64,000 bases of DNA from Paenibacillus brasilensis. GTDB taxonomy: Bacteria > Bacillota > Bacilli > Paenibacillales > Paenibacillaceae. Positions 1-64,000 of this stretch are shown here, one piece after another. Each line of letters starts with the position of its first letter. The first letter of the stretch is position 1. The translations under genes and the position numbers were made by a program. The notes under the pieces were generated by a model. It had not been told where the DNA came from. It searched no databases and worked only from the letters and a program-made list of their open reading frames with translations. The stretch is from assembly GCF_009363115.1 (NCBI RefSeq), contig NZ_CP045298.1, positions 945,001-1,009,000 of the forward strand, written 5' to 3'.

Positions 1-1197
1 ATAGGGCGTATTTTCAGACGCTTCATGACTCAGATAGTATCCGGGGGGGCAGCAATCTGAATAAGCAGGATAAGGTGTTTGATGGACGTTTATAGGCCCT
101 GTCTGCATAGCCCCCCAACTCCACGGATGCTCACAATCATGATCAGGAGCTACAGAGGGAGAGGTATGTTCTGCAAAGGAAGTATTTACAGGCGCATTCC
201 CCCAAGGTTGAGGGGACCCAATGCCCGGATACCATGAGTTTGGCATTGTATTTATTTGTGGGCTGTAATCAAACGCCGGCTGCTGCACTGGCCATGGAGA
301 ATTTACCATCGACTCCGAGCTTGTGCAACCACAAAACTTTTCAGTTACGGGCTGTTTTTCCACATATACTGGAAGCTGTGGCTTGGGTACAACCGGTTGG
401 TTAACTATGGGCTGTATCTGAGGTGGAGCTGGTTGGTTAACTATAGGCTGTATTTGAGGTGGAGCTGGTTGGTTAACTATAGGCTGTATCTGAGGTGGAG
501 CTGGTTGGTTAACTATAGGCTGTATCTGAGGTGGAGCTGGTTGGTTAACTATAGGCTGTATCTGAGGTGGAGCTGGTTGGTTAACTATGGGCTGTATTTG
601 AGGTGGAGCTGAATTGACGGGTGCCATGGGTACTTCAGGTAGTTTTAACTCTGGAAGCTTAGGAGGATTCTCTGTTTCTTTCGGCTGCGTCATCTGCTCT
701 TTAGGACTAGGCATATTTTCCGATTCAGCCTGATTCGACTCCTCTTTAGGCTGGGTAAGCTCTTGCTTGGTTGGAGACTCGGTAGGAGACTCAGACTTAG
801 GCTGTGTCATCTCTGGTTTGACTGCGGTATTTTTTTTATTCTCGACAGGATCAGAGGAATCTTCTTTGTAGTGTGGGATATTAACCGTTTCCCCGACCAA
901 TAAAGCATTGGGGTTTTTAAGCTGGGAATTGGCGTCAATAATTAGTTTAAGCGGTACATTCCAGGCCTTGGACAACTTCCACAAGGTATCTCCTTGCTTA
1001 ACCTTGTGCTGATAGACCGTTGACGGTTGTGTTTCCATCGCAACAGGATCTGTCGGAATTTTGATTTTCTCGCCAATGCTTAACTGATTAGGATCAGCTA
1101 ATTGGGGATTGGCAGCAATAACTTTCTCCAGTGCCACATTATACTTCTGCGCCAGCAAGTACAGGGTGTCACCTTTTTTAACGATGTGTATTTTCAC
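1..1197 (-). CDS. safA: LysM spore-coat assembly protein, SafA-like (3' end cut by window edge)
   Basis: The frame stays open from a GTG at 1197 to the left edge (399 codons, no stop), so the C-terminus is missing. AGGAGG lies 10 nt upstream of the GTG. Residues 1-48 and about 64-109 are two LysM domains (MKIHIVKKGDTLYLLAQKYN and HKVKQGDTLWKLSKAWNVP), which bind peptidoglycan-type glycans. An acidic Pro/Glu/Gln linker follows, then six identical 12-residue repeats (395-610), then a Pro/Gly/Trp/Tyr-rich tail with Cys pairs, typical of coat proteins. In B. subtilis SafA recruits inner-coat proteins and its gene lies a little downstream of pheA, as here. The SafA assignment rests on the N-terminal LysM plus position; another LysM coat protein is possible. 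Confidence 0.72.
   Translation of the reverse strand, partial: MKIHIVKKGDTLYLLAQKYNVALEKVIAANPQLADPNQLSIGEKIKIPTDPVAMETQPSTVYQHKVKQGDTLWKLSKAWNVPLKLIIDANSQLKNPNALLVGETVNIPHYKEDSSDPVENKKNTAVKPEMTQPKSESPTESPTKQELTQPKEESNQAESENMPSPKEQMTQPKETENPPKLPELKLPEVPMAPVNSAPPQIQPIVNQPAPPQIQPIVNQPAPPQIQPIVNQPAPPQIQPIVNQPAPPQIQPIVNQPAPPQIQPIVNQPVVPKPQLPVYVEKQPVTEKFCGCTSSESMVNSPWPVQQPAFDYSPQINTMPNSWYPGIGSPQPWGNAPVNTSFAEHTSPSVAPDHDCEHPWSWGAMQTGPINVHQTPYPAYSDCCPPGYYLSHEASENTPY
395..610 (-). repeat. Six in-frame tandem copies of a 36-bp unit
   Basis: Six units of exactly 36 bp lie head to tail (395-430, 431-466, 467-502, 503-538, 539-574, 575-610) and differ only by C/T or A/G changes at two positions. On the minus strand each encodes the 12-residue unit IVNQPAPPQIQP inside the SafA-like protein. 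There are no unique spacers, so this is a coding minisatellite and not a CRISPR. Copy number probably varies between strains. Confidence 0.95.
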
Positions 1198-1222
1198 AGG
1201 TCACAAACCTCCTACTTTCGTT

Positions 1223-1241
1223 CGGGCGTGATGAACGCCCG
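1223..1241 (-). promoter_or_regulatory. Hairpin just upstream of the safA-like ribosome binding site
   Basis: CGGGCGT and ACGCCCG form a perfect 7-bp stem with a 5-nt loop, about 10 nt upstream of the AGGAGG of the LysM gene. No U-run follows on either strand, so it is not a typical terminator. It may be part of the mRNA leader; its function is unknown. A loose sigma-E-like -10 (CATAGGAT) lies farther upstream near 1260, but I would not call it a promoter. Confidence 0.45.
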
Positions 1242-1293
1242 GCTTCTGTTATTACATCCTATGCACCTCCCGGGCGAATGACCCCATACAAAC

Positions 1294-1344
1294 AAAAAAA
1301 TCCTTTCAACCGAACACTCTCGCGAGCATTCTGTCAAAAGGATT
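1294..1344 (-). terminator. Rho-independent terminator after ilvE
   Basis: On the minus strand AATCCTTT pairs with AAAGGATT around an inner palindrome (CTCGCGAG), followed by T7. It begins 11 nt after the ilvE stop and closes the pheB-to-ilvE gene series. Confidence 0.85.
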
Positions 1345-1355
1345 CACCGTTTATT

Positions 1356-2240
1356 CTAGTCCTGCCACACTTTATAGCCGTCCTGATCCACGATTTTCCG
1401 GAACTCGGCCAGCAGCTCCAGAGTCACTGGACCCGCAACACCGGAACCAATCGTACGGCCATCCACTTCATAAGCTGCAATAACTTCCGCTGCAGTTCCT
1501 GTAAAAAAGACCTCATCCGCCACATATACATCATGCAATGTAAAAGGTTGCTCTTTGAGTGTATATCCAAGCTCGGCACACAAATCAATGATAGCATTAC
1601 GAGTAATCCCCTCAAGTGCCCCCAAATAGCAAGGAGGTGTATAGAGTACTCCGTTTTTGACAATGAAAATGTTGTCCGCGGAGCCTTCTGTCACATAACC
1701 TTGAGAATTGAGCATAATAGCCTCGCCTACACCAGCATAATTAGATTGAATCTTCACCAGGATATTGTTGAGATAGTTCAACGATTTTATCTTCGGATTC
1801 AAAGCATCCGGGATGTTACGACGCTGGGAGACAGAGATCGTTTTCAGACCAGTCAAGTAAGCTTCCTCCGGGTAAATGGCGAGCTGCTCCACGATAATGA
1901 TGATACTTGCCTTCGCACAACGTAGAGGATCAAGACCTAAATTTCCCGCACCACGAGATACAATTAAACGAATATATCCGTTACGCATTTCGTTGAGACG
2001 AATCGTTTCAGCCATCGCTTCCAGCATTTCATCCTTAGACAACGGGATGTTTAACTGAATGGATTTCGCAGAATCATATAGACGGTCCAAGTGCTCTTTG
2101 CACTTAAAAATATTGCCGTTATAGATACGAATTCCTTCGAATATACCATCTCCGTACAAGAAACCATGATCATATACGGAAACCTTTGCGTTTTCCTTCG
2201 TTACATGCTGCCCGTCCAAGTAAATCCATTGTTCTGCCAT
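1356..2240 (-). CDS. ilvE: Branched-chain amino acid aminotransferase
   Basis: A PLP-dependent class IV aminotransferase that moves amino groups between glutamate and the 2-oxo acids of Val, Leu and Ile. The product has 294 aa. The N-terminal YLDGQ and GFLYGDGIFEGIRIYNGNIF blocks, the lysine region NPKIKSLNYLNN and the family signature around TEGSADNIFIV are present. I start at the ATG at 2240 because GGAGG lies 10 nt upstream; an in-frame GTG at 2249 overlaps that GGAGG and cannot use it. The gene is 17 nt downstream of pheA and ends the group, followed at once by a terminator. D-amino acid aminotransferase is a paralogous alternative, but the sequence reads as IlvE. Confidence 0.9.
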   Translation of the reverse strand: MAEQWIYLDGQHVTKENAKVSVYDHGFLYGDGIFEGIRIYNGNIFKCKEHLDRLYDSAKSIQLNIPLSKDEMLEAMAETIRLNEMRNGYIRLIVSRGAGNLGLDPLRCAKASIIIIVEQLAIYPEEAYLTGLKTISVSQRRNIPDALNPKIKSLNYLNNILVKIQSNYAGVGEAIMLNSQGYVTEGSADNIFIVKNGVLYTPPCYLGALEGITRNAIIDLCAELGYTLKEQPFTLHDVYVADEVFFTGTAAEVIAAYEVDGRTIGSGVAGPVTLELLAEFRKIVDQDGYKVWQD

Positions 2241-2257
2241 TAGAACCACACCTCCGA

Positions 2258-3157
2258 TTATTGTTCCTTTACAACAGGTTCGATCGTTGCTTCAACGTAC
2301 TTGTAGCTTGGATAGGAGCCGAGAATACGTACCTGGCATCCCAAAGCCTCAATCTCTGCAAAGGCTGTCGGAAGCAAAATCGAATGCAGAGATTCCAAAA
2401 TTTCAATGTAAAAATAATAATTTCCCAATTGCTTTTTTGTTGGACGCGATTCGATACGGGACAGATTCAATCTGCGCCACGCAAACGTGGATAACACTTG
2501 ATGCAGTGCTCCTGGAAAATCCTGCGGCGGTGTAACCAAGATGCTGGTCCGCTGTCCATCAGGGTTACGCGGGAGACTGATAGGTTGATGGCCGATCAGG
2601 ACAAAACGGGTAAAGTTGTTGTCGTGATCCGTCACTTTACTAGCCAAAATATCCAATCCGTGTTTGACAGCCGCAAGCTTGGTTCCGAGAGCTGTCCAGC
2701 CCTTACCAGGGTTATGCCTAACCATTTCGACGGCTTCCGCCGTACTTCCTGCACTCTCCAAATCAGCTTGAGGAGCGGAAGCCTGTATGAACTTCTTACA
2801 CTGGGGAAGCGCTACGGGATGAGACATAATTTTGACTATTTTGCTCAAATCCAGATCGCCCCGGTCATTGGTAAATTCACTACGATGTCCAATAAGGTTT
2901 TGAATGGAAGGATATACCCATTCCGCTTGCATCTGAATGTCCACCTCATGTACAAGCCAGTCCATGTGTAAGCTTACAGAGCCATCAATCGTATTCTCAA
3001 TGGGAATTACACTATAGTCCGCTTTCCCCTTGTCTACTGCCTGAAACACGTCTGCTATGTGCTTATAAAATAATAATTCACAGGGCGTATCTCCTAGCAA
3101 ATACTTAATCGCCTCATGAGAAACGGTCCCCTCAGGAAGAAGTGCAATTCGTTTCAT
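2258..3157 (-). CDS. pheA: Prephenate dehydratase
   Basis: Converts prephenate to phenylpyruvate in phenylalanine synthesis. The 299-aa protein starts MKRIALLPEGTVSHEA, has the substrate-loop TRFVLIG motif near residue 188, and ends in an ACT domain containing GALH and ESRP, the usual phenylalanine-binding feedback site. There is no chorismate mutase domain, so it is the monofunctional Bacillales form. Its ATG overlaps the thrB stop by 4 nt (ATGA), which implies translational coupling. The gene lies within the pheB-hom-thrB-pheA-ilvE run. Confidence 0.95.
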   Translation of the reverse strand: MKRIALLPEGTVSHEAIKYLLGDTPCELLFYKHIADVFQAVDKGKADYSVIPIENTIDGSVSLHMDWLVHEVDIQMQAEWVYPSIQNLIGHRSEFTNDRGDLDLSKIVKIMSHPVALPQCKKFIQASAPQADLESAGSTAEAVEMVRHNPGKGWTALGTKLAAVKHGLDILASKVTDHDNNFTRFVLIGHQPISLPRNPDGQRTSILVTPPQDFPGALHQVLSTFAWRRLNLSRIESRPTKKQLGNYYFYIEILESLHSILLPTAFAEIEALGCQVRILGSYPSYKYVEATIEPVVKEQ

Positions 3158-4122
3158 TTCGTAAGCTCCCCTTTTATCATATCCATAAAAGGAAGTGTAT
3201 TCCCTTCCGTATATACTTTAACGCCATCACTCTCCGGACGCAATTTTAACACAAAGGCATTGATGCCCTGTTTACTCATCGTATCCGTTAAATACTGTTC
3301 CAGCTCTGCCTTCCGATTTTCCCGCCGATCAGTCAACGCCAGAAGTGTCGGTCCAGCCCCGCTGAGAGCCACGCCAAGGGCACCATGATGATGCGCATTC
3401 TGCAGGATCTCTGTCATACCCGGCACAAGCGCTGCGCGGTAAGGCTGATGGAGCCGATCACTCATGGCTTCAGCGATCAACTCTGTTCGGCCCGATGCCA
3501 ATGCCGCTACAAGCATCGAAGCATGACTTACATTGTATACCGCATCCTGCAAGGATACACGCTCGGGCAGCACCTCTCTGGCCTTAGACGTAGACAATTG
3601 AAACTCTGGAATGACTACCGTAACCTCCAGATTGGCATCCGGCTCAATCCGCAAGTGCTTGGCATGCCTACCATCCCACACGGCAGTAATAATACCACCA
3701 AACAGAGAGGCTCCGACATTGTCTGGATGCTTTTCAATAGCGCTTGCCATGTCAAACAGCTTGGAATCCGACAAAGGCGAGCCAATCAGCGTATTGGCGG
3801 CCACGAGAGCGCCTATAATGGCGGAAGCACTACTGCCCAAACCACGGGTAAGCGGAATATCGGAGTACATCGAAATATCCAGCTCAGGAACAGCTACGCC
3901 AGCTTCCCGAAAAACCATTTGTGCTACCTTGAAAATCAAATTTGTTTTATCTCGCGGAACCCCATTCATTTCATCTCCATACAGATGAAAGGCCGTCTGT
4001 TCTGCCTCTTTCAATTCAATCCATGCATATAAGGACAACGCCATGCCCAATGTATCAAAACCGGGGCCCAAGTTGGCGGTACTCGCAGGCACACGCACCC
4101 TTGCAGTTTTCAAAACGGTCAT
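3154..4122 (-). CDS. thrB: Homoserine kinase
   Basis: A GHMP-family kinase that phosphorylates L-homoserine with ATP, on the way to threonine. The 322-aa protein carries the N-terminal ASTANLGPGFDTLG block and the ATP-binding loop LTRGLGSSASAIIGALVAAN near residue 90, plus the C-terminal ALSGAGPTLLAL block. An AGGAGG precedes the ATG. It follows hom by 27 nt and overlaps pheA. No threonine synthase gene lies in the window, although B. subtilis has hom-thrC-thrB together. Confidence 0.95.
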   Translation of the reverse strand: MTVLKTARVRVPASTANLGPGFDTLGMALSLYAWIELKEAEQTAFHLYGDEMNGVPRDKTNLIFKVAQMVFREAGVAVPELDISMYSDIPLTRGLGSSASAIIGALVAANTLIGSPLSDSKLFDMASAIEKHPDNVGASLFGGIITAVWDGRHAKHLRIEPDANLEVTVVIPEFQLSTSKAREVLPERVSLQDAVYNVSHASMLVAALASGRTELIAEAMSDRLHQPYRAALVPGMTEILQNAHHHGALGVALSGAGPTLLALTDRRENRKAELEQYLTDTMSKQGINAFVLKLRPESDGVKVYTEGNTLPFMDMIKGELTK

Positions 4123-4149
4123 ACGGATGATTCCTCCTGCTTTTATTGA

Positions 4150-5436
4150 CTATCCTTCTACCCGATATACACTCTTGATGCGACGGATCACATCCAAAGT
4201 TTCAAAATGCTCCAGCACCTTTTTCATACTCGCTTTACTGGCCAAATGAGTCACAATAATAATTTCAGCATCGGGATTAACCTCATTCGGTTGCTGCACG
4301 ACAGAGGCCAGACTGACGTTGAATTCAGCAAATACCTGCGTAATCCGTGCCAACACCCCGGCTTTATCATCCACATGCAAAAGCACGAAATTTTTGAAAT
4401 ACACATCTTCGTCATTGCTGATTTTTTTGGGATTGTAAGGCACGATTGCTTTAAGCCCATTCACGCCGAGTTTGAGGTTTTTCACAACCGCTACCAGATC
4501 AGCCACAACCGATGTAGCTGTTGGCATTTCGCCTGCACCCGCCCCATAAAACATGGTTTCACCCACTGCTTCACCATGCACATACACTGCGTTGAATACC
4601 CCATTCACCGAAGCCAATGGATGCTGCTTGCGTACCATTGTCGGCTGAACGTTGATCGTAAATTCATCGCCCTGACGCTCTGCAATGCCAAGCAATTTCA
4701 TTTCATATCCAAGTTTTTTGGCAAAAGCGATATCCTCACTCGTTACCTTCGAAATACCGCTGACGCTCACATCCTTGAGCTCTACATTGGAACGGAATCC
4801 AAGCGTACCCAGAATAGCCATTTTACGGGCTGCATCCAGCCCCTCCACATCTGAGGTCGGATCAGATTCTGCATATCCAAGCTCCTGCGCTTCCTGAAGG
4901 ACCTCCTCGTACGAGGCTCCCTCCTGGCTCATTTTAGTTAAAATGAAGTTTGTCGTACCGTTCACAATTCCCATAATACGGGTAATGCGGTCGGAGGAAA
5001 AGCCTTCAATTAACGTACGAATGATCGGAATCCCGCCTGCTACACTGGCTTCATAAAAAATATCACATTGCTTTTCCTGTGCCTTAGCCAATACTTCAGA
5101 GCCATGCAAAGCCATTAAGTCCTTATTTGCTGTTACGATATGCTTGCCTCGCTCCAGCGCTTCCAGAATGTACTCCTTGGTCTGACCAACGCCGCCCATG
5201 ACTTCGATAATGACATCAATGTCAGGATCCCGAATGACTTCCCATGGGTCCTCAGTAAGCTTAGCGCCGTCCACTTCAATGGAGCGATATTTGTCTATAT
5301 TTTTTACAGCTATTTTTTCAATAATGATAGGTGAACCAACTTGCCTGCTCAAATCTTCCTGATTTCCTTCTACGATTCGAACAACTCCCGTTCCTACCGT
5401 ACCTAAACCCAACAATCCTACTTTGACCGGTTTCAT
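4150..5436 (-). CDS. hom: Homoserine dehydrogenase with ACT domain
   Basis: Reduces aspartate semialdehyde to homoserine, the branch point to threonine and methionine. The 428-aa protein has the Rossmann motif GLLGLGTVGTGVVRI at residues 8-22, the catalytic-domain blocks ASVAGGIPIIRTL and VNGTTNFIL near residues 140-170, and a C-terminal ACT domain from about residue 350 for feedback by threonine. Length and domain order match Bacillus Hom. AGGAGGG precedes the ATG. It sits between pheB and thrB. Confidence 0.96.
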   Translation of the reverse strand: MKPVKVGLLGLGTVGTGVVRIVEGNQEDLSRQVGSPIIIEKIAVKNIDKYRSIEVDGAKLTEDPWEVIRDPDIDVIIEVMGGVGQTKEYILEALERGKHIVTANKDLMALHGSEVLAKAQEKQCDIFYEASVAGGIPIIRTLIEGFSSDRITRIMGIVNGTTNFILTKMSQEGASYEEVLQEAQELGYAESDPTSDVEGLDAARKMAILGTLGFRSNVELKDVSVSGISKVTSEDIAFAKKLGYEMKLLGIAERQGDEFTINVQPTMVRKQHPLASVNGVFNAVYVHGEAVGETMFYGAGAGEMPTATSVVADLVAVVKNLKLGVNGLKAIVPYNPKKISNDEDVYFKNFVLLHVDDKAGVLARITQVFAEFNVSLASVVQQPNEVNPDAEIIIVTHLASKASMKKVLEHFETLDVIRRIKSVYRVEG

Positions 5437-5482
5437 CCATTTCCCTCCTGCTAACTTTATCTAATGGGCTGTACGGCCCTTG

Positions 5483-5920
5483 TTAACCTTGCCCGATCAG
5501 GCGGACACGTTTGACGCCAGAGATGGTCTCCAATCCTTCTAGCAAAACACCTAGCTCTTCACTCAGTCTGGGCATTTCTACCGAGATAACTACGTTGGCT
5601 CTGCCTTGCAGCGGAATGCTCTGCTGAATAGTCAGCACATTGCCTCCGTAATCTGCCACCCTTCCAAGCACTCTGGACAACATGCCGGATTGATGTTCCA
5701 AATCAATGGAAATATTGACAATTCGCTCACGCTCCAGCTGGTTAACCAAATGAATGCCGTCTTTATATTTATAAAAGGCGCTTCGACTTAGCCCAACTTG
5801 CTCCACGGCGTCATGCACGGTTTTTACATCTCCTGAAGCCAGCAGCATTTTAACCTGTATAGTTTTAACTATAGCTTCAGGCAAAATATCTTCCCGTACC
5901 AAGTAATAGCGCTCTTTCAC
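5483..5920 (-). CDS. pheB: ACT-domain regulatory protein PheB
   Basis: A 145-aa protein, the usual PheB length. Residues 1-55 resemble a small helix-turn-helix (HDAVEQVGLSRSAFYKYKDG) and residues about 68-145 form an ACT domain (GMLSRVLGRVADYGGNVLTI). In B. subtilis the pheB gene neighbours obg and pheA. The family was once called chorismate mutase, but no mutase signature is visible and an amino-acid-sensing regulator is more likely. The start is GTG with GGAGAGG upstream. It is followed after 46 nt by hom and preceded by the obg terminator, so a promoter should lie between 5921 and 6002. Confidence 0.85.
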   Translation of the reverse strand: MKERYYLVREDILPEAIVKTIQVKMLLASGDVKTVHDAVEQVGLSRSAFYKYKDGIHLVNQLERERIVNISIDLEHQSGMLSRVLGRVADYGGNVLTIQQSIPLQGRANVVISVEMPRLSEELGVLLEGLETISGVKRVRLIGQG

Positions 5921-6002
5921 GAACGTCCTCTCCTTAAAGACTTATGTTTTTGTATAGAGGACATTATATCGAAACTAGTGAAAATCAGCAAGCTAACTTT
6001 AC

Positions 6003-6049
6003 AAAAAAAGGCTACTGCCATCTATAGGGTTCTCTATAGCGCAGTAGCC
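6003..6049 (-). terminator. Rho-independent terminator after obgE
   Basis: On the minus strand GGCTACTGC and GCAGTAGCC form a 9-bp stem followed by T7. It ends the rplU-to-obgE transcript, 26 nt past the obgE stop. Confidence 0.9.
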
Positions 6050-6074
6050 ATTCATCTCAACCATTATTCTATTC

Positions 6075-7385
6075 CTAGTAGTAGCTGCTGCCTTCTACGA
6101 ATTCGAACTCGAAATCAGCAATGCGTACAGATGTACCATCTGTGGCACCACGTTTACGCAGCTCGGCATCCACACCCATATGGCGCAGCGTTCTTGCCAA
6201 TTTTAAAATGGCATCATGCGAATTCAACTGCATGCGCTTCATCATGCGCTCAATTTTGGGGCTGTGCACTACGAATGTGTCGTTCTCACGCACAATCGTA
6301 AAGCCTTCGTCTTCTGCCGTATCCAGCTTAAATACCTTACGCTCATTAACTTCTGCTACTTCCTCAACGACCGGCTCGTCCGGTATTTGATCCAGCAAAT
6401 CAGCGGCCCGATAGAGCAGTTCTTTGACACCTTGGCGTGTCAGTGAAGAGATGGGCATAATTTCCAGGTCTGGACGTACAGAAGCGATCTGTTCTTTGAA
6501 TTGTGCGAGTTTTTCTTCCGCTTCCGGCATATCCATTTTATTCGCTGCCACAATTTGTGGACGTTCCTCCAGGGCAGCATTATATTGCTTTAATTCGTCG
6601 TTAATTTTAGTCCAATCCTCAAACGGATCACGCCCTTCAGAGCCTGCCATATCCACAACATGGATAATTATGCGTGTTCGCTCAATGTGCCGCAGAAATT
6701 CATGTCCCAGCCCAACACCTTCATGGGCTCCTTCAATTAGTCCAGGCAGATCAGCCATCACAAAGGTACGATGATCGCCCACATCCACGACCCCCAAATT
6801 CGGGGTAATCGTTGTAAAGTGGTATGCGCCAATCTTTGGTTTGGCAGAGGATACAACTGACAGCAATGTGGATTTCCCTACACTAGGGAAACCGACCAGA
6901 CCCACGTCTGCCATTACTTTTAGCTCGAGGGTAATATAACGCTCTTGTCCCTCTGCACCATTTTCAGCCAGCTCAGGTGCTGGATTACTAGGCGTAGCAA
7001 AACGAATGTTCCCGCGTCCTCCGCGTCCTCCTTTAGCTACGACAACCTGCTGCCCATGGCGCGTCATATCTGCCAATACTTCACCCGTATCATCATCTAT
7101 GATAACCGTTCCCGGTGGTATCCGTACGATCATGTGCTCCGCGTTAGCTCCGTGTTGGGCTTTGTTACGACCCTTCACCCCACGCTGGGCTTTAAAATGT
7201 CGTTGATATCGAAAATCCATCAACGTACGCAACCCTTCATCTACACGGAAAATCACATCTCCACCGTTCCCTCCATCACCACCACCTGGGCCACCCTCAG
7301 GAACGTATTTCTCACGGCGAAACGCAATTAAGCCGTCTCCACCGTCTCCACCTTTAACAAAAATCTTCGCTTTATCTACAAACAT
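6075..7385 (-). CDS. obgE: GTPase Obg/CgtA
   Basis: An essential GTPase tied to 50S subunit assembly, the stress response and, in Bacillus, entry into sporulation. The 436-aa protein has the glycine-rich Obg fold at residues 1-158 ([20 protein letters not shown]), a GTPase domain with P-loop [18 protein letters not shown] switch, DLPGLIEGA and NKMD motifs, and a C-terminal OCT domain. The start is the ATG at 7385, which has AAGGAAGGTG upstream and begins [10 protein letters not shown] as in the family; an open extension 28 codons upstream lies in the spo0B end and is ignored. It follows spo0B closely, as in B. subtilis. Confidence 0.97.
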
Positions 7386-7398
7386 GGTTACACCTTCC

Positions 7399-8136
7399 TT
7401 ATGTCTGGCACTCCATCCGAATTTGAAGCATTTCGCCTGTAGGGAGCTTCTCCGTTCGAATGCGTTCACTTCCGTGTATGGGTTTGACCTGCTTTAATAA
7501 ATTCGTATCGGCAGGTATATCACTTCCTTCAAAGCGGACAATAATATCCTTCTGATCCATACCGAAAAAAAGTGTCAATCTGCGCACTTCTCCCCAGGAC
7601 GACCGGCCGCCACCATATTGATACGCACGCACCGTTTCTATGACGGCCGAGGCAAGCGACTCGCCGTCTTCGGGAGACATGACAGCGTCCAACTTTAACT
7701 GCTCCTCCACCTGTACTGACAACTGTAAGTTTCCAGCGTTTACGCGAAAAGACTGCAAATAAAATACCAGTGAAGGAATACCCAGCTTGGATATTTTACT
7801 GTCCTCTGCCACGCGCTCTTTTATTGTTTCCACATAAGCAGCTGATTTATCATGCTTATTCATACGAATATAACCATAAAGCACCTGTAAGTCATTCATC
7901 CAGTCATGCCGATGATGGTTAAGCGTTGCGATAGCTGTACGCTCCAAGGAACGCAAAGCAGCTTTCCGCTCATACTCAGCCTGTCTACGTGTATACCACA
8001 TGCCAAAGCAAGCGGCAACAACAGACCACAAAGCTAATATGATAATCGTTAAACCTTCAGGATAGAGCAGTGAAAAAACCAAAGGAATCAGAATGGAACC
8101 CAACGCCAAATAAGGCGCTCTTATCCGCTGGAACAT
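7399..8136 (-). CDS. spo0B: Sporulation phosphotransferase Spo0B, membrane-anchored form
   Basis: Spo0B passes phosphate from Spo0F~P to Spo0A. The signature [19 protein letters not shown] at about residues 74-92 matches the four-helix-bundle segment of Spo0B; the phospho-accepting His would be the one in RHDWMN (about His77). A degenerate ATPase-like C-terminal region follows. Unlike the soluble, roughly 190-aa B. subtilis protein, this one (245 aa) has two N-terminal hydrophobic segments near residues 7-25 and 28-47. I start at the ATG at 8136, with GGAGAG 5 nt upstream; the ATG at 8157 has no ribosome binding site. Position between rpmA and obgE supports the call. Confidence 0.85.
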
Positions 8137-8229
8137 GGCTTCTCTCCGTTCTGCCATAATTAAATGGATTATTGAAAAACCTTAATCCAGTATAGCACAG
8201 ACTGACTTTCCAGTTCATTACCATCATGC

Positions 8230-8264
8230 AAAAAAGCCTCCGACAAAAGTGCCGGAGGCTTTTC
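8230..8264 (-). terminator. Rho-independent terminator after rpmA
   Basis: Minus-strand AAGCCTCCG and CGGAGGCTT form a stem followed by T6. It separates the ribosomal genes from spo0B-obgE, so some of the latter's transcription may depend on read-through or on a promoter near 8160-8220. Confidence 0.9.
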
Positions 8265-8282
8265 AGCGTGTCTAAGCCGCTA

Positions 8283-8600
8283 TTAAGCTTCTACAGTAGC
8301 TGCTACTGGAGCAGTGTCGATCGGGTAGATGCTCACCTTTTTGCGATCACGGCCCCAACGTTCGAACTTCACAACGCCGTCCACTTTCGCGAATAGAGTG
8401 TCGTCCTTACCGATGCCCACATTCGTACCCGGATGAATTTTCGTTCCGCGTTGACGAACCAGAATGCTACCGCCGGTAACTGCTTGACCGTCAGCACGTT
8501 TCACGCCAAGACGTTTCGATCTGCTATCACGTCCGTTTTTCGTGGAACCTACACCTTTTTTCGATGCGAATAATTGAAGATCCAATGTCAATTTCAACAT
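8283..8600 (-). CDS. rpmA: 50S ribosomal protein L27 with cleavable N-terminus
   Basis: L27 reaches towards the peptidyl-transferase centre of the 50S subunit. The 105-aa protein begins with the Firmicute extension [11 protein letters not shown] before [15 protein letters not shown]; in this lineage the extension is removed by the protease Prp, encoded just upstream here. The rest ([40 protein letters not shown]) is typical L27. It is 5 nt downstream of prp in rplU-prp-rpmA. Confidence 0.98.
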
Positions 8601-8605
8601 GATGT

Positions 8606-8944
8606 CTACCTCCTTCTTTGTTTATTTTCTATTTGAAGATACTTACCATATGATTCAGCAATACTTGTCAGCATAATCACCATGGACTCCAGCAACAGTT
8701 GAACCTGTGCATTCGCAACATCATGATTTTCAGGGGGAAAATACGCGCTCAAAAAGCCGTTTTCCATTTCTGTTTCCATTTCAGCATCCGTAAGAGCTCC
8801 AATCGAATTGACGGTTCCTACAGTTACCGCTGAAACGCCAGCACATACAATATCCTCGCCAGACTTGGCGTAATTCGCATGGCCTTTAATAGAAAATCCC
8901 TGTATGCTGCCATCCTCCAGTCGTGTAATGCGCACGATAATCAC
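8606..8944 (-). CDS. prp: Ribosomal-processing cysteine protease Prp
   Basis: The YsxB/Prp protease trims the N-terminus of L27. The 112-aa protein has His22 in GHANYA and Cys34 in DIVCAGVSA, at the same residue numbers as the catalytic pair described for S. aureus Prp. The start is GTG (MIIVRITR) with AGAGGGTG upstream. Its place between rplU and rpmA is conserved in bacteria whose L27 carries the extension, and the L27 here does carry it. Confidence 0.95.
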
Positions 8945-8957
8945 TTATCGCACCCTC

Positions 8958-9269
8958 TTACGCTTGGATTTTTTCAATCGTCACTTTCGTGTACGGTTGA
9001 CGATGACCTTGCTTCACATGGTAGTTCTTTTTAGGTTTGTATTTGTATACAACGACCTTTTGACCTTGACCATGCTTCTCAACTTTAGCTGTTACAGAAG
9101 CTCCGGAAAGAAGCGGTGTACCTGCTGTCAAGCCATTGTCGCCAGACACTGCCAGAACACGGTCGAACGTTACAGTTTCACCATCATTAGCTTCCAACTT
9201 CTCGATGAACAATACGTCGCCCTCTTGAACTTTGTATTGCTTACCACCTGTTTCGATAATTGCGTACAT
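8958..9269 (-). CDS. rplU: 50S ribosomal protein L21
   Basis: A structural protein of the large subunit. The 103-aa protein begins [20 protein letters not shown] and ends with the [14 protein letters not shown]-type block (here [18 protein letters not shown]). GGAGG precedes the ATG. It is first in rplU-prp-rpmA, behind a well-formed promoter and a 130-nt leader. Confidence 0.98.
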
Positions 9270-9397
9270 TTGCTTGCACCTCCTTATGTCTCAGACTCGC
9301 CTAATAGCAGGTGGCAGATTCCCTTGGGATACTGCACTTCAGTACCTGATTGGAGCGGTTACAGCATGTGCAGCCAATCTTACGCATCACACATACC
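9270..9397 (-). ncRNA. Candidate L21 leader RNA (autoregulatory 5' UTR of rplU)
   Basis: The 5' UTR from the predicted start near 9396 to rplU is about 127 nt, long for a ribosomal operon, and contains short complementary segments. L21 leader structures are known before rplU in Firmicutes. I could not fold it against the family model, so the assignment rests on position and length. Confidence 0.55.
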
Positions 9398-9402
9398 AAA
9401 TG

Positions 9403-9431
9403 ATTGTAGCACAAGCTTCGTCCACATTCAA
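9403..9431 (-). promoter_or_regulatory. Sigma-A promoter of rplU-prp-rpmA
   Basis: On the minus strand TTGAAT (9431-9426), a 17-nt spacer and TACAAT (9408-9403). This is a good housekeeping match, placed at the correct distance for an rplU leader. Confidence 0.75.
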
Positions 9432-9469
9432 CCTTTAATTTTGATATGGTTATGATTTGCCGGATTGTT

Positions 9470-10654
9470 CTACATCAGCGTCTTTTCCTCACGCACCTTT
9501 TTACGGGTCATTTCCAGTAGCCCTAATCGCGTCCAGCCCACAACATAAGATTTGGTCCGATCCTTCTTCAGCCTGGCCTCCAGTACAGAGGATACTTCCC
9601 GACGGTTCTCCTCTTGCTCCATGTCAATAAAATCAATAATGATAATGCCACCAATATCGCGTACTCGCACTAGCCGGGCAATCTCTTCGGCTGCTTCAAT
9701 GTTAGTCCGGGTCACTGTCTCTTCCAAATTATTGCCGCCCGTAAACTTTCCGGTATTCACATCAATAACGGTCAATGCCTCGGTGTGATCAATAACAATG
9801 TATCCGCCGCCCTGGAGCCATACCTTTCGTGCAAAATCACGTTCCAACTGCTCGTTAATACCATAGGCATTAAATATCGTTTCTTCTGCACTACGGAATA
9901 TACTCACATGAGCTTTCGCCGGACCAATCTGTTGCAGCATGATTTCTGCATCCTTTGCTTGCTCCTCACTGTCAATGACCAGTTCATCCTGCTCTGGTGT
10001 AAACACATCCCGAATCAAGCGTTGAACGATGCTCAAATCCCTGTGTAATTCACATGGAGCGGAGCATTCACCAGCTTTACGCCGAATAAGCGCCCACTGC
10101 TGACGTAGCTGGTTCAGATCATTTTCAATCGCCTCTATACTCATTTCCTCCGAAACGGTCCGGATAATAATCCCTTCCTCACCCGTGCGCAGTTGCTCCC
10201 CCATTGCTTTCAAACGGGCACGTTCTCCCTCACGCTCTATTTTCTTGGATACAGCCACATAGTCGGCGCGGGGCATGTATACGATCCAACGACCCGGAAG
10301 CGAAAAATGAGTTGTCACTCTGGCCCCCTTGCTCCCAACAGCCTCTTTTAATACCTGTACTACAATTTCCTGACCCACCTTTAACAGTTCAGAAATGGAC
10401 GGCTTTACCTGCGGCTGCTTGTCCAAATGAGGATGAAGAACGTCATCCACATATAGAAAGGCATTCTTTCGTTGTCCAATGTCAACAAAAGCGGCTTGCA
10501 TACCCGGCAGGACATTGACTACCCTTGCTTTGAAAAAGGAACCTAAAATCCCCCGTTTTCGTGGCAGCTCAGCCGCATATTCAACTAATCGTCCCTCTTC
10601 CAACAGCGCCATTTGTGTCATCTGCTGCTGACACTGTACAATCATTTGCTTCAT
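9470..10654 (-). CDS. rng: Ribonuclease E/G family protein, short form
   Basis: An endoribonuclease of the RNase E/G family for rRNA/mRNA processing. The 394-aa protein has an N-terminal S1-like domain (ARVVNVLPGMQAAFVDIG, near residues 43-60), the RNase-H-like core and the catalytic aspartates in TVIDVNTGKFTGG and IIIDFIDMEQEENR. It stops at EMTRKKVREEKTLM, exactly where E. coli RNase G continues into the Cys-x-x-Cys zinc link and dimer domain; both are absent. AGAGG precedes the ATG. It lies between spoIVFB and rplU; B. subtilis has no RNase E/G. Confidence 0.88.
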   Translation of the reverse strand: MKQMIVQCQQQMTQMALLEEGRLVEYAAELPRKRGILGSFFKARVVNVLPGMQAAFVDIGQRKNAFLYVDDVLHPHLDKQPQVKPSISELLKVGQEIVVQVLKEAVGSKGARVTTHFSLPGRWIVYMPRADYVAVSKKIEREGERARLKAMGEQLRTGEEGIIIRTVSEEMSIEAIENDLNQLRQQWALIRRKAGECSAPCELHRDLSIVQRLIRDVFTPEQDELVIDSEEQAKDAEIMLQQIGPAKAHVSIFRSAEETIFNAYGINEQLERDFARKVWLQGGGYIVIDHTEALTVIDVNTGKFTGGNNLEETVTRTNIEAAEEIARLVRVRDIGGIIIIDFIDMEQEENRREVSSVLEARLKKDRTKSYVVGWTRLGLLEMTRKKVREEKTLM

Positions 10655-10703
10655 GGTTTTTCAACCTCTCTGAATACAGCCTCTTGCTTAACTCTTAAAG
10701 CAT

Positions 10704-11582
10704 TTATTTGGGCTTGGGTTCCTCGCCATCTGGCGGACGTGCCGCAAAATAAGAGCGAATAAGGCGCTGCTCCGGCAGCACGGCTACAATCCGCCCTTGT
10801 TCATTCATCACGTAAACCATATGATACCGATCTCTTCTAAAAAGACGCAAAACAGGCTCCAAATGTTTCACTGGCAAGGATACAATAGGTAAAGCAATAC
10901 TTCCCTTAGCTGCTTCACGGTAAAAAAGCTCGTCCCTCCCCAGCAAAAATCGTATAAAACGATAAGGGATATTACGATAATCCACAATATTAGAATAAAG
11001 CAAAAAAATCCCTACCGCCAGCAGATTTAAATGCACAGATCCATTTTGTCTTAACAGTGGAGAGATTCCAAAGATGCAAAATAGCAAGCTCGTCACGATA
11101 CTGGCCCGAAAAGTCCACACTAATGTACGGTGATAAGAAAGAAACAAGCTGATCAGCGACTGTAGTATTTTCCCACCATCTAGCGGTAAAATCGGCAGCA
11201 AATTGAACAGTGCAATAACTGCATTTCCCTGAATGACATAATTTACATAATCATGCTCAACCCCGTTCACATTTTTGAGACATAAAAGGATGATGATCAT
11301 GATTCCATTTTGCAGGGGACCAGCCAACGCTATGACGATTTCCTTCCACGCACTGAGCTTGCCCTGATCTTCAATGACCGCCACTCCTCCAAAGGGTAGC
11401 ATCTGTATGGAGAGCACTCGCGCGCCAAGCAATGAAGCGGCTACCGCATGACCTAGCTCATGGATAAACACTAGTGTAAACAGGGTTATGATCTCAATAA
11501 AATGCCCAGTCAACACAGAGGTCAGCATGACCAGCACAAATAGTGGATGCAGTGATAAGGTCACACCCCGGACATTAATCAA
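10704..11582 (-). CDS. spoIVFB: Intramembrane metalloprotease SpoIVFB
   Basis: A site-2-type M50 protease that cleaves pro-sigma-K in the outer forespore membrane. In the 292-aa protein the zinc ligands are visible as FIHELGH (His41, Glu42, His45) and NLLPILPLDGGK (Asp135). Several transmembrane helices span residues 8-200, and a CBS-like cytoplasmic domain with VYVMNEQGRIVAVLPE follows. The start is TTG (MINVRGV), overlapping the end of spoIVFA by 8 nt, so translation is probably coupled to its inhibitor partner, as in B. subtilis. Confidence 0.93.
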   Translation of the reverse strand: MINVRGVTLSLHPLFVLVMLTSVLTGHFIEIITLFTLVFIHELGHAVAASLLGARVLSIQMLPFGGVAVIEDQGKLSAWKEIVIALAGPLQNGIMIIILLCLKNVNGVEHDYVNYVIQGNAVIALFNLLPILPLDGGKILQSLISLFLSYHRTLVWTFRASIVTSLLFCIFGISPLLRQNGSVHLNLLAVGIFLLYSNIVDYRNIPYRFIRFLLGRDELFYREAAKGSIALPIVSLPVKHLEPVLRLFRRDRYHMVYVMNEQGRIVAVLPEQRLIRSYFAARPPDGEEPKPK

Positions 11583-12420
11583 GAGCTACCACTTCCGTTG
11601 GATCAATATACTGATCCCCCCTCTGCACTGCAAAAAACAGAGTCACCGCCTCATCGGCGCTACGGCTTGCTGGGAGTACACCGACCTCATCCCCCTCCTG
11701 AACCCAGTCGTTCACCTTTAAGGTAGAGCGGGAAATCCTTCCGTATGTTGCTGTAATACCACCCGTGTGACGAATTGTAATTGTAATCCCACTTTTGGGA
11801 TGATTCGAAATGTCCAATACACGTCCTGCATCTATACTTTTAACAGCGACAGCCCCATTGTTGGTAACACTCGGTGTAATTTCCACCCCTTTGAGACTTA
11901 GTGCAAACGGCTGTGTTACATCACCTTCAATCGGCGGAGAGGCCTTTCGCCCCGCATTCACCTTGTGCGCTTCAGTCTCTTCGCCAAAAATCGGCAAAAA
12001 GGAAGGGGCTCCGTCAAAATAAGCTCCATACCATTGTCTGGCGGCTGCAAAATCCATATCCTTCTTCAAGGAATCTGCGATAAACATTCTCAAATTCACC
12101 GCATAGGGAATATCCCAGCGAAACAATCCCCATACCATTCCAAATAATACAGTTGCCATTACTGTTCTGCGCCAAAAAGAAGTCCAAAAAGACGGACGAC
12201 GATTCTCTCCGAAAGATTGATGCCAGCGTTGCCGTTCGTTTTTCCACTCGGTTTCCGGGTCTCTGGGCAGATTTGCACTGATTACGGGCATTGGCTTCAT
12301 TTCTCTATTCCCGAGCCTGTCCTGATATACACCAGAGGAATGTGGTTTGGATTGCCCTCCCGCGATTAGCTGCTGTATACGTTCTTCTCTGCGCTGCTTG
12401 ATTCCGGAATTTTTATTCAT
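11575..12420 (-). CDS. spoIVFA: Stage IV sporulation protein FA (SpoIVFB regulator)
   Basis: SpoIVFA anchors and inhibits SpoIVFB together with BofA until forespore signalling. The 281-aa protein starts MNKNSGIKQRREERIQQLI at the ATG at 12420, with AGGGGG upstream. It has a basic cytoplasmic N-terminus, one transmembrane segment near residues 93-110, and a degenerate LytM/M23 domain at the C-terminus (ITIRHTGGITATYGRIS, VQEGDEVG). The HxH zinc residues of active M23 enzymes are not preserved, consistent with a binding role. A sigma-E promoter is expected upstream; I see only a CATACCT-like -10 and do not claim it. Confidence 0.9.
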   Translation of the reverse strand: MNKNSGIKQRREERIQQLIAGGQSKPHSSGVYQDRLGNREMKPMPVISANLPRDPETEWKNERQRWHQSFGENRRPSFWTSFWRRTVMATVLFGMVWGLFRWDIPYAVNLRMFIADSLKKDMDFAAARQWYGAYFDGAPSFLPIFGEETEAHKVNAGRKASPPIEGDVTQPFALSLKGVEITPSVTNNGAVAVKSIDAGRVLDISNHPKSGITITIRHTGGITATYGRISRSTLKVNDWVQEGDEVGVLPASRSADEAVTLFFAVQRGDQYIDPTEVVALD

Positions 12421-12512
12421 CCTGTTCAGCCCCCTCAGCGAGGTATGTTTGATACATCTTATGAGGACGGGCTTCAACTTATGTTGTTCAGTTCGGGATT
12501 ACGCTGCCGAAA

Positions 12513-12541
12513 AATCAAAAAAACCGGCGTAAATCCACCGG
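12513..12541 (-). terminator. Rho-independent terminator before spoIVFA
   Basis: On the minus strand CCGGTGGATTTACGCCGG is followed by T7-8. It isolates spoIVFA-spoIVFB from the min/mre genes upstream. Confidence 0.85.
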
Positions 12542-12578
12542 ATACATGGGCATATGAAGGATAGCAAGATAAAGCAAA

Positions 12579-12614
12579 GACACTTAAATAAGATTAATCA
12601 CTTATTTAAGTGTC
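12579..12614. repeat. Perfect 14-bp inverted repeat, 8-nt loop
   Basis: GACACTTAAATAAG and CTTATTTAAGTGTC are exact reverse complements separated by ATTAATCA. The stem is AT-rich and followed on the minus strand by a weak T-rich tract (TTTGCTTTATCTTG). It could be an auxiliary terminator for minD or a protein-binding dyad. Confidence 0.8.
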
Positions 12615-12631
12615 CAGCAAATAAAAAGATA

Positions 12632-12667
12632 GCATGGCTTTAAAAAGCCTGAAAATCTTCGCCATGC
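12632..12667 (-). terminator. Probable terminator after minD
   Basis: GCATGGC pairs with GCCATGC around a 22-nt interior; on the minus strand TATCTTTTTATTT follows. It is a plausible end for the mre-min transcript, about 200 nt beyond minD. Confidence 0.55.
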
Positions 12668-12865
12668 CTTTCACTACATCCTCCTGAAGGGGACACGCAG
12701 GAAGGGGCGGAGTGGGGGATTTGAATCTGGAGAAGCGAAGCGTTCGCCTTTGCCTGTGAATTCCAACCATTTACGGTTTCAACAATCAGCGGAATTCAGA
12801 GACAACAGCGATCGTAAGATCAAATCACACGCGGAGCGTCTCCCAACTAAAACTCATGGTTTTAC

Positions 12866-13663
12866 TCATCCACCCATACCAAAAAATTTCTTAAAGCGTG
12901 TCATTACGCTTTTCTTTTGATCCATCTGCATGAGGGGTACCGTATCGCCCAAAATCCGTCTCGCAATGTTGCGGTAGGCAATCGCTGCTTGTGAATCTGG
13001 ATTCATGACAGTAGGTTCCCCTGTATTGGCTGCTTTGATGACCATTTCATCATCAGGAACGATCCCAATGAGGTCTATGCTAAGCACTTGTAAAATCCCA
13101 TCAATATCCAGCATATCCCCAGATTTAACCATGCTGTTGCGAATACGGTTAACCACCAGCTTGGGTGAAGTCACATGTGAACTTTCCAGCAAACCAATGA
13201 CCCGGTCAGCATCGCGTACGGCAGCATTTTCCGGGGTAGTTACAACAATGGCCTGATCCGCCCCGGCAATGGCATTTTTGAAGCCTTGCTCAATACCCGC
13301 AGGGCAGTCAATCAATATATATTCAAAATCCTTTTTAAGCTCCAAAATAATATCCTTAACCTGCTCAGGCGTAACAGCACTCTTGTCCTTAGTTTGAGCG
13401 GCAGGCAGCATGTACAGCTCCTCAAAGCGCTTATCCTTGACCAAAGCCTGATTTAAACGGCAACGACCTTCGGCTACATCAACAAGATCATAAATAATCC
13501 GATTTTCCAGACCCATTACCACGTCCAGATTACGCAAACCGATATCGGTATCCACCAGGCACACCTTTTTGCCGAGCAGTGCAAGCGCTGTTCCTATATT
13601 GGCTGACGTCGTCGTTTTACCGACGCCGCCTTTTCCTGAAGTGACGACGATAGCCTCTCCCAT
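12866..13663 (-). CDS. minD: Septum site-determining ATPase MinD
   Basis: A ParA-type membrane ATPase that places MinC at the poles to block aberrant division. The 265-aa protein has the deviant Walker A KGGVGKTTTSANIG (residues 10-23), the switch/Walker B region LIDCPAGIEQG, and the C-terminal amphipathic membrane-targeting helix MTRFKKFFGMGG. It lies 3 nt after minC and ends the mreB-C-D-minC-D series, the B. subtilis order. Confidence 0.97.
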   Translation of the reverse strand: MGEAIVVTSGKGGVGKTTTSANIGTALALLGKKVCLVDTDIGLRNLDVVMGLENRIIYDLVDVAEGRCRLNQALVKDKRFEELYMLPAAQTKDKSAVTPEQVKDIILELKKDFEYILIDCPAGIEQGFKNAIAGADQAIVVTTPENAAVRDADRVIGLLESSHVTSPKLVVNRIRNSMVKSGDMLDIDGILQVLSIDLIGIVPDDEMVIKAANTGEPTVMNPDSQAAIAYRNIARRILGDTVPLMQMDQKKSVMTRFKKFFGMGG

Positions 13664-13666
13664 GTG

Positions 13667-14329
13667 CTACACCCCTTTGAACACGTTAAAATCGCGGCCC
13701 AGACGCACGATATTGCTCATTTTATCTATTTGCATAGCGCCATCCTTGAGATACGCAAATTCCATGCCGGATTCACGTGTCTCCCATTCGTCTGGTGGAC
13801 GGCTGATCATTTCGGAAATTCGCAGTTGTGTCGGTGCAAAATAGGAGGCCGCGATAATCGCTTCGCTGTTTCCCTCCATGCCTGCGTGCGCCATGCCCCG
13901 TAGAGCACCAAGGACATAGATATCACCAGTACATGTTATAATTCCGCCCGGGTTTACATCTCCTAAAAAAAGTAGATTTCCGTTATGATGAAGCACTTGA
14001 CCTGACCGGATAATCCCTGTCACCGTGTGAGTAGGGGGCTTTCCCTGCACTTCGGCAGGTAGCCCGGGCGATTCTATAGAACGTATAAGCAGATTCCCCT
14101 TCTGCCTCAAAATCTCCAGAATACTTTCCTTCTGTTCCTCTGTCACTTCCCGGCTTCCCAGCTTAATATCCACATGAATGATTGGGCCTGTTAAAATATT
14201 CTGATGACTGTGCTCCAGCTTAAATCGCAGCTCACCTAGCAAATCCTCAAACTCGCATTGATCGTCCAGCAGGAATACCAGGCCGTCTTTGATGCCTTTA
14301 ATCGTGACATGATTCGATTTCACTGCCAT
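13667..14329 (-). CDS. minC: Septum site-determining protein MinC
   Basis: An FtsZ-assembly inhibitor working with MinD. The 220-aa protein has an N-terminal FtsZ-inhibiting domain (residues 1-100, VTIKGIKDGLVFLLDDQCEF) and a C-terminal beta-helix (IRSGQVLHHNGNLLFLGDVNPGG, GDIYVLGALRGMAHAG) that dimerises and binds MinD. GGAGGG precedes the ATG. The 82 nt upstream to mreD hold no clear terminator, so it is probably part of the mre transcript. Confidence 0.95.
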   Translation of the reverse strand: MAVKSNHVTIKGIKDGLVFLLDDQCEFEDLLGELRFKLEHSHQNILTGPIIHVDIKLGSREVTEEQKESILEILRQKGNLLIRSIESPGLPAEVQGKPPTHTVTGIIRSGQVLHHNGNLLFLGDVNPGGIITCTGDIYVLGALRGMAHAGMEGNSEAIIAASYFAPTQLRISEMISRPPDEWETRESGMEFAYLKDGAMQIDKMSNIVRLGRDFNVFKGV

Positions 14330-14411
14330 TAGCCTGTCCCTCCTATTTCAATCATTTCGTCCCCGGGACGTCAAATCCCTGCTAACCTGGACAAAATGTG
14401 TGTAAAAAGAC

Positions 14412-14942
14412 CTAGACAGCTTCTTCTTTTTTCACACGGGTACCCAAACGCTGCAATTGCTTGCGCACGGGGACATAAATAATGAGGGCAAACAGAAAAT
14501 GGATAAACAAATCAGGAATCATATACTGTGCTAGCGCCCAGTCGAAAGTCTGATGGTTCAGCTGGAACAGCTGATCAATGGCAAAAAGCATAGAGTCCAG
14601 CAGAAAACTTCCAATCAACACAACTGCCATCATAATGGGCATCGGTGCACGTCTGGCTGTAAAAACAAGCCCCAATAAGTATGCAGACAACCCCATTGCA
14701 AAAGAGTAAGGCCCAATGATAAACCCGTAATAGACCACATCATGAATAAGTCCAAATACAATCCCCAGCACTAATGCGGTATGGCGGCTGTAATAAACAG
14801 ATACAAACAAAATTACGACATATACGAGATTAGGCACCATCCTTGAATGCCAGCTATCGGGAAGAAGCCACGGAAGAATCGTTCCTTCGGCTATAAACAA
14901 CACAAACAGCAGCAGTATTAAGACCTGACCGCGCATCTTCAT
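14412..14942 (-). CDS. mreD: Rod shape-determining protein MreD
   Basis: A small membrane subunit of the elongasome. The 176-aa product is strongly hydrophobic, with about five transmembrane helices (VLILLLFVLFIAEGTILPWL at the N-terminus). It shares one base with the mreC stop (TAATG), so translation is coupled. Position between mreC and minC is as in B. subtilis. Confidence 0.93.
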   Translation of the reverse strand: MKMRGQVLILLLFVLFIAEGTILPWLLPDSWHSRMVPNLVYVVILFVSVYYSRHTALVLGIVFGLIHDVVYYGFIIGPYSFAMGLSAYLLGLVFTARRAPMPIMMAVVLIGSFLLDSMLFAIDQLFQLNHQTFDWALAQYMIPDLFIHFLFALIIYVPVRKQLQRLGTRVKKEEAV

Positions 14943-15799
14943 TATTCCGGTACCTCAGGAGTGTACAAAACGAACAGTTCCTTCCAATCCACAAAGCTGG
15001 CTGCCGGTTTAATAATCGCTGTCCGTGTTTGACCAAACTCCCCAACCTGAATTTTTTCAACTGTACCAATCTGCAGGTTCTTACGGAATTTCCCGCCTCC
15101 ACCAGACGTAATAATCTGATCGCCCTTGGCAATGGGATCATCTTCCGAAATTTTCGTCATTTGAAACGTATTGGTAACAGGATCATAGCTTTCTACCATG
15201 CCAAATGTTTTTTCTTTCCCTAGTGCAGTAGCAGCGATTGCATAAGAGTTTGGATTTTTAGGGTCCAAAGTAGTCAGTAACGTCACTGTAGAGGTGAAAT
15301 TAGCGGTTCTGCTAATAACTCCTACAAAGCCTTCCATAGATCTTACTTCCTGGCCGACTCGCGCTCCATCCTTTTCCCCAATATCGATGACGAGTGTTTT
15401 GGAATCATTGCTGACACTGTTCACTTGAGCAACACGCCAATCATAATTGTCTTTCGCCATTTGCTCCTTAGTAAACTTCAATTCTTCCTTATATCTAGCA
15501 TTAGTCTCTTTAAGATTGCGGGTCTGAATCTGCTCGGTAGTTAGTTGTGCCACTGCAATTTTCAAACGTTCGTTTTCTTTATAGATGCTCCGCATATTTC
15601 CGATATCTTCAAAGAAGCCCGCTATTGCTGAAGCGGGCCTGTAAAAGATACCTTGCACAAAGCCAATTGAATCTCTGGCGAACTTCTCTGGCCAGGTTAA
15701 GGAACTTCTCTGTCCAAGTGTAATCCCCATAAGGGCAATAAACAGAACGATTCCGATCAATAGAATAAATAGTCTTTTATTGCCAAACAGCTTAAACAG
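14942..15799 (-). CDS. mreC: Rod shape-determining protein MreC (apparent CTG start)
   Basis: An extracytoplasmic scaffold of cell-wall elongation. From the CTG at 15799 the product is 285 aa: a short basic N-terminus (LFKLFGNKRLF), one transmembrane helix, a coiled coil (residues about 75-120, YKENERLKIAVAQL) and the beta-barrel MreC core. The NKRL block just before the membrane helix is typical of Bacillales MreC. The next in-frame start is a TTG at 15760, which would remove the basic anchor and has no ribosome binding site; GGGGGTG lies 6 nt before the CTG, and an in-frame TAG is two codons upstream. CTG therefore seems to be the start. Confidence 0.88.
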   Translation of the reverse strand: MFKLFGNKRLFILLIGIVLFIALMGITLGQRSSLTWPEKFARDSIGFVQGIFYRPASAIAGFFEDIGNMRSIYKENERLKIAVAQLTTEQIQTRNLKETNARYKEELKFTKEQMAKDNYDWRVAQVNSVSNDSKTLVIDIGEKDGARVGQEVRSMEGFVGVISRTANFTSTVTLLTTLDPKNPNSYAIAATALGKEKTFGMVESYDPVTNTFQMTKISEDDPIAKGDQIITSGGGGKFRKNLQIGTVEKIQVGEFGQTRTAIIKPAASFVDWKELFVLYTPEVPE

Positions 15800-15815
15800 T
15801 TCCTACACCCCCGAT

Positions 15816-16850
15816 TCAACGTTTGGAACGGACGGCAGAACTGCTCCGCGATTTGAACAAATGGATATTTTCAAGTGCTCTGCCCGTACCAATCGCTACA
15901 CAGTCCAGAGGATTTTCCGCTACGATCACCGGCATACCGGTTTCACCCGCCAACAGCTTGTCCAGGTTACGCAAAAGTGCTCCACCGCCAGTCAGTACAA
16001 TTCCTCTGTCCATGATGTCTGCCGCTAACTCGGGAGGACATTTTTCCAGGGTTACTTTGACCGCATCCACAATCGCATTCACTGTATCCGACAACGCTTC
16101 GCTAATTTCATCGGAAGTAATCGTAATTGTCTTCGGCAAGCCTGTCACCAGATCGCGTCCACGGATTTCCGATGTCTCCACCTGCTCTAATGGCATAGCA
16201 GAACCAACTTCCATTTTCAGCTGCTCTGAAGTCCGCTCACCAATCATCAGGTTATATTGACGCTTCACGTACTGGATGATGGACTCATCCATTTCATCAC
16301 CAGCCACACGCACGGAACGACTTGTTACAATCCCGCCCAAGGAAATGACTGCAACCTCGGTTGTACCTCCACCGATATCGACAACCATACTGCCCGTAGG
16401 CTCCCATACAGGAAGATCAGCGCCAATTGCCGCTGCAAACGGCTCCTCAATCGTGTACGCCTCTCTCGCGCCTGCTTGCTTCGTCGCATCTTCAACCGCA
16501 CGCTGCTCCACCGCAGTAATGCCTGAAGGCACGCAAACCATCACGTTTGGATGACGTGGAAACAAAGAACGTTGGGCTTGCGCCTGACGAATAAAATATT
16601 TGATCATCGTAGCTGTCGTATCAAAATCAGCAATGACGCCATCCTTCATCGGACGAATCGCACGGATATTCCCAGGTGTGCGACCAATCATTTTTTTCGC
16701 GGATTCACCCACAGCCTCAATGGTTTTTGTATCTGTACGCAAAGCGACTACAGATGGTTCACGAACCACAATTCCTTTTCCTCTTACGTATACCAGCGTA
16801 TTTGCCGTCCCCAAGTCAATTCCTAAATCTTTTGTAAAGCCACCCAGCAT
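15816..16850 (-). CDS. mreB: Rod shape-determining protein MreB
   Basis: A bacterial actin that directs peptidoglycan synthesis. The 344-aa protein has the phosphate-1 motif [10 protein letters not shown] (residues 11-20), phosphate-2 [18 protein letters not shown] and the adenosine motif [20 protein letters not shown] precedes the ATG. It is the first gene of mreBCD-minCD and is 105 nt from radC; an AT-rich stretch (16930-16960) may include its promoter. Confidence 0.97.
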
Positions 16851-16955
16851 GATGTAATCTCCTTTTCTCTTCCCTGAAATCTGTTATCCATGTATAAACG
16901 GTTTATTCAGGCCGGCCTAGCCGGTCGTATTTAAATGTTTGATTTAAATATTATA

Positions 16956-17648
16956 TTATATCAGACCTTGCTCCTTCAAACTTACAAAGGTCCCGTCCCC
17001 GATCACAATATGATCGAGCACGTCGATACCCACAATGTTGCCCGCATCCATCAGGCGGCGGGTCAACTGGACATCCTCCGGGCTTGGCTTCGGATCACCG
17101 CTCGGATGGTTATGAGCGCAAATAATCGAAGCACTGCTGCATTTGATTGCCGCCCGAAACACTTCACGAGGATGCACGATGGCGGAATTCAGGCTGCCCA
17201 TTGATAGTGTTTCCTGGGCAATGACATGATTTTTAGTATTTAGGAACAAGCATACAAAATGCTCTTTCTGCAAATAACGAAGCTGCTCAAACAGCAGATC
17301 TGCCACATCCCGCGGGCAGCTGATCACGGGGGTCTCCAAATGGCGGGACAATGCTAATCTGCGCCCCAGTTCAATACCCGCTTTTAGCTGTATCGCTTTA
17401 GCATTTCCAATGCCCTTAATCTGGGTCAGCTCGCTCAGACTCATATCCACCAGTTGACGCAAATTCCCCGCCTGCTGCAAAATACGCTGCGCTAAATGCA
17501 CCGACGACTCATTTTGTGTTCCTGTACGCAGCAATATTGCCAGCAACTCCGCGTTGCTCAAGGCATCCGCCCCATATGTCATCATGCGCTCTCTTGGTCG
17601 TTCTTCATGGGGGAGGTCGCGAAGCATCGGTATTGGCGACTCCAACAT
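16956..17648 (-). CDS. radC: RadC family protein (JAMM metalloprotease fold)
   Basis: A 230-aa RadC/YsxA protein, traditionally linked to DNA repair though the biochemical role is unclear. An N-terminal helix-hairpin-helix region (MSLSELTQIKGIGNAKAIQL) precedes the JAMM zinc motif HNHPSGDPKPSPED near residues 170-185. I start at MLESPIPMLRD (17648), with AAGGGG upstream; an open extension reaches into the end of maf. It is 13 nt downstream of maf, as in B. subtilis. Confidence 0.93.
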   Translation of the reverse strand: MLESPIPMLRDLPHEERPRERMMTYGADALSNAELLAILLRTGTQNESSVHLAQRILQQAGNLRQLVDMSLSELTQIKGIGNAKAIQLKAGIELGRRLALSRHLETPVISCPRDVADLLFEQLRYLQKEHFVCLFLNTKNHVIAQETLSMGSLNSAIVHPREVFRAAIKCSSASIICAHNHPSGDPKPSPEDVQLTRRLMDAGNIVGIDVLDHIVIGDGTFVSLKEQGLI

Positions 17649-17661
17649 ATGTTTATCCCCT

Positions 17662-18270
17662 TTAAGGACGCAGCACATCCACTCCAAAATCGGACAGCAT
17701 GTCCGACAGCAGGGAAAGCGGCAATCCTACGACGTTAAAATAACAACCCTGAATCGATTCCACCAGCGTAGCACCCATACCCTGAATGCCATATGCTCCT
17801 GCCTTGTCAGACGGCTCACCTGTATTCACATACGCCACTATTTGCTCATGGCTCAGAGGTTTCATTGTAACCTCCGTTTGGCGATGTCTGACAAGCGTTT
17901 TGCCGGTTACGGTATGTATGCAGGCCACCCCGGTGTACACAAGGTGTGTTCTTCCCTGCAATACAGTCAGCATACGAACCGCGTCCGCATGGTCAGCAGG
18001 TTTGCCCAATACCAAACCATCCAGCACGACAATGGTATCACTCCCAATCACCAGTCCAGCTTCTTCGGACTGAGCGGCAACGTTCACGACCGCTTCAGCT
18101 TTACGTGCCGCAAGGGTCTCCACAATTTGCTGAGGCGTCCAGCTCTCAGGCGTGCTCTCATCCGCATGACTCGGCATCACCTCAAAGGGGAGTCTCAAAA
18201 ATGCGAGCAATTCCTTCCTTCTCGGTGAAGTCGATGCCAGAATAATGCGGGGTGTAATTTTCCCGTCCAT
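17662..18270 (-). CDS. maf: Maf family nucleoside triphosphate pyrophosphatase
   Basis: A 202-aa Maf protein; the family hydrolyses dTTP/UTP or modified nucleotides and is linked to septum formation in B. subtilis. Visible blocks are LASTSPRRKELLAFL at residues 11-25, IGSDTIVVLDGLVLGKP and YVNTGEPSDKAGAYGIQG. AAGGAG precedes the ATG. It sits between the DUF4321 gene and radC, within the usual maf-radC-mreB order. Confidence 0.95.
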   Translation of the reverse strand: MDGKITPRIILASTSPRRKELLAFLRLPFEVMPSHADESTPESWTPQQIVETLAARKAEAVVNVAAQSEEAGLVIGSDTIVVLDGLVLGKPADHADAVRMLTVLQGRTHLVYTGVACIHTVTGKTLVRHRQTEVTMKPLSHEQIVAYVNTGEPSDKAGAYGIQGMGATLVESIQGCYFNVVGLPLSLLSDMLSDFGVDVLRP

Positions 18271-18292
18271 AAGGGAAGCTCCTTTTCATCAG

Positions 18293-18535
18293 TTAGAGCC
18301 TGCGATACAGCCAGAACGCGGCGATGATGCCGATCAGACTAAGCAGGCTCAATTCAAAATTTATCGTTATGTTGTAACTGATAATATCCAGATCCGCTCT
18401 CGGCGACCAGGATATCGTAGTGGGGTGGGTCAGAAAGGAAAGGACTTTGAACGATTGAAGGGCCTTGGCAATCCATGCGCCCAAAAGCCAACCGAGCAAC
18501 AAAAACAATATAAGCATTCCTACATTTTTTTTCAT
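18293..18535 (-). CDS. Small membrane protein, DUF4321-like
   Basis: An 80-aa protein with two hydrophobic segments (residues 5-22 and about 58-77). The MKKNVGMLILFLLLGWLLGA start resembles the DUF4321 family, which is often encoded next to maf in Firmicutes. No catalytic motif is visible. I start at the ATG at 18535, with GAGGGA 8 nt upstream, and ignore a 20-codon open extension. It is 22 nt upstream of maf and probably cotranscribed. The function is unknown. Confidence 0.75.
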   Translation of the reverse strand: MKKNVGMLILFLLLGWLLGAWIAKALQSFKVLSFLTHPTTISWSPRADLDIISYNITINFELSLLSLIGIIAAFWLYRRL

Positions 18536-18599
18536 CCTGATCTTCCCTCGCCATTTTTTGACACCTTCATTATTATACGGTGATTTGTACTGCAATACA

Positions 18600-18644
18600 A
18601 ACAGAAATCCGGCATGGGGAACTATTTCCAGTTCCCTGCCGGAA
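18600..18644 (-). terminator. Rho-independent terminator after the SPOR-domain gene
   Basis: TCCGGCA and TGCCGGA, with inner GGGAAC/GTTCCC, form a long stem on the minus strand, followed by TTTCTGTTTG. It begins 13 nt beyond the stop of the SPOR gene. Confidence 0.8.
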
Positions 18645-18656
18645 AATATGGTTAGT

Positions 18657-19928
18657 CTATTGTTTTATGAATTGAATAAATTCATTCTCACGCAAAACAT
18701 ATTCCATCATGGAGGACTGAATCTCCCAAATGTGCTCCTTGGCTGTGTTCTTGTTATATTCTCCAAGTGCAGAGACTGCACTGTTCATCGCCTTTTCCAG
18801 CGAAGCCACAGAGGCAGCCGCTTCCTTCGGAAGACCGGAGGGAAGTGCAGCGATATTTTGCGTCCACTGCTGATGAAGATCATTCAGCCCCTTCATTTCA
18901 GAGACTGATACCGCAGTTGGACCGCCATCTCCGAGCAGAGATGAGCTAAGTCCGCTCAGCTTGCTTACTAATGTGCCGCTTAACTGAAAAAAGGCTGTGA
19001 GCTTTTCACCTTCGCCTGTATAGGCGGCTTTTTCCAATCCAGGCAATCGAAGCTCACGAACATACAGTTCGACGCCTTGCGTCTTCAATTGATTGCTGAG
19101 CAGCTTGGCCTGCTCCCTGTCCGGTGATATTCCTGCATAAACCCGATTTTGATCCTCGGCATCCCCTCCGGCAGCAATGCCTGCCTTCAACAGTTCTTCT
19201 TTGGCTTGCAAGGCCCGTTCTGGAGTGCTGAAAACCCCGTACTGCAGCAAGTAATAGGTTTGGGGAGGCACTTGAGCCGTTACGACATTGACGGGGTTAG
19301 TATTCTCTTTTGCGGACGGTGTATCTGTGCTAACAGATTCATTAAAGACTGGCAAGGCCTGCTCTGCTGAGGATTCTGATCCCGGGACGATTCCGCCTCC
19401 GTTAAACAGCAGCAACATGATATATCCAAACATCCCTCCAGTCACCAGTGCGCTGGCTACTGAGCCGATCAACTTCCATCTGGAGGGGTGGGGCGGGCGT
19501 TTCCGGTACTCTTGACCGGAATGATAAGTTTCCCCATCTCTACCCTCTTCCCGGCCATCTGGCAGAACGTCTGCATCCGACCAGGAAGCTGCCGAACGGC
19601 CAAAGGGGTCGTCCCATCCCTCCTGTACCCTCAACGGCGAAGCAAAACGTCGGGTTGTAGCATTTATATTCACACTCACAGGTTCATCAAGTTTCTCTTT
19701 TTGCGTATGTTCAATATTTTCTCCCATCCCGCTAATCCGTTTCGTGCTTTCATGCAGGTTAACGCTTTGAAACTGCTTTTCATTTTGATGTAATCCCGTA
19801 TCTCTAATCGTTTCACTCCGTTCGCTTGCAATTAGCCCGTTTTTGTACGGAAGCACCTGTAGCTTTTCCTCCCGCTTTGTCTCAGGCAGCTGTTGATCGA
19901 ACCGGAATGTCATCTTGGCCTTGTTCAC
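18657..19928 (-). CDS. SpoIIB-like SPOR-domain membrane protein
   Basis: A 423-aa bitopic protein: a long polar cytoplasmic region (residues 1-150), one transmembrane helix at about 153-175 (LIGSVASALVTGGMFGYIML), a linker, a SPOR domain at about 222-294 (YYLLQYGVFSTPERALQAKE, VYAGISPDREQAKLL) and a helical C-terminal domain. SPOR domains bind denuded septal glycans. In B. subtilis the SPOR protein SpoIIB, needed for engulfment, lies just upstream of maf; position and architecture here suggest the equivalent, although the protein is longer. I choose the GTG at 19928 because AAGGAGGG is 9 nt upstream; an ATG at 19952 lacks one. Confidence 0.7.
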   Translation of the reverse strand: MNKAKMTFRFDQQLPETKREEKLQVLPYKNGLIASERSETIRDTGLHQNEKQFQSVNLHESTKRISGMGENIEHTQKEKLDEPVSVNINATTRRFASPLRVQEGWDDPFGRSAASWSDADVLPDGREEGRDGETYHSGQEYRKRPPHPSRWKLIGSVASALVTGGMFGYIMLLLFNGGGIVPGSESSAEQALPVFNESVSTDTPSAKENTNPVNVVTAQVPPQTYYLLQYGVFSTPERALQAKEELLKAGIAAGGDAEDQNRVYAGISPDREQAKLLSNQLKTQGVELYVRELRLPGLEKAAYTGEGEKLTAFFQLSGTLVSKLSGLSSSLLGDGGPTAVSVSEMKGLNDLHQQWTQNIAALPSGLPKEAAASVASLEKAMNSAVSALGEYNKNTAKEHIWEIQSSMMEYVLRENEFIQFIKQ

Positions 19929-20008
19929 GGATGCACTCCCTCCTTGTCCCATACTTCCTCATAGTTTGTTGTATGAGCCAAGCTAAGAAAATATGCCTCC
20001 AGCAATAC

Positions 20009-20052
20009 AAAAAAAGGTATCCCGGAACATATTCAATGTTCGGGATACCTTT
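20009..20052 (-). terminator. Rho-independent terminator after murC
   Basis: AAAGGTATCCCG and CGGGATACCTTT form a long stem (extended by GAACAT/ATGTTC), followed on the minus strand by T7. It separates murC from the SPOR gene. Confidence 0.92.
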
Positions 20053-20095
20053 GTATAATTTTCATTCATCGGCATAGCTTAACATGTTGTACTTA

Positions 20096-21478
20096 TTACG
20101 CTTGAGGTTCACGAAGATGGCGCGCTAACGCGTCGCCTGCTTTCCAGATGTCTCCTGCACCCATCGTCAGCACAAGATCACCAGGCTGTAGCCGATCTTT
20201 CAACTCCTCGATCACAGCTTCTTTGGTCGGCAAATAGATCGCATTGGCATTGCTGTTTTGGACGATCAAATCCACCAGCTTGGAAGAATGCACGCCTTCA
20301 ATCTGTTTTTCTCCCGCTGGTGAATAAATGTCGGTAATAATGACTTCATTCGCTTCACTAAACGCACGGCTGAACGCATCTAGCAGAAAAAAGGTACGGC
20401 TGTAGCGTTGCGGCTGGAACACAGCAATAATACGCTTGCCTGTCGCTCTCGCTGCACTAATCGTAGCCTCAATCTCTGTTGGATGATGCGCATAGTCATC
20501 AATAACCAGAATGTCATTGCTTTCACCCAGCACTTGAAAACGGCGCTTGGCTCCGTGAAATTCCAGAATGGAAGCAGCGATTTGATCGAATGGAATCCCT
20601 GCTTCCAAGCACGAAATTACAGTAGCCATCGCGTTGTACATGTTGTGTCTGCCTGGTACAGACAATTCGATCGTTCCGAGCGCTGTCCCTTTACGGCTCA
20701 TGGTAAAGCTTAATCGACGGTCGCCTAATTGGATATCTGTCGCCATATAATCTGACTCATGCTCCACTCCGTAGGTAATGACCCGAGTTTGAAGCTGCGG
20801 TATCATCTCGCGGATGTTCTGATCATCTGCACATACAATGGCCGCACCATCTGGCCGTATTTGACTTAAAAACTGTACATAGGCACTTTTCAAACGATTA
20901 AAGTCGCCATCGTAATTTTCCAAATGATCTGCTTCGATGTTGGTTACGATACCTTGCCATGGATGATATTGCAGAAAAGAGCCATCGCTCTCATCCGCCT
21001 CAGCAACAACAAACTCGCTTTTACCCGCTTTGGCATTCGTACCCAAATTCGTGATTTCACCGCCAATGATATACGTTGGATCGACATTACATCTCTCCAT
21101 AACCAAGGCAATCATCGAAGAGGTTGTCGTTTTACCGTGCGCCCCTGCAACAGCCACTCCCTTACGTTCGTTAAGCAAGCGAGCCAGCATCTGTGAACGG
21201 TGCAGAGTTGGAATATTCAATTCTTCTGCTGCCACCCGCTCTACGTTGTCACGAGACAATGCCGTTGAATAGACGACGATATCCGCACCTGCAATATGTT
21301 CAGGGGTGTGTCCGATATATATTTTTGCGCCTTTTGCCGCTAATTTTTCTGTCAGCTCTTGTGATGCCACATCTGAGCCAGTTACGGTATAACCCATCTC
21401 CAGCATGACCCGAGCAATCGCGCTCATCCCGTAGCCGCCGATACCGATAAAATGAACATGTTCCGAAGTAATCAACAA
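20096..21478 (-). CDS. murC: UDP-N-acetylmuramate--L-alanine ligase
   Basis: Adds the first stem-peptide residue in peptidoglycan synthesis. The 460-aa protein has the Rossmann-like start [18 protein letters not shown], the ATP loop [17 protein letters not shown] near residue 110, the [10 protein letters not shown] block and [14 protein letters not shown]. The start is TTG (two consecutive TTG codons) with AAGGTTGG upstream. It is 3 nt after folC. In B. subtilis murC is elsewhere, so this is a local rearrangement. Confidence 0.96.
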
Positions 21479-21481
21479 ATT

Positions 21482-22858
21482 TCACCAACCTTTTTCCGAA
21501 TCGGTTTGATACATAAGGGTAGCCCGTACATCCGCAATGAGATACAGCGTGCCGGACACCACCCCCAGATCCTCCGCTTCCGTATGTGACTGAAGCAGGG
21601 CAAGAGCCTTTTTCCAGTCACCTTCTACAATAATTTTCAAATCCGTTTTGGCATAAGACGGCCGCAGCTTCTCCACGAGATGAGCCAATTCAGCGGCATC
21701 CATTTTGCGGCGGAAATCGGGCTCGGTCAGGATAAGCGTATCCACTAGTGGCAGTATATGCTGCAAGTATGCTTCATGATGCTTGTTTGACAGCATCCCC
21801 ATCATTAAAACCAATTTTCGGTACGAATACAGCTGGGGAAGACTCTTTGCAAGCGTCTGTGCCCCTTCTGGATTATGAGCCCCGTCAATGACAATTCTCG
21901 GCGAGGTGCTGACCTGTTCGAGACGCCCTGCCCAGGTCGTTTGTCTAAAGCCCTCCAGCAGTTCAGCATCGTCCAACACAAAAGCCGTATACTGACGAAG
22001 GACCTCGAGTGCCATCATAGCTCCTGCTGCATTAGCACACTGATGCTCACCTAACAACGCAATGTCGATTTCCATATGCCGGAAGGGTCCCGAGAACGAG
22101 AAAATCTGACCCGATTCGTCCCCGTTAAGCCGTGCATACGTAAACTGTTCTCCTGCCAAATACAGGGTAGCTCCCTGGCTTGCCGCCGTTTCGCGTATAA
22201 CCTGAATAGCCTCGGGCTGGGTAACGCAACTTACAACAGGTACGCCAGGCTTGATAATACCGGCCTTTTCCCTTGCAATCTGATCAAGCGTATCTCCCAG
22301 AATATCCGTATGGTCATAGCCTACATTCGTGATAATCGAGACGATAGGACTCACGATATTAGTTACATCCATCCTTCCCCCGAGACCTGTCTCCCATACC
22401 ACAACATCTGGAAAAGACACCGTAGCATAGTATAGAATAGCCAACGCTGTCGATACCTCAAACATCGTGGGAGATCCCAATTCACTGGCTGCTATTTCCT
22501 TGACCAAAGGGTACAAGCGATTAGTAAGCAAAACCAGTGTCTCATCAGGAATGTCAGTCCCGTTGAATTGAAAACGGTTCGTAAATCGTGTGATGTACGG
22601 AGACGTAAAAGTCCCGACATCGTAACCGCATTTCATTAGGACGGAGGTCAGAAAAGCACAGGTTGAGCCCTTGCCATTGGTACCCGCAACATGCACAAAT
22701 TTCAAATGATGCTGCGGGTCACCCAACATACTCATTAGCTGTTCGATTCGTTCCAGTCCGGGTCTGATTCCAAACGGAATTAATCCGTTAATCCATTCCA
22801 CTGCTTCATCATAGCTTTGTAAAGGAGCAGCTTCGCTGCCCCTGTTCGTATCTGACAT
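21482..22858 (-). CDS. folC: Folylpolyglutamate synthase / dihydrofolate synthase
   Basis: Adds glutamate to dihydropteroate and folates. The 458-aa Mur-ligase-fold protein shows the family start EAVEWINGLIPFGIRPGLER, the P-loop VAGTNGKGSTCAFLTSVL near residue 60, FTSPYITRFTNRFQFNG and IDGAHNPEGAQTLAKSL. I start at the ATG at 22858 with AAGGTG upstream. It follows valS by 36 nt, the same valS-folC order as B. subtilis. Confidence 0.95.
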   Translation of the reverse strand: MSDTNRGSEAAPLQSYDEAVEWINGLIPFGIRPGLERIEQLMSMLGDPQHHLKFVHVAGTNGKGSTCAFLTSVLMKCGYDVGTFTSPYITRFTNRFQFNGTDIPDETLVLLTNRLYPLVKEIAASELGSPTMFEVSTALAILYYATVSFPDVVVWETGLGGRMDVTNIVSPIVSIITNVGYDHTDILGDTLDQIAREKAGIIKPGVPVVSCVTQPEAIQVIRETAASQGATLYLAGEQFTYARLNGDESGQIFSFSGPFRHMEIDIALLGEHQCANAAGAMMALEVLRQYTAFVLDDAELLEGFRQTTWAGRLEQVSTSPRIVIDGAHNPEGAQTLAKSLPQLYSYRKLVLMMGMLSNKHHEAYLQHILPLVDTLILTEPDFRRKMDAAELAHLVEKLRPSYAKTDLKIIVEGDWKKALALLQSHTEAEDLGVVSGTLYLIADVRATLMYQTDSEKGW

Positions 22859-22894
22859 CCTCTTCACCTTCAGGTCATTTTATAGTGAGTGAAA

Positions 22895-25561
22895 TTATCC
22901 CTTGAGTTCTTCAATACGTGCGATAACTTTGGCGCGCTTATCGGAGTAATCAGCTTGTTTCGCCTTCTCCTCCTCGATGACTTTAGCTGGTGCCTTAGCC
23001 ACGAAACCTTGGTTGGAAAGCTTTTTCTCCACGCGCTCCACTTCACTGTTCAAATGCTGAAGCTCTTTTTCAAGTCTGCTAATTTCCTGGGCAATATCAA
23101 GCAGTCCGGCCAATGGCAGGTATAGCTCTGCGCCGCTGACTACAGATGTCATGGCTTTATCTGGAACGGAGATCTCCAATCCCGCGTCGAATTCGGATGT
23201 ATTGCAGAATCGGCGTACATATTCCGCATTGCGGTTAATGATATCAAGAACGGCTTGATCGCCAGGTTTTATGAGCAATTCAACCTTTTTGCTCATCGGT
23301 ACGTTAACTTCAGCGCGGATATTGCGCACGGCGCGAATCACGTCGATCAGCAAATTCATTTCAGCTACCGCATCCTTATCCTCAAAAGCCGGATCATACA
23401 CAGGCCAAGCGGCCAGTGTAATCGTTTCGCCTTCATGCGGAAGATGCTGCCATATTTCCTCGGAGATAAACGGCATGAACGGATGAATCATGCGCAATGT
23501 CCGATCCAGTACATATGCCAGTACAGACTGTGTTTTCTTTTTCGCCTCTGCGTTGTCGCCATATAGGGAAAGCTTCGCAAACTCAATGTACCAGTCGCAC
23601 AAATCATCCCAAATAAAGTTATACAGAAGGCGGCCTGTCTCGCCAAATTCATAAGCATCTATTAGACGCGTAATGTCACGTGAAGTTTCGTTCAGGCGGT
23701 GGAGAATCCAACGATCAGCAGTGCTCAAATCACCGGTGATGTCGATATCCGCCGCAGTAACACCCTCCAGATTCATCAGTGCAAAGCGGGATGCATTCCA
23801 GATTTTATTGGCAAAGTTGCGGGCTTGCTCCACTCGTTCCCAACGGAAACGAAGATCTTGTCCAGGCGTACTGCTGGTGGAAATCATATAACGCATGGCG
23901 TCCGTGCCATATTGGTCGATTACGTCGAGCGGATCAACACCATTGCCGAGGGATTTGGACATTTTTCTACCGTCCGCATCACGAACCAGGCCATGCATGA
24001 GCACGTCCTTGAACGGAATCTCTTCCGTAAACTCCAGTGCGGTAAAGATCATCCGCGACACCCAGAAATAAATAATGTCATAGCCTGTAACCAGGACATT
24101 GGTCGGGTAATAGCGTTGGAGATCCTCGGTCTGCTCAGGCCAGCCCAGTGTCGAAAACGGCCACAAAGCAGAGCTGAACCATGTATCCAGCACGTCCTCA
24201 TCCTGTTTCAGCTTTCTGCCAGCATATTCAGGCAAGGTTGTAGGGTCCTCTACCGAAACAATAATTTCTCCGGTTTCTTCATCGTACCAAGCCGGAATAC
24301 GATGTCCCCACCACAATTGACGGGAAATACACCAGTCACGCACATTTTCAATCCAGTGCAGATAAGTCCGCTCGAAGCGATCCGGTACAAAGTTTACGCC
24401 GTTGCCGGCCTTCTGCACTTCAATCGCTTTAGCTGCCAGAGGCTTCATTTCCACGAACCATTGTGTAGACAGATAAGGTTCTACAACTACACCTGTACGC
24501 TCGCTGTGACCTACCTGGTGCACATGCTCTTCAATACGTATAAGTACACCCTGCTCCTTCAGATCAGCGACGATTTGCTTACGGCAATCGCTGCGATCAA
24601 GGCCCTGATATTTGCCTGCCTCGGCATTCATCGTTCCTGTTTCGTCCATTACCGTAATTTGTGGCAGTTGGTGACGTTGCCCCATTTCAAAGTCGTTCGG
24701 ATCATGAGCTGGTGTAATTTTAACCGCGCCGCTACCAAAATCTTTATCTACATAATCGTCCGCAATAATCGGAATTTCACGCCCAATAATCGGAAGCACC
24801 AGTGTTTTGCCGATCATTTGCTTATACCGTTCATCTTCCGGATGTACAGCGACAGCTGTATCGCCCAGCATCGTTTCAGGACGGGTAGTGGCTACTGTAA
24901 TAAATCCGCTACCGTCTTTCAGTGGATATTGAAGGTGGTACAGATTGCCATTCACCTCTTTATACTCTACTTCAATGTCCGACAATGCCGTACGTGCAGC
25001 AGGGTCCCAGTTAATGATGCGTTTACCGCGATAGATCAGGCCTTTTTTGTACAGCTTTACGAATACCTCGCGTACTGCTTGGGACAGTCCCTCATCCAGC
25101 GTAAAGCGTTCACGAGAATAGTCGAGAGAAAAGCCCATTTTCTCCCATTGATTATGGATATTATCCAGATAAAGATCTTTCCATTCCCATACCTTCTCCA
25201 AAAACTTCTCGCGGCCCAAGTCATACCGTGTCAGACCTTCTTCGCGCAGCTTTTGCTCTACCTTTGTTTGCGTAGCAATACCCGCATGGTCTGCCCCTGG
25301 CAGCCACAAGGCATCATAGCCCTGCATACGCTTGGCGCGGATAATAATATCCTGCAAAGTAAAATCAAGCGCATGTCCGATATGCAGCATCCCCGTCACA
25401 TTCGGTGGTGGAATAACGATTGTAAAAGGCTCTGCCTCCGGATGTTGTCCGGCGCGGAAATAGCCTTTCTCCATCCACGTTTTATACCATTTTTGCTCTG
25501 CTGATTTTGGATCGTACGTTGTTGGCATTTCCAAGGTTGTCTTGTTGTCTTGTTCTGACAT
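22895..25561 (-). CDS. valS: Valyl-tRNA synthetase
   Basis: A class I synthetase charging tRNA-Val. The 888-aa protein has the HIGH motif in [17 protein letters not shown], the CP1 editing domain ([21 protein letters not shown]), the KMSKS loop [17 protein letters not shown], and a C-terminal coiled coil ([20 protein letters not shown]). The start is the ATG at 25561 ([11 protein letters not shown]) with GGGGGT upstream. The leader carries a T-box, so expression should rise when uncharged tRNA-Val accumulates. Confidence 0.98.
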
Positions 25562-25593
25562 ATCAGGATACCCCCATGATTTTTTCAATTGGC

Positions 25594-25907
25594 AAATAAA
25601 AAAAGCCCTTCATCCTCAAAGGACGAAAGGCTGTTCTTTCGCGGTACCACCTTTGTTTCACCCCTCGTGTATGTATCCACTGATCCATTACACATGGTGT
25701 GACACTTTATGCAGATAACGGTTGCGGACCGGCCTTATTCTACCGTGAACCTCGTACCTTCCGTTGGAATGACATGAGGAACCGTTCAAACAGGCGACTC
25801 CCGGGTGACTTCGGCCAGTAGCTTCCTGCGGAACCTCACAGCGCTGCAATTCCACTCTCTGAAGGGCTTGCTGCCTACTCTTCCCGATCTCAGTCTTTCA
25901 ATAGCTA
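25594..25907 (-). promoter_or_regulatory. T-box riboswitch (valine) before valS
   Basis: The minus strand carries the T-box core AGGTGGTACCGCG (25652-25640), whose bulge can pair with the tRNA acceptor end. It is followed by a terminator stem (AGCCTTTCGTCC against GGATGAAGGGCT) and T7 ending near 25594. Stem I contains the AGAGAG-type motif and a GAA-GTC-A segment; GUC at 25809-25807 would be the valine specifier codon, matching the downstream gene. The specifier is inferred from sequence and not folded. Confidence 0.93.
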
Positions 25908-25913
25908 TACCAC

Positions 25914-25942
25914 ATCATACATTTCCCATTGACTATAGTCAA
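25914..25942 (-). promoter_or_regulatory. Sigma-A promoter of valS-folC-murC
   Basis: TTGACT (25942-25937), a 17-nt spacer and TATGAT (25919-25914) on the minus strand put the start near 25907, just ahead of the T-box. The -35 box is 30 nt past the spoVID stop. Confidence 0.85.
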
Positions 25943-25971
25943 CACCCGCTGTGCATTTTTCAGTTACTGGA

Positions 25972-27237
25972 TCAAGGGATGTACAATACCTGGCCTTCTT
26001 CCACATGATGCTCCGCCAATCTGTTATACAATTGAAGCTCCCGCGTACTGAGCTGATAGCGGTCAGCTATGGTTTCCAGTGTATCCTCACGTTGCACGAT
26101 GCATAAGCGGACCTTGCGGAAAGGCGTTTCATCCTGCGTATGGAAAAACAGGTTTTTCCACTTGGCATCCTCTCGCTCTTCTTCGGCTTTCTGATTCTGA
26201 TCCTGTGGCTGTTGCTCCAATTGAGACTGATATTCCGCTTCCTTCACCGAACGGCTGGATTGGAGCAGCGACGAGTAGACAACTGTGTCCGGCTCGTCTG
26301 CTCCTTCGTCCTTTTTGCTGTTGAGCGCCACACGCATCTCCGGTTTCTCGTCGGGAGAGGTGTCATAGACCGAATGGTCCACCTGCTCTGACGCTTCAGG
26401 CTTAAAACCATCCACCTGGCTCGTGTGCAATTGCGGCTCCAGATAGCCCCCCGGCTCTGCTAAGGAATGATCTTCAGACTGCAAAGGATCATGCACCACA
26501 TCGGAAGATACAGCAGATACCTTCGGCTCACTTCCCGTCCATGCTTCCTCCTGCTGAACCCCCCATACTTCTGGTGCAGCATGCTCATGCTTTATCTCGG
26601 AGGGGCTATCTTCATCAGCTTTACCCGTCCAAGGCTCGTTGAATCGATTCGAATCTGCAGCTGGTTCATAAGCTTGCTGTTCCGATAACAGTTTCTGTTC
26701 TTCATGGTCCAGTAACGGCTGTTCCCAGGAAGCAAACTCCTGTTGAGTAGAATAGTCCTCTTCCTTCCGATACTCCCCATTATTGGAAAAGGATTGAGTC
26801 TGATGCTCGGGTGCATGCACCACGGTAAATTCCTCATCCAGCCAAACCGCCGTCTCCTCGGCATGCGAGCTTTCCACCCCATGCAGCGAAAGAACACCAG
26901 TGATATTCAGACTACGCAGGGAGAGCAGGTCCACATCAAAATTTTCAATCTCGACCGAAATATCTTCCAATCTTCCTACCCGGTTCAGCGGAATGGTAAT
27001 TTCCACAGGTATCATATGACGAAGCTCGTTCGTTACCTCTTCAGGTGTGCGGTACACGCCCTCCAGCAGCAAATGCCCTCGCAAAGCGGCATGGTCGCCG
27101 TGGGTTACAACCTGAATGCGTGGCAGAAGCTCAATTTCCTCCAACTCAGCAATCCCGGCAGCTTCCTCCGTCAAATGAATGCGTTCATAAATATCAAAAC
27201 GCAAGCCTTGCGGCTGATCATTCTGTTGTTTATTCAA
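25972..27237 (-). CDS. spoVID: Stage VI sporulation protein D, LysM-containing
   Basis: SpoVID is a spore-coat morphogenetic protein that drives coat encasement. The 421-aa product has an N-terminal beta-rich SpoVID domain (residues about 10-150, LRFDIYERIHLTEEAAGIAE), a long acidic low-complexity middle and a C-terminal LysM domain (CIVQREDTLETIADRYQLST). Its gene lies between the hem cluster and valS, as in B. subtilis. The start is TTG at 27237 with AAAGGAGG 9 nt upstream; the nearby ATG overlaps the ribosome binding site. The ysxE gene that separates spoVID from valS in B. subtilis is missing here. Confidence 0.87.
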   Translation of the reverse strand: MNKQQNDQPQGLRFDIYERIHLTEEAAGIAELEEIELLPRIQVVTHGDHAALRGHLLLEGVYRTPEEVTNELRHMIPVEITIPLNRVGRLEDISVEIENFDVDLLSLRSLNITGVLSLHGVESSHAEETAVWLDEEFTVVHAPEHQTQSFSNNGEYRKEEDYSTQQEFASWEQPLLDHEEQKLLSEQQAYEPAADSNRFNEPWTGKADEDSPSEIKHEHAAPEVWGVQQEEAWTGSEPKVSAVSSDVVHDPLQSEDHSLAEPGGYLEPQLHTSQVDGFKPEASEQVDHSVYDTSPDEKPEMRVALNSKKDEGADEPDTVVYSSLLQSSRSVKEAEYQSQLEQQPQDQNQKAEEEREDAKWKNLFFHTQDETPFRKVRLCIVQREDTLETIADRYQLSTRELQLYNRLAEHHVEEGQVLYIP

Positions 27238-27362
27238 GGATGGCATCCTCCTTTGGGCAGCCTCCGCACATCCTCTGACTCCTGTCAGGCGCACGGAAAC
27301 TCCATATTGCAAACCGTTTCTAGGTTCAAGTATATGCGCCAAAATAGAAGGCATGCCATCTT

Positions 27363-28274
27363 TTATAGCTGTTTGTACAGCTTTTGCAAATCATCCGGCC
27401 AAGCATCCGCCACGGTAATCGTGTCGCCGCTGAGCGGATGACCGAAGGTAAGGCGCTCTCCATGCAGCGCCTGCCTGCCAAAATCAGCAGCTCGGCCCCC
27501 GTATAATACATCCCCGAGCAGCGGGAAACCAGCATGACTAAGATGAACGCGAATCTGATGGGTTCGGCCGGTATCCAATGTCAGATATACAAGACTGATC
27601 GCGCTTGAACCACTCCCCCATACTTCACCAAGTTCCACATGGGTAACTGCCTTTTGTCCGGTCGGAGATACACGACGACGCTGCTTGTGATGCCTGTCCT
27701 TGCCAATCGGCCAATCCAATGTCCGGAGCGATGCAGGCACTTCCCCCCTTACCCAAGCGACATAGCGACGGTCGATATCCTTGGCTCGCATTTGCTCGTC
27801 CAGCTTGAGCAACGCGAATTCATTTTTGGCATATAGCACCGGGCCTGTCGTATCCACATCCAAACGATGCACATGTCGTACCGCTGCATGAATGCCATTG
27901 ATTTCATAATAGGATGCGACAGCATGATCCAGCGTCAGCGGACCATCCTTTACACCGCCGTCTGGATGGACCGCCATACCTGCCGGTTTGTGTACGACCA
28001 GGCAAAAATCGTCCTCATACAGTACCTTCAAATCATACCAACGAGGGATGACGCCAAGGTCCATTACAGGAAAAAGGGCCAGCCGTAGCCGGTCCCCTGT
28101 AAGTTCAATCCCTTTTTCGTGCCGTAGTCTGCGCCACAGCTTGTCTGGTAAACCCAAACGGTTCAGCAACCAGTCGTCTACAGCCTCAACCCGATTTTCG
28201 CCAGCTGTAATTTCTCGTCCCGGTGTGACTTCCAGCCAAGGTCCCCTTCTTTTCCAGCTACCTTGCCAGCTCAT
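27363..28274 (-). CDS. RluA family pseudouridine synthase
   Basis: A 303-aa enzyme that isomerises uridine in rRNA or tRNA. The catalytic block is HRLDVDTTG, with the active Asp near residue 137, preceded by [14 protein letters not shown] and followed by YVAWVRGEV and [21 protein letters not shown]. An N-terminal region of about 85 residues resembles a degenerate S4-type domain. Its ATG overlaps the hemL stop, so it is coupled to the heme operon. Substrate specificity cannot be read from the sequence. Confidence 0.9.
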
Positions 28275-29575
28275 AGACGTTTGAGCGCGCGATAGTTCGC
28301 TTCAATAGTGGCGTCAATATCCTCAACCGTATGCACACCTGATACAAACATGCCCTCGAATTGAGATGGAGCCACACTGACTCCCTCATTCACCATTTCG
28401 GTAAAATAACGGCGGAAGTGATCCTGATTACTCTTTTTAGCCGTATCAAAATTGACAACCTTCTCGTCCGTAAAAAATGGACACACCATGGAACCTACAC
28501 GGTTGATTGTGACAGGAATACCCAGCTCTCGCGCGTTACGTTCGAATCCGGCCTGAAGCCGTGCTGCCCGCTCTTCCAGCCGATCATATACTTCTGGCGT
28601 CAGCAATTTAAGTGTCGAATAGCCTGCGGCCATAGCCAACGGATTTCCGCTCAGCGTACCCGCTTGATAGATAGGCCCGGATGGAGCGATTTGCTCCAAA
28701 ATGTCACGACGTCCGCCGTAAGCACCTACCGGCAGTCCGCCCCCAATTACTTTGCCCAGACACGTAAGATCCGGTGTCACACCAAAGCGTCCTTGGGCAG
28801 AGTGAAGCCCCACCCGGAATCCGGTCATCACTTCATCAAAAATCAGCAGACTTCCATATTGCCGGGTTACCTCACGCAGCCCTTCCAAAAATCCGGACTG
28901 TGGGGGTACGACTCCCATATTGCCTGCTACCGGCTCGACAATAATTGCGGCAATTTCTTCGCCAAATTTCTCAAAAGCCAGCTTGACCGAAGCCAAATCA
29001 TTATAAGGAACGGTGATCGTATGTGTGGCCACGACTTCCGGTACACCCGGACTATCGGGTAAACCCAATGTCGCAACACCAGAGCCCGCTTTAATCAGCA
29101 GGCTGTCCGCATGACCGTGATAAGAGCCTTCAAATTTAAGAATTTTGCTGCGTTTCGTAAATCCACGTGCGAGGCGTATCGCACTCATGGTCGCTTCGGT
29201 TCCCGAGTTGACCATACGAACGAGATCCATGGAAGGAACACGTTCACATACGAGCTTGGCCATTTCCGTCTCCGCCAGCGTTGGTGCGCCGAAGCTGGTT
29301 CCTTTTACAACAGTAGCCTGTAAAGCTTTAACCACTTCGGGATGTGCATGGCCCATAATAAGCGGTCCCCATGAACATACATAGTCTATGTAGGATTGAC
29401 CGTCGATATCATATACACGCGATCCTTCCCCATGGTCGATATATACTGGCGTAATGCCCACGGATTTAAAAGCCCGAACCGGACTGTTTACGCCACCGGG
29501 AATATATTGCTTTGCCTCATCAAAGGCTACTTTGGAGCGCGTATCCTTGCGCACCGTTCGTTGTTCGTCGATCAT
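28271..29575 (-). CDS. hemL: Glutamate-1-semialdehyde 2,1-aminomutase
   Basis: A PLP enzyme producing 5-aminolevulinate, the second step of C5 heme synthesis. The 434-aa protein shows [54 protein letters not shown] and the PLP lysine in [17 protein letters not shown] start at the ATG at 29575 (MIDEQRTV), with AGGAG upstream. It follows hemB by 31 nt. Confidence 0.97.
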
Positions 29576-29606
29576 TCTGGTCACTCCTGTCGTCTGAAAA
29601 ATACGT

Positions 29607-30605
29607 TTATTGCTTCAACCATCTCGCCGCATCCTTGGCAGAATAGGTAATAATCATATCCGCACCTGCACGCTTCATGCTTGTCAAAATCTCCATTACC
29701 ATCGCTTTTTCATCAATCCAGCCTTGGAGTGCTGCCGCTTTGACCATTGCATATTCACCGCTGACATTGTAAGCCACCAAAGGCAGGTCAAATTGGTCCT
29801 TAATGGTGCGCATTACATCAAGGTAAGAAAGAGAAGGCTTTACCATCAGCATGTCCGCACCCTCAAGCACGTCAGATTCTGCTTCCCGCAACGCTTCACG
29901 CGCATTGGCAGGGTCCATCTGATAGGATTTGCGGTCACCAAACTGCGGCGCAGAATCTGCGGCTTCCCGGAAAGGACCGTAAAAAGCAGACGCATATTTG
30001 ACGGAATACGACATAATCGGAATATGTGAGAAGCCTTCCTGATCCAGTCCATGCCGAATGGCCTGCACAAAACCATCCATCATATTGGATGGAGCGATAA
30101 TATCCGCGCCTGCTTTAGCCTGGGAAACTGCTGTACGTACCAGCACCTCCAGCGATTCATCGTTCAATATCTCGCCGCATACCTCACCATCATGCTTATG
30201 CATGTGTACCATGCCGCAGTGTCCATGATCCGTAAATTCACACAAACAAGTATCGGCTACAACCAGCAGCTCGGGATAGCGGGACTTGATCAGACGAGTA
30301 GCCTCCTGCACAATCCCATCTTCCGCGAAAGCCGAAGTCCCCAAACTATCTTTGGTTTCCGGTATGCCAAACAAGAGCACAGCAGGAATGCCCAGCTCGC
30401 TAATTTCCTTCAGTTCCTCCTCCAGCTGATCCAGAGAAAAACGGTATACGCCAGGCATGGAGCTAATCTCCTGCTTCACCCCAGCACCAAATGTTACGTA
30501 GATCGGTTGAATAAAATCAGCCGGATTCAATACAGTCTCACGCACCATACTGCGGATCGCAGCCGACTGGCGCAAACGACGATGTCTCGTAAAAGGTACA
30601 CTCAT
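29607..30605 (-). CDS. hemB: Porphobilinogen synthase (delta-aminolevulinate dehydratase)
   Basis: Condenses two 5-aminolevulinate molecules to porphobilinogen. The 332-aa protein has [15 protein letters not shown], the metal-site cysteines in [16 protein letters not shown], and the Schiff-base lysines in [14 protein letters not shown] and [14 protein letters not shown]. The start is the ATG at 30605 with GGAGG 9 nt upstream. The Cys-rich metal site indicates the zinc-dependent form. Confidence 0.97.
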
Positions 30606-30652
30606 GATTGCAAACCTCCATATTTTATACATTCATTTGGTAAAAGCACAAA

Positions 30653-32209
30653 TTATAATGTCACAGTAGTACTCGATTGTTTCCAGTCACATAGCGATTG
30701 GACCAAACTTTCAATAGTCGCCTGCTCCGACATAAAGCTGACGGTCAAACCGGCCTGGGTAGCTGTCTCACCAGTCAAGGGTCCAATTACAGCAATCGTA
30801 ACTCCCTCCAGCAGCGACACCGGATCATCTACCCCCATTTGCCTGAGCGCTTCCAGAAAAAAGGTTACGGTTGAGGAACTGGTAAAAGTAATGGCGTGAA
30901 TGGCGCGCTCCTCAAACAGCTTGAGCAGCTCATCATCCTGTGTGTTGGCCGCCAGTACCGTCTGATACAGATTAGCCTCAGTAACCTCAAGCCCCATCTC
31001 TCTTAGCTTTTCTGGCAGCCAAGACCGAGCGAGATCGCCTCTGGGAAGGAATGCGTTCTGCCCTGCCTGCAAATCCTGTTCAAACGCTTCGAGCAAGCCC
31101 TCTGCCTGAAACGGACCTTCGATCTGTTCTGCGACGATTCCATGCGTCCGAAGTGCGGCTGCTGTAGCCGGACCGACTGCGGCAATACGCGCTTTGAACA
31201 GCGCACGTACATCCTTGTCCTGCTCCTCCAAGTGATTAAAGAAGTATTCCACTCCGTTAACGCTGGTAAAAAACACCCAATCGTATTCAGGCAGTCGGGC
31301 AAATGCCTTTTTAATTTGCTTCTTCGTCGGCTCGTCCGAAGGGACTACCGTCTGGATGACAGGGAATTCATAAGGCTCGCCACCGAGCTCCTCAATCCGG
31401 CGAACCAGACTGCTGGCCTGGGCGCGTGCACGAGTAACCAAAATCCGCTTGCCGAATAGAGGCATATCCTCAGCCCATTTTAACTGTTCACGCTGATTGA
31501 CCACTTCTCCAACAACGATGACAGCGGGAGGCTGGAAATTAGCAGCCTTTACCTTCGCCTCGATATCCGCCAGCGTACCCACCAGTGTATCCTGCTCTGC
31601 ACGGGTTCCCCAACGAATCAAAGCCACGGGTGTATCCGACGGTTTGCCGTGCTTCATCAGTTGCTCACTGATGTAGCCAATCTTCGCCACACCCATCATA
31701 AAGATCAGTGTGCCCGTTGCATTCGTTACTTTATCCCAATGAATACTTTTATCGAGTTTATCCGGACTTTCATGCCCCGTAATGATAGACAGCGATGAGG
31801 CCATATCCCGGTGTGTAACCGGAATGCCCGCATAGGCGGGTACGCTGATTGCTGAAGTAATGCCGGGTATGATTTCATAAGAAATACCGTGTTTACGCAG
31901 CAGCCCGGCTTCCTCTCCAACCCGACCAAAGATGGTAGGGTCTCCCCCCTTGAGCCGAACAACCGTTTTTCCTTCCAACGCCAAGTCCACCAGCAACTGA
32001 TTGATTTCCTCTTGCTTCATGGTGTGACGATCCGGCAGCTTGCCGACATATATTTTTTGCGCACCTGGCTTCATCAGCCCCAAGAGGCGCGGGCTTGCCA
32101 GTCTGTCATACACAATGACATCACCCAGTTGAATACATTCCCATCCCTTGACCGTAATTAATCTTGCGTCTCCGGGCCCTGCGCCAACTAAATATACCTT
32201 CCCCGCCAT
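30653..32209 (-). CDS. hemD: Fused uroporphyrinogen-III C-methyltransferase / uroporphyrinogen-III synthase
   Basis: A 518-aa two-domain protein. Residues 1-245 are a SUMT/CobA methyltransferase (VYLVGAGPGDARLITVKGWE, VVRLKGGDPTIFGRVGEE, GIPVTHRDMASSLSIITGHE) that makes precorrin-2. Residues about 250-515 are HemD (KRILVTRARAQASSLVRRIE, FTSSSTVTFFLEAL), which closes hydroxymethylbilane to uroporphyrinogen III. B. subtilis hemD lacks the methyltransferase part. The fusion steers product towards siroheme/B12 beside heme, and the precorrin-2 dehydrogenase two genes upstream fits this. It is 4 nt after hemC. Confidence 0.95.
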   Translation of the reverse strand: MAGKVYLVGAGPGDARLITVKGWECIQLGDVIVYDRLASPRLLGLMKPGAQKIYVGKLPDRHTMKQEEINQLLVDLALEGKTVVRLKGGDPTIFGRVGEEAGLLRKHGISYEIIPGITSAISVPAYAGIPVTHRDMASSLSIITGHESPDKLDKSIHWDKVTNATGTLIFMMGVAKIGYISEQLMKHGKPSDTPVALIRWGTRAEQDTLVGTLADIEAKVKAANFQPPAVIVVGEVVNQREQLKWAEDMPLFGKRILVTRARAQASSLVRRIEELGGEPYEFPVIQTVVPSDEPTKKQIKKAFARLPEYDWVFFTSVNGVEYFFNHLEEQDKDVRALFKARIAAVGPATAAALRTHGIVAEQIEGPFQAEGLLEAFEQDLQAGQNAFLPRGDLARSWLPEKLREMGLEVTEANLYQTVLAANTQDDELLKLFEERAIHAITFTSSSTVTFFLEALRQMGVDDPVSLLEGVTIAVIGPLTGETATQAGLTVSFMSEQATIESLVQSLCDWKQSSTTVTL

Positions 32210-32213
32210 ATCC

Positions 32214-33140
32214 TCATCCCCTTACCTGTGCCAGAATCTGTTCTGCTCCCTTGGCAATCAAACTGGACGCTACCGCTTCTCCCAGCTTTTGCGGATCTTC
32301 TCCCTGGAGCGTTTCTTTCAAAATAATCTCGCCATCCGGCGAGCCTACCATACCCGTAAGGCGGATTTCTTGACCCGCCCAGACGGCATGAGCCCCGATC
32401 GGTACTTGGCACCCCCCATTCAGTACACCAAGAAAGGTTCGTTCTGCAGCAACCGTAGCCGACGTATCCCGGTCATTGTAAAGACGCAACAATGAGAGCA
32501 GCTCTTCATCGTTGGCGCGGCATTCAATACCAAGCGCTCCCTGTCCTACAGCCGGCAAGCAGGCTTCCTCTGGAATATAGGCTGTAATTCGCTCTTTCCA
32601 GCCCATCCGGTGTAAGCCCGCCGCTGCCAAAATAATGGCGTCAAATCCTTCCGTCTCCAGCTTTTTCAGACGGGAATCAATATTACCACGTACAGGCTCT
32701 AATTGTAGATCTGGTCGCATGGCCTTGATTTGACTAGCCCGGCGCAAACTGCTCGTGCCTACTTTTGCTCCTTGAGGCAAATCCTCCAGGCTTTTGGCTC
32801 CGAGTGTAACGAGGCAATCCCGTGGGTCCTCTCGGCGCGGTACAGCGCCGTTCACAAGACCTTCCGGCAATTCGGACGGCATATCCTTCATACTATGTAC
32901 TGCCATATCAATCTCACCAGCCAGCATGGCCTGCTCAATTTCTTTGACAAAAAGTCCTTTGCCGCCTACTTTCGACAAGGTTACATCCAATATTCGATCG
33001 CCCTTGGTCAGTATTTTTTTCACGTCAAACTGCAAAGCCAATCCATGCTCCGCGCACAGCGCATTCAAATCCTCAATGACATGACCGGTCTGCGTTAGCG
33101 CAAGCGCGCTCTGTCTGCTCCCTACCACAATTGTTCGCAT
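32214..33140 (-). CDS. hemC: Hydroxymethylbilane synthase (porphobilinogen deaminase)
   Basis: Polymerises four porphobilinogens. The 308-aa protein has [50 protein letters not shown] and the cofactor-cysteine block [13 protein letters not shown]. The start is the ATG at 33140 with GAGGAATAAC upstream; an in-frame open extension runs into the precorrin-2 dehydrogenase gene and is not used. Only 1 nt separates it from the upstream stop, implying coupling. Confidence 0.97.
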
Positions 33141-33141
33141 G

Positions 33142-33789
33142 TTATTCCTCCTGATTTTGCGCAATCCATAGGTCCATCTCTTTTTCGGTCCAAGCAACAA
33201 ATTCATGACGTCGTATTTGATCCAAAATCCCGCTGTTCGCCAAACGCCTCAGAAGTTTGGCCCTCTGTCGCGGAGAACTTACAGTACGTTTGATAATTTG
33301 TCTCATTTCGTACATAAAATCAAGATATGGTTCATATTCACTGCCGAATAATGGTTCTAAAGCTGATGTAATATCGGCGGTCACAGCCGGGCCTGCCCCT
33401 GCAGTGGAAACACTGATCGTCAGCCTCCCCCGCCGAAGGATGCCTGGCGTTATAAAGTCCGTCTCTTCCAACCGGTCCGCCACATTTACCAGTATACCCC
33501 TTTGTCTGGCCTCCTGCGCAACCGCGTTATTTACTTCTCTCTGATTCGCCGTCGCATATACAAGAAAGGCTCCCTGGAGGTCGCCCTCGCGATACACGCG
33601 ATTTACCCAGTGGAGCTGCTTGTGATCGGCCAGAACCTGTAAATCCGGCGTTATATTCGGGCTGATGACGGTAATGCATGCTCCGCTTTCTATCAGCCCC
33701 TTTACCTTGCGTTCCGCTATACTACCGCCGCCTACAACACAACAAATCTTATTTTTACAATTCAACGAGATGGGGACAAAATATTGCAA
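33142..33789 (-). CDS. Precorrin-2 dehydrogenase / sirohydrochlorin-type enzyme
   Basis: A 215-aa protein of the Met8/CysG-N/YlnF family that oxidises precorrin-2 to sirohydrochlorin with NAD and may also insert iron. It opens [20 protein letters not shown] with the dinucleotide motif [10 protein letters not shown], then shows [19 protein letters not shown] and [18 protein letters not shown]. The start is TTG with GGAGAG upstream; the ribosome site is only fair. With the CobA-HemD fusion it gives the operon a siroheme branch. A separate chelatase may be needed, since no chelatase-specific motif is evident. Confidence 0.88.
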
Positions 33790-33796
33790 ACGGTAT

Positions 33797-34624
33797 TCAC
33801 TCTCCCGTCCACTGATGAAATACAGACCAGGAATTCAGCAAAAAGTTAAGAATTAATAGTGTATAGCCCACTAATGCCCACTTTGCCATCACGAGGCCTG
33901 AACGCTGATTCAATCTTTTACTTACTAAAAATACAATGTACACGCACAAGGCTATCGCTGTCATCAGCACTTTGGTATCCAGCAAAAGACGCCAGCGCTG
34001 CTCGGCAATAATGGAAATGACTGCAACGACAATGGAGACTCCGAGTAAGGGAGTGCCGATCAAGAGGGCCTTATGCGTATACCGATCCATCATTTCAAGA
34101 CTTGGCAGACGTCTGATCGTATCATTCCATTTTTTTACTTTCAATTTACGATGCAAAAACAGATATAAGCCCGAAAATACAGCCGCTACTGTCATCGCTA
34201 CAAATCCGAGATTAGCCAACGCAATATGAATGAGAAGCAGCCCATGCACTGTATGCCAATTTGCGAGCGGGTTGTCGGTGGGCTCCATCCATATTTTATT
34301 GAGCACAAGCACTGCGAAGCTAATAATATCAAGCAGCAATACCGCAAATTCAGAACGCTGATAACGTGACAAAATCAAAGAAATCAGCACTAAAATAAAG
34401 GAGAACAGAAATAAAAAGTCGTAGGTCACAAAAATAGGAAGGTGCCCCTCGTTCCAGGTTCTTATTCCCATATATACAAGTTGGAGCAAAAGAACGACAA
34501 CAAGAAGCCCTGTACCTGTCCGTTTGGCATTCGCATTACGTCGAATCCCATCCGAGAATACAAACAGAAGGCTCAGGGCAAAAACATAAATCATTGAATC
34601 ATATATCAGCATGCCTGAAGCCAC
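33797..34624 (-). CDS. hemX: HemX, cytochrome c assembly family membrane protein
   Basis: A 275-aa integral membrane protein with about eight transmembrane segments and the WHTVHGLLLIHIALANLGFV block typical of the CcsA/HemX family. In B. subtilis HemX lowers HemA (glutamyl-tRNA reductase) levels, and hemX follows hemA as here. The start is GTG with AGGTG 7 nt upstream, 16 nt after the hemA stop. Confidence 0.9.
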   Translation of the reverse strand: MASGMLIYDSMIYVFALSLLFVFSDGIRRNANAKRTGTGLLVVVLLLQLVYMGIRTWNEGHLPIFVTYDFLFLFSFILVLISLILSRYQRSEFAVLLLDIISFAVLVLNKIWMEPTDNPLANWHTVHGLLLIHIALANLGFVAMTVAAVFSGLYLFLHRKLKVKKWNDTIRRLPSLEMMDRYTHKALLIGTPLLGVSIVVAVISIIAEQRWRLLLDTKVLMTAIALCVYIVFLVSKRLNQRSGLVMAKWALVGYTLLILNFLLNSWSVFHQWTGE

Positions 34625-34640
34625 GTCTGTTCACCTACCC

Positions 34641-36035
34641 TTACAGGCCGGCCGGCGCTAACGACGCTGGCGAGGCTTGGACCTGGCCGGATGTTTCATG
34701 AACACCGACCTCCGGTTTCATTAACGCGGATGCATCGCTTTTATCTAATTTCTGAGCGGCGTCCTCCAAACGATCCTCCAGAGCAAAAATGTGGCTGAAC
34801 ATCTCCAACGCCTCATTCCCCTGCTTTTGGACTGCCAATTCCTTCATCCGATTGATCGGATCATGCATCATCTGGTTCAGCATGCTTTTCGTCAAGCGGC
34901 TAATCACTTTGCGTTGCCGTTCATCCAGCTCTGGAAGCTTGTTGAACAAGCTTTCCAGTGTATCCTGGTGTACGGATTCTGCTTTTTCCTGTAAAGCACG
35001 AATCACCGGACGCACTCCCATCGTTTTCAACCATTGATAAAATTCACTAAGCTCGCCTTCGATCATATGCTCGATTTTGGTTGCTTCGGTACGGCGCATT
35101 TCCAGATTGCTCTCTACGATACCTTCCAAATCATCAATATCGTATAGAAAAACGTTCGATAATTCCCCAATAGCCGGTTCCAGATCGCGCGGAACCGCGA
35201 TATCAATCATAAACAAAGGGCGGGACTGACGACGTTTCATGCTGGCTTCAACCCGATCCCTATCGAGTATATATCCTTGGGCACCTGTCGAGCTGATCAC
35301 AATGTCCACATCGGCCAACCGTTGAATTCCTTCCTCCATCGTAACCGGTGTTCCGTGAAACTTGGAGGCCAAATCCTCCGCACGAGACAAGGTCCGATTC
35401 GCCACAATAACTTCAGCTGCTCCGCCACTGTAAAGATGCTTAACGGTAAGCTCGCTCATTTTACCTGCACCGAGAATCAGCACTTTCTTATCGGTAAACA
35501 TACCAAAAATTCGCTTGCCCAGCTCAACTGCTGCATAGCTGACAGATACGGCACTTTCTCCAATAGACGTCTCCGAATGGGCACGCTTGCCCAATGTGAC
35601 GGCTTGCTTAAACAACATATTAAACCACGTAGCCGTAATTTTCTGGGATTGAGCCTGAAGAAAAGCATTCTTCACCTGTCCCAAAATTTGAGTTTCCCCA
35701 ATGACCATCGAATCAAGACCACAAGTCACCCGGAACAAATGCCGGATCGCCTGCTCGTCCTCATATATATATAAATGTTGTGTAAATTGATCACGCGGAA
35801 TACCGAACCATTGCTCCATAAAACTGCGTATAAAATAACCGCACATATGAAGGCGGTCTACTACCACATATATTTCAGTTCGATTGCAGGTTGCGACAAC
35901 TACGCCCTCCAACACACTTTTAGTAAGTTTGAGTTGTTCCAGCGCTTTTGGTAAATCTTGTTCTGCAATTGTAAAACGCTCTCTGACTTCCACAGGCGCC
36001 GTACGATAATTCAACCCAACAACGACGATGTGCAT
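34641..36035 (-). CDS. hemA: Glutamyl-tRNA reductase
   Basis: The first committed enzyme of C5 tetrapyrrole synthesis, reducing Glu-tRNA to glutamate-1-semialdehyde. The 464-aa protein has GLNYRTAPVEVRERF, the nucleophilic Cys in ATCNRTEIY (about residue 50), LGAGKMSELTVKHLYSGGA for NADPH, and a C-terminal dimerisation helix. The charge and Ala/Pro-rich tail after residue 440 is longer than usual. It is first in hemA-X-(P2D)-C-D-B-L, with its own promoter upstream. Confidence 0.97.
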   Translation of the reverse strand: MHIVVVGLNYRTAPVEVRERFTIAEQDLPKALEQLKLTKSVLEGVVVATCNRTEIYVVVDRLHMCGYFIRSFMEQWFGIPRDQFTQHLYIYEDEQAIRHLFRVTCGLDSMVIGETQILGQVKNAFLQAQSQKITATWFNMLFKQAVTLGKRAHSETSIGESAVSVSYAAVELGKRIFGMFTDKKVLILGAGKMSELTVKHLYSGGAAEVIVANRTLSRAEDLASKFHGTPVTMEEGIQRLADVDIVISSTGAQGYILDRDRVEASMKRRQSRPLFMIDIAVPRDLEPAIGELSNVFLYDIDDLEGIVESNLEMRRTEATKIEHMIEGELSEFYQWLKTMGVRPVIRALQEKAESVHQDTLESLFNKLPELDERQRKVISRLTKSMLNQMMHDPINRMKELAVQKQGNEALEMFSHIFALEDRLEDAAQKLDKSDASALMKPEVGVHETSGQVQASPASLAPAGL

Positions 36036-36094
36036 TGCAAATTCACCTGCCTAAACTGTAATAAGAATAGCTGCTGTTATCATAAACTATGTTA

Positions 36095-36126
36095 ATTATA
36101 TCACAGAAGTCCAAATCTCCTTGGAC
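36095..36126 (-). promoter_or_regulatory. hemA promoter with overlapping dyad
   Basis: An extended -10 (TG-A-TATAAT, 36103-36095) lies 60 nt upstream of hemA. A perfect dyad GTCCAA-N6-TTGGAC (36109-36126) covers the place of the -35 box, where no good -35 match is seen. This arrangement suits a regulator-controlled promoter; I do not recognise the binding protein. Confidence 0.5.
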
Positions 36127-36206
36127 TGTTTTATGAATTGTTTATGAAAATTAGATGACTCACATGAACATTCAACACGCACTGTATTATTTGATTTAGT
36201 GTGAGC

Positions 36207-36246
36207 CACTTTTAAAACAAATAACCATGGAAAATTCCATGGTTAT
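36207..36246 (-). terminator. Rho-independent terminator after speD
   Basis: ATAACCATGG and CCATGGTTAT form a perfect 10-bp stem with a 6-nt loop; on the minus strand TTTGTTTTAAAA follows. Confidence 0.85.
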
Positions 36247-36282
36247 GATATAGGACACGCAAATGGCTCCATAAGAAACGAA

Positions 36283-36687
36283 TTACACCAATTCAGCGTG
36301 CTTGCTCTCCGGTGATTCCACCTGAAGCTCTCCCAGGCCGCGAATCAGCTTCTTCGCATATGTTCTTTCCGGTTTTAGGACGGATACCAGGTAGTCGATA
36401 GCCAGCTGCGGATCAACAGTCTCACCGCAGGTATAACAATCAATAGCGGCAAATCCTCTTTCAGGATACGTATGAATAGAGAGATGACTCTCCGACAGCA
36501 GTACAAGCACAGTAGCTCCCTGTGGTTCAAATTGCTTGGATTGAACGGACATTACCGTTGCTCCGCAAGCTTCAGCAGCCTCAACTAATTGAGTCTCCAA
36601 AAACTGTGCATTATTCAGCAATTCAAACTCAACACCCCAAGTATCTACGGCCACGTGTCTTCCGAAAGTTGAGTATTCCAATTCCAT
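36283..36687 (-). CDS. speD: S-adenosylmethionine decarboxylase proenzyme
   Basis: Makes decarboxylated AdoMet for spermidine synthesis; the proenzyme self-cleaves to form a pyruvoyl cofactor. In the 134-aa protein the cleavage site is the Glu-Ser bond in LLSESHLSIHTYPERG (Ser near residue 70), and DCYTCGE carries the active Cys. I start at MELEYSTFGRHVAVDTWG (ATG 36687) with AAGGGGG upstream. It stands alone between the hem operon and an unrecognised gene, with terminators on both sides. No spermidine synthase gene is in the window. Confidence 0.95.
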   Translation of the reverse strand: MELEYSTFGRHVAVDTWGVEFELLNNAQFLETQLVEAAEACGATVMSVQSKQFEPQGATVLVLLSESHLSIHTYPERGFAAIDCYTCGETVDPQLAIDYLVSVLKPERTYAKKLIRGLGELQVESPESKHAELV

Positions 36688-36877
36688 CTTTCGGTTCCCC
36701 CTTCCTAGGAATAAAATGTTTGAAAAAAATTTCATCCGCTAGGACCTACGTCATTCACTTCCCGAGGGATAACCTCTCGCAACATTCAATGTCCTGAGTG
36801 AATCCTGGTTCCTATATTCATTTTCAACGAGATTAAAAATAACATCTATGTACGGCAAATGCAATCATTTTTTTGGA

Positions 36878-36909
36878 ATAAAAAAGCCCCTCCCATAGCG
36901 AAAGGGACT
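36878..36909 (-). terminator. Terminator after the 195-aa unknown gene
   Basis: AGTCCC pairs with GGGGCT (one G-U pair) around an 13-nt loop and is followed on the minus strand by T6. It lies about 40 nt past the stop of the unknown gene. Confidence 0.7.
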
Positions 36910-36948
36910 GCTTTGCATAACAATTCATTCCAGCATGCCCAAGCCGGT

Positions 36949-37536
36949 TTAAGCTTCCAGTGCAAACAATCTGGAGCAGCTCATCCGAAGTCTTTGATCA
37001 ATCTGTTCCAGCTCCGAGGACGTTCGAGCCAGATTCCGTTGATCCAGTAACGAATTAATGAGGTCATACACGGCTGATATTTCATTTTCCACGTTTTGAT
37101 GCTGAAAAAGCTGCTGTAGTTCATGTACCGTATTCTTATACTCGAACACCAGCTTGGAGCCTTCGTCATTCTTCTCCATAATTTTACGAACAGTGCCTTC
37201 GTTATAAAAATACACCATCGTGAATCCTTGATACATCCGGTAAACAATCCCCTCACCCTTAAAGCGAACAAAAAGTTTGCGTATAAACAAGGTTAGTTGC
37301 GGATGAATTAAGCGGCAGGTCAATTCACAGACATATTCTCCCTCTCTGGCTTCAAAAAACAAATGAACTTCCTCACCCGCAGTATGCTCCAGAACGATTT
37401 CCTGTCCCCCGTTATCCAGCACTTTAATTCGGTAATGCATTTGGGGATCATCCACGGCCTGCAAAAATTCATCCATTTGAGTTTCCGACAAGGTCAAAGT
37501 GGTTTTTACATATTCTGTGGCTAACCGCTGAGCCAT
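36949..37536 (-). CDS. Conserved-looking protein of unknown function, 195 aa
   Basis: I do not recognise this family. GAGGAG precedes the ATG, base use resembles the neighbours, and a terminator follows, so the gene looks real. The first 130 residues appear beta-rich (VHLFFEAREGEYVCELTCRL, IVYRMYQGFTMVYFYNEG); residues about 135-195 are helical (ELQQLFQHQNVENEISAVYD) and may form a coiled coil. There is no signal peptide or membrane segment. Lying between speD and engB, with its own terminator, it is probably monocistronic. No function is claimed. Confidence 0.7.
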   Translation of the reverse strand: MAQRLATEYVKTTLTLSETQMDEFLQAVDDPQMHYRIKVLDNGGQEIVLEHTAGEEVHLFFEAREGEYVCELTCRLIHPQLTLFIRKLFVRFKGEGIVYRMYQGFTMVYFYNEGTVRKIMEKNDEGSKLVFEYKNTVHELQQLFQHQNVENEISAVYDLINSLLDQRNLARTSSELEQIDQRLRMSCSRLFALEA

Positions 37537-37842
37537 ACCAATCTCCTCAATTCTTTCCTGAACCTATAGTTCGAGCTTTACCATTTATTATACATCAGAC
37601 CAATAGCGCTTTTCTTTCGGACCAATTCATAAAAATCGGTCATTCATGAGAAATAAACGGAAAATACCTTCATTCGAGTGGTATTATCCCCCATATGCTC
37701 ACTTTTCTGCTGGAAATCCGCGTGATTGCTCTGTTATATATATTATTCCCACCAGCTTAATAGGTTTTAATTAGTCTGAAATTTATACATTACTCTGAAT
37801 TTTACACACTACGAAAAAGGACGCCACAAGGGCGCCCCACAT
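37537..37842. other. 306-nt intergenic region
   Basis: It contains the engB terminator at its right end and a TATAAT (near 37580-37585, minus strand) that may be the -10 of the unknown gene; no convincing -35 is placed with it. Near 37774-37812 there are two imperfect copies of a TCTGAA-TTTA-ACA pattern. I see no gene here. Confidence 0.6.
37813..37837 (-). terminator. Rho-independent terminator after engB
   Basis: GGGCGCC and GGCGTCC pair (one G-U) around CTTG-type loop bases and are followed by T5 on the minus strand, 6 nt past the engB stop. Confidence 0.82.
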
Positions 37843-38454
37843 TTATAATTCCGTCTGCTCTTCGTCGTCATTCTCTATATAGCCGGAGATGACAGACCAC
37901 AGTTCTTCCTTGCCCATACCTTCTTCGGAGGAAAAGGGGATGAACAATCCCCCGGGAAGTATTCCGAGTTCCTGCTTAATGACTTTATAATGCTTCTCAC
38001 GTCGTGTTTTGGGGATTTTATCTGCCTTTGTACCTACAACACATACGGGAAGCCCGTTATGACGCAGCCAATCATACATCATGATATCATCCTTGGACGG
38101 CGGATGGCGCAAATCAACCATTTGAAGCACCAGCTTGAGCTCCTCCCGCTCCAGCAAATAAGACTCAATCATTTGACCCCAGGCTTTGCGGGACGTTTTG
38201 GATACTTTAGCGTAACCGTAGCCGGGAAAATCAACAAAATAGAGATCATCATTAATCCGATAATAATTAAGCTGCTGGGTTTTCCCCGGCGTAGAACTGG
38301 TACGTGCCAAATTTTTGCGGTTAATCATCCGGTTAATCAGTGAAGACTTTCCGACATTAGAGCGCCCTGCCAGAGCGATCTCTGGCAAAGCGTCTACAGG
38401 AAACTGACTGGGACCAACCGCACTAATAATAAATTCTGCTTTTGTTACTTTCAT
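37843..38454 (-). CDS. engB: Ribosome biogenesis GTPase YsxC/EngB
   Basis: An essential GTPase for 50S assembly. The 203-aa protein has P-loop [20 protein letters not shown] near residues 28-45, the switch [21 protein letters not shown] and [13 protein letters not shown] precedes the ATG. It is 18 nt downstream of lonA, the B. subtilis lonA-ysxC arrangement, and ends that transcript. Confidence 0.96.
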
Positions 38455-38472
38455 TATGTCCTTAATTCCTCT

Positions 38473-40809
38473 CTAATGTACCCTTGCCTGCTCAACCAAA
38501 GCATGCTTCAGTACCTGATCCATATGGGCAACGGGAACAAATTCAACATCCTGCCGGATACTGTCGGGAATATCCTTTAAATCCCGTTCATTATCTTTGG
38601 GAAGCAGAATTTTTTTGTAGCCTGCCCGGTGAGCCGCCAACGATTTCTCTTTCAAACCACCAATTGGCAACACACGACCGCGTAGGGTAATTTCGCCCGT
38701 CATCGCCACATCCTTCGATACATGACGGTTGGTCAAGGCCGAAATCAATGCCGTAGCAATGGTGATTCCCGCAGAGGGTCCATCCTTCGGAATCGCTCCC
38801 TCAGGAATATGAATGTGAATGTCGTTTTTCTCATAAAAGTCCGGTTCAATACCCAGTTCAATCGCTTTGGAACGAGTAAAGCTGAATGCCGCCTGTGCGG
38901 ATTCCTTCATCACGTCTCCAAGCTTACCCGTAAGAATCAGTTTACCGCTGCCGGGTACGACCGTCACTTCAATCATCAGCGTTTCACCACCGACCTCTGT
39001 CCATGCCAAGCCTGTAACCGTACCGATCTGATCCTCCAGCTCCGCTACGCCGTAACGGAATTTGGCGATCCCCAAATAATCCTTCAGATTATCCGGTGTG
39101 ACTTGAATTGGTCCTTCCCCACCGGATACAACAGACTTCGCGGCCTTACGGCATAGGGAAGCCAGTTGCTGTTCGAGATTCCGTACCCCAGATTCACGGG
39201 TATATTCGCGAATGACACGCAGTAACGTTTCCTCCCCGATAACCAACTGCTCCTCTTCCAAGCCATGCTCTCTCTTCTGCTTGGGCAATAGATACCGATT
39301 GGCAATCTCCAGCTTCTCCAGTTCGGTGTAACCAGGAATATAAAGTGTTTCCATACGGTCCATGAGCGGACGCGGGATATTATGTGCAGCATTGGCTGTT
39401 GTCACAAACATCACGTTCGATAAATCAAAGGGCAGCTCAACAAAATGGTCGCTGAACGTATTGTTCTGTTCGGGATCAAGCACTTCCAGCAATGCCGCTG
39501 AGGGGTCTCCCCGAAAATCGGAAGCCATTTTATCAATCTCATCCAGCAAAAAAACCGGATTGGACGTGCCTGCCGTCTTCATTCCCTGAATGATACGCCC
39601 CGGCATCGCACCAACATAGGTCCGGCGATGACCACGGATTTCTGCTTCATCCCGTACACCACCAAGGGAGATGCGGACAAATTCCCGCCCCATGGATTTG
39701 GCAATCGAACGAGCCAGCGAGGTCTTGCCGACCCCTGGCGGACCTACGAGACACAGAATCGGTCCCTTAATGGTCTTCACCAGCTTGCGCACAGCCAAGT
39801 ACTCCAGTACCCGCTCCTTCGGTTTATCCAGTCCGTAGTGGTCATGATTCAGCACCTCTTCGGCCTTGGCAATATCCAGGTCATCATCGGTAAACGTATT
39901 CCACGGCAAGCTTAACAGCCAATCGACGTAATTGCGGATGACGCCACCCTCGGCGGAGCTTGCAGGCATTTTTTCCAGACGGTCGATTTCCTTTTCGACC
40001 TTCTCTTTTACCGGAACAGGCAGCTCCAGCTCACTCAACTGGTTGCGCAGCTCTTCAACTTCTCCTGCACGACCTTCCTTCTCGCCAAGCTCCTTCTGAA
40101 TCGCCTTCATTTGTTCACGCAGATAATATTCCTTCTGCGTCTTTTCCATTTGCTTTTTCACTCGCTGGCTGATTTTACGTTCCAGCTCCAGAACCTCACG
40201 CTCGTTGTTCAAAATATCCAAAAGCTTCTCCAGACGCTGAGTTACGTCGATCGTCTCCAGAATATCCTGCTTTTCCTTAATCTTGAGCGTCAGATGGCTT
40301 GTGATTACGTCTGCCAGCCGTCCAGGCTCCTCAATATCGGATACCGCAGCAAGTGTCTCGGGCGTTACCTTTTTGGACAAGTTGATATAATGCTCGAACT
40401 GGGTCAATACAGTGCGCATAAGCGCATCTGTCTCAGGCTGCACATTTTCTGCCTCATGCAGTTCCTTGGCCAGTACCTCGTAATATTCTTCATTGTCCGT
40501 ATATTGAATAATCTCGGCACGTTCCAGCCCCTCCACCAGCACCCGAATCGTTCCGTTAGGAAGCTTGAGCATCTGGCGCACCTTGGCTACCGTGCCGACT
40601 CGAAAAATATCCTCTTGTGTGGGTTCTTCAATATTTACCTCTGATTGAGAACACAGGAGAATCAAATTGTCTTCAACCATCGCTTTTTCCAAAGCCTTGA
40701 CCGATTTTTCCCGGCCCACATCGAGATGCAGAACCATGCTCGGGTAGACCAGAAGTCCTCTTAAAGGCAGCAAAGGAAAACGACGACCTTTTGTCTTGGT
40801 GGGTCCCAT
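38473..40809 (-). CDS. lonA: ATP-dependent protease La (LonA)
   Basis: A cytosolic AAA+ serine protease for damaged and regulatory proteins. The 778-aa protein has the N-terminal Lon substrate domain ([20 protein letters not shown]), a coiled-coil helical region, Walker [16 protein letters not shown] near residue 355, Walker [11 protein letters not shown], and the catalytic Ser-Lys domain ([15 protein letters not shown] with Ser about 680). GGAGG precedes the ATG. A possible promoter is TTAACA-N17-GATAAC near 40870-40895. No CIRCE or CtsR site was seen. Confidence 0.97.
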
Positions 40810-40919
40810 CGCTTTCGCACCTCCAGTGATTCTCAGGTTCCGGATTTTACAATCCTCACGTTGTTATCTTTCATATTTTATCAAATGTTAAATAAAAAAA
40901 CCAATGAAAGGGTCGCTTA

Positions 40920-42647
40920 TTAGCAAGATCCTGTATCAGATATCGCCCCATTATGCGTTCCATCAGCCTGTAACAACGAAGATTGGGATGGGCGAAAAGT
41001 CTCAATTGGCGCATGCACAGGTGATTCTGACGTCATTTCTTCCCCGAACACATGACGGAATACTTCGGTAACCGACTGTACCGGGATAACCTGTAAGCCC
41101 TCGATACTGTCAAAAAGAGCTTGCCAGTTTTCCTGGGGAACGATCACTTTTTTGGCTCCTGCCTGAAGAGCCGCCTCGACCTTGGCTAATACGCCGCCAA
41201 TCGGTTTGACACGGCCATGGATGCTAACCTCTCCAGTCATCGCAATTTCGTGATCCACCGGAATTCCCCGCATGGCGGAAGCAATAGCTGTCGCCATGGC
41301 GATTCCTGCCGACGGACCATCTACTGGCGTGCCTCCGGGAAAATTGATATGCAGATCGTAATTCGACGGAGACAGTCCGAGTGTGCGCAAAACGGTCAAT
41401 ACATTTTCCACAGAACCTTTAGCCATACTCTTGCGTCGCAGCGTACGGGAGCCGCCCCCAATTTCCTCTTCATCGACTACTCCCGTAATATTGTAGCTTC
41501 CCTTTCCTTCAGGAACCGGAACCGCCGTAACCTCAATTTCCAGCAGCATTCCCATATTCGGGCCGTATACAGCTAACCCGTTAACAAACCCGATTTGCGG
41601 TAATCCCGGTATTTTTCGATCAGGACGCGGTTGAATTTGACTGCTTCCCGCAACCCATTCCACATCAGACGCATTAAGACGCTCCCGTTTCTCGGTAAGT
41701 GCCAAACCAGCAGCAAGCTGGATCATATTGACGGCCTCACGACCGTTCGTAGCGTAACGCTGTACGACCTCTACCGCCTCGGGACAAGGTCCAAAGCCCA
41801 GCTTGTGGACAGCATCCTCAGCAATACGAGCAATTTCCTGCGGCTGAAGGGCACGGAAATAAATTTCCATACACCGGGAGCGGATGGCAGGTGGCAGCTC
41901 ATGCGGCGAACGGGTTGTCGCACCTACCAAACGAAAATCCGCTGGCAAACCATTTTGGAAAATATCGTGGATGTAGGCAGGAGTATTTGTATCTTCCGAG
42001 TTGTAATATGCACTCTCCAAAAATACCTTGCGGTCCTCCAGCACTTTCAGCAGCTTATTCATCTGTGTCGGGTGCAATTCACCGATTTCATCAATGAACA
42101 GCATGCCACCATGCGCCTTTGTTACAGCTCCAGGCTTGGGTTGCGGAATACCCGCTACCCCCATAGCTCCAGCCCCTTGATAAATGGGATCATGCACTGA
42201 TCCAATTAACGGGTCCGCAATCCCGCGCTCATCAAAACGGGCCGTCGTGGCGTCAATTTCCGTGAATTTCGCATCAGCCTTGAATGGAGAGGACAGGTTT
42301 TTCTTTGCCTCTTCCAGCACTACGCGCGCAGCAGCCGTCTTCCCTACCCCCGGCGGGCCATAAATAATGACATGCTGGGGATTCGCACTACATAGCGCCG
42401 CTTTGAGCGCACGCAGTCCGTCCTTCTGGCCGACGATATCCTGTAACGTTGCTGGCCGAGTACGTTCAGCCAGCGGCTTGGTAAGTGAAATGGAGCGCAG
42501 TTTGCGCAGCTTGTCCAGCTCCTTCCGGGACTCCCGGTCCACCGCACTACGGTTCGTTTTCTGGCTCCGCAGGAGATTCCAGAAATACAGACCGATGACA
42601 ATTCCGAAAAACATTTGTACCAACAACAAAATCATAGTCAAGTCCAT
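40920..42647 (-). CDS. lonB: Membrane-anchored Lon-like protease LonB
   Basis: LonB is a Lon paralog active in the forespore under sigma-F in B. subtilis. The 575-aa protein starts with a membrane helix (residues 5-22, MILLLVQMFFGIVIGLYFWN) and a basic region. Walker [15 protein letters not shown] is near residue 96, then LFIDEIGELHPTQMNKLL and the protease block PVDGPSAGIAMATAIAS. The large Lon N-terminal domain is absent. Its place between ispG/clpX and lonA matches B. subtilis clpX-lonB-lonA, apart from the ispG insertion. Confidence 0.93.
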   Translation of the reverse strand: MDLTMILLLVQMFFGIVIGLYFWNLLRSQKTNRSAVDRESRKELDKLRKLRSISLTKPLAERTRPATLQDIVGQKDGLRALKAALCSANPQHVIIYGPPGVGKTAAARVVLEEAKKNLSSPFKADAKFTEIDATTARFDERGIADPLIGSVHDPIYQGAGAMGVAGIPQPKPGAVTKAHGGMLFIDEIGELHPTQMNKLLKVLEDRKVFLESAYYNSEDTNTPAYIHDIFQNGLPADFRLVGATTRSPHELPPAIRSRCMEIYFRALQPQEIARIAEDAVHKLGFGPCPEAVEVVQRYATNGREAVNMIQLAAGLALTEKRERLNASDVEWVAGSSQIQPRPDRKIPGLPQIGFVNGLAVYGPNMGMLLEIEVTAVPVPEGKGSYNITGVVDEEEIGGGSRTLRRKSMAKGSVENVLTVLRTLGLSPSNYDLHINFPGGTPVDGPSAGIAMATAIASAMRGIPVDHEIAMTGEVSIHGRVKPIGGVLAKVEAALQAGAKKVIVPQENWQALFDSIEGLQVIPVQSVTEVFRHVFGEEMTSESPVHAPIETFRPSQSSLLQADGTHNGAISDTGSC

Positions 42648-42762
42648 TGTATTTCCTCCGTTTCTCGTCTCAGCAATTTGAAAAATGCTGCTCTATGAAA
42701 GACAGTATTTCCTTTTCCACGATAGCTAAACGGCAGTCTTTCAAAAGATCAGAGGGAAAATA

Positions 42763-42811
42763 CAAAAACACCGTGAAGAACAATTCTGCAGCAGAACTGT
42801 TTTTCACGGCG
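42763..42811 (-). terminator. Rho-independent terminator after ispG
   Basis: A long, nearly perfect stem (CCGTGAA...TTCACGG, with the inner arms AACAATTCTG and CAGAACTGTT) is followed on the minus strand by GTTTTTGT. It lies about 55 nt past the ispG stop. Confidence 0.85.
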
Positions 42812-42865
42812 ATGATATAATGACCATAAAATAAGATAATACTCTGTATAAAACTGATTGATCCT

Positions 42866-43984
42866 CTATACTTTCTCAGCTGTATGGCGTTCTTCGCGCC
42901 CAGGGATTTTGCCTGTCTCTTCATATGCTTTAACGATGACATCAATTTCTTTTTTCAATTCATCAACCATGTCAGCCTCGGGTACTTTACGGATCATTTT
43001 ACCGTAACGGAACAAAAGCCCTTCCCCGCGTGCTCCAGCAATGCCGATATCAGCTTCCTTCGCTTCACCCGGACCATTTACTGCACAGCCCAGCACCGAT
43101 ACTTTAATCGGCACCTTGAGTTTGGCAATATAGTCTTCTACCTCGTTAGCAATAGAGAACAAATCAATGTCCAGACGTCCGCAAGTTGGACAGGAAATCA
43201 ATGTAGCCGCATTGGTGATCAGTCCAAACGTTTTGAGCAGCTCCCGTGCAACCTTCACTTCCTCCACCGGATCGGCACTAAGCGAAATGCGCATCGTGGA
43301 GCCGATGCCTGATGCCAGCAATGCACCCATACCTGCCGCACTTTTAACCGTTCCGGTAAAGAGCGTACCTGCCTCGGTGATGCCCAGGTGGAGCGGATAC
43401 TTGATAATTTCGGCTGCTTTCGTATAAGCGGCAATCGCCATCGGTACGTCAGATGCTTTCAGAGATACAATAATATCGTGAAAATCAAGTTCCTCCAAAA
43501 TACCGATATGAAACAGCGCGCTTTCCACCATCGCTTCTGGCGTAGGATAGCCGTACTTATCCAGCAAATGCTGCTCCAATGATCCGGCATTGACACCAAT
43601 CCGAATCGGAATCCCTTTTTCCTTACACGCTTTAACGACAGCCTCCACTTTTTCACGTCGGCCAATATTACCTGGGTTAATGCGTACCTTGTCAATCCCA
43701 TTTTCAATCGCCAGTAGAGCCAGCTTGTAATTAAAATGAATATCCGCGACGAGCGGAATATGAATCCTTTTTTTAATTTCTTTTATGGCTGCGGCTGCTT
43801 CCTCATTGTTTACGGTAACCCGCACCAGTTGACAGCCGGCTTCTTCCAAACGAAGAATTTCCGCTACAGTAGCTTCCACATCTGCTGTTTTGGTTGTACA
43901 CATACTTTGGATGATAACTTCATTACTGCCGCCAATCGTCAGATTCCCGACTTTAACGGGACGTGTGTCTTGTCTTAAGAACAT
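42866..43984 (-). CDS. ispG: (E)-4-hydroxy-3-methylbut-2-enyl-diphosphate synthase
   Basis: The penultimate enzyme of the MEP isoprenoid pathway, an iron-sulfur protein. The 372-aa product has an N-terminal TIM barrel ([37 protein letters not shown]) and a C-terminal [4Fe-4S] domain with ligands in [10 protein letters not shown] and [26 protein letters not shown] precedes the ATG. It lies between clpX and lonB, not its B. subtilis location; a hairpin at 44013-44052 and a terminator downstream suggest its own unit. Confidence 0.96.
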
Positions 43985-44012
43985 GTACTTTTCTCTCCCA
44001 TTAACACCAAAC

Positions 44013-44052
44013 CTCCACCCCTTAAAACCTCATAAGGTTTAGTGAAGTGGAG
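44013..44052 (-). other. Hairpin between clpX and ispG
   Basis: CTCCAC (44013-44018) pairs with GTGGAG (44047-44052) and AAACCT with AGGTTT inside, around a 4-nt loop. On the minus strand GTTTGGTGTT follows, a poor U-tract. It may be a weak clpX terminator or a leader structure for ispG. Confidence 0.5.
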
Positions 44053-44093
44053 ATTCGGCTTCTCATGTTGTAGAGATCGCGAAGTATCAATCC

Positions 44094-45350
44094 TTAGGCG
44101 CTCTCTTCTTGTTTTTTATCCTTATCTGTACCACCGAGTTCCGGTGCGATTTTGTCTTTTACTACCTGCTCATTGATAACGCAAGTCGTTACATCCTCAC
44201 GGGAAGGAACTTCATACATGACGTCGAGCATGATACCTTCGATGATCGCGCGAAGACCACGAGCACCCGTATTACGCTTGATCGCCTCACGAGCAATGGC
44301 TTCCAGAGCATCCTGCTTAAACTCCAGTTGCACATTATCCAGTTCCAGCAACTTCTGGTATTGCTTAGTTAACGCATTTTTCGGCTCAGACAAGATACGA
44401 ACCAATGTCTTCTCATCAAGCGGCTCCAGCGTAGAAATGACTGGCAAACGTCCCACGAATTCCGGAATCAGACCGAATTTCAATAGATCCTCAGGCAATA
44501 CCATTGAAGTATATTCGCCTGGCTTCAGATCTTTTTGTTCGCTAGTGGCATTAAAGCCAATGACCTTTTTACCGATACGGCGTTTGATCATTTGCTCCAG
44601 ACCGTCAAAGGCACCGCCGCAAATAAACAGAATATTTGTGGTGTCAATTTGAATGAACTCTTGGTGCGGATGCTTGCGACCACCTTGCGGAGGTACAGAA
44701 GCAACCGTGCCTTCCAGAATTTTAAGCAGCGCCTGCTGTACACCTTCACCCGATACGTCACGCGTAATGGACGGGTTTTCGGATTTACGGGCTACTTTAT
44801 CAATTTCGTCAATATAGATGATGCCGCGTTCGGCTTTTTCCACATCATAATCGGCAGCTTGAATCAATTTCAGCAAAATGTTTTCAACGTCTTCACCCAC
44901 ATAACCAGCTTCCGTGAGGGAGGTGGCATCTGCGATAGCAAAAGGTACGTTCAAAATTTTAGCCATGGTTTGCGCTAGCAACGTTTTACCCGAACCTGTA
45001 GGTCCAAGCATCAGAATGTTACTTTTTTGCAATTCTACATCATCAATTTTGTTTTGTGTATTAATACGCTTGTAGTGGTTATATACCGCTACAGACAACG
45101 ATTTTTTCGCTTGATCCTGACCAATGACATATTGGTCCAAAATATCACGGATTTGCATGGGTTTCGGAATGTCTTTCAGATCTACTTCTTCCTCATGACC
45201 CAATTCCTCTTCCACAATCTCCGTGCACAGCTCAATGCATTCGTCACATATATATACGCCTGGTCCGGCAACAAGCTTGCGAACCTGATCTTGAGATTTG
45301 CCGCAGAAAGAACATTTCAATTGTCCTTTTTCATCATTAAATTTAAACAT
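44094..45350 (-). CDS. clpX: ClpX, ATP-dependent Clp protease specificity subunit
   Basis: An AAA+ unfoldase for the ClpP protease. The 418-aa protein has the N-terminal zinc finger (CSFCGKSQ ... [10 protein letters not shown]), Walker [17 protein letters not shown] near residue 115, YIDEIDKVA and the IGF-type ClpP loop ([11 protein letters not shown]). It lies 12 nt downstream of clpP and is probably cotranscribed. AGGGGTGG precedes the ATG. Confidence 0.98.
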
Positions 45351-45362
45351 AGAGCCACCCCT

Positions 45363-45953
45363 TTACAGATTAATCGGTTTAGACAGCACCTGGTCAATGA
45401 TACCATATGCTTTTGCCTCTTCTGCTTCCATGAAGAAATCCCGGTCAGTATCACGTTCGATTTTTTCGAGGGGCTGACCTGTACGCTCTACATAGATTTG
45501 ATTCAGCTTGGTACGTGTTTTGATAATCCAGTCCGCATGAATCAGCATATCTGAGGCTTGCCCCTGAATGCCGCCGAGCGGCTGATGGATCATAACTTCA
45601 CTGTTGGTAAGTGCATATCTTTTGCCTGGTGCACCCGCTGTGAGCAGCAAAGAGCCCATACTTGCAGCCATGCCCACACAGATCGTCGATACGTCCGGCT
45701 TAATAAATTGCATTGTATCATATATACCCATGCCCGCAGTTACAGAACCGCCTGGCGAGTTAATATACAAATTGATGTCCTTTTCCGGATCTTCCGCAGA
45801 AAGGAACAATAACTGTGCAATGACGAGATTGGCGACATCGTCATCAATTGGGCCACTTAGGAAAATGATGCGATCCTTAAGCAACCGCGAGTAAATATCG
45901 TAAGATCGTTCTCCTCGATTCGTTTGTTCCACAACCATAGGGACGAGACTCAT
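45363..45953 (-). CDS. clpP: ATP-dependent Clp protease proteolytic subunit
   Basis: A serine protease forming the double-ring chamber used by ClpX/ClpC. The 196-aa protein has the catalytic Ser in [14 protein letters not shown] (near residue 98), His in [13 protein letters not shown] and Asp in [10 protein letters not shown] start at [11 protein letters not shown] (ATG 45953), with AGAGG 9 nt upstream. Here clpP is joined to clpX downstream of tig, the E. coli-like tig-clpP-clpX order; B. subtilis has clpP elsewhere under CtsR. No CtsR heptad repeat is visible upstream. Confidence 0.97.
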
Positions 45954-46059
45954 CACGACCAACCTCTTTTCTTAATTAAAATGAACACTGTATTCATCCG
46001 CTTGTTAAGTCCCATTAAAACGAAAGCGGCGAGCATGAAACCGGAACACCTTACAAAAT

Positions 46060-46088
46060 ATTTTAACATGTTCAGAGTCTTGTGTCAT
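46060..46088 (-). promoter_or_regulatory. Candidate sigma-A promoter of clpP-clpX
   Basis: ATGACA (46088-46083), a 17-nt spacer and TAAAAT (46065-46060) on the minus strand, about 105 nt upstream of clpP. Confidence 0.5.
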
Positions 46089-46255
46089 ATTTGCATCCGC
46101 TCATCTAGTAGTGCGGCTGTTATATGCTTTGCCAAGACCTTCTCATATTTAACCATGTTTCGTATGTATGTGCAAATATACGGTAGTGACTTATGTAAAA
46201 CAAGAAAACACCACTCACAACGTTTTCCATAAACGACTAAAATTTGGGTTGCCTA

Positions 46256-46295
46256 AGGTAAAAATAAGGCACGTAACTTTCACTACGTGCCTTAT
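46256..46295 (-). terminator. Rho-independent terminator after tig
   Basis: ATAAGGCACGTA and TACGTGCCTTAT form a perfect 12-bp stem with an 8-nt loop, followed by TTTTTACC on the minus strand. It lies about 60 nt past the tig stop. Confidence 0.9.
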
Positions 46296-46356
46296 CTCTA
46301 TCTAATTACTACGTTGCAGCCTGTTAGAGCATACCTCGTATATTTTATCGTTTGAA

Positions 46357-47670
46357 TTACTCAGCAGCTGCAGCTGGCGCTTCAACTTCCTTGCTGTTTT
46401 CTACCAGCAAAGCAATTGTTTTGCGCAGCGAGATCTCTTCTTTCAAGTTTGCGAACGAGCCGTTACTTTCCAGAATACTGCGGATTTCTTCAACAGAACG
46501 TTTGTAAGCATCAGCCATGTTTTTCAGCTCTTCATCAATTTCCGCTTCGGAAACTTCGATGTTTTCTGCTTTAGCCACTTGCTCCAGCACGAGGTTGTTA
46601 CGCACGCGCTTCTCAGCATCAGCTTTCATTTGCTCTTCCAGATCTTCCTTGCTTTGACCGGAGAAGCCGAGGAACATTTCAAGGTTCATGCCTTGGCTGC
46701 GCAGACGGTTGTCGAAATCGCGAACCATGTTTTGCACTTCACTCTTGACCATTGCTTCAGGAATGTCGATTGTTGCATTCTCAGCAACCTTCTCCACCAC
46801 AGCACCCTCACGAGCTGCTTTAGCTTCGTTTTCCTTACGCTCCAGCAATTGCTTTTTCAAGTCTTCCTTGAATTCAGCCAATGTGTCAAATTCACTTACA
46901 TCTTTAGCAAATTCATCGTCCAGTTCAGGAAGAACTTTGCGTTTCAGTTCATGAACTTTCACTTTGAATACGGCTTGTTTACCAGCCAGGTCAGCAGAAT
47001 GGTAGTTCTCAGGGAACGTTACTTCAACGTCCTTGGAATCGCCAGTGTGCAAACCGATCACTTGATCTTCAAAGCCAGGGATGAATGTATTGGAGCCCAG
47101 CTCCAGAGAATACTTCTCAGCTTGTCCGCCTTCGAACTGGACGCCGTCTACGGAACCGTCGAAGTCAATAATAGCTGTATCGCCGGATTGAGCTGCATCT
47201 TCATCAACGACAACCAATTCAGCATGGCGTTGTTGCAGGCGTTCCAGCTCTTGAGCCAACTCTTCGTCGCTAACTTCAAGTTTGCTTACAGGTACTTCTA
47301 CGCCTTTGTACTCACCCAGAGTTACTTCAGGCTTAACTGTAACCTTCGCTTTGAATTTGAAAGATTCGCCTTTAGCAAATTGATCAATTTCAACATCCGG
47401 GCTGTCAACCGGGAAGATGTCCGTTTGCTCTACAGCTTCGCCATAAGCTTCTGGCAGCAGGAAATCAATTGCATCCTGATACAAGCTCTCAATTCCGTAG
47501 CGTTTTTCAAAAATAGGACGTGGTACCTTACCTTTACGGAATCCTGGTACACTTACTTGCTTTACCACTTTATTAAAAGCTTTGTCGAGTGCAGCGGCTA
47601 CACGATCCGCGTCAACCTCAACTTCAAGAACCCCAAGGTTCTTCTCTATTTTCTCCCAAGTTGCTTTCAT
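46357..47670 (-). CDS. tig: Trigger factor
   Basis: A ribosome-bound chaperone and prolyl isomerase. The 437-aa protein has the ribosome-binding loop VPGFRKGKVPRPIFEKRYG near residues 40-58, an FKBP-type domain at about 150-240 (GDTAIIDFDGSVDG, NTFIPGFEDQVIGL) and the helical C-terminal substrate-binding domain. GGAGGGG precedes the ATG. Its promoter is clear and a terminator follows, so it is its own unit. A long open frame on the opposite strand is a codon-bias shadow. Confidence 0.98.
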   Translation of the reverse strand: MKATWEKIEKNLGVLEVEVDADRVAAALDKAFNKVVKQVSVPGFRKGKVPRPIFEKRYGIESLYQDAIDFLLPEAYGEAVEQTDIFPVDSPDVEIDQFAKGESFKFKAKVTVKPEVTLGEYKGVEVPVSKLEVSDEELAQELERLQQRHAELVVVDEDAAQSGDTAIIDFDGSVDGVQFEGGQAEKYSLELGSNTFIPGFEDQVIGLHTGDSKDVEVTFPENYHSADLAGKQAVFKVKVHELKRKVLPELDDEFAKDVSEFDTLAEFKEDLKKQLLERKENEAKAAREGAVVEKVAENATIDIPEAMVKSEVQNMVRDFDNRLRSQGMNLEMFLGFSGQSKEDLEEQMKADAEKRVRNNLVLEQVAKAENIEVSEAEIDEELKNMADAYKRSVEEIRSILESNGSFANLKEEISLRKTIALLVENSKEVEAPAAAAE

Positions 47671-47742
47671 TTTATGCTTTCCCCTCCAACAAAATCTTCA
47701 CTTAGTTTTCATTACAATCAACGCACACAAAATAACCATTAT

Positions 47743-47771
47743 AGTATATCTAACATTACTGTCTTTTTCAA
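47743..47771 (-). promoter_or_regulatory. Sigma-A promoter of tig
   Basis: TTGAAA (47771-47766), a 17-nt spacer and TATACT (47748-47743) on the minus strand; about 73 nt from the tig start. Confidence 0.72.
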
Positions 47772-47813
47772 GAGCAGCCCTTTGAATGCTTTACAAGTAA
47801 ACGTTTCCGGGCA

Positions 47814-48749
47814 TTAAGGAGTATTCATTCCCGCAGCTACAAATAGCCGCATTGATCGATACGCCTGCTCAAAACGAAAGCGCAGCGCATCTGTAATGCC
47901 GTAAATAGCACGTGTTTCTTCCTCATTGTTGTGTCCACTCAAACTCTCCGAAACCGTCTGATGGAGAGCTGCCGCCCAAATATCCGGCATTCCGTCCTCC
48001 TCCACCAGCATCGATCTGTAATCATTCGTACCGTATACAGCCATTACAAACTGCGACCATAGCTCCTGCGCAAAATAAAACAGCGCAGGCTCATGTACCT
48101 CGGTCTGATCGGCTACCCGTTCCAAGATACGCATGATCTGTTCAGGAAAATCACCCGGCTGAAGCGGAACGGTCTCAATATCAATCTCCGCTTTTTCATC
48201 TCCCCGTCTGATTTCTATCGTCCCTTCCATTCCGCGTCGTCGCAGTGTTTGTAAAATACGGAATTGGAGGAGAGGATGGATTTCCCGCTCCTTTATCCAA
48301 CGAAGCAAGGCAGCGTCAATTTCCGGTAAATCCAGATAGGACAACTGCTCAAGTGCTAAAATCGTCTGTTCGGATAAGGGTTCATCCATAGCCATCTGCA
48401 GCAGCTTATTGCCATACCCTGCATCCTGCTCTTGCTTAAAGCGTGCATGGCGACGAGCCAATTCCACTTCATCGACCTCGTCTTCTTCCACAGCGCTCGT
48501 TACTCCCCCACTGTCAGCATACTGTGGAAAGGCAGCTTCCAGCCATTGCAATAGAGCTTCCCATTCATCGTATTGTTTCTGCTCCTGTCCCTGACACTGC
48601 ATTAAAAAACGCAGCATCGCCATCGCCTCTCCATAACGTTCGTTCTCAAGCATCACAGTAAGTTGAATTTGATAATAGTCCAGTGTCTTCGGAAACAATA
48701 CAATATTATTTTCTTTTGTCGTCACCTTGGAGTCCTTTATTAAAGGCAC
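47814..48749 (-). CDS. YsoA-like helical-repeat (TPR-type) protein
   Basis: A 311-aa acidic, largely helical protein without membrane segments. Repeating helical pairs (YYQIQLTVMLENERYGEAMA, ALEQLSYLDLPEIDAALLRW) suggest TPR-like packing, and B. subtilis encodes the TPR protein YsoA at the same place upstream of tig. The start is GTG at 48749 with GGAGG 7 nt upstream; a second in-frame GTG at residue 9 also has AAAGGA. It carries its own promoter. No function is known to me. Confidence 0.72.
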   Translation of the reverse strand: MPLIKDSKVTTKENNIVLFPKTLDYYQIQLTVMLENERYGEAMAMLRFLMQCQGQEQKQYDEWEALLQWLEAAFPQYADSGGVTSAVEEDEVDEVELARRHARFKQEQDAGYGNKLLQMAMDEPLSEQTILALEQLSYLDLPEIDAALLRWIKEREIHPLLQFRILQTLRRRGMEGTIEIRRGDEKAEIDIETVPLQPGDFPEQIMRILERVADQTEVHEPALFYFAQELWSQFVMAVYGTNDYRSMLVEEDGMPDIWAAALHQTVSESLSGHNNEEETRAIYGITDALRFRFEQAYRSMRLFVAAGMNTP

Positions 48750-48781
48750 CCCCTCTCCTCCGTAAGCTAAAGTATTTGTAG

Positions 48782-48811
48782 ATTATATGAGAAACAGCAG
48801 CTTAAGTCCAA
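48782..48811 (-). promoter_or_regulatory. Sigma-A promoter of the ysoA-like gene
   Basis: TTGGAC (48811-48806), an 18-nt spacer and TATAAT (48787-48782) on the minus strand, 33 nt before the GTG start. Confidence 0.65.
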
Positions 48812-48935
48812 CCACTCGTCTTCAACATATTCACCTGTATTCTAACATACCCTTTTATAAGGCAAAAAAAACTACACCTACTCTGAATTTATGCTGCACA
48901 AAGTCAAAAACAATCAAATAATATGAAAAAAAGAC

Positions 48936-48964
48936 TTGAATCTTTCTTATCCATGTGATACATT
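48936..48964 (+). promoter_or_regulatory. Promoter of tRNA-Arg
   Basis: TTGAAT (48936-48941), a 17-nt spacer and TACATT (48959-48964), about 20 nt before the tRNA 5' end. Confidence 0.6.
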
Positions 48965-48984
48965 AATATTCGCTTGAATTTTAT

Positions 48985-49058
<74 letters not shown>

Positions 49059-49070
49059 TATGTACTGCAG

Positions 49071-49106
49071 AAGCTTCCTAATTTCCTAATTAGGAAGCTT
49101 TTTTTG
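49071..49106 (+). terminator. Terminator after tRNA-Arg
   Basis: AAGCTTCCTAATT and AATTAGGAAGCTT form a 13-bp stem with a TCCT loop, followed by a T run. Confidence 0.95.
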
Positions 49107-49259
49107 TTGCAACAGTATGAGCATCTTCCTGGGGCACAGAATGTCATGGCCTGCGTATCGTTAGCCTAAACTTCGCAGTCTCCACCGGTAGAGAGTATCC
49201 CTTTTTAGATCCAAGTAACTATTTTAATGTAGAAGAGCTGAGTAATAAGGAGATCAACA

Positions 49260-50018
49260 ATGAAATTAATATCCTGGAATGTTAATGGTTTAAGAGCCTG
49301 TGTGACCAAAGGATTTTATACTTATCTAAAAGAAACGAATGCTGATATTTTTTGCGTTCAGGAAACCAAGCTTCAAGAGGGCCAAATCCTCATGGAGAAC
49401 ATGGAGGAATACACACAGTATTGGAATTATGCCGAGAAAAAAGGATACTCCGGTACGGCTATCTTCACCAAAATCAAGCCGCTTTCCGTGCACTATGGAC
49501 TTGAAGAAAATGAGGAGCCTGAGGGCAGAACCATTACTCTGGAATTCGAGAAATTTTATCTCGTTAATGTATATACTCCCAATACCAAACGAGATCTCTC
49601 ACGGCTACCGTACAGACTGGAATGGGAGGACCGTTTTCGCAGCTATCTGCAACAGCTGGATGCATTGAAACCTGTCATTATTTGTGGTGATCTTAATGTG
49701 GCTCATCAGGAAATTGATTTGAAAAATGCAAAAGCCAACTACGGCAATGCCGGTTTTACGCCTGAGGAACGGGAGCGCCTGTCGCAGCTGCTCGACGCTG
49801 GATTTACAGACACCTTCAGATACTTTTATCCTGACCGGACGGATGTTTATTCCTGGTGGTCCTACATGCCGAAGGTGAGAGAACGGAACATCGGCTGGCG
49901 GATCGATTACTTTCTCGTCTCGGACAGACTTCGCCCGCTATTGATAGATGCAAGCATTGATTGCCATATTACGGGCAGTGACCACTGCCCTGTTATACTG
50001 GATATGCAAGATATTTAG
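49260..50018 (+). CDS. exoA: Exodeoxyribonuclease III / AP endonuclease
   Basis: A base-excision-repair enzyme cutting at abasic sites. The 252-aa protein starts MKLISWNVNGLRACVTKG and shows the metal-binding Glu in IFCVQETKLQ (about residue 34), the GDLNVAHQEIDL block and the catalytic ITGSDHCPVIL near the C-terminus. AAGGAG precedes the ATG. It is a single gene, with the tRNA terminator upstream and its own terminator downstream. Confidence 0.97.
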   Translation: MKLISWNVNGLRACVTKGFYTYLKETNADIFCVQETKLQEGQILMENMEEYTQYWNYAEKKGYSGTAIFTKIKPLSVHYGLEENEEPEGRTITLEFEKFYLVNVYTPNTKRDLSRLPYRLEWEDRFRSYLQQLDALKPVIICGDLNVAHQEIDLKNAKANYGNAGFTPEERERLSQLLDAGFTDTFRYFYPDRTDVYSWWSYMPKVRERNIGWRIDYFLVSDRLRPLLIDASIDCHITGSDHCPVILDMQDI

Positions 50019-50055
50019 CATAGTCCTCCTTACACAAGTCTTTATGCAGTCTTAA

Positions 50056-50095
50056 AAGCCGTCATGCTCTGTATTGCAGCATGACGGCTTAATTT
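50056..50095. terminator. Bidirectional terminator between exoA and bglB
   Basis: AAGCCGTCATGC and GCATGACGGCTT form a 12-bp stem; AATTTATT follows on the plus strand and TTTTAAG on the minus strand. It can serve both convergent genes. Confidence 0.85.
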
Positions 50096-50110
50096 ATTAC
50101 GAACATCTGT

Positions 50111-52298
<2,188 letters not shown>

Positions 52299-52299
<1 letters not shown>

Positions 52300-53201
52300 T
52301 ACATTTCCACCTCTCTTCTGCGCAAATAATACAGAGCAATCATCGACACTGTAAATACGAACAAGAACTGGATCATGGCTACTGCAGAAGCAAGGCCGTA
52401 ATCCGACGTCCCCGTGCTGAAGGCTGTTGCATACACATCAAACGCAAGTGTCGTCGTGTTGAATTTACCACCTGTCAGCACATAAATAATGTCAAAGGTT
52501 TGCAAGGCTCCGATAATGGACAGCAGCATATTGACGGTGAAGGACGGCGCAATCATCGGAAAGGTAATATTTTTGAACGCTTTCCACCCGGAAGCGCCGT
52601 CCATATACCCTGCTTCATATAAATCGTTGGGAATGGATTGGAGTCCGGCCAAGAAAATAGTCATCGAGTAACCCATGTACATCCAGACTTGCACAAAAAT
52701 AATCAGTTCAAATGCAATATTGTAATCGCCAAAGAAGTTGGAGCTGGTTCCAAAAAAGTTCATCAAGGCTTGTGCAGGACCGCCAAGCGGATTGGCAATC
52801 AGCTGCCAGATCAGGCCGGATACCGTTACTCCAAGCACGACAGGCAGGAAAAATACAGCGCGGTAAAACACATCACCTTTGAGCTTTTTATTAATAATGA
52901 TGGCCATGAACAGTCCTACTGCATTTTGAATCACAACCACCGCTGTAGCAAAATATAAGGAACGACCCATGGAAGCAATCCGATCTCCTGAATCGGAGGA
53001 GGTAAAAAAGGTCATATAATTCTCAAATCCGACAAAATTCCATGTTTGTCCCGGAACTCCCGAAGCATTTGTAAAGGAAAACAATACGGTTACCATTGAA
53101 GGACCAAAGCCAAGAAGCAAATAGAGCAGCACCGGAATACTCAGCAAAAGATAGGGCATTAACCGGGCCGCGCCCTTTCCGAAAGGATACATGGGCCTCA
53201 C
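52299..53201 (-). CDS. Carbohydrate ABC transporter permease (MalF type)
   Basis: A 300-aa membrane permease, the partner of the MalG-type protein. Six or so helices are seen, with an extended first periplasmic loop and an EAA loop (EAGYMDGASGWKAFKNITFP near residue 215). It lies 64 nt downstream of the binding-protein gene and is translated in series with the second permease. Confidence 0.92.
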
Positions 53202-53265
53202 ACCTTTTTACATTATTATGAAGGCTTTACAGATGCCGATCTGAGCTCATGTAAAGCCCGTTGAT

Positions 53266-54594
53266 TTATTTAGGGGCTGCTGCATCCCAGTCCGCCTGCG
53301 ATTTTTGGGCAAGCTCCAAAGGCGTCTTTAACGGACCGGCAGGCGCGAGAAATTCCGCATGTACGCTGGAATCTTTAATGTACTGTCCAACATTTTTGCG
53401 ATTGATAAACAACTGATCCCAAGAGAGCTTGAAGTTTTCCAGCGAAGGCTGGATTTCATTCACAAATTCACTACTTATCTTCACATCAGGCTGTGTTGGC
53501 AAAAATCCGGCAGCGTTCACGAAATCGGTGTAGTTTTGCTTTTCAGAGAGCATTTCAAGCCATTTGATCGCATAATCCTTGTTTGGCGACTTTTCCAATA
53601 CCATCCATGTCATATCGTACTTGCCTGCAAGATTTTTATTTTTGGCGGGATCATTGCTGCCCGGAATTGGGAAATAACCAAATTTCAGCTCTGGATTGGC
53701 TGTCTGGATCGTAGTTGCATCCCAGGTGCCATCCGCAATCATAGCTACACGTCCTGTAGCAAACAAACTTGGCAAGGTTCCATAGTCAATCCCCATAAAT
53801 CCACCGATGGCATTGTTCATCAAAATTTGTGTTTTTTCCAGCACCTCAAGCTGGGAAGGGTCTGTCAGCTTCGTCTTCCCGGTCCACAGCCCTTTGATAT
53901 ATTCCAGCTGATCATCATGAATAGAGGCTTGAAGCCCTTGGACAGCAAGGTTAATAGGCCATACATCCTTACCGCCGAAGCCAATCGGTTCCACACCGTT
54001 AGCCTTGAGTACCTTCATAACATTTACCAGCCCATCCCAAGTTGTGGGTACCGCAAGATTATATTTTTTAAAAATTTCCTTGTTGTAGAACAAACCTGTC
54101 AGCGCCACCTTACCCATATTTACTCCGTATACCTTGTCCTTATAGGTCATGGCATTTTTGACATCTGTAGGATTATAGTTTTTGATAAAGGCTTGATCCG
54201 ACAGATCGGCTATTAGTCCTCCGTCAATCCATTGCTTCCACATTGGATCAGCTGCTCCCTTTGACCACTCCTGCGGAGCTCCTACGAAGCTGAATTTCAG
54301 AGGAATAATGTCTGCATCACCAGATGAACCAGCATTCATACGCGTTTGCATCAGTTGGTCATACGTTGAGTCAGCAGGTACCGTCGTATACTCCACCTGA
54401 ACATCTGGATACTTCTCTTCAAACTTTTTATTAAATTCCTTTATATAGTTATTAATATTCTCCTGCTGCCAATGAATAATCTTCAAAGTGACCTTTTTAT
54501 TCCCGTTCTGTACAGCATTGTTACCTTTACCGCAAGCAGCCAACACCACAATTAAAGCGGTTACAATAAGTAATAAAAAACTCTTTTTTAGCAT
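53266..54594 (-). CDS. Extracellular sugar-binding lipoprotein of the ABC importer
   Basis: A family 1 solute-binding protein of 442 aa. The signal peptide ends in the lipobox VVLAAC with Cys21 as the lipidated residue. The mature part shows typical CUT1 blocks (FNKKFEEKYPDVQVEYTTVP, GRVAMIADGTWD, YAIKWLEMLSEKQNYTDFVN). GGGGGG precedes the ATG. It is the first gene of the importer-bglB operon, opposite the LacI gene. The substrate is inferred to be a beta-glucoside or cello-oligosaccharide only from bglB. Confidence 0.92.
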   Translation of the reverse strand: MLKKSFLLLIVTALIVVLAACGKGNNAVQNGNKKVTLKIIHWQQENINNYIKEFNKKFEEKYPDVQVEYTTVPADSTYDQLMQTRMNAGSSGDADIIPLKFSFVGAPQEWSKGAADPMWKQWIDGGLIADLSDQAFIKNYNPTDVKNAMTYKDKVYGVNMGKVALTGLFYNKEIFKKYNLAVPTTWDGLVNVMKVLKANGVEPIGFGGKDVWPINLAVQGLQASIHDDQLEYIKGLWTGKTKLTDPSQLEVLEKTQILMNNAIGGFMGIDYGTLPSLFATGRVAMIADGTWDATTIQTANPELKFGYFPIPGSNDPAKNKNLAGKYDMTWMVLEKSPNKDYAIKWLEMLSEKQNYTDFVNAAGFLPTQPDVKISSEFVNEIQPSLENFKLSWDQLFINRKNVGQYIKDSSVHAEFLAPAGPLKTPLELAQKSQADWDAAAPK

Positions 54595-54640
54595 TGCAGA
54601 ATCCCCCCCACATAATCTTAGAATAAATGCATCTCCGTTT

Positions 54641-54656
54641 ACGAAAGCAGTTTCGT
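54641..54656. promoter_or_regulatory. Putative LacI-family operator O2 (importer side)
   Basis: Reading on the minus strand, ACGAAACTGCTTTCGT is a hyphenated palindrome (ACGAAA/TTTCGT). It differs from O1 at three of 16 positions and lies at about +9 to +24 of the importer transcript, a place where a bound repressor blocks elongation. Confidence 0.65.
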
Positions 54657-54670
54657 TATTTACGTTTATT

Positions 54671-54700
54671 ATTATGTAACGAATGACCTGTATTTGTAAA
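54671..54700 (-). promoter_or_regulatory. Candidate promoter of the importer-bglB operon
   Basis: TTTACA (54700-54695), an 18-nt spacer and CATAAT (54676-54671) on the minus strand. It is a moderate match; O2 follows immediately. Confidence 0.5.
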
Positions 54701-54792
54701 TAGAGATTTATGAAATATCAAAAAAACATGAACCACTACTAAGTTAACCTTATTTTCCCAAAATATATAAAACTATAACTTAAATAGCAGTG

Positions 54793-54822
54793 TTGACTCT
54801 CCTCTATAAGGTAGCATAGAAT
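54793..54822 (+). promoter_or_regulatory. Candidate promoter of the LacI-type regulator
   Basis: TTGACT (54793-54798), an 18-nt spacer and TAGAAT (54817-54822). Operator O1 lies downstream, at about +33 to +48. Confidence 0.6.
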
Positions 54823-54861
54823 ACGAGTAATCATTAAAATTCAGAATACAAAGTCAATTCA

Positions 54862-54877
54862 ACTAAACTGGTTTAGT
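54862..54877. promoter_or_regulatory. Putative LacI-family operator O1 (regulator side)
   Basis: ACTAAAC-TG-GTTTAGT has perfect 7-bp arms. It ends 3 nt before the GGAGG (54881-54885) of the regulator gene, which implies autoregulation. Confidence 0.72.
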
Positions 54878-54890
54878 CTCGGAGGATTTC

Positions 54891-55931
54891 ATGAATATAA
54901 AAACAATAGCTAGTATGGCAGGCGTTTCGGTAGCAACCGTTTCAAAAATCATAAACAATTACACAGATATCAGTGAGGAAACCCGGCAGAGGGTGCTTAA
55001 AATAATGGAGGAAACAGGCTATAGACCCTCCTCCTCGGCTAAAACGCTGGCTACCAAAAAATCAAATTTGGTAGGCGTTATATTCGCTGGCAAACTGAAT
55101 GTCGATTTTAGCCATCCTTTTTTTGTAGATATCATTAATGTCTTCAAAAAACAGATTGGCTTGCTCGGTTACGATCTGCTGTTTTTCTCAAATGAAAAAT
55201 TTCTGGATAATGGAGAGGACTATTTGGCTCGTTCGAAATATTTTTCAGTGGACGGGTGTATTATTATTGCAGGAGATGAAGTGGAAAAGAGCGTTTTTGA
55301 TCTCGATGCCAGCCCCATCCCCTGCATTGGTGTCGACATTGAATTAACCGGAGCCAGCTCCTGCTACATTATGTCCGACAATCAGAAAATCTCGATGAAG
55401 GTTGTTGAGCATTTTTACATGAATGGCTACCGCGATATGGGTTTTATAGGCATTGAACGCCCATCTCTGGTGATTAAAGAGCGAGAAGAAGCCTTTATCA
55501 CTTCACTAAAACGGTTTAGTCTTGATGTCAGACCCGAATGGATCTTGTATGCCAAGGACTATGCGGCAGAAGATGGATACCAGATAGCAAAGGCGTGGAT
55601 ACAGCAAGGAGATTTACCAAAAGCTATTTTCGCGGCTACTGACCTACTTGCTTTTGGTGCCATCCGGGCTTTCAAGGAAAGCGGCTTGAGGGTGCCCGAG
55701 GATATTGCTGTGGTGGGATGTGATGATATAGAGGCCTGTCGTTATACCGATCCTCCACTGACCACTGTAAAACAAGACAAACAAAAAATAGGCCGCCTGG
55801 CCGCTATGGTGCTGTTTGACCTGATGAATAAGCAAATGGAGACGAAATGTATTAAAGTAGAACCCGAGCTGGTCATTCGCAGCTCCTGCGGAGCCCGGCA
55901 AAATTGGAACCATACGATGGTTAAGGGCTAG
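54891..55931 (+). CDS. LacI family transcriptional regulator
   Basis: A 346-aa repressor: an N-terminal helix-turn-helix and hinge ([37 protein letters not shown]), then a periplasmic-binding-protein-like effector domain ([40 protein letters not shown]). It is divergent from the sugar importer and very likely its specific regulator, with a glucoside as inducer. GGAGG precedes the ATG. A third operator-like palindrome lies inside the gene at 55505-55520. Confidence 0.93.
55505..55520. promoter_or_regulatory. Putative intragenic LacI-family operator O3
   Basis: ACTAAAACGGTTTAGT lies within the regulator gene and encodes part of SLKRFSLD. Either strand matches O1 at 14 of 16 positions and it has the central CG common in LacI-family operators. 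It lies about 640 bp from O1 and may act as an auxiliary site for looping, or be chance. Confidence 0.45.
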
Positions 55932-55959
55932 TATACACCTTAACCCCCAGACATAATTG

Positions 55960-56018
55960 TGCCCCGCAAGATGGACACTTTTTCTCAAAGTATCTATCTT
56001 GCGGGGCATTTTGTATTT
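55960..56018. terminator. Terminator between the LacI gene and glpK (convergent)
   Basis: TGCCCCGCAAGAT and ATCTTGCGGGGCA form a 13-bp stem around a 23-nt loop; TTTTGTATTTT follows on the plus strand. It lies about 30 nt past the regulator stop. Confidence 0.88.
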
Positions 56019-56030
56019 TAGTCGGATAAG

Positions 56031-57527
<1,497 letters not shown>

Positions 57528-57555
57528 TCATCTCTCCCCTGTAAATCTATTGATT

Positions 57556-58377
57556 TTATACTGTAAGCTTGTTGACTTTATGGCTTTTGTAAGTACGACT
57601 GAAACGGAAGGTAACCAGCAGCACAATCACAATGATGCCTAACATAATCCAGAAAGCCGGACTTAGATATCCTTTAAACACTGCCTGGTAAAACAGCCCT
57701 CCGAAGGAGCCTCCCAACAGCGGTCCTACCATTGGTACCCAGGCGTATTTCCAATTGGATGCTCCCTTGCCGGGAATCGGTAGTAAATAATGTACAAGCC
57801 GCGGGCCAAAATCCCTCGCCGGATTAATCGCATAACCCGTCGTTCCGCCAAGCGATAAACCAATACTCACTACCAGAAAACCCACAATTAGCGGCTTCAG
57901 GCCCTCTGTAAATGAATTGGCACCAAGCGCCTGCAAAGCAAGAACAAAAATGAAAGTACCTATCAGTTCACTCAGCACGTTGGCGAATGGATGATCCACA
58001 GCCGGCCCTGTGGCAAATACACTGAGTTTGGTTGCTGCGTCCTCTGTCTCTTTCCAATGGGGCCAATAATGTAAAACCACAACCACAGCACCCGCCATGG
58101 CACCAAGAATCTGAGCCACAATATACCCGAGAACGTCTTGCCATGGAAAGACACCCTGAAATGCCAACGCCAGTGTCACTGCCGGATTCAAATGCGCTCC
58201 GCTGATTTGACCTACCGCGTACACTGCAATAGCAACCGCGAGTCCCCACCCCATTCCGATGACAATCCAGCCGGAAGCGTGGGCAAATGATTTTTTCAGG
58301 GATACCCCTGCGCACACTCCGCCACCCAGGACAATCAGAATCATCGTCCCTATAAATTCGGCTACGTATGGCGACAT
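57556..58377 (-). CDS. glpF: Glycerol uptake facilitator (aquaglyceroporin)
   Basis: A MIP-family channel of 273 aa with six helices. The two half-helix motifs are AHLNPAVTLAL (near residue 65) and YAINPARDFGPR (near residue 203); the Asp after the second NPAR is the glycerol-facilitator mark. The start is the ATG at 58377 with GAGGAGG upstream; an open extension of 25 codons is the leader RNA. It is the first gene of glpFK, behind a near-consensus promoter and a leader hairpin. Confidence 0.96.
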   Translation of the reverse strand: MSPYVAEFIGTMILIVLGGGVCAGVSLKKSFAHASGWIVIGMGWGLAVAIAVYAVGQISGAHLNPAVTLALAFQGVFPWQDVLGYIVAQILGAMAGAVVVVLHYWPHWKETEDAATKLSVFATGPAVDHPFANVLSELIGTFIFVLALQALGANSFTEGLKPLIVGFLVVSIGLSLGGTTGYAINPARDFGPRLVHYLLPIPGKGASNWKYAWVPMVGPLLGGSFGGLFYQAVFKGYLSPAFWIMLGIIVIVLLVTFRFSRTYKSHKVNKLTV

Positions 58378-58407
58378 ATAACCTACCTCCTCAATAGACC
58401 ACCCAAT

Positions 58408-58421
58408 TTTAATCGCTTTCA
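58408..58421 (-). promoter_or_regulatory. cre-like site in the glpF leader
   Basis: TGAAAGCGATTAAA on the minus strand matches the CcpA consensus TGWAANCGNTNWCA at 13 of 14 positions. It lies about 100 nt downstream of the predicted start of transcription, where CcpA-HPr could act as a roadblock. Confidence 0.5.
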
Positions 58422-58431
58422 TCGCGCACAA

Positions 58432-58493
58432 CAAAAAAAGAAAAGCCATCACAAACCGCTCCCGTGCTTTAGCATAGGATGTCTGCGTGGCTC
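58432..58493 (-). terminator. Leader hairpin with U-tract before glpF (probable attenuator)
   Basis: On the minus strand an AGCCAC segment can pair with GTGATGGCT, followed by TTTTCTTTTTTT, within the 5' leader between promoter and glpF. In Bacillus glp leaders such a terminator is overcome by GlpP with glycerol-3-phosphate. The stem is imperfect and GlpP control is inferred by analogy. Confidence 0.55.
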
Positions 58494-58527
58494 TCTTGTC
58501 TCCGTCACGATTATTAACTTAAATTTG

Positions 58528-58556
58528 ATATTATATAAGGATGTAAGCGATGTCAA
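58528..58556 (-). promoter_or_regulatory. Sigma-A promoter of glpFK
   Basis: TTGACA (58556-58551), a 17-nt spacer and TAATAT (58533-58528) on the minus strand, an almost perfect match. The leader to glpF is about 145 nt. Confidence 0.85.
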
Positions 58557-58593
58557 CTACGAATTTACGCTGTTCTATGGTTCAAAATAATCG

Positions 58594-58623
58594 TTGACCA
58601 TGTCAGATGCTCCACTTTATGAT
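58594..58623 (+). promoter_or_regulatory. Candidate promoter of the PTS gene
   Basis: TTGACC (58594-58599), an 18-nt spacer and TATGAT (58618-58623), leaving a leader of about 90 nt before the start codon. Confidence 0.6.
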
Positions 58624-58721
58624 GTAAAAAAATGGGTAGCATAGCGGTTCTTTTTTGTTGTCGGCACATATTTCAGAGAGAACATGTTGTTCCCAAACTG
58701 AATGATGAAGGGAAGAAGGTT

Positions 58722-60200
58722 ATGCTGAAATTATTGCAAAAAATCGGAAAGTCGTTAATGCTTCCGGTAGCAACGCTACCCGCGGCGGGAATTTTGCAGG
58801 GGCTGGCTCTGATCAACTATGAGACGGATATTCCGCTTGGCTCTGTGGTAGGTGGCTTTTTGAATCATTATGTCACTCCTTTTTTGAACGAAGGCGCCGG
58901 GGCCATTTTCGGCAACCTGGCATTAATCTTTGCCATCGGTGTTGCGATCGGTCTGGCAGGGGATGCTGTAGCCGCACTATCTGCAGTCATCGCCTATATG
59001 GTGCTGACCCGTATTTTGGCGGCAGTACCGGGCATTTTCGCGTATATCCCCGATGACGTTAAGCTGGATATGGGGGTGCTCGGCGGCATTTTTATCGGTG
59101 GCTGGTCCGCTTATCTGTTCAAAAAGTACCATAACATCCAGCTTCCGGATTGGCTCGGCTTCTTCTCCGGCAAACGTTTCGTCCCCATGATTACCGCCTT
59201 CACCACCATGATTTTAGCTGTTCTGCTCGGTATGATCTGGAGCCCGATACAAGATGCGATTGCGACCTTCGGCAACTGGATCGTTGGCTTCGGCGGAATA
59301 GGGTCGATGGTGTTCATGATTGCCAATCGACTGCTGATCCCGCTCGGTCTGCATCATGTACTAAACTCAATCGCGTGGTTTCAGATTGGTAACTATACGA
59401 ATGCAGCTGGCGAGGTTGTTCATGGTGACCTGACCCGTTTCTTTGCAAGCGATAAATCAGCTGGCCTATTCATGTCCGGCTTCTTCCCTATTATGATGTT
59501 TGCTCTCCCGGCAGCCGCTCTCGCATTCATCCATACGGCCAAACCTGAAAAGCGTAAAGCGGTCGCTTCTATTTTCATTGGATCTGCGCTCGCATCTTTT
59601 TTGACCGGAATTACCGAGCCCCTTGAATTTTCCTTTATGTTCGTTGCACCGTTGCTTTATGGCATCCATGCGCTGCTTACAGGTCTGAGTGGCCTGATCA
59701 TGTACCTGCTGGATGTCAAGCTCGGCTTTTCTTTTTCAGCAGGACTCATCGACTATTTGGTCAACATGAAGCTATCCACCCACCCGCTGCGAATGATTGC
59801 AGTCGGTCTAGCTTTTGCCGTCGTATATTATTTCCTGTTCCGGTTTATCATTATCAAATTCAATCTCAAAACCCCTGGACGTGAAGACGACGTAGAAAAC
59901 AGCCTCCTTTCGGATACAAACCAATCCATATCCATTGAAAAGCCAGAAGTCCTATCTGACGGCCAAGCGAACGATGCAGGGAAGATACTGGCCCAGCTTG
60001 GCGGTTCAGACAATATCCAAAGCATTGATGCATGTATTACACGACTACGGCTGACAGTCAAAGACGACCATGCTATAAACGACCAAGCCCTCAAGCAGCT
60101 TGGAGCGTCGGGAATCATCAGGCTTGGCAACGGTGTAGTGCAGGTTATTTTCGGTACTCGGTCGGAAATTCTGAAAGATGAAATACAGCGCCTAATATGA
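58722..60200 (+). CDS. nagP: PTS system N-acetylglucosamine-type EIICB
   Basis: A sugar-importing, phosphorylating membrane protein of 492 aa. The EIIC part (residues 1-395) opens LLQKIGKSLMLPVATLPAAG and has the GLHHVLNSIAWFQIGNY and GITEPLEFSFMFVAPLLY blocks characteristic of the glucose/GlcNAc family, closest to NagE/NagP. The C-terminal EIIB domain has the phospho-Cys in SIDACITRLRLTV near residue 440. There is no EIIA domain, so it depends on a partner. The start is the ATG at 58722 with GAAGGG upstream. GlcNAc specificity is by recall of family blocks. Confidence 0.87.
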   Translation: MLKLLQKIGKSLMLPVATLPAAGILQGLALINYETDIPLGSVVGGFLNHYVTPFLNEGAGAIFGNLALIFAIGVAIGLAGDAVAALSAVIAYMVLTRILAAVPGIFAYIPDDVKLDMGVLGGIFIGGWSAYLFKKYHNIQLPDWLGFFSGKRFVPMITAFTTMILAVLLGMIWSPIQDAIATFGNWIVGFGGIGSMVFMIANRLLIPLGLHHVLNSIAWFQIGNYTNAAGEVVHGDLTRFFASDKSAGLFMSGFFPIMMFALPAAALAFIHTAKPEKRKAVASIFIGSALASFLTGITEPLEFSFMFVAPLLYGIHALLTGLSGLIMYLLDVKLGFSFSAGLIDYLVNMKLSTHPLRMIAVGLAFAVVYYFLFRFIIIKFNLKTPGREDDVENSLLSDTNQSISIEKPEVLSDGQANDAGKILAQLGGSDNIQSIDACITRLRLTVKDDHAINDQALKQLGASGIIRLGNGVVQVIFGTRSEILKDEIQRLI

Positions 60201-60367
60201 CAATTCTGACGATGAACCAGATTGCGTGATCTTGATATTAAAGACACACACGTGCTTTTTTTGGGTGGGTGAATGATGCTATGCCAGTTTATTTCCGACC
60301 TTGCCGCCGGGCAGTTAAGAATCGAATTTACTTGAATCCATGAACCACAAGTTTTGATGATACTATC

Positions 60368-60411
60368 AAAAAGGAGTGTCCTATAAGCCTGTGATGGCTG
60401 AAGGCACTCCC
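60368..60411 (-). terminator. Terminator between nagP and the symporter (convergent)
   Basis: GGAGTG and CACTCC close a long stem with inner AGCC/GGCT; the minus strand continues with TTTTTGATAG. It serves the symporter gene and perhaps nagP. Confidence 0.75.
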
Positions 60412-60435
60412 TTTATAGTTTACGGCTTTCAATTA

Positions 60436-61854
60436 TTATGAATTGGCCGCCTGTCCTTTTTCTTCTACCTGGATAGTCGCACCAACACTGGCACCTGCAA
60501 AAATACCCTTTTTCTTATTAGGATAGAGGGAGTCCATATAGGTTCGGGTTTCTGCAACGACAATGCCCGACAAGCCGAGCAGTGCAATCAGATTCGGAAA
60601 GGCCATCATCGCGTTAAAGATATCTGCCAGCAGCCAGATGGCATCCAGCTTGATGAACGCGCCTCCGGCAACCAGTGCGATGAACAGATATCGGTATGGC
60701 TTAATCCATTTGACGCCAAGCAAATATTCAACACAGCGTTCCCCGTAGTAATTCCAGCCAAGCATGGTCGTGAACGCGAACATAATCAGAATGATCGTAA
60801 GCAATTCTGCACCCAGCGGAAATGCGCTGGAAAATGCCTGCTGAGTCATCAGACCCGCATCGGTAGGACCGCTCCACACACCACTAACCAGTAGCGTCAG
60901 CCCGGTCATCAGACAGATAACCATGGTGTCAATAAACACACCTGTCATGGAGATCAGCCCTTGCTCCGCAGGCCATTTGGTTTTGGCAGCTGCGGCTGCA
61001 ATCGGCGCGCTTCCCAGACCCGCCTCATTGGCAAAAATACCTCTGGCTACCCCACTGCGCATCGCCAGCATAATCGTGGCCCCGGCAAATCCCCCCGTCG
61101 CAGACGTGGTCGAAAATGCGGAGTGCAGCACAAGCGCGATTGCGGCGGGAAGCTGGTCAGCAAACCGAATCAGTACGATGATACAAATCAGCACGTACAG
61201 GCCCGTTTTAAAGGGAACGACCTTGGTCGATACCTTGGCAATGCTTTTGAGCCCTCCAATCGTAACCAGTGCTGTAAGGGTGGCAATAATCAGCGCTGTT
61301 GCAATTGGCGGAACGCCAAAGCTGTTTTCGGTCGAGGATACAATGGCTTTGACCTGTGGAAACGTTCCAATGCCGAATAACGCCACCAGCATACCCGAAA
61401 AGGCAAACAGCATCGCCAGCGGTTTAAAGCGGCGTCCCAGACCATTTTCAATATAATACATCGGGCCACCGGAAAATTGTCCATTCCGATCCTTCACCCG
61501 GTACTTTACCGCAAGTACACCTTCCGCATATTTCGTCGCCATCCCAAAAAAGGCTGCAACGAGCATCCAGAACAAAGCACCTGGCCCACCCAGCTTAATA
61601 GCTGTCGCTACGCCGACAATACTTCCTGTGCCAACTGTAGCCGCAAGCGCTGTGCTCAGGGCCGCAAAGCTGCTTACATCCCCGCTGCCTTCATTGGGGG
61701 CCTTGCCAATCAGCTTGATCGCCAAAGGCAGGCGAAATACCTGCAGCAATTTTAAACGTATGGTCAGCCACAACCCCGTTCCCATCACGAGAATAATGAG
61801 AGGCGCCCCCCATATCCAACTGCTAATCGTTTCTAACACATGTACCAAATTCAT
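60436..61854 (-). CDS. Alanine/glycine:cation symporter (AGCS family)
   Basis: A secondary amino-acid transporter of 472 aa with about ten membrane helices. Family blocks are TGLWLTIRLKLLQVFRLPLA near the N-terminus, TVGTGSIVGVATAIKLGGPG, FSGGPMYYIENGLGRRFKPL and the FANEAGLGSAPIAAAAA segment. The start is the ATG at 61854 with GGAGG upstream; an in-frame open extension to 62007 is leader RNA. A tandem glycine riboswitch in the leader shows that the physiological substrate is likely glycine (import or export). Confidence 0.93.
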   Translation of the reverse strand: MNLVHVLETISSWIWGAPLIILVMGTGLWLTIRLKLLQVFRLPLAIKLIGKAPNEGSGDVSSFAALSTALAATVGTGSIVGVATAIKLGGPGALFWMLVAAFFGMATKYAEGVLAVKYRVKDRNGQFSGGPMYYIENGLGRRFKPLAMLFAFSGMLVALFGIGTFPQVKAIVSSTENSFGVPPIATALIIATLTALVTIGGLKSIAKVSTKVVPFKTGLYVLICIIVLIRFADQLPAAIALVLHSAFSTTSATGGFAGATIMLAMRSGVARGIFANEAGLGSAPIAAAAAKTKWPAEQGLISMTGVFIDTMVICLMTGLTLLVSGVWSGPTDAGLMTQQAFSSAFPLGAELLTIILIMFAFTTMLGWNYYGERCVEYLLGVKWIKPYRYLFIALVAGGAFIKLDAIWLLADIFNAMMAFPNLIALLGLSGIVVAETRTYMDSLYPNKKKGIFAGASVGATIQVEEKGQAANS

Positions 61855-61878
61855 CTCAACCCGCTCCTCCAGCATATT

Positions 61879-61915
61879 AAAAAACAAAAAAGAGTCAAAT
61901 CCGCTGATTCGACTC
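61879..61915 (-). terminator. Leader terminator between glycine riboswitch and symporter
   Basis: GAGTCGAAT and ATTTGACTC form a 9-bp stem with a 6-nt loop, followed by TTTTTTGTTTTTT on the minus strand, 25 nt before the symporter ATG. It is the probable expression platform of the riboswitch. Confidence 0.85.
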
Positions 61916-62023
61916 CTGGAGAGGTTAAAGGCACGAAAAAATAAAACCCTTTTGTGCAGGTTCTGGGCCACTACATAGCTTAAAATAGCTATAAAAAAGT
62001 AGGGCACTCCCTGTCACAGGTTA

Positions 62024-62206
62024 TTCGCGTCTCTGTCCTTTTGCCTGAGAGTTTAAGCAGATGTTCTCTGCGGTGCACCTTCGGCGCCCAATTAAGGGTC
62101 TCTCCAGAGTTCTGTCCGTTTACGGTCCCGCTTGCTGTAATCAGCCAAGCACCTGAGAGTTTTGCCCCTTCGGTCGGAACTTTCGTTCCATCTCCCGCAA
62201 ACATCA
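62024..62206 (-). promoter_or_regulatory. Tandem glycine riboswitch
   Basis: Two consecutive aptamers on the minus strand: the first (about 62198-62097) contains GGGAGA, CCGAAGGGGCAAAACTCTCA and GGACAGAACTCTGGAGAGAC; after a short linker the second (about 62091-62025) contains GCGCCGAAGGTGCACC, AAACTCTCAGGCAAAAGGAC and AGAG. These match the conserved core of both halves of the gcvT-type element. It precedes an alanine/glycine symporter and not the glycine cleavage operon. Confidence 0.95.
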
Positions 62207-62230
62207 ACCAGACATATGAAATTGTTTTTT

Positions 62231-62260
62231 ATTATACAGAAAACTTTCAGCTTATTACAA
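62231..62260 (-). promoter_or_regulatory. Promoter of the riboswitch-symporter transcript
   Basis: TTGTAA (62260-62255), an 18-nt spacer and TATAAT (62236-62231) on the minus strand; the start would fall near 62223, about 17 nt before the first aptamer. Confidence 0.72.
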
Positions 62261-62701
62261 GTGAAAAATTTGTGAAGCCCTCTGAGATATATTATTGTAA
62301 CTTCCTTTCCTGATGGTGAGTTTAGGATCAATATGAAGGATACATGCTGGCGCTAAAGCATCTCGCTGGACTTCTTTTAGACATTAGAAAAACTCCCATC
62401 ATTGTAGCAGTAGAAGTTTTTGTTTTTTCTACTGTTTACTATGATGGGAGCATATCACAACGGCTACGCCGATTATTGTAACGAATTCTGCTCAATATCT
62501 CGATGTGCTGAGCACAATGGAAACAGAAGTGAAGCGCGAGGATTACTTATTGACTGTGGTTGTCTAACGTTTAGCTTTAGGACAAAAGAAGTTTTCCATA
62601 GGGAAAGTTTCTTTTTTTGTACATCATGAGACAAGTATTACAGCTAAAAATGGAAATATCACTTATTGTAAGTGTGAGATTGTAAAAAAAGGAGGATTTC
62701 T
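62261..62701. other. 441-nt intergenic region upstream of the thioredoxin-like gene
   Basis: It contains a large orphan hairpin (62393-62450) and a small CACTTA-TTG-TAAGTG dyad near 62661-62675, ahead of the ribosome site of the next gene. A 69-codon open frame beginning inside the hairpin lacks a ribosome site and is not called. I see no other feature. Confidence 0.55.
62393..62450. repeat. Long inverted repeat / orphan hairpin
   Basis: CTCCCATCAT (62393-62402) is the exact complement of ATGATGGGAG (62441-62450), and AGTAGAA (62409-62415) of TTCTACT (62427-62433), giving a nearly continuous 25-bp stem with a T-rich loop. On the minus strand a TTTTTCTAATG tract follows, like a terminator, but no minus-strand gene ends here. 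Confidence 0.8.
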
Positions 62702-63217
62702 GTGAAAAAATCATATATCGCCGGGCTAAGTGTCATTGTTCTGCTTCTCATTGCTATCGCTATTTCAGCTGTAGTGAAATTTCAGGACCTGGAGCAGGTT
62801 GTTCAGCAGAAAGACAAAGAAATTCAAGCGAGTAAAAGCAATTACCCCGAAATATATGACCACTTGAATGCGGTTACATTTGATGGCTTTAAAAGCTTGA
62901 TTCAGCAGGATCAAAGTGTGTTTGTCTACGTCGGCAGACCTAGCTGTGGTGACTGCAACCGTTTTGAGCCTAAGTTTAACAAGATGGTTGAACAGTATCA
63001 TTTGGGCTCCAAAATTACATTTTTTAATGTTCATAAAATTCATGAAGACAAGCCCCAATGGAATAAATTCAAAGCGGATTACAATGTAAAATACACCCCC
63101 ACGATTGCAGAATTCAAACAGGGCAAGCTGATTGATAAAATAGAATGGACGCCTGAAAGAGACCTCAGTACGGATGCCGTCAAAGAGTGGCTGATTTCTA
63201 AGAAACTTATCTTATAA
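62702..63217 (+). CDS. Membrane-anchored thioredoxin-like protein
   Basis: A 171-aa protein with an N-terminal membrane anchor (residues 4-26), a short coiled coil (LEQVVQQKDKEIQAS) and a thioredoxin-like domain with the active-site pair in GRPSCGDCNRF near residues 79-89, and the cis-proline in YTPTIAEF. FVYVGRPSC resembles proteins annotated as bacteriocin transport accessory proteins, but no bacteriocin gene is near. The start is GTG with GGAGG 6 nt upstream. It is alone, followed by a strong terminator. A role in extracytoplasmic thiol-disulfide exchange is inferred. Confidence 0.85.
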   Translation: MKKSYIAGLSVIVLLLIAIAISAVVKFQDLEQVVQQKDKEIQASKSNYPEIYDHLNAVTFDGFKSLIQQDQSVFVYVGRPSCGDCNRFEPKFNKMVEQYHLGSKITFFNVHKIHEDKPQWNKFKADYNVKYTPTIAEFKQGKLIDKIEWTPERDLSTDAVKEWLISKKLIL

Positions 63218-63266
63218 GCCTTGTGCTTCGCTAAGCATTACGGTATACAAACAAGCTGTTCATGCG

Positions 63267-63310
63267 AAAAAAAGGTATTCATGCGCCCAAAGCATGAATA
63301 CCTTTTTTTT
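63267..63310. terminator. Bidirectional terminator between the thioredoxin-like gene and manC
   Basis: AAAGGTATTCATGC and GCATGAATACCTTT form a perfect 14-bp stem; T8 follows on the plus strand and T7 on the minus strand. It serves both convergent genes. Confidence 0.95.
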
Positions 63311-63414
63311 GGAAAACATACAAGTATCCACTCAATAAAAATAGGTCTTCCCCCTGTTTTACTACCTTCTCATTACCTGAACATTTACCCCCGAGTCCCT
63401 TATATTGTAAGAAA

Positions 63415-64000
63415 TCATAGGGCATGAGTGTCCATCGGATCGGGAAACTCGTATCGACTAATATCCGTTTCAGATACGATATGTCCGATTTGTGACTCGA
63501 TGAATTCCAAATCTCCCTCTATTGCCCCTATAAAATGCTTTGCACCAGGCTCCACGACGATAACCTCACCGGGGCTGACCGTCTGTGTCACGCCATTGAT
63601 ACATACGCTCCCCATTCCTGAGACGATGGTCCAAACTTCTTTTCGGAAATGATGTTCATGATAGCTGATAAATCTCCCAGCCGAAATGACGACTCGTTTG
63701 GTCACTGTCTGCAGTCCACTTGCCGCCTGTTGATGAGATAATACAGTTTGCTTTCCCCAGAAGCGCTCTTCAAAACGCGGACCGATTTCAATTTCTGCCA
63801 CCATATCCTTAATGCCTGTAGAAGATTGTCGATCTGTAACCAGTACGCCATCCGGCCCGGCAACAACGATAATGTCTGGAACATTCCAGATGCTGACCGG
63901 AATCTCCAATTCATTGATAATATGCGATTCATGTGAAGCTTCCGAAATATAGCCAGGCCCGCTCAGCTCTGAGCTCATCTCCCGTACCAACGAATCCCAG
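63415..64000 (-). CDS. Mannose-1-phosphate guanylyltransferase, C-terminal part with cupin (cut by window edge)
   Basis: The frame is open to the right edge, so the N-terminus lies outside. The visible 194 residues begin in the WDSL block that follows the nucleotidyltransferase active site in this family. Next come the left-handed beta part (VSIWNVPDIIVVAGPDGVLV, DRQSSTGIKDM) and a C-terminal type II phosphomannose-isomerase cupin (YHEHHFRKEVWTIVSGMGSV, VSPGEVIVVEPGAKHFIGAI) with the metal His/Glu residues. The enzyme makes GDP-mannose for exopolysaccharide or glycan synthesis. A TTG at 63990 gives an apparent start but the homology continues upstream, so it is not used. Whether the cupin retains isomerase activity is unknown. 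Confidence 0.82.
   Translation of the reverse strand, partial: WDSLVREMSSELSGPGYISEASHESHIINELEIPVSIWNVPDIIVVAGPDGVLVTDRQSSTGIKDMVAEIEIGPRFEERFWGKQTVLSHQQAASGLQTVTKRVVISAGRFISYHEHHFRKEVWTIVSGMGSVCINGVTQTVSPGEVIVVEPGAKHFIGAIEGDLEFIESQIGHIVSETDISRYEFPDPMDTHAL

Follow-up and report, generated by a model that had tools for sequence, protein, structure and literature searches.

A candidate MITE-like folded repeat of the Paenibacillales beside minD in Paenibacillus brasilensis

Introduction

Bacterial MITEs such as ERIC, Bcr1, RUP, NEMIS, EFAR, and Nezha are described in PMC3733652 and PMC10969869 as elements of about 70–300 bp without coding capacity that form a stable stem-loop, carry inverted-repeat ends, and occur in dozens of dispersed intergenic copies beside genes. 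REP and REPIN sequences, which go with RAYT, are likewise palindromes dispersed outside genes, and PMC3733652 gives REPs a length of 20–40 bp. MRSC-65-2, a "mobile/repeat sequence candidate" in PMC11109978, is a single long stem that covaries strongly and is present dozens of times in a genome; it is reported to contain a UYCCGG repeat and to occur in diverse phyla. For one Paenibacillus, PMC5670726 gives a list of 27 intergenic small RNAs. The word Paenibacillus is absent from the accessible text of PMC11109978, PMC3733652, and PMC10969869, and our literature search, which covered sources in part, returned no description or name of the repeat reported here.

This repeat lies beside minD in the window, by which we mean a 64,000-nt stretch of Paenibacillus brasilensis contig NZ_CP045298.1 (945,001–1,009,000). 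Its size (a core of about 135 nt, or about 185–220 nt with outer arms), its 52 or more places in the genome, its stem-loop, and its apparent lack of coding capacity as judged from the ORF listing are those of a MITE of 70–300 bp in multiple copies, and inverted-repeat ends (about 15–30 bp in MITEs) are common to one subfamily and lost in the window copy. Unlike those MITEs, it is spread through an entire order with a conserved internal motif, its outer arms vary between subfamilies and often between copies, its helix arms often differ as matched pairs at orthologous loci, and no parent IS was found for it. From MRSC-65-2, which it resembles in stem, covariation, and copy number, it appears to differ in its GCGNAGCG motifs and in its range, which in our samples was one order. 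We rejected identity with REP/RAYT systems because of the REP length given above and because a search for RAYT (Y1_Tnp, PF01797) gave 0 matches in the present genome, with a control search positive in 5 of 14 genomes. From the comparisons below, we consider it somewhat more likely than not that an old palindromic element of Paenibacillales, MITE-like and non-autonomous, survives in this block as a decayed copy.

Results and discussion

The copy beside minD

The initial annotation had singled out a block at 12690–12850 by its composition, and its G+C is indeed 0.52, whereas the intergenic DNA on either side has 0.38 (0.47 over the window). Better limits for this block are those of the conserved core (Table 1). 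Two self-complementary stretches had been pointed out within it, and both belong to the family fold: GAATTCC at 12758–12764 and GGAATTC at 12791–12797 pair at the upper end of P4, the conserved apical helix, and GCGAA-GCG-TTCGC, which locally forms a hairpin, falls within the conserved GCG-N(1-3)-GCG side loop and helix P3 of the family consensus. The remark that the window holds only one copy was also right, a second model match at 12741–12814(−) being the antisense reading of the copy at 12705–12839(+). ORFs of 54 and 56 aa in the ORF listing cross the block, and indels separate the copies in alignment A1. The gene on the far side, on the same strand as minD, had been called spoIVFA; we do not adopt this name because its product matches the M23 peptidase domain (Pfam PF01551) and, below threshold, SpoIIQ. 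The window copy retains 32 of the 35 model pairs, and its folding energy taken by itself is mildly unusual only (z −1.96 on the + strand, −1.81 on the − strand). The convincing evidence for the block is copy number and covariation, not the folding energy of a single copy.

Table 1. Features of the repeat beside minD and of its surroundings, in window coordinates
Feature	Coordinates	Strand	Basis or remark
Conserved structured core of repeat	12705..12839	+	R1 match 130.6 bits over model 1-136; blastn copies; alignment A1
Helix P1 5' side, GC-GGA-GTG, one side of GNA/GNA 3x3 internal loop	12707..12714	+	Partner 12830-12837; supporting pairs 3-150, 4-149, 8-145, 9-144, 10-143
Helix P2 5' side	12716..12728	+	Partner 12817-12828; one mismatch in window copy; pairs 13-141 to 25-130, double changes in 8/9
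Conserved GAAGCG-N(1-3)-GCG side loop	12732..12742	+	Invariant columns in A1
Helix P3 5' side	12741..12747	+	Partner 12808-12814
Helix P4 5' side, apical, copy-specific sequence	12750..12764	+	Pairs 59-118 to 73-104; two mismatches in window copy
Apical loop, semi-conserved AACC at start	12765..12790	+	Alignment A1
Helix P4 3' side	12791..12805	+	Covariation and consensus fold
3' sides of P3, P2, P1 and second GNA of internal loop	12808..12839	+	Covariation and consensus fold
Probable 3' outer-arm remnant	12840..12865	+	Orthologue alignment; poor pairing of window copy's own flanks
Separate perfect 14-bp hairpin, terminator-like, between element and next gene	12579..12614		Inverted-repeat search
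minD (context, outside element)	12866..13663	-	TIGR01968 402.6 bits; stop codon 26 nt from core 3' end

A conserved fold with covariation

The guess of a folded RNA is borne out as far as the fold itself is concerned. Helix P1 stands at the foot and is separated from P2 by a symmetrical GNA/GNA internal loop; a conserved GAAGCG-N(1-3)-GCG side loop and P3 follow, and at the top is P4, which is copy-specific and often has AACC at the start of its loop. GNA/GNA loops form sheared pairs. Among 24 distinct copies from the genome itself, standard pairs occupy 96.1% of 839 cells, compared with 79.4% in shuffled alignments; sliding the partners leaves 45.5% at most. The search for compensatory changes that the initial annotation had suggested gave double-sided changes at 24 of 35 pairs and 137 such cells compared with 38.3 in shuffles; none of 500 shuffles matched the observed paired cells, double changes, or covariation score. 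The contrast is weaker for further pair types (49 compared with 43.2 shuffled, reached by 8 of 500 shuffles). In one copy (L012:1918-2064), a GTTCGC repeat is expanded at the side loop.

Copy number and spread

The block is multi-copy. With 12650–12900 as query, blastn returned 30 matches in the genome itself at E<=0.001, and a covariance model, R1 (136 positions, 35 pairs), was built from 24 of these copies (alignment A1). R1 gave 57 matches, 5 of which are antisense self-matches to the inner part of counted copies, leaving 52 places, of which 44 span 110 nt or more and 8 are short forms (68–83 nt); this is a lower bound, 150 of 1651 candidates having been scored. With 11 candidates scored per genome, R1 detected the element in 249 of 295 genomes sampled from the family (13 of 19 genera) and in 239 of 296 sampled from the order (31 of 48 genera). 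A class-wide draw found it in 9 of 121 genomes, all nine from the window's own family; the 20 genomes listed among the 112 without a match are all marked "same class." Scanning named genomes with a 21-base motif gave at least 118 stretches, and among the 80 matches listed, 77 are from Paenibacillus and the remaining 3 from Gorillibacterium, Fontibacillus, and Saccharibacillus. The block had been likened to a dispersed repeat of P. polymyxa-type genomes; a dispersed repeat it is, but the restriction to the P. polymyxa type falls with its presence in 31 of the 48 genera sampled from the order. The possibility had also been raised of a block that was single-copy, unconserved, and untranscribed, of which the first two are contradicted by the copy number and by conservation across the order.

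Rfam 15 has no family at gathering level over the element in the window. For 11 copy-bearing loci searched at E<=5, the sole outcome was two mir-7445 matches beside the L002 copy, which we do not take for the element since they adjoin the copy and fit a 23-bp palindromic hairpin there. With one copy from the genome itself as query, blastn matched no phage record and 2 plasmid records, both from P. cellulosilyticus. A 17-base motif occurs in 29 viral contigs, 7 of which contain the element by covariance model; the other 22 are taken as chance matches.

In several prophage-like contigs, a copy adjoins a phage holin gene, assigned by PF05105 in L328 and L048 and by eye in L325, L329, L342, and L343. 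Tandem copies in the same orientation occur in L047 and L082, two of those in L082 being equal in score and length. In the genome itself, adjacent copies several times form pairs in which the 5' ends point toward each other: 1747014(−)/1747406(+), 3546338(−)/3546825(+), 3560808(−)/3561312(+), and 2874037(−)/2875634(+).

Arms, subfamilies, and modules

Beyond the core, the 60-nt upstream and downstream flanks of the same copy are complementary, with a mean duplex energy of −23.0 kcal/mol compared with −15.6 kcal/mol for mismatched partners in the genome itself (n=45) and −25.5 compared with −18.4 kcal/mol in other genomes (n=56); in both sets, 0 of 1000 permutations reach the pairing of own partners. 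In the genome itself, 24 of 45 copies are in the top tenth for pairing of their own flanks, and the window copy ranks about 37th of 45. Its orthologues in G323 and G006 keep matching arms, in which a 9-nt 3' stretch pairs with a 5' arm that is absent from the window copy (by eye). This arm has therefore been lost from the window copy, which is probably no longer mobile.

Members of one subfamily have inverted-repeat ends in common around TATAAG(C/T)TGAACT, with the end consensus (by eye) CTATATAAG(C/T)TGAACT...AGTTCA(A/G)CTTATATAG. Four members measure 185–186 bp end to end (the L153/L027 site being counted once), and L215 and L286 have the same inverted repeats within different flanks. Most copies in the genome itself, including that of the window, are without the shared inverted repeat, and the flanks of the other copies are complementary but copy-specific. 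A short form with an identical internal deletion stands at three different loci (L100, L101, and L103), as would be expected if the deletion came first and copying later. Seven copies, four in the genome itself (L097, L099, L102, L030) and three in relatives (L157, L160, L170), carry an additional hairpin module of about 39 nt, inserted at a common position between P3 and P4, and the element is therefore modular.

Filled and empty sites

At site B (position 2875634 of the genome itself), the element is present in G000, G004, and G006, and the AT-rich site is empty in G321, G014, G323, and G325 (six relatives aligned). The flanks of an empty site (G323) and a filled one (G006) are 93–94% identical, and the copies in G004 and G006 are both internally deleted. 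A TATATA-like sequence stands at both ends of the filled form, but since target and element end are both TATATA-like, a duplication is inseparable from the end of the element. The L153 site is filled in G000 and G324 and lacks the element in 8 of 8 others aligned, the filled and empty flanks aligning uncleanly. What look like absences at site A and at site 2 of L136 are partial deletions in which arms remain. The minD locus, for which 14 genomes were fetched and 11 aligned (G254, G008, and G075 being left out), has a full element in G000, G323, and G006, a 5'-truncated one in G004, remnants in G007 and G296, and no recognizable element in G321, G325, G014, G015, and G324, a series that shows every stage of loss.

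The MITE-like interpretation is favored by these filled and empty sites, the short form at three loci, and the same ends within different flanks; by the high copy number, the lack of a consistent gene orientation, and the lack of an Rfam family; and by four covarying helices with flanks that pair best with their own partner. The element looks like a small passive mobile element that keeps its folded shape while its letters change. If so, a transposase acting in trans would recognize the folded or inverted-repeat ends, insertion would take place into AT-rich intergenic DNA near the ends of genes, and copies could exchange internal modules by recombination or hairpin template switching, keeping both arms complementary. 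Where the hairpin falls within the mRNA of a neighbor, it would probably affect processing or stability.

Against this interpretation count the ambiguous target duplication, the partial deletions at site A and site 2 of L136, the uncleanly aligned flanks at the L153 site, the absence of a shared inverted repeat from most copies in the genome itself, and the fact that no autonomous partner was found. An inverted-repeat search of the genome itself for such an element gave 41 matches compared with 28 in a reversed control, and those of the excess that were inspected are solo or truncated ends; among 350 records there were two wide inverted-repeat pairs (L146, L177) with no transposase-like ORF inside by eye. 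Recurrent flanking genes of about 450–490 aa are ordinary (MnmE and MiaB by NCBIfam, others by eye). Persistence at the minD, jag-mnmE, and miaB loci, together with the matched-arm differences there, also exceeds the needs of an inert MITE.

Strand asymmetry and the case for RNA

A second explanation, possible though not likely in our estimation, takes the repeat for a structured RNA, either an sRNA or a UTR element: selection would act on the + strand transcript, and dispersal would be secondary. Its unpaired motifs are conserved, and on the + strand, 91 cells are G-U compared with 33 A-C (99 distinct rows). G-U exceeds A-C in 47 of 102 rows and the opposite holds in 17 (sign test p 2.3e-4, treating kin copies as independent), and the methods used, RNAalifold and Infernal, slightly favor G-U. 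By helix, the ratio of G-U to A-C in the 102 rows is 22:3 in P1, 17:9 in P2, 8:13 in P3, and 44:8 in P4, P3 alone having A-C over G-U, mostly from one pair. The core is more stable as the + strand in 86 of 101 copies (38 of 44 in the genome itself, 48 of 57 in others) and as the − strand in 5 of 44 and 9 of 57, a comparison of 86 with 14 whose sign test likewise treats kin copies as independent. The core is strand-asymmetric and the arms are not, since this bias vanishes once 45-nt arms are added (24 compared with 19 of 44 in the genome itself, 30 compared with 26 of 56 in others). This loss of the difference speaks against an RNA, as does the low share of G-U (about 3% of cells), and a strand-biased mutation process could also produce the excess of G-U over A-C.

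Orientation is a further difficulty. In 102 rows, the element is sense to both neighbors in 36, antisense to both in 31, lies between convergent genes in 19 and divergent genes in 13, and has one neighbor missing in 3; context genes are the longest open frames, the rows include orthologous copies, and the full-length rows (at least 105 nt) behind these and the G-U/A-C counts include one antisense re-match (L061:1513-1650). The near equality of 36 and 31 argues against a selected transcript, and no common promoter was seen by eye among the upstream sequences listed. On the same counts, we rejected a cis-regulatory leader or riboswitch, there being no consistent gene orientation. The context fits insertion near gene ends and terminators and does not fit a single regulatory role.

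Two loci, named from NCBIfam (MnmE, MiaB), point in opposite directions. At jag-mnmE, four copies compared pairwise give 31 pair differences with both sides changed and pairing kept, 15 one-sided and kept, 7 broken by one change, and 6 broken by both, and three of the four copies differ mutually by one or two compensated P4 pairs, as selection on an RNA would have it. At miaB, five copies give 34 one-sided broken differences compared with 8 compensated, 4 one-sided and kept, and 2 broken on both sides, a pattern opposite to that of jag-mnmE that amounts to decay and tells against a selected transcript.

The asymmetry of the core could alternatively mean that a mobilizing enzyme reads the + strand hairpin itself, as ssDNA or RNA, in which case the repeat would be a new kind of folded mobile unit; we regard this as unlikely. 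If true, such an enzyme would explain the order-wide keeping of the GNA/GNA loop and GCG-N-GCG side loop, and, with outer arms and apical stem swapped as matched pairs, copies would be rewritten in place as well as moved.

Matched changes at orthologous loci

In 20 comparisons of orthologous copies, 585 pairs are the same, 78 have both sides changed and are still paired, 10 have a one-sided change with pairing kept, 24 are broken by one change, and 3 are broken by two. Orthology is established by flanks for 20 of 21 comparisons, L166 having been dropped for its opposite orientation (with L166 included, 617 pairs are the same, 78 and 11 remain paired after a two-sided or a one-sided change, and 25 and 4 are broken by one change or by two), and the comparisons leave out truncated or insert-bearing copies (L036, L157, L160, L167, L170, L174, and the second L169 copy). 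Many of the 78 matched changes are whole arms that differ together. At site 2 of L136, the P2 type common to G000, G004, and G007 differs from that of G296 and G006, whereas P4 groups G004 with G296 and G006, and this pattern is a mosaic rather than point-by-point drift. We infer that exchange takes place between copies and that some loci are under constraint; template switching inside the hairpin could also be the source of the matched-arm differences.

Carried further, this evidence would allow arm complementarity to be kept by a DNA process, either template switching in the palindrome or gene conversion, with no selection on the fold. The predominance of the 78 matched changes over one-sided and broken ones, the different combinations of P2 and P4 modules among relatives at site 2, and the nearly exclusive use of Watson-Crick pairs would all follow; the bias of G-U over A-C, the greater + strand stability of the core, and the many invariant unpaired positions of the core would not, and we hold this explanation to be distinctly unlikely. 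It is very improbable that the family consists of oversized transcription terminators, for although 21 of 50 convergent 3' neighbors end 24–41 nt from the core 3' end (the 5' end usually lying farther from a gene) and some outer arms resemble an A-run/stem/T-run, many copies lie between co-directional genes, a separate strong hairpin within 260 nt is on the 5' side in 20 of 45 copies of the genome itself compared with 7 of 45 on the 3' side, and the hairpin foot of the window copy lacks a T-run, the core being followed by ctcccaactaaaac, and has a further hairpin resembling a terminator beyond it.

Paenibacillales carry, between genes as ordinary as minD, jag-mnmE, and miaB, a structured repeat for which we found no description, and naming it would lead to a correct reading of intergenic conservation and small-RNA signals in their genomes. 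The exchange of matched arms would also offer a test of how palindromic elements keep their fold, by selection, by conversion between copies, or by template switching.

At site 1 of L136 (position 1165400 of the genome itself), compared in L166, the G004 copy has nearly the same helices in the opposite orientation and may be an in-place inversion or another copy. Elsewhere in the window, Rfam matches a T-box leader at 25616–25900(−), a glycine riboswitch at 62023–62117(−), an L21 leader at 9283–9370(−), and a tRNA at 48985–49058(+).
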